From assembly GCA_030040965.1 (NCBI GenBank), contig JASHOT010000146.1, positions 1 through 32,831 of the forward strand: a stretch of DNA of 32,831 bases. Direction: 5' to 3'. The notes under the pieces were generated by a model. That model saw nothing but the letters and a program-made list of their open reading frames with translations, made no database searches and was not told where the DNA came from. The stretch's first letter is position 1; each line of letters opens with the position of its first letter. The stretch comes from Candidatus Sulfotelmatobacter sp. Its GTDB lineage: Bacteria; Acidobacteriota; Terriglobia; Terriglobales; Acidobacteriaceae. Shown here piece after piece: positions 1 through 32,831 of this stretch. Made by a program: the position numbers and the translations under genes.

Positions 1-13
1 TTTCCCCGCAAAA

Positions 14-30
14 GTAGTTAAAATAACTAC
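14..30. promoter_or_regulatory. Inverted repeat, probable toxin-antitoxin operator
   Basis: A perfect 7-bp inverted repeat, GTAGTTA-AAA-TAACTAC, ends 14 bases before the antitoxin start codon. Antitoxins of the Phd/YefM and VapB groups usually repress their own operon by binding short palindromes in this position. The repeat itself is seen directly; its operator role is inferred from placement. Confidence 0.65.
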
Positions 31-44
31 ATTAGAGGTGGGAT

Positions 45-278
45 GTGGACAAGGCCATTTCAGCATCCGAAGCCAACCGCAAATTTTCCGAAGTCCTGCG
101 CGGCGTGCGGGAGGGGAAGTCGTACGTGGTTACCAGCCACGGGCGGCCTGTTGCGCGCATCGAGCCGGTCGAGGCTCAACGACGCCGCAAGGCCAAAGCC
201 GCGTTGCTGGCCCGCATCGCGAAACAACCCGTTCAGAACATCGGTCCCTGGACGCGCGAAGAACTCTACGACGACTAG
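45..278 (+). CDS. Type II antitoxin, Phd/YefM-like
   Basis: A 77-residue protein that should neutralise the PIN toxin encoded 9 bases downstream and repress the shared promoter. Its N-terminus (ISASEANRKFSEVLRGV, then a VTSHGRPVARIEP strand) is the typical Phd/YefM DNA-binding fold, with the 'G-x-PVA-x-I' signature around residues 32-40. The C-terminal third is basic then acidic (WTREELYDD) and would wrap the toxin. The start is GTG at 45, chosen because AGAGG at 34-38 sits six bases upstream; an ATG at 43 is in the wrong frame. The family is clear; partner specificity is inferred from the operon. Confidence 0.85.
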   Translation: MDKAISASEANRKFSEVLRGVREGKSYVVTSHGRPVARIEPVEAQRRRKAKAALLARIAKQPVQNIGPWTREELYDD

Positions 279-287
279 TTCCCACAC

Positions 288-734
288 ATGCGAGTCGCGC
301 TCGATACCAATATTCTAGTTTACGTGGAAGGAATCAATGGTTTCGAGCCGAAAGAAACCGCCGCGGGACTGATCCGAAAGCTGCCAGGGTCAGATACCTT
401 TATTCCTGTGCAAGTGCTTGGCGAGCTTTTTCTTGTTCTGCTGCGCAAAGCCGGATGGTCGCCTGCTCAGGCGCGGACTGCTGTCCTCAGCTGGCACGAT
501 ACTTTTCCCGTCATCGAAACGTCTTCCACGATTCTGCTCGCCGGCATCGAGCTCTCCGTCGCCCATAAACTCCGCATCTGGGACGCCGTAATCCTCGCTG
601 CCGCCGCTGAGGCCGAGTGCCGGTTGCTTCTCTCCGAGGATCTGCAGGATGGATTCGCATGGCGCGGCGTGACGGTGGTGAATCCGTTTGCGAGAAAGAA
701 AAACGAAGTGTTGAAGAGTCTGTTGGACGAGTGA
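288..734 (+). CDS. PIN-domain ribonuclease toxin (VapC-like)
   Basis: A 148-residue PIN-domain protein, slightly longer than usual VapC toxins, expected to be a Mg2+-dependent endoribonuclease held inactive by the upstream antitoxin. The acidic active site is visible: D6 in ALDTNILVY, E46 in VLGEL, D99 in IWDAVILAAA and D118 in LLSED. The gene starts 9 bases after the antitoxin stop without a clear Shine-Dalgarno site, which suggests translational coupling. It ends four bases before the convergent rph stop. Pairing a PIN toxin with a Phd/YefM-type antitoxin is common in bacteria. The RNA target cannot be deduced. Confidence 0.87.
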   Translation: MRVALDTNILVYVEGINGFEPKETAAGLIRKLPGSDTFIPVQVLGELFLVLLRKAGWSPAQARTAVLSWHDTFPVIETSSTILLAGIELSVAHKLRIWDAVILAAAAEAECRLLLSEDLQDGFAWRGVTVVNPFARKKNEVLKSLLDE

Positions 735-738
735 GAAT

Positions 739-1476
739 TTACTGCCGCAGCGTCAGCGCGCTCAGCACCGACTGCTGCTTTGCGATCAACTGCTCGACAC
801 CCTTACGTGCCAGAGCGAGCATCTTGCTGAGCTGCGCGTCGTCGAACACCTGATGCTCCGCCGTGGCCTGCACTTCCACCAGCTTGTGGCCGGCGGTCAT
901 GACGAAGTTCATGTCGACGTCGGCGCGCGAGTCTTCTTCGTAGCAGAGATCGAGCAGAATTTCTCCCTCGACGATTCCCACGCTGATGGCTGCGACGAAA
1001 TCTTTCAGCGGAACGGAAGTAAGCGTTCCGGCTTCCACGAGTTTTTCGAGCGCCAGCCCGAGGGCGACGAAGGCTCCGGTGATCGACGCCGTGCGCGTGC
1101 CGCCATCGGCCTGAATCACGTCGCAATCGATCCAGATGGTGCGCTCGCCGAGGCGCACGAGGTCGGTAACGGCACGCAATGAGCGTCCGATGAGGCGCTG
1201 AATCTCGTGCGTTCGACCGCTGGGTCGGCCTTTGGCGACTTCGCGCGGCGTGCGCGTCAGCGTGGCGCGGGGCAGCATGGAGTATTCGCTAGAAATCCAT
1301 CCCTTGCCCGAGTTGCGCAGGAATGACGGCACGGTTTCTTCAATGGAAGCGGTGCAAATGACGCGCGTGTTGCCCACTTCGATCAGCACCGAGCCTTCGG
1401 CCGTGGAAATGAATTCGGGCGTGATCGCGATGGGACGGAGTTGATCAGGGGAACGATTATCGGAGCGATAGAACAT
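739..1476 (-). CDS. rph: Ribonuclease PH
   Basis: A 245-residue phosphorolytic 3'-to-5' exoribonuclease that trims tRNA 3' ends, releasing nucleoside diphosphates. Family hallmarks are the N-terminal [13 protein letters not shown] segment, [18 protein letters not shown], the arginine-rich substrate patch [12 protein letters not shown], and [20 protein letters not shown] followed by [17 protein letters not shown]. Length matches the usual 238-250 residues. The reading frame stays open upstream to 1626, but homology begins at the ATG at 1474-1476, so that start is used. In many bacteria rph lies beside gerM/amidase genes and rdgB; here gerMN is 4 kb away and a toxin-antitoxin pair occupies the downstream side. 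Confidence 0.96.
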
Positions 1477-1530
1477 GCGGAAGATTGTAAACGATTGAAG
1501 AGGAAGGAAATGGAGTTGTTGACCAACAGA

Positions 1531-1546
1531 TATATCTATAGATATA
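1531..1546. promoter_or_regulatory. Perfect 16-bp palindrome, candidate PadR operator
   Basis: TATATCTATAGATATA is its own reverse complement. It lies between divergent rph (start codon 55 bases away) and padR (about 147 bases upstream of its start). It is strikingly AT-rich in a GC-rich region. PadR regulators commonly bind dyads at their own promoters, so autoregulation, and possibly an effect on rph, is inferred. Confidence 0.6.
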
Positions 1547-1692
1547 CATAAAGCATGATCGACAGTTATACTGACCAGATCTTGCTGCAAGAACTTGAGA
1601 GCCGCTCTGCGGCGCGAGTTCCTCAACTTGCAGGTCGTGCGGTTGTCACTGTCGCAACGAGTCTGAGAAACGACTCAGAAGGAGTTTCGAAT

Positions 1693-2259
1693 ATGTACGG
1701 AAGGTGTGGAAGTTGGTGGCGTGGCGGATTCGGGTCGCAGTTCATGGGAGGCGGTTTTCCCTGGGGCGGCCGCGGCGGCCGCTGGGGAAGATTTTTCGGT
1801 CCGGGCGAGATTCGCCTGGCGCTGCTTTCGATGTTGGAAAGCGGTCCGAAGCACGGTTACGAGTTGATGAAAGAGCTCGAGTCAAAGTCTGGCGGGATGT
1901 ACAAGGCCAGCGCGGGGGCGATTTATCCGGCGCTGCAGCAACTCGAAGATGAGGGCATGGTGACCTCCGACCAGCTTGCAGGCAAGCGGACATACGCGCT
2001 TACCGAGGCAGGCAAGGCCGAACTGCAGCGGGAGGCGGAGACCGTGAAGCAAATCTGGCAGCGCGCGGAGCAGGCCGGAGACTGGGCGCCGTGGATGGGA
2101 ATGGAGGGCGCCGAAGTGATGCGTCCGGCAGCGGGGGTGATGAAGGCGGCGCTGCGCGCGGCGACTCGCGGATCGCATGATGCAGCGCGGATCGAGAAAA
2201 TTCGCGAGATTCTCGAGCGCACGAAACGCGAGATCGAGTCGCTGGAAAAACAGTCCTAA
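1693..2259 (+). CDS. PadR-family transcriptional regulator
   Basis: A 188-residue regulator. Residues 1-37 are rich in glycine, tryptophan and arginine. Residues 38-110 form a PadR winged helix (GEIRLALLSMLESGPKHGYELMKELE, then GAIYPALQQLEDEGMV and a KRTYALTEAG wing). The last 40 residues form a charged dimerisation helix (IEKIREILERTKREIESLE). The frame is open further upstream, but the ATG at 1693 has an AAGGAG site (1679-1684) eight bases before it, and upstream codons show no family similarity. The palindrome at 1531-1546 is a likely binding site. A terminator follows at 2284, so the neighbouring M48 protease probably has a separate transcript. PadR proteins often control efflux or membrane-stress genes; the target here is unknown. 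Confidence 0.9.
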   Translation: MYGRCGSWWRGGFGSQFMGGGFPWGGRGGRWGRFFGPGEIRLALLSMLESGPKHGYELMKELESKSGGMYKASAGAIYPALQQLEDEGMVTSDQLAGKRTYALTEAGKAELQREAETVKQIWQRAEQAGDWAPWMGMEGAEVMRPAAGVMKAALRAATRGSHDAARIEKIREILERTKREIESLEKQS

Positions 2260-2283
2260 GCACGCAACCATCGTCAGCAAGAG

Positions 2284-2314
2284 TCCACGGACGGAAATCC
2301 GTGGGCTTTTGTTT
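2284..2314 (+). terminator. Rho-independent terminator after padR
   Basis: A 7-bp stem (CCACGGA at 2285-2291, TCCGTGG at 2298-2304) with a six-base loop is followed by GCTTTTGTTTT. It begins about 25 bases after the padR stop. Confidence 0.8.
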
Positions 2315-2481
2315 TGGCCGCGGCCGATTCGACAATGTTCAAGTCCGGATACTCCGCTTCACGCAAGCGACCACTCGAAAAGCGAAACTTCGGTACCGTT
2401 GTTCCCCGCATTTTTCCACGCGAAACTTGGAGTTCCTCACAATGCCGATCGTAAAGCTGGGAGTGCGATAAGAGACGCTCG

Positions 2482-5361
2482 ATGAAGGTTTTGAAACAAC
2501 CTGGGTTACGGGCTGTTGTGCTCGCGCTGGGTGTGCTGCTGGCGATGACTGTCTCCGCCATGACCTGTGCCGCCCAGGACGACGAAGACGTCACTTCCGC
2601 GGCGGACGGGGCGGACTCTCCCGCGAGCTTGTTCCTGCGGCTGGAAAGGCAGGGAAATGTCTACGCGAACCTGGAGTTGCCGGAGGGTTCGACTGTCTCG
2701 GACACACTGACGGCGGCGCTAGTCCAGACCCTGTATTGCGCTCCGGGAAAGTTTCGCGGAAACGACTCCGCAGATGGCTTGCGCTCGATCGCGAAGAACT
2801 GGAGCGCCGCGCAGAGGGAGAATTATCAAAAGAGCCTGGCCAAATATGAGCAGCGGCATGTTGCGGGCACGTGCTATTCGGCCATGGCGCGACGCGATGG
2901 AGTCGTGCAGGCCGACATTGAATATTCTCAGCTCGTGAAGGAGTTGAAGCGCGCCGGAGCGGATCGATTCATCCTTTCGCTGGACGTGCCGCAGGCGCCT
3001 TTTCGCGACTATTCACGAACCTACCTGACGCAGGACATAACGCCGGGAATGCCGTTCCTGACCTATGAGATCCCACTTGAGTCGAATGCGAGCGCGGCCG
3101 CCATTCACATTGCGTTTGGTTTGCGCCACAGCGACGTCAATCGCGGCTTCGCCATTCTGGCCGGATTCATCCTGCTGCCGGTTTTTGTGACGCTCTGGAT
3201 GCGGCGATCCGCGCTGGCCTCGGCGAAGATCGATGCAGCCGCGGCCTGGTTTGGTTTCTTCCGCACGCTGAACTGGATTCTGACCGGAACGATGTTGCTC
3301 TGGGTCACGTCAAGTCTGGGCGCGCGCGCCATTCTGCGTGAATGGATCGCCGATCATGGGTATTCATCCTGGGCCGCAGCCGGACTCGATGCGTTGATTG
3401 CGCTGGGCCCGGTATTCCTCACTTATTTCTTGTGCATCGCGCTCTCCTATCCTCTGCACACCGAATTGCGTGGCAGCCAATACACGCGTCGCGAATTTCT
3501 GGTGTCGCACGGAGTCATGACTTTTGCAAAGGCGCTGCCCTGGATGCTCGCCCTCGCCTTGCTCGAAATGACGCGGGAACAATTGGAGCGCTCGGTCGTG
3601 TTGCTGGGCGTGAATCTTGTGCTGATGCAGTTGCTGCAGATCGTGAAGCTGCGCGTGCTGAAGTCGGCTCCGCAGCCGGTGACCACCGGCGAACTGCGCG
3701 AAAAGATTCTGGCGCTCGCCGCCCGGCTGCAGGTGCAGGTCAAGCAAATCCTGGTGCTGCCGGCAGGGAAGGGGCAGGTGGCCAACGCTTACGCGGCGAA
3801 GGGCAAGGCGGTGATGTTCACCGACTACCTGCTGCTGCATCTTACCAAGCCTGAAGTGGAGGGCATTGCGGCGCACGAGCTGGCACATTTGAAATACAAA
3901 CATCCGACCAAACGCGGCATTGCATTTCTTGTGGTGATCTTTTCACCCGCCATTTTTTCCTGGCTGCGGCAGATCTTTTTCGGACTGCTCGTGCCCTTCG
4001 GATTTCTCTCGGGCGAGAACGCTACATTCACGCACTGGCTGTGGTCGGCGATGACGGTGTTTGATCACTGGTCGCAGCGCGACTTCGTTCTCGTCATGCT
4101 GGGCATGACCGGATTTTATTTTCTGGCGCGCCACCACGAGAATGTGGCCGATGAGACCGCGGTGCGGCTTACGGGCAATGCCGAGGCACAGATCACAGGA
4201 CTGCTGAAGGTGAATCGGCTGAACTTTGTTCCGATTCAGTGGGGCAAAGTGACGGAAAGCTGGGTAACCCATCCTTCGACAATGCGGCGCGTCGAGCGAA
4301 TGGCTGCCGTGGGAGGCTTGCCGCCGGAACGGCTGGAGCAGATTCTGGCGCAATATAAATCTGAGTCGCTTCAGGGCTCTGCGGCACTGCCACCGGTCGC
4401 GGTCGAGGATCGCTATCCCGCGCCGGATGCGGGCGACGCGGAGACTGTGAAAGCCGCGGTCAACCGCCGCGTTCTGATCCTGCTCAAGGTATGGGCTCTG
4501 CGCCTCACGATGGTATTAGTTCCCACGCTGGTCGCGGTGCTGGCTCGGCATTTTCACATCATGTATGTCGCGGGGCTCGCTCTTTATCTAGCTGGATTCG
4601 TCCTCGCTGTTGCGCTGGTTGTCGTGATGGGTTTTTGGTTCACTGCACTCGGCAACGGACGCGAAAGGCAGCGTCTAACGCAGCGCTTTGAACGCGAACT
4701 TCTGCCGGTGGGCCGTCCCGAAGACGCTTTTGTCGGCATCGCCCCGACACCGGTTCCCAGACTTTTTGGCGCAAGTTATCACTGGGACAGCGGTTTTTTC
4801 GTTTTCTCCCGCGATCGCCTGCAGTTCGTTGGAGAGAGGGCAAAATTTTCTCTGGCCGCGGCGGATATCGATTCGGTCGTGATCGGTCCAGGCGGGCCGA
4901 GCTGGTACAAATTCCAGCGCGTCTATTTACGGTGGAAAGACGCAAGCACGGGACGAAGCGGCATCTTCAATCTCTATCCGCTCAATCCGGGATCCATCTG
5001 GCATTCTCGCGCTCGCGTGCGAGCGCTTTACGAAAGCCTGCAATCGTGGCACACGAATTCAAGTTCCTATCCCGAGACTCGGCCGGAACTCTTCGCGCTG
5101 ACGGGACCGAGTATCGGAGAAGTGCAGTGCGTGTCTCCGGCGTTGATCGGGAAACTGCGGCCAAATTTGAAGGAGGTGGTTTCCGCCTTCCCGCTTCTGC
5201 TGGCCGCCGTATTCTTGTTCCGGGCTCAGTTCGGCTATTTGCTGTATACGATGTTCGGCGTGCGCCTGTTTCAGGTGATCCCCTACTGGCGCTATCGCGA
5301 CCGTCCGCCGCTGGCTCCACATCCCGCCGAGGCTGTGAAAGCGCGTGGGGCAAGCATCTAG
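2482..5361 (+). CDS. Large membrane-bound M48 metalloprotease
   Basis: A 959-residue zinc protease, far longer than HtpX (about 290 residues). A signal peptide or first membrane helix occupies residues 8-31, followed by an extracytoplasmic region to about 200. Several membrane helices lie between about 212 and 390. The catalytic domain has HELAH (H465, E466, H469) and the third-ligand motif ENVADE (E553, D557), both typical of peptidase family M48. Two more helices follow near 670-725. The last 230 residues include a beta-rich segment (about 760-850, around FVFSRDRLQFVGERAKFSL) resembling a PH-like domain, though this is only an impression. HtpX-type enzymes handle misfolded membrane proteins; whether this one does is inferred. 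No strong Shine-Dalgarno site precedes the ATG. A short frame (ATG at 2442, nine codons) ends 10 bases upstream. Confidence 0.85.
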   Translation: MKVLKQPGLRAVVLALGVLLAMTVSAMTCAAQDDEDVTSAADGADSPASLFLRLERQGNVYANLELPEGSTVSDTLTAALVQTLYCAPGKFRGNDSADGLRSIAKNWSAAQRENYQKSLAKYEQRHVAGTCYSAMARRDGVVQADIEYSQLVKELKRAGADRFILSLDVPQAPFRDYSRTYLTQDITPGMPFLTYEIPLESNASAAAIHIAFGLRHSDVNRGFAILAGFILLPVFVTLWMRRSALASAKIDAAAAWFGFFRTLNWILTGTMLLWVTSSLGARAILREWIADHGYSSWAAAGLDALIALGPVFLTYFLCIALSYPLHTELRGSQYTRREFLVSHGVMTFAKALPWMLALALLEMTREQLERSVVLLGVNLVLMQLLQIVKLRVLKSAPQPVTTGELREKILALAARLQVQVKQILVLPAGKGQVANAYAAKGKAVMFTDYLLLHLTKPEVEGIAAHELAHLKYKHPTKRGIAFLVVIFSPAIFSWLRQIFFGLLVPFGFLSGENATFTHWLWSAMTVFDHWSQRDFVLVMLGMTGFYFLARHHENVADETAVRLTGNAEAQITGLLKVNRLNFVPIQWGKVTESWVTHPSTMRRVERMAAVGGLPPERLEQILAQYKSESLQGSAALPPVAVEDRYPAPDAGDAETVKAAVNRRVLILLKVWALRLTMVLVPTLVAVLARHFHIMYVAGLALYLAGFVLAVALVVVMGFWFTALGNGRERQRLTQRFERELLPVGRPEDAFVGIAPTPVPRLFGASYHWDSGFFVFSRDRLQFVGERAKFSLAAADIDSVVIGPGGPSWYKFQRVYLRWKDASTGRSGIFNLYPLNPGSIWHSRARVRALYESLQSWHTNSSSYPETRPELFALTGPSIGEVQCVSPALIGKLRPNLKEVVSAFPLLLAAVFLFRAQFGYLLYTMFGVRLFQVIPYWRYRDRPPLAPHPAEAVKARGASI

Positions 5362-5372
5362 ACGCAGTCCGA

Positions 5373-5404
5373 AAGATCAGAAGATCAAAAGAATCGGAAG
5401 ATCG
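5373..5404. repeat. Short tandem repeat, AAGATC-type unit
   Basis: Four imperfect 7-9-base units beginning AAGATC or AAGAATC lie in the 60-base gap between convergent M48 and gerMN genes: AAGATCAG, AAGATCAA, AAGAATCGG, AAGATCG. Similar short tandem arrays of other sequence lie at 21437, 22305 and 31704. Confidence 0.5.
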
Positions 5405-5421
5405 ACGCCCCACAAGTGTCT

Positions 5422-6021
5422 CTACTCTCCGCCCTGGAGTTGCGTCGCCAGCTGATTCATGGCCGTGACATCGTAGAAAGAAGACAGGTCAGCGTGGCCG
5501 GCGAGCGTCTCGCGTTCCTTGCCGTCCACAAGGATTTTCACTTTCACGACCCCTGGTGTGTTCGCGGATACGGTATGAATCAACGACGCGACCGTAAGCT
5601 CTTCCACCAATACGCCGGAGCGGTGCTCGTCGGCGAATGCGGAGTTGAGATCGATCACGGCAACGCCGGGATCAACCAGAAAAACGCTGCGCACTTCGGC
5701 TCCCGTTCCCAGAACATGCGGTGAATTTTTATCGAGATAAATCGAGAGCAGGGCGCGCAGCAATTCTTCAGCGCGCTGTTGACGGCCGCTCGGCATGGGA
5801 ATCTGTGCCGAAGTCGCGCGCAGACTGCCGTCGTCATCGTAGGCGACGTACAACGTGACTTGCTCTGTGGGACCGGCGACGGGAGGCGCGAGAGGCCGCG
5901 TGTCGGTTGTGGCCTGGGGCTTTGACACGACGGTCTTGCGCACGTGCCAGGCATAGATGCTTAAGCCGAGAGCGGCGGCCAGCAACACGCTCGTGGCGAT
6001 GACAAGATGCCGAGGGATCAT
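5422..6021 (-). CDS. GerMN-domain exported protein
   Basis: A 199-residue protein with one N-terminal membrane helix (about residues 5-24), a short linker and a GerMN domain. The domain is recognised from VTLYVAYDDDGSL, the QQRAEELLRALL helix, VRSVFLVDPGVAVIDLNSAF, ELTVASLIHTVSANTPGVVKVKILVDGKE and a final AGHADLSSF. GerMN proteins are envelope-associated; the name comes from Bacillus spore germination, but the domain is widespread in non-sporulating bacteria beside amidase genes. The frame opens at 6150 inside the upstream amidase gene, but the membrane helix begins right after the ATG at 6021, which has AAAGG eight bases ahead. It is the last gene of the DUF1015-amidase-gerMN run. Its exact role, perhaps peptidoglycan remodelling with the amidase, is inferred. 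Confidence 0.85.
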   Translation of the reverse strand: MIPRHLVIATSVLLAAALGLSIYAWHVRKTVVSKPQATTDTRPLAPPVAGPTEQVTLYVAYDDDGSLRATSAQIPMPSGRQQRAEELLRALLSIYLDKNSPHVLGTGAEVRSVFLVDPGVAVIDLNSAFADEHRSGVLVEELTVASLIHTVSANTPGVVKVKILVDGKERETLAGHADLSSFYDVTAMNQLATQLQGGE

Positions 6022-6094
6022 CGACTGTACCTTTCCCGCAGCGTGTCTGGGCGGCGTCTCGTTATGCTGAGTGTCGTTCTCGTTGCTTCGAACA

Positions 6095-7546
6095 TCATGG
6101 CGCAGCTCCCAACTGGTCGCGAGTGGCGGCGATCGCAGTGGCGACGGCACTGGTAATCAATTGCTGATAGTCAGGTGCGATGAGCTGCGACACGTCTGAT
6201 CCCTGGGGTGCGATTTCCACGGCAATCGCAGGACCGATCACGTTGTTGAGCGGGCGCAGGGGCGCAGCCAGAGCGCGCACGGGAATCTGGCGCTTCTGCA
6301 GTTCGCCGGCCACCGCCGAGGCGGCGGTCTGGCTCAAGGGACGCGAGGTGCGTTGAGCGGTGGTCCAGGAGAGAAACGGGCCGCGATCGTCTTCTCCATA
6401 GGGCAGCAGTGCGCTGTAAACGCGCACGCCGTGGCCGCTGGAGGCGGCGTGCAGGGCAATGTAAATGGCCGCGTGGTCGGCATTGGCGAAGATGGCACGC
6501 TGATCGAGCGAAACGTTGGCGTCGGAGTCGCGCAGCACCAGCGTTGTAATGCCGCGGCTTTCCAGTTCCTGACGCAGGCTGCGGGCCAGCGCCACGGTGA
6601 CATCTTTTTCGAGCAAAGTGGCGCTCAGCGTTTCGCCGTGATCGTCTCCGCCATGGCTCGCATCCACCACTGCAAAGTACCTGCGGGCAGCGGGAACTGG
6701 AGGCGCAGGTGCGGGTGCAGGCGTGGCGGGTGGCGCGGTGGTTGCCGTATTTGAGGCCACTGATGCTGGTGGAGTATTAGGCTCGTTGGCTGCGGACACG
6801 ACCGCGACCGGGGCAATCGTGATCGTCTTGCCGTTGTTGCTGAAGCTTGCCAGCACTGCAACGCTCGTGTTCACGGTAATGATCGCGGCACCATTGTTTT
6901 CGCTGTAGTTCGCCGAAGAAATGGTTTTGTTTCCGAATGTCAGCATGGGCGAAGCGGGCGCGACCAGCGGCTCGCGAGTGAAGGTCATGCGCAGCGAGCC
7001 GGTTTCCGTCGCAATGGTGGGATTCACCGGCGCGGAGAAATTGAATACCAGCCGGGGAGGGTTCTGTGCCGCCAGCGACGCCGTGAAATGCGTTCCTACG
7101 CTGCCAATGAAAAGACGTGCCGATGCCTCATGCAGCGTGACCGGCCCTCCGAGAAAGCGCGGCAGCAGCGAGCCGAGCGCGGCCACAGGTACCAGACCGC
7201 GATCGTTGTGCAAAAGGAATTTCTCGCCCAGATCGGCATCCCGCCCTAGCACCCGTGCGCGACTCTTGCCCGCCTGAAAGTTGCCCTCGATGTTGTTGTA
7301 GCGCAGGCGCCAACGACCGCCGCTTTCAATTCTTGCGCTCACCGTGCCCAAGGGCTCGAGCACCTCGAGCAATCCCACGTAATCGCGGCCATCGTGTTGC
7401 ACGATGGCAACTGAATAGTTGGCTGCGACCGAGTAGACGGCGAGATGTTTTTCCGCGGGCGCGCCAGAAAGAAAAATCGTGGAAAAAATCGCGCAGGCGA
7501 GCATGACCGCGGGCCCGGCGATAAGCCGCGGTTCAGTCCAGCGCAT
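6095..7546 (-). CDS. N-acetylmuramoyl-L-alanine amidase (AmiC-type, Amidase_3)
   Basis: A 483-residue zinc amidase predicted to cleave the bond between muramic acid and the stem peptide of peptidoglycan. A signal or anchor helix lies at residues 8-28. An N-terminal region (about 35-250) starts with a copper-amine-oxidase-N-like segment and continues with AMIN-like beta strands. A Pro/Ala/Thr linker spans 250-288 and the catalytic domain 289-483. Zinc ligands appear as H298 (DASHGG), E313 (LLEKDV) and H366 (ALHAAS), with the catalytic glutamate E444 (AVEIAPQG); the set is complete although surrounding motifs are diverged. Its start overlaps the DUF1015 gene by 14 bases, suggesting coupling, and gerMN follows 73 bases later. 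Confidence 0.9.
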   Translation of the reverse strand: MRWTEPRLIAGPAVMLACAIFSTIFLSGAPAEKHLAVYSVAANYSVAIVQHDGRDYVGLLEVLEPLGTVSARIESGGRWRLRYNNIEGNFQAGKSRARVLGRDADLGEKFLLHNDRGLVPVAALGSLLPRFLGGPVTLHEASARLFIGSVGTHFTASLAAQNPPRLVFNFSAPVNPTIATETGSLRMTFTREPLVAPASPMLTFGNKTISSANYSENNGAAIITVNTSVAVLASFSNNGKTITIAPVAVVSAANEPNTPPASVASNTATTAPPATPAPAPAPPVPAARRYFAVVDASHGGDDHGETLSATLLEKDVTVALARSLRQELESRGITTLVLRDSDANVSLDQRAIFANADHAAIYIALHAASSGHGVRVYSALLPYGEDDRGPFLSWTTAQRTSRPLSQTAASAVAGELQKRQIPVRALAAPLRPLNNVIGPAIAVEIAPQGSDVSQLIAPDYQQLITSAVATAIAATRDQLGAAP

Positions 7547-8831
7547 AGGCCGTCAACCCGCTGAGCAGCTTGGGATAGAAATCGGTCGACTTCTGCGGCA
7601 TTACTTCGCCGGCAAAGGCCACGTCACGCACCTGCCCCACTGGACACGGATTCATCAGGAACGCAATCTGCGCTTTTCCTTTGCGAACCTGATCCAAGGC
7701 CTCGGAAGCGTCGCGCAGGTAAGAAAGATTTTGCTGGTTGCGGATCGATTCTTCGGAAAGCTTCAAGACTCCTTCCAGCAAACATTTATGCAACTGCACC
7801 ACGTCGAGTGAACGCTGCCGCGGCGAAAGTCCGTCGAGAATCCTAGCGACAGCTTCTTTGGGCGAATGCAGGACAAATGCCCGATTTGCCATCACCGCCA
7901 ACAGAGCCGTTCCGGCACGACCGCGCTCGCGCAGTAAAGTTGTCGCGCGCGCACCATCGAGCTCGGGATCAATCTCTTCCACGGCAAAATAATTGCGGCT
8001 GGCATTGTGAAATTCATCCACCGAAAATCCGCTCAACGAGTGTACGACGCGATGCGTGGGCAAAATCACCAGCGCCGGATCGTTCATATTCACGAAGGTC
8101 ATCATCACGAATTCGTGCGGCGCGTCAGTTCCAGCACCACTCTTCGCACGGCACTCATTGCGAAAATTAAGAGCGGTTTCGTAGCGATGATGCCCATCGG
8201 CGATCACCAGGTTCTTATCGCGCATCTTTTGCTGAATGGACGCAACGACGGCCGCATCGGAAATCGGCAAGACATTGTGGCCGACGCCGTATTCGTCCGT
8301 TACTCTGAAAGGCGAGTACGCTTTCACCCGGTCCAGTGACCGCTCGACCTCGAAATCCGGGTCTTCGTACAACAAAAACAGCTGCTCGTAATGAATTCGT
8401 GTTGCCCGGAGCAACTCCAAGCGGTCGGCTTTAGGTTTCGAAAGAGTCTGCTCGTGCCGAAATACCACGCCCTCGGAGTAGTCTTCGATCCGCCCGAGCG
8501 CGATGAATCCCCGCCGTTCCTGGGTCTCTCCCGAGGGCGCCACGAAACTTTGCGAGTAGGCGTAAATGGAGGGCTCGGCATCCTGCTTCAGAATGCCTTG
8601 CCGGCGCCAATCCGCCGAAAAGTCCGCAGCACGCGTATATACGTTGCGGGCGGTATTGTCTTCGGATTCCTTTCGTCCCAGGATAATTCTGACCAGATTG
8701 TACGGACTGGCATCGTAGTAGCCCTCCTGCATGGCCAGAGTGATCTTGTCATAAGGCTGGGTAACCACTTGCTTTAGGTCTACCCGCTCGGGGTTGTAGC
8801 GCAGAGCGCGAAATGGACGTAGGTCTGCCAT
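7533..8831 (-). CDS. DUF1015 family protein
   Basis: A 432-residue soluble protein covering the whole DUF1015 family. Diagnostic segments are the N-terminal LRPFRALRYNPE, VTQPYDKI and SPYNLVRIILG, then FRHEQTLSKPKADRLELL (126-143) and ADGHHRYETA (211-220), followed by MMTFVNMNDPALVILPTHRVV. An archaeal relative has been described as a free-serine kinase (SerK), so a kinase-like role is possible, but the bacterial function is not established. The start has AAAGG about seven bases upstream. It heads the operon with amidase and gerMN, which suggests an envelope link but does not prove one. Confidence 0.88.
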   Translation of the reverse strand: MADLRPFRALRYNPERVDLKQVVTQPYDKITLAMQEGYYDASPYNLVRIILGRKESEDNTARNVYTRAADFSADWRRQGILKQDAEPSIYAYSQSFVAPSGETQERRGFIALGRIEDYSEGVVFRHEQTLSKPKADRLELLRATRIHYEQLFLLYEDPDFEVERSLDRVKAYSPFRVTDEYGVGHNVLPISDAAVVASIQQKMRDKNLVIADGHHRYETALNFRNECRAKSGAGTDAPHEFVMMTFVNMNDPALVILPTHRVVHSLSGFSVDEFHNASRNYFAVEEIDPELDGARATTLLRERGRAGTALLAVMANRAFVLHSPKEAVARILDGLSPRQRSLDVVQLHKCLLEGVLKLSEESIRNQQNLSYLRDASEALDQVRKGKAQIAFLMNPCPVGQVRDVAFAGEVMPQKSTDFYPKLLSGLTAYALD

Positions 8832-8977
8832 AGGAAACCTTTGATTGTAACAAGATAGCCGCGATCGGCGAGACCGCCCGCCACGCGCGCTATTCGCCCG
8901 CAGCGCAGAAAGGGACCAGCTTTGGAACGTTGTCAGCGAATTTTGACAAAATCCCTTTCACCGCATGGGGAAAGCTG

Positions 8978-8986
8978 TGCTAACAT
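8978..8986 (+). promoter_or_regulatory. Possible extended -10 element before the VWA operon
   Basis: TGCTAACAT at 8978-8986 resembles an extended -10 (TGnTAnnnT), 19 bases before the first VWA gene start. The leader would be very short, and the good TTGACA at 8943-8948 is 32 bases away, too far to pair. The call is weak. Confidence 0.25.
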
Positions 8987-9005
8987 CCGCGGCATAGAGG
9001 TATTT

Positions 9006-10163
9006 ATGGCCCGCCTGATGTTTGGTGATGGGCGCCGGTCATCTCGCGCTGGGGTTCGAGTTTCGCGGAAAGCGCCGGTAAGTGTGCCCGGAAAGGCTTC
9101 CATCGTCGCTTGGGAATTCTTTCGCGGCGCGGCTTTTTTCTGCTTCCTGCTGATTGCAGGTTTTTGCGCAGTATCCGCCCTTCTCAGTTTTGCAGATCTT
9201 CCGGCTGTCGCGCAGACCAGCGTTGACGATGTTCATATCACGCCGCGCACTGCCGACAAGACTCCTGATCCAACCGCCGATACAGCCAAACCGAATCTTG
9301 TTGCAAGTTCCGGATTGCGTGCTCATGTCCGGCCACTGAAAGTGGATGTCGACCTGGTGTTGGTACCGGTCACGATCACCGATCCCATGAATCGGCTGGT
9401 GACCGGGCTTGAAAAAGAAAACTTTCAACTCTTCGAGGGGAATACGGCGCAGGACATACGTACATTCTCTTCCGAAGATGCCCCCGTTTCGTTGGGCGTA
9501 ATCTTCGACTCCAGCGGCAGCATGAGCAGCAAGATGGACCGCGCCAAGGATGCGGTGATGGAGTTTTTCAAGACGGCGAATCCGCAAGACGAGTTTTTCA
9601 TGATCACTTTCTCCGACGAACCGGAGGAAGTGACGGACTTCACAAACTCAGTCGACGACATCCAGAACAAGCTGGTTTTTGCCGTACCGCGGCGGCGAAC
9701 CGCGCTGCTCGACGCCATCTACATGGGCGTGACCAAGATGCGGCAGGCGAAGTATCCCAAGAAGGCACTGCTCATTATTTCTGACGGCGGTGATAATCAC
9801 AGCCGCTATACGGAGAATGAAATCAAATCCGTGGTCAAAGAAGCCGATGTGATGATCTACGCGATCGGCATCTACGACCGCTTCTTCGCCACTACCGAGG
9901 AACGGCTGGGGCCAGAGCTCCTGAGCGAGATTACCGAACTCACCGGTGGCCGCGCCTTTACCATCGATAATCCGAACGACCTGGGCGACGTCGCCACCAA
10001 AATCGGCGTGGAGCTGCGCAACCAATATGTTCTGGGGTATCGTCCCAACAAAATCGTGCACGACGGCAAATGGCGTAAGATAAAAGTGAAACTTTTACCG
10101 CCGAAGGGACTGCCTCCTCTACGGGTGTATGCCAGGACCGGATACTACGCGCCAGCCGAATAA
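9006..10163 (+). CDS. VWFA-related Acidobacterial domain protein (first copy)
   Basis: A 385-residue exported protein. A hydrophobic signal segment lies at about residues 35-60. A beta-rich N-terminal part (VDVDLVLVPVTITDPMNR to FQLFEGNTAQDI) matches the conserved pre-VWA region of this Acidobacteria-expanded family. The von Willebrand factor A domain follows, with a MIDAS metal site at D168-S170-S172 (DSSGS), a threonine in RRRTALLDAI and the aspartate in ISDGGDN. A C-terminal domain closes with NQYVLGYRP and RTGYYAP. The start at 9006 is preferred over an upstream in-frame ATG at 8922 because AGAGG sits five bases before it. The gene overlaps the next VWA gene by 35 bases. Such proteins are thought to bind protein ligands on the cell surface; function is unknown. 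Confidence 0.9.
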   Translation: MARLMFGDGRRSSRAGVRVSRKAPVSVPGKASIVAWEFFRGAAFFCFLLIAGFCAVSALLSFADLPAVAQTSVDDVHITPRTADKTPDPTADTAKPNLVASSGLRAHVRPLKVDVDLVLVPVTITDPMNRLVTGLEKENFQLFEGNTAQDIRTFSSEDAPVSLGVIFDSSGSMSSKMDRAKDAVMEFFKTANPQDEFFMITFSDEPEEVTDFTNSVDDIQNKLVFAVPRRRTALLDAIYMGVTKMRQAKYPKKALLIISDGGDNHSRYTENEIKSVVKEADVMIYAIGIYDRFFATTEERLGPELLSEITELTGGRAFTIDNPNDLGDVATKIGVELRNQYVLGYRPNKIVHDGKWRKIKVKLLPPKGLPPLRVYARTGYYAPAE

Positions 10164-11238
10164 GAGTCTCAAGGTTCTTCCGCTTCTTACTCTGGTCCTC
10201 TTGTGCCTCGGCTACGCGGCAGCGTCGGTCCTCCGGCAGCCTGTACAGCAGGCACAACAAAGCTCGGCACAGCAAAGCTCGGCGAATTCTCCGCAGGATC
10301 CCTCCCAGCCCAAAGCCCAGGAGCCTGCGCCCGCGCAAAGCGAAGGCAATCAGAACAGCCAGGACCGGAAACTCGAAGATCAGGGCGTTTTCGTTTTCAA
10401 GCAGGATGTCGATGAAGTTTTACTGCACGCATCCGTCATCGACGATCACCAGCACATCGTTACCAATCTCGACCGCAGCGCGTTCACGGTTTTTGAAGAC
10501 AACAAACAGCAGTCGATCATCTCGTTTCATCACGTGGATGTTCCGGTCGCCATGGGGATTCTCATCGACAACTCCGGCTCGATGCGCGAGAAGCGAAGCA
10601 AGGTCAACCAGGCGGCGTTGAACCTGGTGCGCTCGAGCAATCCGAAAGATGAAGTTTTCATCGTCAACTTCAACGACGAGTACTATCTCGACCAGGACTT
10701 CACCAACGATCTTTTGAAGCTGAAGGACGCGCTGGAAAAAATCGCCATGGGTGGTGGAACCGCCTTATACGACGCCATCGTCGCCTCCGCCGATCACCTG
10801 AGGCATAACGCGCGCCTGGAAAAAAAGATTCTTTTCGTCGTGACCGACGGCGAAGATAACGCGAGCAACGAAAATCTCGAGCAGGCGGTGAAGCATCTGC
10901 AGGAGGAAAACGGCCCATCCGTTTATGCGATCGGAATTCTTGGCGAGGAAGAGCACCCCAAGAAAGCACGGCGGGCGCTGGAGATTATTGCGCAGCGTAC
11001 GGGGGGCGTTGCATTCTTTCCTAAAACGCTCGACGAGGTCGATGAAATCAGTAAAACCATTGCCAACGACATCCGCAACCAGTATGCGATCGGCTACAAA
11101 CCCACCAATCCCAAGTCTGCGGGAGGCTTCCGCCAGATTCGGGTGGAAGTCAAGGGCAAGGGGAAAAATAAAATGAGCGTCCGCACCAAGAGCGGATACT
11201 ACGCCGGTCCTGCCTCCGCCTCAAAAGGCGGCTACTAA
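10129..11238 (+). CDS. VWFA-related Acidobacterial domain protein (second copy)
   Basis: A 369-residue paralogue of the preceding protein. A signal segment spans residues 14-34, then a Gln/Ser/Pro-rich linker (about 36-80), a conserved pre-VWA strand region (LLHASVIDDHQHIVTNL, FTVFEDNKQQSI) and a VWA domain. MIDAS residues are D147-S149-S151 (DNSGS), a threonine in GGGTALYDAI and the aspartate in VTDGEDN. The ending is NQYAIGYKP and RTKSGYYAG, as in the first copy. It starts inside the 3' end of the upstream gene with no strong ribosome site, implying translational coupling and perhaps co-assembly. The linker makes it look cell-wall- or periplasm-spanning. Ligand and function are unknown. Confidence 0.9.
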   Translation: MPGPDTTRQPNKSLKVLPLLTLVLLCLGYAAASVLRQPVQQAQQSSAQQSSANSPQDPSQPKAQEPAPAQSEGNQNSQDRKLEDQGVFVFKQDVDEVLLHASVIDDHQHIVTNLDRSAFTVFEDNKQQSIISFHHVDVPVAMGILIDNSGSMREKRSKVNQAALNLVRSSNPKDEVFIVNFNDEYYLDQDFTNDLLKLKDALEKIAMGGGTALYDAIVASADHLRHNARLEKKILFVVTDGEDNASNENLEQAVKHLQEENGPSVYAIGILGEEEHPKKARRALEIIAQRTGGVAFFPKTLDEVDEISKTIANDIRNQYAIGYKPTNPKSAGGFRQIRVEVKGKGKNKMSVRTKSGYYAGPASASKGGY

Positions 11239-11510
11239 CCGCCCGGGAAAGTCCACGGCCGGATAGTCCGCTAAAAATGAACATCCCTGCATGAAGCGCC
11301 GAATGAAGCGCTCGGCCGGCATGAGACCAAAGACTGCGTACGAAGGACCATAAGTGGAAAACCCTTTCCGGTTTTTGTGACGAAAAATCTTTTCCCCGTG
11401 GCAAAGCTACAGAATGGTTGTACAATCTGCCCGATTCTGACCCCGAAGGCCACTTCCTCTGTAAGTCGATTGAACCCAAGAACGAAAATCCGAAGACCGA
11501 AGGAGAATTC

Positions 11511-14165
11511 ATGCTGAGAAGATTCAGTATTTCTGTGCTTGCGATCGTCGCCGTCATGTCGATCGCAGCTAGCATTGCCCATGCCCAGTCACCCACCCTC
11601 ACGCGTCACGTTCGAGAAGAGGTAGCAAGCGGGCGGGCGGCGTTAGTTGGCCACCTGCCGGCAACCCAGACCCTGCGTTTCGACATGGTTCTGCCGCTCC
11701 GCGACCGCGCCGGACTGCAAAATTTCCTGCAAGAACTCCAGGACCGCACGAGCCCCTTCTATCACCAGTTCCTCACCCCGCAGGAGTTTACCGCCCGCTT
11801 CGGCCCGAGCCAGGAAGACTGGGACACCCTCGTCGCCTACGCCAAATCCAGCGGCTTTGAAGTCGTCGGAGGAAACCGCGACGGCAGAGACCTGTGGCTC
11901 ACCGGTACGGTTGCCAACATCGAGAAAGCCTTCCACGTCAACATCAACAATTATCAGGATCCCACTGACGGACGCATCTTCTTTGCGATCGACCGCGAAC
12001 CTACCGTGGACCTTTCCATACAGATCTGGCACATCTCGGGTCTGGATAACGACTCCAGGCCGCATCCGCTGTATGTCAAGAAGAGCGACTACGCCAAGGC
12101 CCGAGGGATCGATCCCGATAAGGTCGTGTCTCACGCCACTACCGGCTCCGGCCCGTCGGCTTCCTTCTTAGGCAGCGACATGCGTGCCGCCTACTACGGC
12201 GGTACCGCGCTCACCGGTTCGGGACAGAACCTGGCCCTGTTCGAATTCGCGGGCACCGATTTGTCCGATCTCTCCACGTATTACAAAAATGTGGGGCAAA
12301 CGGAACCTTTCACCCCCACGCTGATTTCCACCGGCGGTTACGGCACCAGTTGCGTCGACAGCGGCAGCAGCGCTTGTGATGACACCGAGCAGACCATCGA
12401 CATGACCCAGTTCATGGGCATGGCCCCCGGCGCGACCATGCTGTACATGTACGTGTGCGGCGATGTTCTGGCCAGCGGGTCGGGCAATATCAGCGACACG
12501 GCCTGCATCAGCGCGATGGTTTCGACCACCGACGCTCCCTTGTCCAAGCAGATCAGCTGCTCCTGGGGCTGGACGCCGTCAGACGCCAGCACTCTGGACC
12601 CATACTTTGAGCAGATGGCCTCGCAAGGTCAGAATTTCTTTTCGGCGTCGGGAGATGACCAGGCGTGGTCTTCGTCGAATGAGGCCTGGCCGGCGGACGA
12701 TGCCAATATCGTATCGGTCGGCGGCACGGACCTGACCACTTCCAGCGCGGGTGGCCCATGGGCTTCGGAAACGGCATGGGTAGACAGTGGTGGCGGCGTT
12801 TCTCCTGACGACATCGCCATCCCCTCGTGGCAAACGCCTGTCGATACCTGCTCCGGTTGTTCCAAGACCCTGCGGAACGGTCCGGACGTTTCCGGCAACG
12901 CGAACTTCACTTACTACGTTTGCGCCGACCAAACCACCTGCACAGCCAACGAATACGGCGGTACCAGCTTTGCAACTCCAATGTGGGCGGGCTACCTGGC
13001 TCTGGCCAATCAGCAGGCTGCCGCCAACGGCAACACCATCGGCTACATCAATCCGAACATTTACCCGGCTGCTGAAGGATCGAGCTACAGCACGTACTTC
13101 CACGACATCACCAGTGGAAGCTGCGGCTCGCACTCGTCAGGCACGGGCTACGATCTGTGCACCGGATGGGGCAGTCCGAACACGACTGGATTGATCACCC
13201 TGTTGGCTGGATCGTCCTCTTCCTCGCCCAGCTTTACGCTCTCTGCTTCGCCGAACAGCGTAACGGTTACGCAAGGGAACAGCGGCACCAGCACCATCAC
13301 TGTGACCGATGTGGACGGATTTTCCGGCAGCGTCACGCTGGCCGCGTCTGGCTTGCCCAGCGGCGTCACGGCTACATTCAGCACGAATCCGACAACGTCA
13401 ACCAGCACTCTCACTCTGACCGCGAGCAGCACGGCCACGACTGGCACGGCTACGGTAACCATCACGGGAACATCGGGGAGCTTGACGGCGACTACCACCG
13501 TTTCACTGACCGTGAACTCCACGACTTCGCCGAACTTCAGCGTGAGCGCTTCGCCGACTTCCGTGAGCGTTGCTCAGGGCAGCAGCGGAACCAGCACGAT
13601 CACCGTCACCAGCACCGGCGGGTTTGACTCTGCTACTACGCTGAGCGCGAGCGGATTGCCCAGCGGCGTGACGGCAGCTTTCTCCACCAACCCGGTCACT
13701 CCGCCGGCCAACGGCAGCGCGACCTCAACCCTCACGCTGACAGCATCTTCCTCGGCAACGGTCGGAACGGCTACGGTGACGATCACCGGAACGTCGGGCT
13801 CGACCACCAACAGCACCACCATTTCTCTCACCGTTACTTCTACCGGGACCAAGAACTTCACGATGTCGTTGTCGCCATCCTCGTTCACCATTGATGACGG
13901 CAACACCGTCGGCACCACACTCACGATCACCAGCGTGAATGGGTTCAGTGGTTCGGTGGACTTGAGCGTGAACGAATTCCCGACTGACGTTTCCGCGACG
14001 GCTTCCTCGAACCCTGTGAGGGTCCCGGCCAACGGCAGCGCGACGGTCACCATTGACTGGAGCGCTTCAAGGCGTGCGCCGAGCGGAACCACAACCATTG
14101 AGCTGATCGGAACTTCCGGTTCGCTCAGCAACAGCACACCGGTCACGATTACCGTGGCGCCGTAA
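11511..14165 (+). CDS. Secreted S53 (sedolisin/kumamolisin) peptidase with Ig-like tail
   Basis: An 884-residue secreted serine-carboxyl protease. A signal peptide ends near AHA-Q24. The pro-kumamolisin activation domain follows (about 25-200; FYHQFLTPQEFTARFGPS is typical). The catalytic domain runs to about 570. The Ser-Glu-Asp triad is visible: E293 and D297 in EQTID, and S486 in GGTSFATP. Calcium ligands are probably D532 (HDITSG) and D548 (GYDLCTGWGSP). Three Ser/Thr-rich Ig-like repeats occupy residues 574-884. The ATG at 11511 is preceded by AGGAG at 11501-11505, and the signal peptide begins there, so the longer open frame is discounted. A weak -10-like TACAAT is at 11421. Sedolisins act on protein in acid conditions, fitting an acid-soil heterotroph. 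A terminator follows. Confidence 0.93.
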   Translation: MLRRFSISVLAIVAVMSIAASIAHAQSPTLTRHVREEVASGRAALVGHLPATQTLRFDMVLPLRDRAGLQNFLQELQDRTSPFYHQFLTPQEFTARFGPSQEDWDTLVAYAKSSGFEVVGGNRDGRDLWLTGTVANIEKAFHVNINNYQDPTDGRIFFAIDREPTVDLSIQIWHISGLDNDSRPHPLYVKKSDYAKARGIDPDKVVSHATTGSGPSASFLGSDMRAAYYGGTALTGSGQNLALFEFAGTDLSDLSTYYKNVGQTEPFTPTLISTGGYGTSCVDSGSSACDDTEQTIDMTQFMGMAPGATMLYMYVCGDVLASGSGNISDTACISAMVSTTDAPLSKQISCSWGWTPSDASTLDPYFEQMASQGQNFFSASGDDQAWSSSNEAWPADDANIVSVGGTDLTTSSAGGPWASETAWVDSGGGVSPDDIAIPSWQTPVDTCSGCSKTLRNGPDVSGNANFTYYVCADQTTCTANEYGGTSFATPMWAGYLALANQQAAANGNTIGYINPNIYPAAEGSSYSTYFHDITSGSCGSHSSGTGYDLCTGWGSPNTTGLITLLAGSSSSSPSFTLSASPNSVTVTQGNSGTSTITVTDVDGFSGSVTLAASGLPSGVTATFSTNPTTSTSTLTLTASSTATTGTATVTITGTSGSLTATTTVSLTVNSTTSPNFSVSASPTSVSVAQGSSGTSTITVTSTGGFDSATTLSASGLPSGVTAAFSTNPVTPPANGSATSTLTLTASSSATVGTATVTITGTSGSTTNSTTISLTVTSTGTKNFTMSLSPSSFTIDDGNTVGTTLTITSVNGFSGSVDLSVNEFPTDVSATASSNPVRVPANGSATVTIDWSASRRAPSGTTTIELIGTSGSLSNSTPVTITVAP
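13230..14162 (+). repeat. Three tandem Ig-like repeats within the S53 gene
   Basis: The tail of the S53 peptidase contains three homologous units of about 100 residues starting near 13230, 13533 and 13854. Each begins with an SFTLSASP, NFSVSASP or NFTMSLSP strand and contains a GFSGSVTL-like motif (degenerate in unit 2) and a TVTITGTSGS-like strand. Unit 3 is the most diverged. Such units are typical adhesion or spacer modules of exported proteins. Confidence 0.8.
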
Positions 14166-14212
14166 GGCCATTGGCTCGTGATCTGGTTTGTAACCTTTGT
14201 TTGGTAACGAAG

Positions 14213-14244
14213 AAGCCCGGATCTTTTGGATCTGGGCTTTTTTT
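14213..14244 (+). terminator. Rho-independent terminator after the S53 peptidase
   Basis: A ten-pair stem (AGCCCGGATC pairing with GATCTGGGCT through one G-T wobble, loop TTTTG) runs into seven T residues. It ends about 30 bases before the convergent oxidoreductase stop. Confidence 0.88.
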
Positions 14245-14274
14245 GTGAATTCAAGTTGCGTTCGCTTCTGAAGT

Positions 14275-15726
14275 TCAAGCCCTCGTCTGCGGCCAAACAT
14301 TCTGATTGAGGCGGAAGAAGTTTCCCGGATCGTAGTGAGTCTTGACGGCGACCATGCGCTCCCATCGTTGGTGGTAAGCCTCGGGCACGCGATCCTGCTC
14401 GTCCCCGCTCATGAAATTCACGTAGACGCCGGGTTTCATCGTGGGCCGCAGCTTTTGAAAGAGCGAACGAATCCAGGAAATGTGCACCGCATCGGCCGAA
14501 GCATCCGCCCAATTCGCCAGCAGATTCATAATGAACGGTGCGCCGCGATCGCCAAACGCGGTTTCATCGGCGGCGACGCGGCCGGCTGCTCCACCAAGGT
14601 AGGCCAGTTCGATCTGCGTTTCTGGCGACGGAATGGTGGCCAGCGCTTCGAGCAAGCGATCGATCGTGGCATCGTCGAGATGGTTGAAGTAGCCTGACTT
14701 CGTGTAGTAGCGGCGGCCATGCGGAAACGCGGAATCGGCCATCGTCTGCAAATTTAGAAACGACATACGCTGACTGCGCACAGAATCGGGATGGCACAAC
14801 GAAAAGGCCCGCTGAATATACGGCTCCGCGGACTCCGGCTCGCCGGTCCAGATGATCGAAGTACTGGCAACCGGCCGCCCGTGAAGCTCTGCTGGGACGT
14901 CTTCCTCGTGTGGGGCAAGTCGGAGATCAACATTCCATTTCAGGCCGAAAGGAGCATCGGCCATGAAATCCCGCCAGCACTCAAGCAGTTGGCGAATTTT
15001 GCTTTCGGGAGTCAGGCCTTCCGCGAGTACAACCGAGCTCAGCGGATGAAGTTTCAATTCAAATTCGGCCACCACTCCAAAGTTGCCGCCACCTCCGCGC
15101 AGGGCCCAGAACAAGTCCGCATTCTGTTGTGAGTCGGCGCGCACGATGGATCCGTCGGCCGCGACCAGAGTAAAAGCTTCCACGTTGTCGCAGGACAAAC
15201 CAAATCGGCGCGTGAGCCAGCCTGTGCCACCGCCGAGGATGAGCCCGGAGGCGCCCGTATGGGAAACGACTCCGGAGGGAAAAACCAGCCCTGCTTTTTG
15301 CGTCGCAGTATCGATCGAGCCCAACAGGCACCCTCCGGCAACGCGAGCGCGCCGCGCGTCGGCATCGACCGTCACTTGCCGCATTCGCGATAAATCGATC
15401 ACGAGCCCGCCCTCGCACGTGCTGAAGCCCGCGAGGCTGTGCCCTCCACAGCGCACGGCGGTAAGAACTCCGGTTTCAGTTGCCACTCTGATCGCAGCCT
15501 GAATATCGCGAACATCAATACAGCGCGCGATCAAGCCGGGTCGCCGAGCGACCATGCCGTTCCAGATTGTGCGCGCCTCTTCGTAAGCGGGATCGCCGGG
15601 GCGTAGAAGATCGCCCTGGAATTGACGGCGAAGGGCCGAGTAAGTTTCGCGACAGGCGACATCTTGTTCGCAATTCACTTTCTCTGGCCGGCTCGGCGCT
15701 GGAGGATTTTTACCCTGGCTCGGCAT
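14275..15726 (-). CDS. FAD-linked oxidoreductase, berberine-bridge-enzyme type
   Basis: A 483-residue flavoprotein of the FAD_binding_4/BBE (PCMH-fold) family. H96 in VRCGGHSLAG is the expected histidine for covalent FAD attachment. GASGLILGGGTGWLTRRFGL and RGGGGNFGVV are FAD-binding signatures, and the C-terminal YDPGNFFRLNQNVWP is the BBE motif. The second, cysteinyl FAD link of plant berberine bridge enzyme is not apparent, so this is probably a single-link oxidase, as in 6-hydroxynicotine oxidase relatives. Substrates in the family range from sugars to amines and cannot be read from sequence. The ATG at 15726 is chosen over an upstream start that would overlap the permease by over 100 bases; the chosen start overlaps it by 17. 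It is the last gene of a PLP enzyme-permease-oxidase operon. Confidence 0.88.
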   Translation of the reverse strand: MPSQGKNPPAPSRPEKVNCEQDVACRETYSALRRQFQGDLLRPGDPAYEEARTIWNGMVARRPGLIARCIDVRDIQAAIRVATETGVLTAVRCGGHSLAGFSTCEGGLVIDLSRMRQVTVDADARRARVAGGCLLGSIDTATQKAGLVFPSGVVSHTGASGLILGGGTGWLTRRFGLSCDNVEAFTLVAADGSIVRADSQQNADLFWALRGGGGNFGVVAEFELKLHPLSSVVLAEGLTPESKIRQLLECWRDFMADAPFGLKWNVDLRLAPHEEDVPAELHGRPVASTSIIWTGEPESAEPYIQRAFSLCHPDSVRSQRMSFLNLQTMADSAFPHGRRYYTKSGYFNHLDDATIDRLLEALATIPSPETQIELAYLGGAAGRVAADETAFGDRGAPFIMNLLANWADASADAVHISWIRSLFQKLRPTMKPGVYVNFMSGDEQDRVPEAYHQRWERMVAVKTHYDPGNFFRLNQNVWPQTRA

Positions 15727-17197
15727 GCGATTTGGAGACCTGTCCGACCTTCTTATTCTCGCGATTACGAAAATTCCGGTTACGAAGATAAAGCAGAGTG
15801 ATGAATCCCAGAAAAACACAAAACGCTGGCACCGACCATTCGAGGCCGTCCACGAAAAACGTTGTCATCGCAATCGCCAGCAGCAATACCATGCCGGCCA
15901 CGGTAAAAAATGGATGCGCCCGCAAGCGCATGGGCAAACCCAACAGCTGCTCACGAGGCATAGCGCTACGAAAATAGACGTGGCTGCCGAGAACAACGAG
16001 CCACACGAAAAGCATGGCAGCGACCGCCGTTCCGTAGAGTGTGAGAAAAGCATTTTTCGGAGCGAAGACGGCAAGCAGAATCGCGGCAATAATTCCCGCG
16101 GTAGAAACCAGCAGCGCGCGATGCGGAACTCCATTGCGGCTAACCCTGCCGATCGCATCCGGGGCATAGCCTTCCCGTCCCAGAGAGAACAGCATCCGCG
16201 TGGAAAGATAAAGATTGGTGTTGACACTGGAGAGCGCGGCGGTCAGTACAACGAAATTCATGATGGCCGCGGCGAAGGGCACGTGCGCCAGCGAAAAAGC
16301 GATCACGAACGGGCTGCCGGCAAGGCCGGACGAACCGGTGCTCTGATTCCATGGAACCATGGCGACCGTAATGGCAATCGCCAGCACATAAAACAGGATG
16401 AGCCGCCAGACAATATTCCGCATGGCGCGAGGGATGGTGACTTCGGGACGTTCGGCCTCTCCGGCAGTCACCGCGATGCTCTCCACTCCCATGTAGCTGG
16501 TGATCGTGATGGTCAACGAAAGCCAGACTCCTTTCCAGCCGTTCGGAAAAAATCCTCCATGTTGCGTGAGATTCGCCCAGCCATTCACTCCGTGCGGTCC
16601 GTGGCCAAAAACGATGAAAAGTCCGACCACAATAAACGCCACGATCGCCGTGACTTTGATCATGGCAAACCAATATTCAAATTCGCCCAGTCGGTTGACC
16701 TGCATCGCGTTGAGCGCTACCAAAGCGGCAGAGACCAGCACCACCCAAATCCATTGCGGAACATTTGGAAACCAATAAGAAATGTATATGCCGGCCGCTG
16801 TGACTTCGGCGCCGATGGCGATGATCTGTGCCGCACCGTAACTTGCGCGGACGGAAAATCCCGCCCAGGGATTGAGATAGTTCTCCGCATACACTCCGAA
16901 GGCGCCGGCGACGGGATGCACGACTGCCATCTCCGCCAGCACATACGACATGATCAAGGCAATGCCGGCTCCCAAAAGATAGGAAAGAATGACGGCGGGA
17001 CCTGCCAATCGAATCGTGACGCCGCTTCCCAGGAACAAGCCGACGCCGATCGCGCCGCCGATCGCCATCATGGTGAGCTGGCGCTGGCTCAGCCGGCGTT
17101 GCAACCCGTCATTCATGCTGGAAGGAAGCGTTTCCGGCTCTTTGGAAGAAGATGTTTCCGGCGAGAGCATGGAGCCGGCTTGCTTGCCGTTCAGCAT
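15710..17197 (-). CDS. APC-family amino acid permease
   Basis: A 495-residue permease with about twelve membrane helices, resembling the AAT subgroup (GabP/AnsP/ProY-like). The N-terminal [19 protein letters not shown] (41-59) is the conserved helix-1 substrate loop. [26 protein letters not shown] and a conserved [23 protein letters not shown] segment follow. It should import an amino acid or amine using the proton gradient. The first ATG overlaps the upstream PLP-enzyme stop by seven bases; a later ATG, giving [10 protein letters not shown] at residue 28, is also possible. Its position between a PLP enzyme and a flavin oxidase suggests it delivers their substrate. Substrate identity is unknown. 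Confidence 0.9.
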
Positions 17198-18480
17198 GAG
17201 GGTGAAATTTCGGCCAGGGCGCGGCCGAACCGGCGCACTTCTTCGCGCGTGTTGTAGTGCACCAGCGACGCTCGCACCGCGCCGCTCTCCAGAGCAAGCC
17301 CCAGTCTCTTCATCAGGCGAGGCGTATACATGTGGCCATCGCGTATGCCGATATTCGCCCGCGCCAGTTCTTCCGTCACTCTTGCCGGTGGGATTTTCGG
17401 CAGATTGAAGCAGAGCGTCGGTACCCGCAGGCTGACCCGGTTTTTATCGGAGACGCCGTACACCGTCGCTCCGCAATTTTTCAGCACATCCAGCATTTCA
17501 AGAGACAGGCCTTGCTCGTAGGCCTGGATCGCGGTTAAAGCCTTTTCGAGGGACGCTCGCCGCGAAACAGCTTTTTTCTCCACGTGGAGAGCATTTCCGA
17601 GCTCTTCCAGATAGCGCACGGCTGCATCCATGCCCGCGACATTTTCATAGATAAAAGTTCCTGCCTCGATTTTTCCCGGCGGTTCGTCAGGAATGAAATC
17701 TTCACGGAACGTCGGCAGCGCCTGCAGCAACTCGCGCCGGCCCCAAAGGAATCCCATGTGCGGAGCGAATATTTTGTAGCCCGAACACACCAGGTAATCG
17801 CAATCAAACGCCTGCACGTCAATTAATCCGTGCGGGCCGAAGTGCACGGCATCAAGAAAAATTTCTGCGCCGGATCGGTGCGCAACCTTGGCCGCGGCTG
17901 CCACGTCCACAATCGAGCCGATCGCATTCGAAGTCAGCGTGCAGGCTACGAGGCGTGTTTTCGTTGAGAGCAGCGGCGCCAGATCGTCGGCATGCAGCAG
18001 GCCATCCCCCCGCACTTTCCACCACTGGAATTTCGCGCCACTTCGCTCCAAGGCCAGCCATGTGGCAACGTTGGCTTCGTGATCCAAATCCGTGACTACG
18101 ATTTCGTTGCGCGCGCCGAGGGTTTGTCCGATGGCCAGACTCACCAGGCGAATAAACGAAGTCGCGTTCATGCCGAATGCGATCTCGCTCGGATCTCGGG
18201 CATTCACCAGATCCGCCACGCTCTGCCGCGCGCGCGCCACCGTTGCATCCACTTCACGGCTGTGGACGTAGCGTCCTCCGCGTTGCACATTGCATTCGAG
18301 CAGATGACGGTTCACGGCGTCGAAAACGATCTGAGGAATCTGCGCTCCGGCGGCATTGTCAAGAAAAACAAATCCTTGATTGCGCGCGGAATTCAGCGCG
18401 GGAAAAGCGGCTCGCACGCCGGCAATGGGAAAGCTTGCGGCCGCCACGCTGTCGGAACTCAGAATGCCCTTCGCCTGCAC
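17191..18480 (-). CDS. PLP enzyme, class V aminotransferase / cysteine-desulfurase-like (no catalytic Cys)
   Basis: A 429-residue fold-type I PLP enzyme of the class V group, closest in pattern to the cysteine-desulfurase-like TIGR01976 proteins. [13 protein letters not shown] lies near the N-terminus. H134 (TDLDHEAN) should stack on PLP. D210 ([11 protein letters not shown]) contacts the pyridine nitrogen. K236 ([12 protein letters not shown]) is the Schiff-base lysine. R403 ([15 protein letters not shown]) should hold the substrate carboxylate. Where SufS-type desulfurases carry the active-site cysteine, this protein has GHMYTP (382-387), so desulfuration by the usual route is unlikely; a lyase, epimerase or aminotransferase role is possible. 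The start is GTG at 18480 with AGGAG seven bases upstream. It leads the permease-oxidase operon and is divergent from the ThDP decarboxylase genes. Confidence 0.86.
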
Positions 18481-18519
18481 GGTTTGCTCCTGGAAATCCG
18501 AGAGTGCATTGCTAGTCGC

Positions 18520-18633
18520 GTTATCCCGATGGCCCGCGTTTTCACCAGCGGGTCGAGGGATCTCCCGCTACGACGCCGATTCTGCGAGGGAGATCCCTCG
18601 CTCCGCCTAAAGAACGGCTTTGCTCGGGATGAC
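18520..18633. repeat. Palindromic REP/MITE-like element
   Basis: The 309-base gap between the divergent PLP and ThDP genes contains nested inverted repeats. Outer arms are GTTATCCCGA (18520-18529) and TCGGGATGAC (18624-18633), matching at 9 of 10 positions. Inner arms are CGAGGGATCTCCC (18554-18566) and GGGAGATCCCTCG (18588-18600), a perfect 13-bp pair around a 21-base loop. The layout looks like a dispersed palindromic repeat. No transposase or clear target duplication is seen, and copy number elsewhere is unknown. The rest of the gap (18634-18721) shows no gene, only a TAGAAT at 18713-18718 that could be a -10. Confidence 0.6.
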
Positions 18634-18721
18634 GCCAGCAATCGCCAAAGCGCGAATTCAGACGATACATTACCGCCGATTTCGAAATCCGGCATCTTCC
18701 GCCGTCGTGGGCTAGAATATC

Positions 18722-18790
18722 TGTTTTCGTTTGTCGGTGAAAGCCGATGCGACGCCTGTGGGGCGCTCACATCGGCGTAAATCGAAAACA
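18722..18790 (+). promoter_or_regulatory. Leader hairpin ending at the ThDP alpha-subunit start codon
   Basis: Three nested complementary arms fold the 5' leader: TGTTTTCG (18722-18729) with CGAAAACA (18783-18790), GCCGATG (18743-18749) with CATCGGC (18770-18776), and CGCC (18753-18756) with GGCG (18762-18765). The outermost arm includes the A of the ATG at 18790, and no Shine-Dalgarno site precedes that ATG. A translation-control or transcript-stability role is inferred. Confidence 0.5.
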
Positions 18791-19302
18791 TGCCAGTATC
18801 GTTAACCAGTTCGCAGGTTATCTTCGACGCGCTGAAGAAGTGCGATGTCCGCCTGCTTTCGGCTCTGCCGGAGACCTGGCTGGTCCATCTCATCCGCATG
18901 GCAGACGACGATCCGGAAACGATTCTCGTGCGTCTGGCAAAGGAAGAGGAAGGAGTCGGCATCTCGGCGGGGGCGCATTTCGCCGGCGTCAAATCGGCCA
19001 TGCTGATGCAGAACCACGGCTTCCTCGCCTCGATCAACGGCATCGTTTCATTCGCACACCTGTACAAGATTCCTCTGCTGATGCTGATCAGCTACCGCGG
19101 CACTTTCGGAGAGCGTGACCCTTGGCAGACGCAGGGCGGCAACGTGACCGAATCTCTGTTACGCGCTATGGCCATTCCATATTCTTTTCTCGACAAAGTC
19201 CAAACCGTCGAGAAACGCGTGCGGCAGGCGCAAACTCTTGCCGAGAGCAGCTTGCAACCCGTCGCCCTTCTGCTGACGCGCGACCTGATGTGGGAGGAGT
19301 AA
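18790..19302 (+). CDS. ThDP-dependent decarboxylase, alpha subunit (sulfopyruvate decarboxylase type)
   Basis: A 170-residue protein forming the pyrimidine-binding half of a split thiamin diphosphate decarboxylase. The activating glutamate lies in the cluster E52-E54 of LAKEEEGVGISAGAHFAG, a signature shared by sulfopyruvate decarboxylase ComD and phosphonopyruvate decarboxylase. MLMQNHGFLASING and IPLLMLISYRG are further conserved stretches. Its stop codon overlaps the beta-subunit start, so the two are coupled. ComDE makes sulfoacetaldehyde in coenzyme M synthesis. No other coenzyme M genes are nearby, and relatives decarboxylate other 2-oxo acids, so substrate is open. The ATG lacks a ribosome site and lies at the base of a leader hairpin. 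Confidence 0.85.
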   Translation: MPVSLTSSQVIFDALKKCDVRLLSALPETWLVHLIRMADDDPETILVRLAKEEEGVGISAGAHFAGVKSAMLMQNHGFLASINGIVSFAHLYKIPLLMLISYRGTFGERDPWQTQGGNVTESLLRAMAIPYSFLDKVQTVEKRVRQAQTLAESSLQPVALLLTRDLMWEE

Positions 19303-19874
19303 TGCTGCGTCTCGACTGCTTGCGCGCGATCTACTCGGAACTCGGTAAATGTCTGGTCGTCACCATCATGGGAGCGACCGCGGCCGAGTTGCATTCGCTC
19401 GGTCACCGTGCGAACTTTTTTTATCTGCAACATGCCATGGGCCTTGCGTCTTCGACCGGGCTGGGGTTGGCATTGTCGCTGCCGAGTCAGAAAATCGTTG
19501 TCTTCGATGGCGACGGTTCGCTTCTCATGAATCTCGGCAGCTTGAGCACCATGGCGCGCTATCGGCCCGGAAATTTGCTGCATGTCGTATTCGACAATGA
19601 AAGCTTGTTGTCTGTTGGCGGTTTCCCGACTGCAACCAGCACGGGCACCGATTTGGAAGGCATCGCCCGCGCCTCTGGAATTCCGCGAGCGCTCACGGTG
19701 CGTACCGTCGAGGATTTCAAAACTGCGGTGAAAGGCGCGTTGGATGGCGATCAGTTGACGACCATCGTCGCCAAAGTCGAAGCGACCGGACCCTCCGGCT
19801 ACGTGACCGATCTGTCGTTGGTGGAGAATCGTTTCCAGTTTCGACGGCATATTCAGTCGCTAAAGCGAGCGTGA
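19302..19874 (+). CDS. ThDP-dependent decarboxylase, beta subunit (sulfopyruvate decarboxylase type)
   Basis: A 190-residue partner providing the diphosphate-binding half. The ThDP/Mg2+ motif begins GDGS (70-73) and ends at D98-N99 (VVFDN). MGLASSTGLGLALSLP and SVGGFPTATSTGTDLEGIARASGI match the ComE / phosphonopyruvate decarboxylase C-terminal pattern. The ATG overlaps the alpha-subunit stop (TAATG) with GGAGG at 19293-19297 just upstream, so 1:1 synthesis is likely. With the alpha chain it should decarboxylate a 3-substituted pyruvate to an aldehyde. A cyclase-family gene follows 55 bases later, probably in the same transcript. Confidence 0.88.
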   Translation: MLRLDCLRAIYSELGKCLVVTIMGATAAELHSLGHRANFFYLQHAMGLASSTGLGLALSLPSQKIVVFDGDGSLLMNLGSLSTMARYRPGNLLHVVFDNESLLSVGGFPTATSTGTDLEGIARASGIPRALTVRTVEDFKTAVKGALDGDQLTTIVAKVEATGPSGYVTDLSLVENRFQFRRHIQSLKRA

Positions 19875-19929
19875 CTCGCCAAGTCACACTGGAAGCCGAT
19901 CCAAACGACCGATTCTCCAAGGAGTGCGA

Positions 19930-20706
19930 ATGTCTCAAGTCTTGCAACAACTGCTGGAAGAACTTGCCAACGGCAAACTGCGCGTCATCGATCTCACCCA
20001 ACCGTTGAGTCCGCAGACGCCCTTGCTGCCGCTGCCGCCGCAGTTCAACAACACGCCCGCATTCAAGATCTGGGAACTGTCGCACTATGACGAGCGCGGC
20101 CCGGCCTGGTACTGGAACGGATTTGAGACCGGCGAGCACACCGGCACTCATTTCGATGCGCCGATTCACTGGGTTTCGGGCAAGGACTTGCCTGACAACT
20201 CTGTCGACCGCATTCCGCCGCGAAAATTTGTTGGCCCGGCGTGCGTGATCGACATCAGCGCGGACGCGGCCGTCGATGCGAATTATCTGCTCACTCCGGA
20301 TCGCATCCGGCAATGGGAGGAGAAGCACGGACGCATCCCGGCGGGCGCATGGGTGCTGTTGCGAACGGACTGGTCGAAACGGAAAGATCCGAAGGAATAC
20401 ATCAACGCCAAGGAAAACGGCCCGCATACGCCTGGATTGGCGCAGGCAACTTCGGCGCTGCTCGCGAAGGAGCGGGACGTGCTTGGCGTCGGAGTGGAAA
20501 CGGTTGGCACCGACGCCGGCCAGGCCTTCACCTTCGATCCTCCATTTCCGAATCACTATCTCATGCACGGTAGCGGTAAGTTTGGGCTGGCCAGCCTGTG
20601 CAATCTCGATCAGCTTCCGCCGACCGGAGCCGTCGTCATCGCCGCGCCGTTAAAGATCGTGGGCGGTTCCGGCAGTCCGCTGCGCGTCATCGCAATCACG
20701 CCGTGA
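19930..20706 (+). CDS. Cyclase-family metal-dependent hydrolase (kynurenine formamidase-like fold)
   Basis: A 258-residue member of the cyclase/KynB superfamily. The metal-binding signature HxGTHxDxPxH is intact: H70, H74, D76 and H80 in EHTGTHFDAPIHW. IDLTQPLSP at the start, WVLLRTDW in the middle and VGVETVGTDAG near the C-terminus are family features. Members hydrolyse N-formylkynurenine, isatin, or cyclic and amide bonds in other compounds, or are of unknown substrate. The ATG at 19930 has AAGGAG at 19919-19924, whose last G begins an alternative GTG start. The insert before the motif (PPQFNNTPAFKIWELSHYDERGP) is longer than in bacterial KynB, so kynurenine specificity should not be assumed. 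It is third in the ThDP alpha-beta operon. Confidence 0.88.
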   Translation: MSQVLQQLLEELANGKLRVIDLTQPLSPQTPLLPLPPQFNNTPAFKIWELSHYDERGPAWYWNGFETGEHTGTHFDAPIHWVSGKDLPDNSVDRIPPRKFVGPACVIDISADAAVDANYLLTPDRIRQWEEKHGRIPAGAWVLLRTDWSKRKDPKEYINAKENGPHTPGLAQATSALLAKERDVLGVGVETVGTDAGQAFTFDPPFPNHYLMHGSGKFGLASLCNLDQLPPTGAVVIAAPLKIVGGSGSPLRVIAITP

Positions 20707-20775
20707 GTGCCAAACGCCTGTTCCCCACGCCCGCCTGCAAATGGTCGCTCGGTGGCGACTTACTCGGTGAAGGTT

Positions 20776-21289
20776 ATGAGATTGAGCTTCGTGGGATACG
20801 CAACCATCGGAACGCTCGCAATACTTTTGATTCTTGTCGCCCTGGCAATTTTGTTCAATTGGCGACGCATACACGGGTCTCAGCAACCATCGTACGAAGC
20901 AGCAGTCGCCGCAATCGACAAGATGAAAGAGTGGGGCATATGGATGGCTGGGATCTCGACGGGAGCCATTGCGGCCATCGGCGCGCTGCTGCCGAAGACC
21001 GGCTGGGATTGATGATTGGCATCGCATTGCCGCGATCTTGGCTGTAATGCTCTTCGGCGCCTCTATCCTTGTCTCAACCTGGCTCATGGCAACGCTACCA
21101 TCGCTGCATTTACGCCTCCGCAAATCTGAATCAACTGAAAATGACATCTACGAGCAAAAAATCTTCTGGTTGGTCAATGTACGCGTCGGTCTTCTTGCGG
21201 TGTTGCAGCATTTGTTCTTCACGCTGGCTATTGTTGCCTTCGCATTTTTCCTCTACAGGACAATTCTTGCCGCAGGTAGTCGGCCATAG
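20776..21289 (+). pseudogene. Small membrane protein gene split by an apparent frameshift
   Basis: The first frame starts at ATG 20776 (GTGAAGG just upstream) and encodes a helix (IGTLAILLILVALAILFNW) and the start of a second (WGIWMAGISTGAIAAIGALL), ending at TGA 21010-21012. The +1 frame continues at once with DWHRIAAILAVMLFGASILVSTWLMA, a hydrophilic loop and a last helix (LLAVLQHLFFTLAIVAFAFFLY), stopping at 21287-21289. Removing one T at 21009-21010 would join them into a 170-residue protein with about four helices. I do not recognise the family. It could be a real pseudogene, an assembly or sequencing error, or two separate peptides. It follows the cyclase gene by 69 bases. Confidence 0.6.
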
Positions 21290-21436
21290 CGCTTTCTTTG
21301 GGCGTTCTACCAGCATTCGTCAGATGTCTCGTTTGGTTGGCGAGGAATCGGGATTACAGTTATCGATCCCCGGGCGTTTTCCACCATATCCACCGCATGA
21401 TAAAAAATAATGCTGATGGGAACGCTGACAATGAAG

Positions 21437-21465
21437 CTGATAACCTGACAACTGAGAACTGACCC
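21437..21465. repeat. Heptamer repeat, CTGANAA type
   Basis: Just before the ABC ATPase start, CTGATAA (21437) is followed after one base by CTGACAA (21445), CTGAGAA (21452) and CTGACCC (21459), the last three in strict 7-base register. The array ends two bases before the ATG at 21468, so the gene has no conventional ribosome site. Confidence 0.55.
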
Positions 21466-21467
21466 CC

Positions 21468-22220
21468 ATGCCTGCTCCCTACATCGAATTCCGTGAAGTC
21501 TCGAAGGCCTTCGGAGACAACGTCGTCCTCGATCGCGTGAGCTTCGACGTGCTGCCGGGCGAGACCGTGTGCATTCTCGGGCGCAGCGGTGTGGGCAAGT
21601 CGGTTTCGCTGCATCACATCATGGGATTTCTCAAAGCCGATTCCGGCCGCGTCATCGTTGCCGGAGAAGACATCACCCAATACGGCGAAGAGCAGATGGA
21701 GCCGATCCGCAAAAAAGTCACCATGGTGTTTCAGAACGGCGCGCTTTTCGACTCGCTCTCGGTCGGCGAGAACGTGGCGTTTCCCCTGCGCGAGACGCAG
21801 GACCTGAGTGAAGAACAGATTTTTCAGATCGTCGACGGCCTGCTGCAAATGGTCGGTGTGCAGGAGATGCGCGACCTGCTGCCCTCCGACCTTTCCACCG
21901 GGATGAAGCGTTCGGTGGCGATTGCGCGCGCATTGGCGGCGCGGCCCGAGTGCGTGCTCTACGACGAGCCCACGACCATGGTCGATCCGTTGATGGCGCA
22001 GTTGCTCGGCGATCTCATCAAGCGTCTCAAAATTCAGCTGAACCTGACCAGCATCGTGGTGACGCACGACATGCGGCTCGCTAAAAAACTGGCCGACCGG
22101 GTCGTCTTTCTCTTCGGCGCTAAAGCGATTTTTTTCGGAACCTACGACCAGATGGAGAAAGATTCCCACCCCATCATTCAAGAATTTCTGGAATTGGATG
22201 AGTTGAAGATAGAAGCGTGA
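21468..22220 (+). CDS. ABC transporter ATPase, MlaF/Ttg2A type
   Basis: A 250-residue ABC ATPase. Walker A is GRSGVGKS (38-45), the Q-loop is FQNGALFDSLSV (Q89), the signature is LSTGM (142-146, where LSGG is canonical), Walker B is CVLYDE (162-167) and the switch histidine is H200 (VVTHDM). The FQNGALFDSL and YDEPTT-x-VDP patterns are those of MlaF, which powers phospholipid transport between the membranes of diderm bacteria. Its permease (MlaE) and substrate-binding MCE protein (MlaD) are not in the window, so it is either unlinked or serves another permease. Spacing and the lack of a ribosome site are odd: the start is preceded by heptamer repeats. It is convergent with ribE. Confidence 0.9.
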   Translation: MPAPYIEFREVSKAFGDNVVLDRVSFDVLPGETVCILGRSGVGKSVSLHHIMGFLKADSGRVIVAGEDITQYGEEQMEPIRKKVTMVFQNGALFDSLSVGENVAFPLRETQDLSEEQIFQIVDGLLQMVGVQEMRDLLPSDLSTGMKRSVAIARALAARPECVLYDEPTTMVDPLMAQLLGDLIKRLKIQLNLTSIVVTHDMRLAKKLADRVVFLFGAKAIFFGTYDQMEKDSHPIIQEFLELDELKIEA

Positions 22221-22279
22221 CAGCAGTACCGAGTCGAATCCTAAGAACCTAAATCTGGAACGTAAGATCAATCCCTGAG

Positions 22280-22295
22280 TCCCGGTGGCCCGGGA
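22280..22295. terminator. GC hairpin between convergent mlaF-like and ribE genes
   Basis: TCCCGG (22280-22285) and CCGGGA (22290-22295) form a six-pair stem with a TGGC loop. There is no T tract. It may help end transcripts from both sides; the call is weak. An 11-bp inverted repeat (CAGTACCGAGT at 22224-22234, ACTCGGTACTG at 22322-22332) brackets it. Confidence 0.35.
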
Positions 22296-22304
22296 TGTTG
22301 GCTC

Positions 22305-22332
22305 GGTACTCGGTACCAGGTACTCGGTACTG
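22305..22332. repeat. Heptamer tandem repeat, GGTACTC type
   Basis: Four 7-base units lie end to end: GGTACTC, GGTACCA, GGTACTC, GGTACTG. They sit four bases before the end of ribE, in the gap between convergent genes. The last units are also complementary to CAGTACCGAGT at 22224-22234 on the far side of the gap. Confidence 0.65.
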
Positions 22333-22336
22333 TTCT

Positions 22337-22978
22337 TCAAAATCCCTGTTCCACCAGCTCTTCAATCGTCAGTGAACTTTCCGCGTCGCCTCGCATCATC
22401 TTCTCGACGTATTTTGCGATCAGATCCGCTTCCAGGTTCACCGGGTCGCCGGGCTTGAGCGAATGCAGGTTCGTCATCTCGACCGTGTGCGGGATGATGG
22501 CGATGGTGCAGCGACCGTGCTCCAGCTTCGCGACGGTGAGACTGATACCCTCAATTGAAATCGATCCCTTGAAGACAGTATATTTTTCGATCTCTGCGGG
22601 CAGTTCGAGTTCCAGCCACCAGTTGTCAGAATCTTCGATGCGATCGAAGGAAATCAGCCGGCCCACGCCATCGACGTGGCCCTGCACGATGTGGCCGCCG
22701 AAGCGGCCGTCGGCTTTCATGGGTAATTCGAGGTTGACCAGCGCGCCTTCGTGAATGCGAGAGAAGGATGTCCGCGCCCAGGTTTCGGGCGCGAGATCGG
22801 CGCAGAACGAATTTGGCGTGATATCGACTGCGGTCAGGCAGACGCCGCTTACCGAGACGCTGTCGCCGGTCTTGAGTTCTTTCGGCGTGCGTCCCGCGGT
22901 GATCGTAATGCGGCGGTTCTCGCCGCGCTGCTGGATATGGCTAATGCGTCCGATTTCTTCGACGATGCCGGTAAACAT
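22337..22978 (-). CDS. ribE: Riboflavin synthase, alpha subunit
   Basis: A 213-residue enzyme that dismutates two 6,7-dimethyl-8-ribityllumazines into riboflavin and a pyrimidinedione. It has the two expected lumazine-binding repeats: MFTGIVEEIG with SGVCLTAV (44-51), and GGHIVQGHVDG (94-104) with a VSIEGISLTVAKLE segment. The open frame reaches 23032, but MFTGIVEE is the invariant N-terminus and the ATG at 22978 has GGAGGGC about five bases upstream. It lies 119 bases downstream of ribD on the same strand, probably one transcript. Genes for lumazine synthase and RibBA are not in the window. Confidence 0.96.
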   Translation of the reverse strand: MFTGIVEEIGRISHIQQRGENRRITITAGRTPKELKTGDSVSVSGVCLTAVDITPNSFCADLAPETWARTSFSRIHEGALVNLELPMKADGRFGGHIVQGHVDGVGRLISFDRIEDSDNWWLELELPAEIEKYTVFKGSISIEGISLTVAKLEHGRCTIAIIPHTVEMTNLHSLKPGDPVNLEADLIAKYVEKMMRGDAESSLTIEELVEQGF

Positions 22979-23097
22979 AAAGCCCTCCGAGATGAACGCA
23001 ATATTGTAAACGGAGCGATCGGCTTTCAGCACTGAACATTCAGTCAGGGAAGGCCCGATGAGGATCGATGGTGGCTGAATGCCGAGTGCTGATTGCT

Positions 23098-24315
23098 TCA
23101 GTCCGCGTACGGATCGCGCACATATCCCTCGACGGCGAAGTCGTCTCCGAAACGGTGCAGCTGAATGTTTCGCAGTTCGATGTTTGGAGCGTGTCCCGTT
23201 CCGCTCGCGCGTGGCAATCCCGCGTCTGCGGCGAATGGAACTGCGTCCGCGTCAGCCATGATCCTCGGCGCGTAATAGAAAAAGACTTTGTCCACTATAT
23301 TTGTGGCGAGCGCACTCGCGTTAAGCGTAGATCCCCCCTCCATCATCACGCTCGTGATCTCCAACTCGGCGAGACGGCGCAAGACCGCGCGCAAATCGGA
23401 GCGATGATCGGGCAGAGAGGCAGAAATCTTTTCCACACGAACTCCGAGTTGCTCCAGTTGCGATTTTTTCCGATCGCTGGCGGAGGAGTACAAAACCAGC
23501 ATGTCAGACGTCTTCTCTCGAACCACGCTTTCCACCAGCCTCGATTCAAGCGGCAGGCGCAGGCGCGAATCCAGGATTACGCGCAGCAGCGGACGGCGGC
23601 GCTCGCGGCCACTGCGATCCGTAAGCAGTGGATTGTCGGCAAGAACCGCACCCACACCGACCAGAATGGCGTCCTGCTGATGGCGCATTTCGTGCACGTG
23701 AGCGCGTGCCGTCTCGCCTGTGATCCAACTTCCGGAATAAGATCCTGAATATCTGTCCGTACGATTTCCCGAAGATTTGGCTGAAGCGCTTCTGCGATTC
23801 GCCGCCTTTGCCGGAGCAATTTTTCCATCGAGCGTCATCGCCGACTTCAGCGTGACCAGCGGCACGCCGTGGCGAATGTAGCGGGCAAATGCCTCGTTCA
23901 GCTTGCGCGCCTGCTCTTCCAGGTGCCCCACTTCGACGTGAATTCCGGCGGCGCGGAGCTGTTCAAAACCGCGCCCGCTCACTTTCGGATTCGGATCGGG
24001 CATCGACGCGACCACGCGATGAATGCCAGCGGCAATCAGCGCATCGGTGCAGGGCGGCGTGCGTCCCTGATGCGCGTGCGGCTCCAGGCTGATATACAGG
24101 GTTCCGCCGCGCGCCTTCGCGCCCGCTTGCTCGAGTGCAATAATCTCCGCGTGCTTTACATCGGCGTAGGTATAGGTTCCGGTGCCCGCGATGTTGCCAT
24201 GGGCGTCGGCAATAACCGCGCCTACGTAGGGATTCGGCGAAGCCAGACCAATTCCCGCGCGCGCCAGTTCCAGAGCGCGATGGAGGAAACGCTCGTCATC
24301 GGCGTGAGTCGACAT
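23098..24315 (-). CDS. ribD: Bifunctional riboflavin deaminase/reductase RibD
   Basis: A 405-residue enzyme for the second and third steps of riboflavin synthesis: deamination of the pyrimidine, then NADPH reduction of the ribosyl group. The cytidine-deaminase-like domain (1-145) has SPNPYVGAVI, H55-A56-E57 and TPPC (C89). The usual first zinc cysteine in LEPC is histidine here (LEPH, H80), which I confirmed on the DNA at 24075-24077. The reductase domain (150-405) carries LKSAMTLDGKIA, WITGE, DAILVG and MMEGGS. A Ser/Arg/Ala-rich insert of about 28 residues (168-195) separates DGKIA from WITGE, where ordinary RibD proteins have a few residues. No FMN riboswitch is evident upstream (24316-24548). 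Confidence 0.94.
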   Translation of the reverse strand: MSTHADDERFLHRALELARAGIGLASPNPYVGAVIADAHGNIAGTGTYTYADVKHAEIIALEQAGAKARGGTLYISLEPHAHQGRTPPCTDALIAAGIHRVVASMPDPNPKVSGRGFEQLRAAGIHVEVGHLEEQARKLNEAFARYIRHGVPLVTLKSAMTLDGKIAPAKAANRRSASAKSSGNRTDRYSGSYSGSWITGETARAHVHEMRHQQDAILVGVGAVLADNPLLTDRSGRERRRPLLRVILDSRLRLPLESRLVESVVREKTSDMLVLYSSASDRKKSQLEQLGVRVEKISASLPDHRSDLRAVLRRLAELEITSVMMEGGSTLNASALATNIVDKVFFYYAPRIMADADAVPFAADAGLPRASGTGHAPNIELRNIQLHRFGDDFAVEGYVRDPYAD

Positions 24316-24548
24316 TCAGGGAAGAATCTAACATGCGGCCGCACTCTTATCGTTACCCTTCTTTACATATCGCGCACGCAGTTAACAGTATGATTCCGCC
24401 ACACCCGTTTGTGCGCCAGGCCCGCGTAGACTAGCTCTACGATTGCAAATACGCGCGGCCTTCAATGTTGTCGCACAAATGTGTTGGGCCACAAATTACA
24501 GGTCCGATCCATGTTTGCAATCAGATTATTAACTGCGAGGAGTGAGTA

Positions 24549-25115
24549 ATGTACAAAGTGCTGGTCATTTTGCTGGTTGTTTTTGTAACGAACGTCTTGT
24601 GCATTCCGATGATGGCGCAAGACAAAGTGGAAGTGTTCGGCGGCTATGAATATTTGAGCATCGGCAACAACAACTCCGCCGGTTTCACCAGTCAGGGTTT
24701 CAACGGCTTCAACGCGGCGGGCACATTCAAATTCAACCGGCTCCTCGGCGTGGAGGGAGATTTTGGCGGCACCTACGCGACTGTTAGCGGCATCAGCGAG
24801 CACGTCTACACGTATACGGGCGGACCCGTTCTCACTTTGCCCGCTCCCTTCATTCGACCATTCGTGCATGTGCTGGTCGGTGGCGTGCAGATGTCAGTTC
24901 CGACATCAGGGGGCTCGGCCAGCTTGAACGGGTTCACAACCATGTTCGGCGGCGGCGTCGACGCCAAAGTCAACCACTTCCTCGCCATTCGTATTGGCCA
25001 GTTCGACTGGACGTACTATCACTTCGGAAATCAGACTGTCGCGGGAACGCCGTTTCCCTCCTTCAGTGGAAGCAACAACGTGAGATTCTCCACCGGACTG
25101 GTGCTGCGCTTCTAG
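24549..25115 (+). CDS. Outer-membrane beta-barrel protein
   Basis: A 188-residue exported protein. A signal peptide covers residues 1-23 (hydrophobic core LVILLVVFVTNVL, cleavage near MMAQ-D). The mature part begins VEVFGGYEYLSIG and is built of alternating amphipathic strands ending in RFSTGLVLRF, with the C-terminal phenylalanine expected for BAM recognition. Size and pattern fit an eight-stranded OmpA/OmpX-like barrel of the OMP_b-brl group. The ATG has GAGGAG at 24537-24542, six bases upstream. Function is unknown; small barrels of this type often have a structural or adhesion role. It is divergent from ribD. Confidence 0.85.
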   Translation: MYKVLVILLVVFVTNVLCIPMMAQDKVEVFGGYEYLSIGNNNSAGFTSQGFNGFNAAGTFKFNRLLGVEGDFGGTYATVSGISEHVYTYTGGPVLTLPAPFIRPFVHVLVGGVQMSVPTSGGSASLNGFTTMFGGGVDAKVNHFLAIRIGQFDWTYYHFGNQTVAGTPFPSFSGSNNVRFSTGLVLRF

Positions 25116-25133
25116 TTCCGACTCGGGGACTAG
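25112..25133. terminator. Hairpin between convergent barrel and small-ORF genes
   Basis: CTAGTTCC (25112-25119) and GGGACTAG (25126-25133) form an eight-pair stem with one G-T pair and a six-base loop. It overlaps the barrel stop codon. No T tract follows, so terminator function is uncertain. Confidence 0.35.
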
Positions 25134-25157
25134 ATTGGCAGATACGGACGAGTACGA

Positions 25158-25358
25158 TCAGCGGCGCGGTGGAAAGCTGCGGAACGAGTCGTCTTCGATT
25201 TCGGCCACAGCGGCTCCACTGCGCCCTTTCGGCCCGCGTCGTAGTGGCGAGCCGACATAGGCATAAGGATCGCCTTCGGGCGGCTTTTCTTTTTTGCGCT
25301 TCCAACGTTGAATCGCCGCACGTGCCAAATCCAGCAACGACTTGTTGCGCTGATCCAT
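25158..25358 (-). CDS. Small basic protein downstream of ftsY
   Basis: A 66-residue protein of no family I can name. The N-terminus is a basic amphipathic helix ([16 protein letters not shown]) and the middle has [20 protein letters not shown], a proline- and arginine-rich stretch that looks like a maintained motif rather than chance. The ATG at 25358 has GAGG about eight bases upstream and lies eight bases after the ftsY stop, so it is very likely co-transcribed with ftsY. A slightly longer start at 25370 would overlap ftsY. No membrane segment is visible. A role near the membrane or ribosome is guesswork. Confidence 0.6.
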
Positions 25359-25366
25359 AATTGGCC

Positions 25367-26329
25367 TCACTCGAACAGCGAATCAACAAATTCCTTCGCG
25401 TCGAAGGGCAGCAGGTCGCCGGCTTTTTCTCCCACGCCCACGAAGCGCACAGGCAATCCCAGTTCGCGCGAAATGGCGACGACCACCCCGCCCTTCGCCG
25501 TGCCATCGAGTTTGGTGAGGACGATCCCCGTCACTCCCGCCGATTCGGTGAACAGTCGCGCCTGCTGCAGTCCATTCTGACCGGTCGTGGCGTCCATCAC
25601 AAGTAGAGTTTCATGGGGCGCTCCGGGAATGATGCGCCGCGCGGTGCGTCGCATCTTTTCCAGTTCCGCCATGAGGCTGGTTTTGGTGTGCAGGCGGCCG
25701 GCAGTGTCGACCACAACATAATCCACCTTGCGTGCCACTGCGGCCTGCAGCGCATCGAACAAGACCGCAGCTGGATCGCCACCGGGTTTGGTCTTGATCA
25801 CTTCGGTGCCGGTACGCTGGCCCCAGATTTCCAATTGCTCGATGGCTGCGGCACGAAAAGTGTCGGCCGCGCATAACAGAACGTTCTTTCCCCGTGCGCG
25901 AAACACTTGCGACAGTTTTCCGATCGTCGTCGTCTTGCCGGTGCCGTTGACGCCGACCACGAGAATGACTTCGGGCGAATTGTCGACTTTGCTCACCGGC
26001 CGCGCCTGCGCGGAATTCAGAATGCCGAGCAGTTCTTCTTTCAGCAGACGCTTCAACTCCTGAACGTCTTTGATCTGCTTGCGGTCGGCCTTTTCGCGCA
26101 GCGCCCCGAGCACTTGCTGCGTGGTTGCCGTGCCCAGGTCGGCGCTGATGAGCGTGGCTTCGAGATCGTCGAGCGTGGAGCGGTCGATCTCCTTGCCAAG
26201 GGATACGATGTCGTCGATGCGCTCCGCCAGATTTTCACGCGTGCGCGTGACCGCCTGCTTCATGCGGTCGAAAAAGCCCGGCTTCTTTTCTTGCTCTTCC
26301 TGCAGGCTGCCGAATAGGGTCTGAATCAT
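25367..26329 (-). CDS. ftsY: Signal recognition particle receptor FtsY
   Basis: A 320-residue SRP GTPase that docks SRP-ribosome complexes at the membrane and hands nascent chains to SecYEG. A short amphipathic N-terminus ([24 protein letters not shown]) replaces the long acidic A domain of E. coli FtsY. The four-helix N domain follows to about 115. The GTPase G domain shows [10 protein letters not shown] (126-135), the [11 protein letters not shown] insertion box, DTAGR (208-212), [10 protein letters not shown] (272-281) and a closing [14 protein letters not shown]. All catalytic motifs are intact. A small ORF follows directly, and an MFS exporter gene is divergent from it. Confidence 0.97.
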
Positions 26330-26527
26330 AAAAGGCCTAAACCTGATTATACGGGGCAGGCGTGGTTAGGGATTTTCGCTCACCAACGCAATTTTGGAGA
26401 GTCATAAGCTTGCCGTTGGGAATCAAAGACTGGTCAGGAATTCTGGACGAGACGGGCCGGCGGAATAATCGCTCTATTGGCAGCGATGGTATCCGATAGC
26501 GGTGATGATATTTTGTTTCGTGCGAAG

Positions 26528-27781
26528 ATGAATACGTTAACCACCCGAGCCGCTTTGAACCCGATGCAGACTTCGACCTTTCGCCGAGTCTTCAAGGCAT
26601 TTCAATATCGCGACTTCCGCCTGATGTGGATTGGCGCCTGCACGTCGTCGATCGGAACGTGGATGCAGATTGTGGCGCAGGGCTGGCTCATTTACCGCCT
26701 GAGCCATTCTTCCTTTCTGCTCGGTTTGGATCAGTTTCTCGGCGGGCTTCCTATTTTTCTGTTCACGCTGATCGGCGGCGTGGTGGCCGACCGCGTCGAG
26801 CGCCGCAAGATCCTGCTGGTCTCGCAATACATCCAGATGACGAGCGCGGCAATTCTGACCGTGCTGGTGGCGACAGGCGTTGTGCATGTCTGGGAGATCC
26901 TGTGCCTTTCGTTCGTTTCCGGACTGGCGCAGGCGTTTGGCGGGCCGGCGTATTCGGCTCTGATTCCGACTCTGGTCGATCGCGAAGACATGCCCAATGC
27001 CATCGCGCTGAATTCGATCCAGTTCAATCTGGCGGTGACGGTGGGGCCGGCGCTGGCCGGTATCACGCTGGCTCGTCTGGGCGAGGGATGGTGTTTCGGG
27101 TTGAACGCCGTTTCGTTTCTGGCCCCAATCATAACGTTGTCGATCATCTCCGCGCGATTCCTGCCCGAAAAGTCGGCGGAGACGATGTTTAAAAGCTTGA
27201 TGCAGGGATTCGGTTTCATCTGGCAGCACGGAGCGATGGTCGGCGTGGTGGTGCTGGCTTTCACCATGACGTTTTTCAGCATGCCGATGCGGACTTACAT
27301 TCCTGTGTTCGTGAAAGATATTTTTCATCGCGGTCCGGAGACTTACGGGAACCTGCTCTCGCTCATGGGCGTGGGATCGATCTGCGGATCGCTCGCCGTG
27401 GCCGGTCTGGGGAACATTGCGAAAAAAGGGCGCTTTGCGCTCGGAATGCTGATTCTGCTGGGCGCAGGCATTGCGGTTTTCTCGCTGTCGAAGCTGCTGC
27501 CGCTCAGCTACGCCGCGCTGGTATGCGTGGGCATTTGCATGATGGCTGTCTTTGCCACGGTGACGTCGCTGGTGCAATTGATCACGACCGACCAGATGCG
27601 CGGGCGCGTGATGAGCGTCTATAACTTCGCCTTCCGCGGCGGTATGCCGATGGGCAATCTGGCGACCAGTTGGCTGGTGCCGCGGTATACAGCTCCGCTC
27701 GTGCTGGGCGTGAACGGATTCCTGCTGATTGGAGTAGCGCTCTATTTTCTGTTGCTGCAGAGAAGGGTCGCGGCGCTGTAA
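26528..27781 (+). CDS. MFS exporter (EntS/MFS_3-like)
   Basis: A 417-residue major facilitator with about twelve helices. The N-terminus (FKAFQYRDFRLMWIGACTSSIGTWMQIVAQGWLIYRL) and the loop GGVVADRVERRKILLVSQ are typical of MFS_3 exporters such as EntS and macrolide-efflux relatives. ALNSIQFNLAVTVGPALAGI in the central part and DQMRGRVMSVYNFAF in the second half are conserved family motifs. Substrate is unknown; siderophores or drugs are possible. Start choice is uncertain: the frame is open to 26477, ATG 26528 has only GCGAAG before it, and ATG 26564 would begin MQTSTFRRVF. The gap to ftsY (26330-26527) holds no recognised signal. Confidence 0.88.
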   Translation: MNTLTTRAALNPMQTSTFRRVFKAFQYRDFRLMWIGACTSSIGTWMQIVAQGWLIYRLSHSSFLLGLDQFLGGLPIFLFTLIGGVVADRVERRKILLVSQYIQMTSAAILTVLVATGVVHVWEILCLSFVSGLAQAFGGPAYSALIPTLVDREDMPNAIALNSIQFNLAVTVGPALAGITLARLGEGWCFGLNAVSFLAPIITLSIISARFLPEKSAETMFKSLMQGFGFIWQHGAMVGVVVLAFTMTFFSMPMRTYIPVFVKDIFHRGPETYGNLLSLMGVGSICGSLAVAGLGNIAKKGRFALGMLILLGAGIAVFSLSKLLPLSYAALVCVGICMMAVFATVTSLVQLITTDQMRGRVMSVYNFAFRGGMPMGNLATSWLVPRYTAPLVLGVNGFLLIGVALYFLLLQRRVAAL

Positions 27782-27796
27782 AGTCTCAGCCCGCGG

Positions 27797-28609
27797 CTAG
27801 TGGTTGCGCAACGCCTCGATGTTTCCATGGGCGATTTGCTGTTGCAGCCAGACCCGAAGAAAAGACCCTTCGCAGGTACCCGAGATCGTGGGATGAGGCA
27901 GTTCGCTGCAGAGCGCTTCGGCGCGCGTGCGGCTTTCCAGGTTCAGATTTGTGCGGAGCGACATCGCCGCGGCGTAGACGTTCAGCTGACGGCAGTCCTG
28001 GGCGAGGGGCGGGTCCGCTATCTGCTTGCAGTCTTCCGGATTTTGTAAGAACGGGATCAAAACAATGCGCAGGTCGATGGGGAAATCCATGCTCCGATGC
28101 ATTGCACCCCAGTAAGACATATATGGATCGGCGTCTCCTCGCAGCAGTGCAACCGGGAAATATTTCGAGCGGCCGTTCCCGTCGGGTGCGAGAGAAGATG
28201 GCCACTCTCCGTTGTTGAGCTCAGAAAAATTGATGTCGGCGCCACATGCAGCGCCAACGGGCACGGCCGGATCGGTCACGCGAATCCAGTATCCGCGCAA
28301 GGAACGCAAAAATTCCGTGTGAACCGAAGGGGTGAAAAAAAGGCGGCCGGAGCCGCCGGTGGTCGTCGTCTTACTCTCAAGCAAGCTTCGCCCCAGATCC
28401 TGAGCCTGCAGGCAGATATTCATTCCAGGCACTGGCTTCCCCGTGACCGCGTCGACGACCTGCGCTGCAACCGGTGGCGCGATGCGAACGAAGCCCAGAG
28501 TAAACATTGCCGCAACGATGATAAGAGCAAATACGATCACCGATACGCCCAGGTACTTCAACCAGCGTCTTGGTTTGGTTCTGCCGGGGACCTGCAGCGG
28601 CGCTGCCAT
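27797..28609 (-). CDS. Membrane-anchored protein of unknown function
   Basis: A 270-residue protein with a positively charged N-terminus and one membrane helix (about 17-43, YLGVSVIVFALIIVAAMFTLGFV). The exported part starts with a short Ig/transthyretin-like strand pattern (AQVVDAVTGKPVPGMNICLQAQ) reminiscent of carboxypeptidase-regulatory-like domains. Several cysteines (ICLQ, GAACGAD, EDCKQ, QDCRQ, EALCSE, GTCEG) could form disulfides in the periplasm. I do not recognise the remainder. It is convergent with the MFS gene, with only 15 bases between stops, and lies 60 bases downstream of the HD-GYP gene on the same strand, so it may share its transcript. Confidence 0.7.
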   Translation of the reverse strand: MAAPLQVPGRTKPRRWLKYLGVSVIVFALIIVAAMFTLGFVRIAPPVAAQVVDAVTGKPVPGMNICLQAQDLGRSLLESKTTTTGGSGRLFFTPSVHTEFLRSLRGYWIRVTDPAVPVGAACGADINFSELNNGEWPSSLAPDGNGRSKYFPVALLRGDADPYMSYWGAMHRSMDFPIDLRIVLIPFLQNPEDCKQIADPPLAQDCRQLNVYAAAMSLRTNLNLESRTRAEALCSELPHPTISGTCEGSFLRVWLQQQIAHGNIEALRNH

Positions 28610-28669
28610 TGTTTGACTAGACGCTACCGCCCGCGTCCCGTCAAGGTTACCGGGGGGTTGATCATCCGT

Positions 28670-30577
28670 TTACACGCGGGTGCGTTCCAGGGCGTTGGTT
28701 TCTACGGCCATGACTTCGGGTGTGGGCGTGGGAATCGGCTCTGGTGCTGCGGGCGCAGGAGCAGCAGCAGGCGCGGCGATAGGGCGTTTGATGGTGAAGC
28801 GCTGAATGCGAATTTCTCCGCGCGCATAGACAGCAAGCAGAGCTTTCACCGCCTCGGGATCGAGCCGCTTTCCGGCGAGATTCTGAATGATCTGCAACGC
28901 CTGCTCCGGCGTGTGCGCCGTCTGGTAGGGGCGGTTGGTGGTCAGCGCGTCGAACGTATCGGCGACGGCGATGACTCGCGCCAGCAGCGGAATCTGATCG
29001 CCCTGCAGCCCGTAGGGATAGCCGCGGCCATCGAGCGCTTCATGATGCAACTCGATGCCGGGCAGCATCTCGGCGAGTTGCGGCACGGGGCGCAGGATGT
29101 TCGCGCCCTTCGTGGTATGCGTCTTCATCACTTCGAACTCTTCGGCGGTGAGCGCGCCGGGTTTTTTCAGGATGTGGTCTTCAATGCCGATCTTGCCCAC
29201 GTCGTGCAGCTGCGCGGAAATCTGCAGCGTCTCCATGAAAGTGGAATCCAGATTCATTTCTTTGGCAATCAGCAGGGAATAGCGCGTCACGCGGTCGGAG
29301 TGGCCGCGCGTATACGGATCTTTTTCGTCGACCGCGCCGGCCAGCATCTGGATGGAGCCCATAAACAGGGCGCGATTCTCATCGGCCGCGCGTTTGAGAT
29401 CTTCTACGAAGTGCTCGAGTTCATCGGACATGGTATTGAACGTTTCCGCCAGCTCTCCAATTTCGGTGCGGGTGCCGAGGTGAACGCGCTGCGAGAAATC
29501 GCCTCTGGCCAGCGCGCGGCTGGTCGCGGTGAGAACGTGCAGCGGGTTGGTGATGCGACGGGCGGCATAGATGCTGACCAGTATGCTCAGCAATACCACG
29601 CCGGCGGCCAGAAGGCGGGCGATGCGCTGCATGTCGTAGATGTCGCTATAGGCGTCGCGGCTCGGCTTCTGCACAACCACGGCCCAATCGAGCGACGTCA
29701 CCGGGCTGTAGGTGCCGAGCATCTCGATGTGGTCCGACCCGTTCTTGATGGTGAATTCTTTGGTCTCGGCCACCAGCGCCTTGTTGCCGCGGTCGACAAA
29801 GCTTCTGACGATGTCGAGATTTTTCATGTCCTGGCCAGTGGCGAACTCAGCGCTTGCCCCCGCGACCAGACGCCCTTGCGAATCGACTACGTAGGGCGTG
29901 AGTCCTCCGCCGCTGACCTCCTGCAATCGGCGAATCAGAAACTGAAGATCGACAACCGACGCGATCATTCCCAAAAATCGCGGTCCGTACTTGACCGGTG
30001 AGCTGACCAGGAAAACGGTGCGCGCTTTCTTGCCCTCGCCTACGACGAGAGCCTGTCCGTTATACTCCCGGCCGTCGCGGGCGGCGGCGTAAGCGCGCTC
30101 CAGTTCGCGGTTCAGGAATGCGTCGGGTGCGATGCCTCCGGCGAAAATGCCTTTGGCTTCGGAGTTCAGCAGAGTCGCGTAAGCAATTTCATCGGACGAA
30201 GAGACAAAATTTTCGAGCAGAGCGCGCAGTTCGGGAGCCTGGATGTTCTGTCCGCCGATATCGCCACCGCTGGCGACTTCGATGGCGGACGATAGATTCT
30301 CCAGCATCAGGCGCTGCGAGTGCTCGTGCTGCGAGAGATCGTCGGCCAGCGAGCGCGTCACGGTGTTCTGCAACAGCATCTCGTTTCGTTTCAGGCGCTC
30401 ACGGTTGCTGGCCTCGACCTGCGCCGAGTAGAAATACATGGGCACGATACTGATGATCAGGAGTACGCCCAGAATCAGGTAGAGAATCGGGACGCGGGTG
30501 CGATTGGAGGCGCTGGCGGACAAGTCTCTCCCTTCACTCCTGACGGACGCTGAAGCCGAAGTGGCGGCGGAATTCAA
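28670..30577 (-). CDS. HD-GYP domain receptor, predicted c-di-GMP phosphodiesterase
   Basis: A 635-residue membrane receptor. Helix 1 is at about 30-50, an extracytoplasmic dCache/PAS-like sensor at 51-318, helix 2 at 319-341, and a HAMP domain at about 339-392 (RRITNPLHVLTATSRALARGDFSQRV). The HD-GYP domain (about 408-575) has H458-D459 (HDVGKIG), H487 (KTHTTKG), H511-H512-E513, the GYP motif in DGRGYP (516-521) and D540 (ADTFDAL). An Ala/Pro-rich tail follows. All catalytic motifs are present, so hydrolysis of cyclic di-GMP in response to an external signal is expected. The start is TTG at 30577 with AAGGA four to five bases ahead. Nothing nearby identifies the signal. Confidence 0.92.
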   Translation of the reverse strand: MNSAATSASASVRSEGRDLSASASNRTRVPILYLILGVLLIISIVPMYFYSAQVEASNRERLKRNEMLLQNTVTRSLADDLSQHEHSQRLMLENLSSAIEVASGGDIGGQNIQAPELRALLENFVSSSDEIAYATLLNSEAKGIFAGGIAPDAFLNRELERAYAAARDGREYNGQALVVGEGKKARTVFLVSSPVKYGPRFLGMIASVVDLQFLIRRLQEVSGGGLTPYVVDSQGRLVAGASAEFATGQDMKNLDIVRSFVDRGNKALVAETKEFTIKNGSDHIEMLGTYSPVTSLDWAVVVQKPSRDAYSDIYDMQRIARLLAAGVVLLSILVSIYAARRITNPLHVLTATSRALARGDFSQRVHLGTRTEIGELAETFNTMSDELEHFVEDLKRAADENRALFMGSIQMLAGAVDEKDPYTRGHSDRVTRYSLLIAKEMNLDSTFMETLQISAQLHDVGKIGIEDHILKKPGALTAEEFEVMKTHTTKGANILRPVPQLAEMLPGIELHHEALDGRGYPYGLQGDQIPLLARVIAVADTFDALTTNRPYQTAHTPEQALQIIQNLAGKRLDPEAVKALLAVYARGEIRIQRFTIKRPIAAPAAAPAPAAPEPIPTPTPEVMAVETNALERTRV

Positions 30578-30649
30578 CGTATCCTTAAAATTTTATCGGT
30601 GAATACGCGTGGTGCGGATGAAAACCAGGCTCAGCGGGCATTACCAAAG

Positions 30650-30713
30650 TACCAACGAGATGTGGCTTCTGGCGCGGCGTTGGTAACGGGGATGCGTGGC
30701 GCTTTCGCCATCC
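30650..30713. other. Two hairpins between chbG-like and HD-GYP genes
   Basis: TACCAACG (30650-30657) pairs perfectly with CGTTGGTA (30678-30685). A second hairpin, GGAT-GCGT-GGCG (30690-30701) with CGCCATCC (30706-30713), lies just after the deacetylase stop on the minus strand. They could act as a terminator between the two same-strand genes, but no T tract is visible. Confidence 0.35.
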
Positions 30714-30716
30714 CTT

Positions 30717-31643
30717 CTATTTCAATAACTTCGCCAGATCTTTCCAGCGGATCAGAATTGCGTGATTTTCCTCCAGCAGTTTCTTGAATTCCGGGCTGGT
30801 GACCACGTCATAGTCGCGCTGGCGCCATGCTGCGCCGTAATCGGCGTGATCGACCATGACCGCACGCATCTCGTCGTCGTCGTGACCGAGGTGAACGATC
30901 AGCTCCGTCAGTCCCGGCTTCAGATTTTTGATCGCATTGGCATAAAAATCTTTCCATCCACTCGGCAGAACTGACGGATTCGCGATGAGCACGGAATCGA
31001 CGAGCACGTCGTTTGGAGAAAGAACTGATGTGAGTTCGCGCGGCGCGCTCGGAGCGAGAAACGCAAGAAACGGCAGCTTGTATTCATGCGCAACTTTCAC
31101 GTAAACGGCAAACAGATCGGGCCGCGAAAATAGCGTGGCCATGTGGCTGTCGAGATGCGTGGGATGAATTCCCATCGCCTTGGCGCGTTCGATTTGGGCG
31201 CGAATTTCCCTTTCCACTTCATCGGCCTTTTCTGCTCGCATCGCCTGCGGAGTGTCGGGCCAAAGATAGCCGGAAGGATCGAGCAGGCTTGGAACCTTAT
31301 CTTTCGACTCGACCGGGCCCCAGCGATACGTCTTCCATTCGCTGGTCAGCGTAAGGTGCAGCCCAAGATCGGCGTCAGGGTGGGCTTTGGCGTAGTCGGC
31401 AACTTCCGTGAGCCACGGGCAGGGAACCATGATGCTGGCCGAGGAGACCGCGTTTTGATCGAGCGCATCAAAACTCGCCACATCTTCCGAGTGAGCCTCG
31501 GCGAGATCGTCGGCATGAATGATGAGCAGCTTGGAGCCCTGGGGATAACCCAGGCGCTCAGCGATGGTTTGGCTCTGGGCCAACGCAACAGTCGCTATCA
31601 GCAGAAAAAAAATGGCGGAGATACTTAGCTGTCTCATCCGCAT
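30717..31643 (-). CDS. Exported YdjC/ChbG-type deacetylase
   Basis: A 308-residue protein with a signal peptide (about 1-23; LSISAIFFLLIATVALA-QSQ) and a YdjC-family domain. Metal and catalytic residues expected for carbohydrate deacetylases are visible: HADD (43-46), H96 in LGLHLTLTSEW, and H163 and H167 in HPTHLDSHMAT. ChbG removes acetyl groups from chito-oligosaccharides in the cytoplasm; a signal peptide suggests this one works in the periplasm or outside. The start at 31643 has GGAG eight bases upstream; ATG 31637 is an alternative. Substrate is unknown. Confidence 0.87.
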   Translation of the reverse strand: MRMRQLSISAIFFLLIATVALAQSQTIAERLGYPQGSKLLIIHADDLAEAHSEDVASFDALDQNAVSSASIMVPCPWLTEVADYAKAHPDADLGLHLTLTSEWKTYRWGPVESKDKVPSLLDPSGYLWPDTPQAMRAEKADEVEREIRAQIERAKAMGIHPTHLDSHMATLFSRPDLFAVYVKVAHEYKLPFLAFLAPSAPRELTSVLSPNDVLVDSVLIANPSVLPSGWKDFYANAIKNLKPGLTELIVHLGHDDDEMRAVMVDHADYGAAWRQRDYDVVTSPEFKKLLEENHAILIRWKDLAKLLK

Positions 31644-31703
31644 AAGAAACTCCGGAAGTAAGATGCGAACCTGCCGCTACCGAACCATTTTGCGCGGGCC
31701 TGA

Positions 31704-31731
31704 GCTCAGGACTCGCGGCTCGCGACTCGCT
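31704..31731. repeat. Heptamer tandem repeat, ACTCGCG type
   Basis: Units GCTCAGG, ACTCGCG, GCTCGCG and ACTCGCT follow in strict 7-base register. The last one runs into the gpsA stop codon (31730-31732). This is the third heptamer array in the window; the unit sequence differs from the others. Confidence 0.5.
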
Positions 31732-32740
31732 ATCCTTCGCTCTTGCCGCTGCGCGTCATCAATCCCTGAATCGCCTCGCGCGGAGATTTTCCTTCATGCA
31801 AAATCGCGTGCATCTGCTCGGTGATCGGCATTTCGACGCGGCGCGCGCGGGCGAGTCCCACGGCCGCAGTTGTCGTGAAGATTCCTTCGGCGACCATTCC
31901 GTGCATGGCGGCTACGATCTCGGCGAGCTTTCGCCCGCGGCCAAGTTCCACGCCCACGCTGCGATTGCGCGAAAGTCCGCCGGTGCAGGTCAGCACCAGG
32001 TCGCCCAGTCCGGCCAGCCCGGCCATAGTTTCGGCGCGGCCGCCGCAGGCTACGACCAATCGCGTCATCTCTGCCAGGCCGCGCGTGATCAGCGCCGCCA
32101 CCGAATTGTGGCCGAGGCCAAGCCCATCGCAGATTCCCGCTGCGATCGCAACAATGTTCTTCAACGCACCGCCGAGTTCAACCCCGACGACATCGCTGTT
32201 GGTGTAAACACGAAAACTCGGATCACTGAATTCCGTCTGTACCGTGCGCAGCAGTTCCGGATCCTGCGACGCAATCGTAATCGCAGTCGGGTCGCCACGC
32301 GCGACTTCCTGCGCGAACGAGGGCCCGCTGAGCGCGCCTATGCCGCATGACGGGCCGCCGCGTTGCAGCACCTGTGCGATGACCTCCGACATTCTTTTGA
32401 GCGATTGTTCCTCCAGGCCTTTGGTGGCGCTGACAATGAGGGCACGTGCGGGAATCATCGGCCGCATGCGCTCGAACAGCGAACCGCAATGCTGCGATGG
32501 CATCACACTCACCACAATCTGCGCGGTTTCGAGCGCGGCCCCGAGATCGTTCGTCGCAGTGACTGATTCCGGAATCCGCCTGCCGGGAAGAAATTGTTCG
32601 TTGATGCGACGTTCGGTGATCGATTGGCAGACATCGGTCTCGTGCGCCCATAAACGCACGCGATGCGTCCCCTTGCGTCCGAGAACGATCGCAATCCCGG
32701 TGCCCCATGCGCCCGCGCCGATAATGGCGATGTCGCTCAT
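31730..32740 (-). CDS. gpsA: Glycerol-3-phosphate dehydrogenase [NAD(P)+]
   Basis: A 336-residue enzyme that reduces dihydroxyacetone phosphate to sn-glycerol 3-phosphate for phospholipid synthesis. The Rossmann motif GAGAWGT (8-14) is at the N-terminus, followed by K107 in SATKGLE, the ALSGPSFAQEVARGDPTA stretch, the catalytic lysine K194 in ELGGALKNIVAIAAG, and GLAGLGDLVLTCTG, which is diagnostic for GpsA. Length is typical. The ATG at 32740 has GGGAG about ten bases upstream. It lies 21 bases after the stop of an upstream gene cut by the window edge, so it is probably the second or later gene of an operon. Confidence 0.96.
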   Translation of the reverse strand: MSDIAIIGAGAWGTGIAIVLGRKGTHRVRLWAHETDVCQSITERRINEQFLPGRRIPESVTATNDLGAALETAQIVVSVMPSQHCGSLFERMRPMIPARALIVSATKGLEEQSLKRMSEVIAQVLQRGGPSCGIGALSGPSFAQEVARGDPTAITIASQDPELLRTVQTEFSDPSFRVYTNSDVVGVELGGALKNIVAIAAGICDGLGLGHNSVAALITRGLAEMTRLVVACGGRAETMAGLAGLGDLVLTCTGGLSRNRSVGVELGRGRKLAEIVAAMHGMVAEGIFTTTAAVGLARARRVEMPITEQMHAILHEGKSPREAIQGLMTRSGKSEG

Positions 32741-32761
32741 CGCTCATCGCTCCCATGCTTC

Positions 32762-32831
32762 TCAGGCATACTCTTCTGCGGCGTGGTTAGTGACGAGTCC
32801 GGTGACGGCGTCGAGATCTCTGAAGCTGTCG
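32762..32831 (-). CDS. C-terminal end of an unidentified gene (partial)
   Basis: The minus strand is open from the window edge to a TGA at 32762-32764, encoding DSFRDLDAVTGLVTNHAAEEYA. The acidic, helical composition and the 21-base spacing to gpsA make a real gene end likely. It is too short to name; plsY often precedes gpsA in bacteria, but this tail does not resemble a membrane protein. Confidence 0.4.
   Translation of the reverse strand, partial: DSFRDLDAVTGLVTNHAAEEYA

Follow-up and report, generated by a model that had tools for sequence, protein, structure and literature searches.

Isatin and isatinic acid have been detected as intermediates when indole and auxin are broken down. The available part of a 2018 review questions whether isatin truly lies on the path, and urges functional study of isatin hydrolase genes (PMC6221969).

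A ThDP-type oxidoreductase with ferredoxin-oxidoreductase-type subunits (IadA/IadB) belongs to the iad auxin loci (PMC9613470). According to the accessible portion of a 2025 preprint (PMC12633357), a nine-gene Variovorax region, iadC-K2, restored anthranilic acid in a locus-deletion strain, and its genes as described there include no ThDP gene. A dedicated ThDP enzyme is therefore not needed in that case. The same portion gives C8H7NO2 as the compound upstream of IadI, which is annotated as a kynurenine formamidase and termed a possible broad-specificity amidase. This formula fits dioxindole, not isatin. The preprint gives genes for earlier steps, and within that portion none is tied to the series C8H7NO3 to C7H7NO to anthranilic acid. 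In our own assignment, C8H7NO3 and C7H7NO fit isatinic acid and 2-aminobenzaldehyde.

Another described system is LumK/LumL, a ThDP enzyme of two subunits by which an aromatic heterocyclic acid is decarboxylated; two-subunit ThDP decarboxylases are termed rare in the same paper (PMC12746152). Literature searches found no paper describing an isatinate decarboxylase or a cyclase-ThDP gene pair.

Organization of the Locus

The window is the whole stretch of DNA analysed, 32,831 nucleotides from Candidatus Sulfotelmatobacter sp. (assembly GCA_030040965.1, contig JASHOT010000146.1, positions 1-32,831, forward strand). Gene identities were computed from a list of open reading frames (ORFs) and from Pfam and NCBIfam scans of 26 window proteins. 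Six genes lie in two divergent arms, placed as the first-pass annotation had described them:

14275..15819, minus strand: FAD_binding_4 + BBE oxidase/oxygenase of the BBE family (PF01565 + PF08031); likelier start ATG 15726
15710..17197, minus strand: APC-family amino-acid permease (AA_permease; PF00324, 4e-103)
17191..18480, minus strand: class V PLP enzyme (Aminotran_5; TIGR01976, VC1184 group, 518 bits, cut-off 352)
18481..18789, no strand: divergent gap between the arms, 309 bases (from the sequence)
18790..19302, plus strand: ThDP-dependent decarboxylase-like enzyme, alpha (PYR) subunit (TIGR03845)
19302..19874, plus strand: ThDP-dependent decarboxylase-like enzyme, beta (PP) subunit (PF02775, 1.1e-17; TIGR03846)
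19924..20706, plus strand: isatin-hydrolase-family cyclic amidohydrolase (PF04199 cyclase; phmmer and residue tests)

The permease and PLP ORFs overlap by 7 nt. The oxidase and permease ORFs overlap by 110 nt as listed, or by 17 nt if the oxidase starts at the in-frame ATG. The beta subunit starts at ATG 19302, sharing one base with the alpha stop (TAATG), and its domain scores come from the longer in-frame ORF 19122-19874. A consensus scan of 18300-19000 found no sigma-70-like promoter or terminator. Because ThDP alpha is 84-94% identical among genus genomes holding the whole gene, and 67-80% identical in loci with records named as other phyla, the genes are not chance ORFs. Riboflavin genes lie 1.6-4 kb from the block.

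The family assignments support the earlier description of a catabolic-looking block with genes for import, PLP, ThDP, flavin and ring or amide hydrolysis steps. Taken as a whole, that interpretation is partly supported.

Proposed Route

The preferred reading, to which we give a probability of roughly 55%, is that the right arm is a two-step module that opens isatin (or an analogue) and then decarboxylates isatinate, with the left arm tied in. The substrate, order of steps, product and coupling that we infer are as follows. The cyclase would open the lactam ring of isatin, or of a close oxindole, by hydrolysis, giving the 2-oxo acid isatinate. From this the ThDP alpha-beta enzyme would release carbon dioxide, the product probably being 2-aminobenzaldehyde, a compound that general dehydrogenases could then convert to anthranilate by oxidation. 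Within the genus, the left arm (permease, class V PLP enzyme and EncM-like flavoenzyme) probably feeds or extends the same aromatic or indole amino-acid catabolism.

If true, the module supplies an enzyme between isatinate and the anthranilate level, a poorly understood step, and adds an aryl-glyoxylate substrate to the two-subunit ThDP decarboxylases. A wider proposal is more tentative, at a little under even odds. Isatin hydrolase and a two-subunit ThDP isatinate decarboxylase may form a widespread route for isatin in Acidobacteriota, Chloroflexota, Gemmatimonadota, Planctomycetota and others, and the Candidatus Sulfotelmatobacter extension (permease, class V PLP lyases, EncM-like oxygenase) may turn it into a complete pathway that starts with uptake of an indole amino acid.

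The Left Arm and Its Coupling to the Right

The closest solved structure to the oxidase is EncM (phmmer 4xlo 6.2e-133). Its RCGGHS motif, whose His we take to be the FAD-linking residue, occurs in 13/13 orthologues aligned. EncM-type enzymes have a covalent His-FAD and flavin-N5-oxide oxygenase chemistry. The permease stays under the respective cut-offs of the 25 NCBIfam models listed for it, which assign it no substrate.

The PLP enzyme lies over the cut-off of TIGR01976 (518.3 against 352.35 bits), a hypothetical equivalog without stated function, and groups as cysteine-desulfurase-like/FGM3. Its closest solved structure is FGM3, a retro-aldolase (phmmer 9x4u 9.7e-53). Against the cysteine desulfurase (SufS/CsdA) model TIGR01979 it reaches 221.5 bits, under the cut-off of 475.1. 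The lysine motif SGYKIF[AG]PH is kept in all 12 orthologues aligned, and RDGHMY in the 8/8 tails printed out of those 12. This tail presumably falls in the region that corresponds to the usual active-site Cys motif of the desulfurases.

The left arm is co-conserved with the right arm in the genus. The sample comprises 45 genomes, which are not independent by descent, and E-value cut-offs differ per gene. The permease occurs in 20/20 genomes with the right arm and 1/25 without it; for either PLP enzyme the counts are 20/20 and 0/25. The second figures become 2/25 and 1/25 if G011 is counted, a genome of the same genus that pairs a permease (63%) with PLP2 (58%) and lacks ThDP, excluded from the positives in the main count. 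The kinship of G040, G042 and G043 to the genus was checked. G006 carries no ThDP and, at the end of a contig, a fragment of the cyclase. In G035, PLP2, permease and oxidase share a 3.1-kb contig without ThDP, the PLP2 piece falling under the search cut-off. G029 was scored as lacking the oxidase, though its locus (L055) holds that gene in two pieces. A PLP2 homologue at the 33% level seen elsewhere is also found in G054, beside a permease and without ThDP.

Alternatively, the arms may be unrelated neighbours, the left being a separate amino-acid uptake and PLP system that stands divergent from an isatin-type module by chance. This has somewhat less than an even chance of being correct. Synteny is common to relatives by descent, and besides the pair in G011 there are genomes with oxidase, permease and PLP together (G048) or permease and PLP genes (G087, G057) without ThDP, as well as genomes with ThDP genes and no left-arm orthologues (G090, and G075 with locus L072). 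Against chance stands the tight linkage within the genus. So does a PLP2-like gene near cyclase-ThDP loci in Gemmatimonadota (L091, L106, L107, L114), Dehalococcoidia (L093) and a Deinococcus; in L091, L106 and L107 the core is preceded by a class V PLP gene and an amino-acid-type transporter of another family. The idea that both arms act together, put forward in the first-pass annotation, finds support in co-conservation inside the genus. Outside it each arm occurs alone, so a single obligate pathway is not established.

The Cyclase

In phmmer searches of solved structures, the cyclase matches 5nmp (2.4e-97), 5nna (6.6e-97) and 4j0n (1.4e-79). Its identity is 56% to the A-form isatin hydrolase of Labrenzia aggregata and 58% to the enzyme from Ralstonia solanacearum. 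Residue conservation was computed with numbering after the available part of PMC6117287, and a coverage filter removed interrupted cyclase genes (split in two in L063 and L068) from the counts. The Mn ligands H69/H73/D75 (His-x3-His-x-Asp), the catalytic H79/D193/H207 and the pocket W59/W61/W80 are kept in 61/61 aligned ThDP-linked cyclases, the window's included. Hydrophobic residues (L/I32, L34) are found in 60/60 with letters at those positions. Paralogue controls (10 fetched of 22 listed) keep the metal site in 10/10 but not the pocket, with W32, Y/V59, S/A/T/G61, F80 and E219. Where the window cyclase departs from isatin hydrolase A (F at 204, where LaIHA has Y; A-S at 219-220), it equals isatin hydrolase B. 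The cyclase belongs with the isatin hydrolases and is predicted to be a Mn-type homologue.

The pair might act instead on another cyclic 2-oxo amide or lactone that yields a 2-oxo acid, by the same two-step logic on a different ring. The family is functionally broad: dihydrophloroglucinol cyclohydrolase is an isatin hydrolase homologue at 25% identity (PMC10470551, in the part available). Most loci come from uncultured bacteria, and position 204 differs from isatin hydrolase A. However, the conserved tryptophans and residues 32 and 34 are as in isatin hydrolases and unlike the paralogues, and the same part of that paper gives Trp and Tyr in the cyclohydrolase in place of isatin hydrolase Ile32 and Leu34. 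Cyclase relatives also occur in indole-, auxin- or anthranilate-type loci. A different ring is rather unlikely, and isatin or a close oxindole is preferred.

Pairing of Cyclase and ThDP Genes

The pairing of cyclase with ThDP genes recurs in many uncultured bacteria, yet it is not universal. The cyclase lies directly downstream of ThDP beta in 66/81 ThDP loci. Eight of the other 15 end within 300 bases, 6/81 have no cyclase across more than 9 kb, and L080 shows none along its 1.4 kb. Eighty of the loci, the 80 best of 90, do not stand for 80 genomes, since L052 and L071 come from a single one; because all 80 are titled as MAGs, some of the phylum names may be mistaken. When 396 genomes were drawn evenly across the phylum, 8 contained ThDP alpha, 12 the cyclase and 6 both, with the two adjacent in 6/6 (hypergeometric 5e-9). 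No ThDP match lies near the cyclase in 6/12 cyclase-bearing genomes of this draw, one locus being only 3.7 kb.

Cyclase relatives on plasmids show other partners. Fifteen loci were hand-picked for taxonomic spread from 57 records; 14 are annotated (H89 is not). In 7/14, another kind of ThDP enzyme lies next to the relative or no more than three genes away: 3 are single-chain, and 4 are of the indolepyruvate:ferredoxin-oxidoreductase type, which uses ThDP. When scanned, the single-chain enzymes of L148 and L151 scored under the cut-off of every model listed; the remaining single-chain enzyme and the ferredoxin-oxidoreductase genes were identified by annotated name. In the other 7, no ThDP gene is annotated within 5-8 kb in the PLSDB gene table, which is incomplete. 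The pocket of the 7 cyclases beside other ThDP kinds varies (W59 in 4, W61 in 5, W80 in 7). Isatin-hydrolase relatives beside three kinds of ThDP enzyme offer a concrete test of isatinate processing, a question that extends to uncultured soil and groundwater bacteria.

Two other plasmid loci match the iadC-J order of reductase, Rieske alpha, beta, AMP ligase, thiolase, dehydrogenase, amidase and dehydrogenase (PMC12633357, accessible portion), so that the cyclase relative occupies the IadI place. Two further loci hold the ligase-thiolase-dehydrogenase-cyclase part. An indole/styrene monooxygenase is found in one cyclase-relative locus, and in three a salicylyl-CoA-5-hydroxylase-type gene, a type that includes 2-aminobenzoyl-CoA monooxygenases. 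The scan of 26 window proteins found no indole oxygenase or anthranilate gene.

The Two-Subunit ThDP Enzyme

The best NCBIfam match of alpha is sulfopyruvate decarboxylase alpha (TIGR03845), and beta matches phosphonopyruvate and sulfopyruvate decarboxylase about equally. The scores lie under the curated sulfopyruvate decarboxylase cut-offs (126.5 against 147.95 bits for alpha; 126.7 against 221.5 for beta, TIGR03846). For phosphonopyruvate decarboxylase (TIGR03297) the separate subunits reach 77.7 and 130.3 bits against 312.5; this 360-position model spans both subunits, and therefore neither alone could easily reach the cut-off. Because the partner hydrolase is an isatin-hydrolase relative, the ThDP substrate is pointed to an aryl-glyoxylate such as isatinate. 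Distant alpha homologues on plasmids (33-38% identity) lie near aldehyde dehydrogenase and CoA-transferase genes, with no annotated cyclase beside them, in the 3 of 84 records inspected.

The first-pass annotation had suggested a 3-substituted pyruvate or sulfonate, which is not supported. In the sulfonate version, cysteate would be turned into sulfopyruvate by the PLP enzyme, and the ThDP pair would form sulfoacetaldehyde from that by decarboxylation. The family matches of the subunits favour this version, but it is very improbable given the scores under the ComDE cut-offs, the isatin-hydrolase-like partner, the grouping of the PLP enzyme and the lack of any sulfonate family at the top of the neighbour list (the 25 commonest of 93 families matched in 74 neighbour proteins). 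Sulfonate and phosphonate routes were set aside on the cut-offs and the identity of the partner. Aromatic amino acid derivatives, the second candidate of that annotation, are a better fit.

Least likely of all is a kynurenine route with the cyclase as kynurenine formamidase and the PLP enzyme as kynureninase. In its favour, PF04199 includes that formamidase, IadI is annotated as one (PMC12633357, accessible portion), and in the Chloroflexota loci L123 and L125 the cyclase is followed downstream by kynureninase genes that score over cut-off. The formamidase identity was rejected, however, on a TIGR03035 score of 34.6 bits against 223 and on A or T at position 219 in 61/61 ThDP-linked cyclases, where verified KynB enzymes carry Glu (PMC6117287, available part), and the host genome encodes a kynureninase and a tryptophan dioxygenase apart from this block, on contig C327. 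Both of these genes are common across the 28 genus genomes searched, whether or not the module is present, and are therefore uninformative as co-occurrence markers.

Comparison with Known Systems

The window cyclase shares with isatin hydrolases (LaIHA, LaIHB, RsIHA) the Mn-ligand and catalytic residues and the aromatic pocket, and with IHB residues 204, 219 and 220. It differs in sharing an operon with a two-subunit ThDP enzyme.

The iad loci are alike in holding cyclase relatives 55-58% identical to the window's, at the IadI place in two plasmid loci. In contrast, the window has a decarboxylase-type two-subunit ThDP enzyme beside the cyclase, and no Rieske oxygenase among the scanned proteins.

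Judged by description, the window shares with LumK/LumL, a quinoxaline carboxylate decarboxylase of riboflavin catabolism, a two-subunit ThDP enzyme, what is predicted to be an aromatic 2-oxo-acid-like substrate and a catabolic-looking operon (PMC12746152). Unlike that system, it has no P450, Rieske or xanthine-oxidase-like gene among 26 window proteins, and a link to the riboflavin genes, prompted by the lumichrome paper, was set aside on this ground.

ComDE and RhiEF have the same split architecture of an alpha PYR and a beta PP subunit, whereas the window subunits lie under the curated family cut-offs, of which TIGR03297 spans both subunits. RhiE has GNDAVEHDIIG where the window alpha has GERDPWQTQGG; across 80 aligned loci, the DPWQT stretch is conserved in at least 97%.

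Finally, EncM (the enterocin flavoenzyme) and FGM3 (the fusaoctaxin PLP retro-aldolase) are the solved structures nearest to the FAD and PLP enzymes of the left arm. In one paper, with a modelled FGM3, Y225 is named as the putative base; Phe stands at the presumed position in the window PLP enzyme, with the offset judged by eye. Unlike EncM and FGM3, the window genes stand in a catabolic-looking context.

Gene layout

The block consists of six genes in two divergent arms:

14275-15819, minus strand: FAD oxidase (left arm)
15710-17197, minus strand: APC permease (left arm)
17191-18480, minus strand: class V PLP enzyme (left arm)
18790-19302, plus strand: ThDP enzyme, alpha subunit (right arm)
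19302-19874, plus strand: ThDP enzyme, beta subunit (right arm)
19924-20706, plus strand: PF04199 cyclase (right arm)

Open reading frames, domains and the sequence itself agree with the first-pass annotation on the six genes, their strands, their overlaps and the 309-base gap between the arms. The layout is corrected at ThDP beta, which starts at the ATG at 19302 and shares one base with the stop codon of alpha; a longer in-frame reading frame from 19122 was rejected as the beta gene. The flavoenzyme reading frame contains an in-frame ATG at 15726, from which the overlap with the permease gene is 17 nt rather than 110 nt. The window corresponds to contig C403 of a Candidatus Sulfotelmatobacter-like genome.

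Genes for riboflavin synthase and RibD lie at 22337-24315, 1.6 kb downstream of the block. A large kumamolisin-type protease (by a pro-domain match), with repeated C-terminal stretches, is encoded at 11418-14165. It has a counterpart of about 65% identity in another genome (G006), on a contig that also carries a cyclase fragment.

Identity of the cyclase

The PF04199 family spans several chemistries, and the subfamily of the cyclase was therefore tested. In phmmer searches against solved structures, the window's cyclase groups with Ralstonia and Labrenzia isatin hydrolases (2.4e-97, 6.6e-97 and 1.4e-79), and its match to kynurenine formamidase is far weaker (1.7e-6). The residues compared are those named for isatin hydrolase in the excerpted part of PMC6117287. 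All 61 aligned cyclases that are linked to a ThDP enzyme retain the Mn-binding residues, the three catalytic residues and the tryptophans of the pocket. At position 204 (F) and positions 219-220 (A-S), the window's cyclase is unlike isatin hydrolase A and the same as isatin hydrolase B. Ten paralogues of the same class and family (31-39% identity), taken as a control from 22 listed, all keep the metal site and have a different pocket.

In a midpoint-rooted tree, the ThDP-linked cyclases form no separate clade, and their common ancestor, a node of weak support (0.31), takes in both solved isatin hydrolases used. The cyclase gene is in two pieces or contains a stop in two loci (L063 and L068), through either decay or assembly error.

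Linkage of the ThDP enzyme and the cyclase

Linkage was assessed in the window and 80 public loci (the best 80 of 90), all of the latter metagenome-assembled, with record titles naming Acidobacteria, Chloroflexi, Gemmatimonadetes, Planctomycetota, Bacteroidetes and others. In 66 of the 81 loci, ThDP beta has the cyclase downstream of it in the same orientation, and the gap is below 300 bases in 65. Eight of the 15 loci without a following cyclase end within 300 bases; one (L080) continues for 1.4 kb and six for more than 9 kb without a cyclase.

In an even draw of 396 Acidobacteriota genomes, eight have ThDP alpha and 12 have the cyclase; the six with both include the window's own genome and one further member of the genus. 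The two genes adjoin in all six, and co-occurrence of this kind has a chance of 5e-9 (hypergeometric). One of the two genomes with ThDP alpha only has its locus interrupted by a contig end; the second shows no cyclase over 5.7 kb of downstream sequence or, at the cut-off used, anywhere else. Near the cyclase of the six cyclase-only genomes, no ThDP match was found. The dependence runs one way only, the pattern expected of a ThDP enzyme that uses up what the cyclase makes, alongside a cyclase that can also serve other routes.

In two Chloroflexota loci, a kynureninase above the cut-off is found downstream of the ThDP-cyclase core (L123:5661 and L125:3345). In both, the core and the kynureninase are separated by a member of one gene cluster, whose scanned copy, in L125, is an Eis-type acetyltransferase.

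Cyclase relatives also occur on plasmids, where 15 loci out of 57 records were inspected, 14 of them annotated. A single-chain ThDP gene directly follows the cyclase in three of the 14 (Deinococcus psychrotolerans, Rhodococcus erythropolis and Deinococcus sp.). In four others (Tsukamurella, Tritonibacter, Sulfitobacter and Paracoccus), alpha and beta genes of the indolepyruvate:ferredoxin-oxidoreductase type adjoin it or lie at most three genes off. The remaining seven have no ThDP gene annotated. Among the seven cyclases beside these other ThDP kinds, W59 is present in four, W61 in five and W80 in all, a variation that counts against a simple pocket rule.

On one Deinococcus plasmid (L163:4971-10732), the strand opposite the cyclase and a single-chain ThDP enzyme encodes a class V PLP enzyme, an FAD oxidoreductase and a Xaa-Pro peptidase. 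This mix of functions is like that of the window, except that the stretch covered shows no permease. Two cyclases without a ThDP gene (L173:1264-2730 and L174:4622-6112) adjoin what appears by eye to be a sodium:solute symporter, perhaps a further setting in which the family occurs.

The left arm

The first-pass annotation suggested that the two arms act together. Within the genus they form a real block that is conserved as a whole, judged from 45 genomes, but in other genera each arm is found without the other. The right arm is present in 20 of the 45. A permease orthologue occurs in all 20 of these, compared with one of the 25 others (G035, on a 3.1-kb contig), and one or other of two PLP enzymes occurs in 20 and none, respectively. 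Counting more distant homologues in G011, the figures for the 25 become two for the permease and one for the PLP enzyme.

The second of these, also of class V (PLP2), is found in 19 of the 20 genomes, the window's own being the exception at E 1e-60, and the window's type in 13. In relatives, PLP2 lies between the permease and the PLP enzyme (for instance, L049:6311-7480), genes that are joined directly in the window (17191-17197). The oxidase gene is split in two or contains a stop in three loci (L055, L058 and L068), again through decay or assembly error.

Three Gemmatimonadota loci (L091, L106 and L107) have a PLP2-like enzyme, 37-40% identical to two genus copies, and an unrelated sodium symporter upstream of the ThDP genes; L114 has the PLP2-like gene without the symporter. 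The symporter cluster occurs in 10 loci overall, and the eight scanned match the SNF family. A transporter and a class V PLP enzyme thus seem to have joined the ThDP-cyclase core at least twice, with differing transporters, and this repeated joining favours an amino-acid-derived substrate.

The closest solved relatives are FGM3, described as a retro-aldol catalyst in the excerpted part of PMC10367076, for the PLP enzyme and EncM for the flavoenzyme. Neither kinship settles the substrate. Neighbours of the left arm in other genera include an outer-membrane beta-barrel protein, an M61 peptidase, amidohydrolases and GntR regulators, which hints that the arm may act on amino acids in peptide-bound or acylated form.

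Proposed route

In the proposed route, an indole compound, imported or made internally, would be converted to isatin, with the EncM-like enzyme as a candidate oxygenase. The cyclase would open isatin to isatinate, the ThDP pair would convert isatinate to 2-aminobenzaldehyde and CO2, and the aldehyde might then be brought to the level of anthranilate. Residues, gene order and the metabolites reported in work on iad auxin-degradation loci underlie the cyclase and ThDP steps; the first and last steps are inferred.

The host genome also encodes tryptophan dioxygenase and kynureninase on another contig (C327), so that another way from tryptophan to anthranilate exists. Isatin handling may therefore be scavenging or detoxification.

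The most useful result, the ThDP-cyclase core, joins known enzyme families in a new way. Isatinate decarboxylation is its predicted function, for which it is a candidate open to testing, and the earlier suggestion of an aromatic substrate came close. The alternative then offered, a sulfonate, is unlikely; ComDE models recognise both ThDP subunits, with scores below the cut-off.

Comparison with known systems

RhiE and the window's ThDP enzyme have a split architecture in common but differ in the stretch after the conserved RG. LumK and LumL form a two-subunit ThDP enzyme, an example of this type acting on aromatic acids, according to the excerpted part of PMC12746152. Among the 14 annotated plasmid loci, three have salicylyl-CoA-5-hydroxylase-type genes; one plasmid locus, with an indole/styrene monooxygenase, a flavin reductase and an SDR, resembles the iif indole set as excerpted from PMC6221969.

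A further comparison is with the iad loci. As excerpted from the preprint PMC12633357, the iadC-J order has the reductase and subunits of an oxygenase, then an AMP ligase, a thiolase and an alcohol dehydrogenase; after these come IadI, an amidase that carries the annotation kynurenine formamidase, and a dehydrogenase. This order is present in two of the seven plasmid loci without a ThDP gene (Sulfitobacter and Roseibium), and part of it in two more. By gene order, rather than by sequence comparison, the cyclase relative therefore occupies the place of IadI. Loci with this arrangement are L129 and L147, and also L150 and L168.

The nine-gene iad region, for which the preprint's excerpted text mentions no ThDP gene, is enough to restore anthranilic acid in a deletion strain (PMC12633357), which speaks against the need for a ThDP enzyme. 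The iad loci do contain ferredoxin-oxidoreductase genes, IadA and IadB (PMC9613470). The preprint places the step of IadI after C8H7NO2 and regards C8H7NO3 and C7H7NO as likely intermediates on the way from the IadI product to anthranilic acid (PMC12633357). The three formulae fit, in our own reading, dioxindole, isatinic acid and 2-aminobenzaldehyde; earlier work detected dioxindole, isatin and isatinic acid (PMC9613470). The chemistry proposed for the ThDP-cyclase core is of this kind: the ring is opened, and CO2 is then lost to give an aldehyde.
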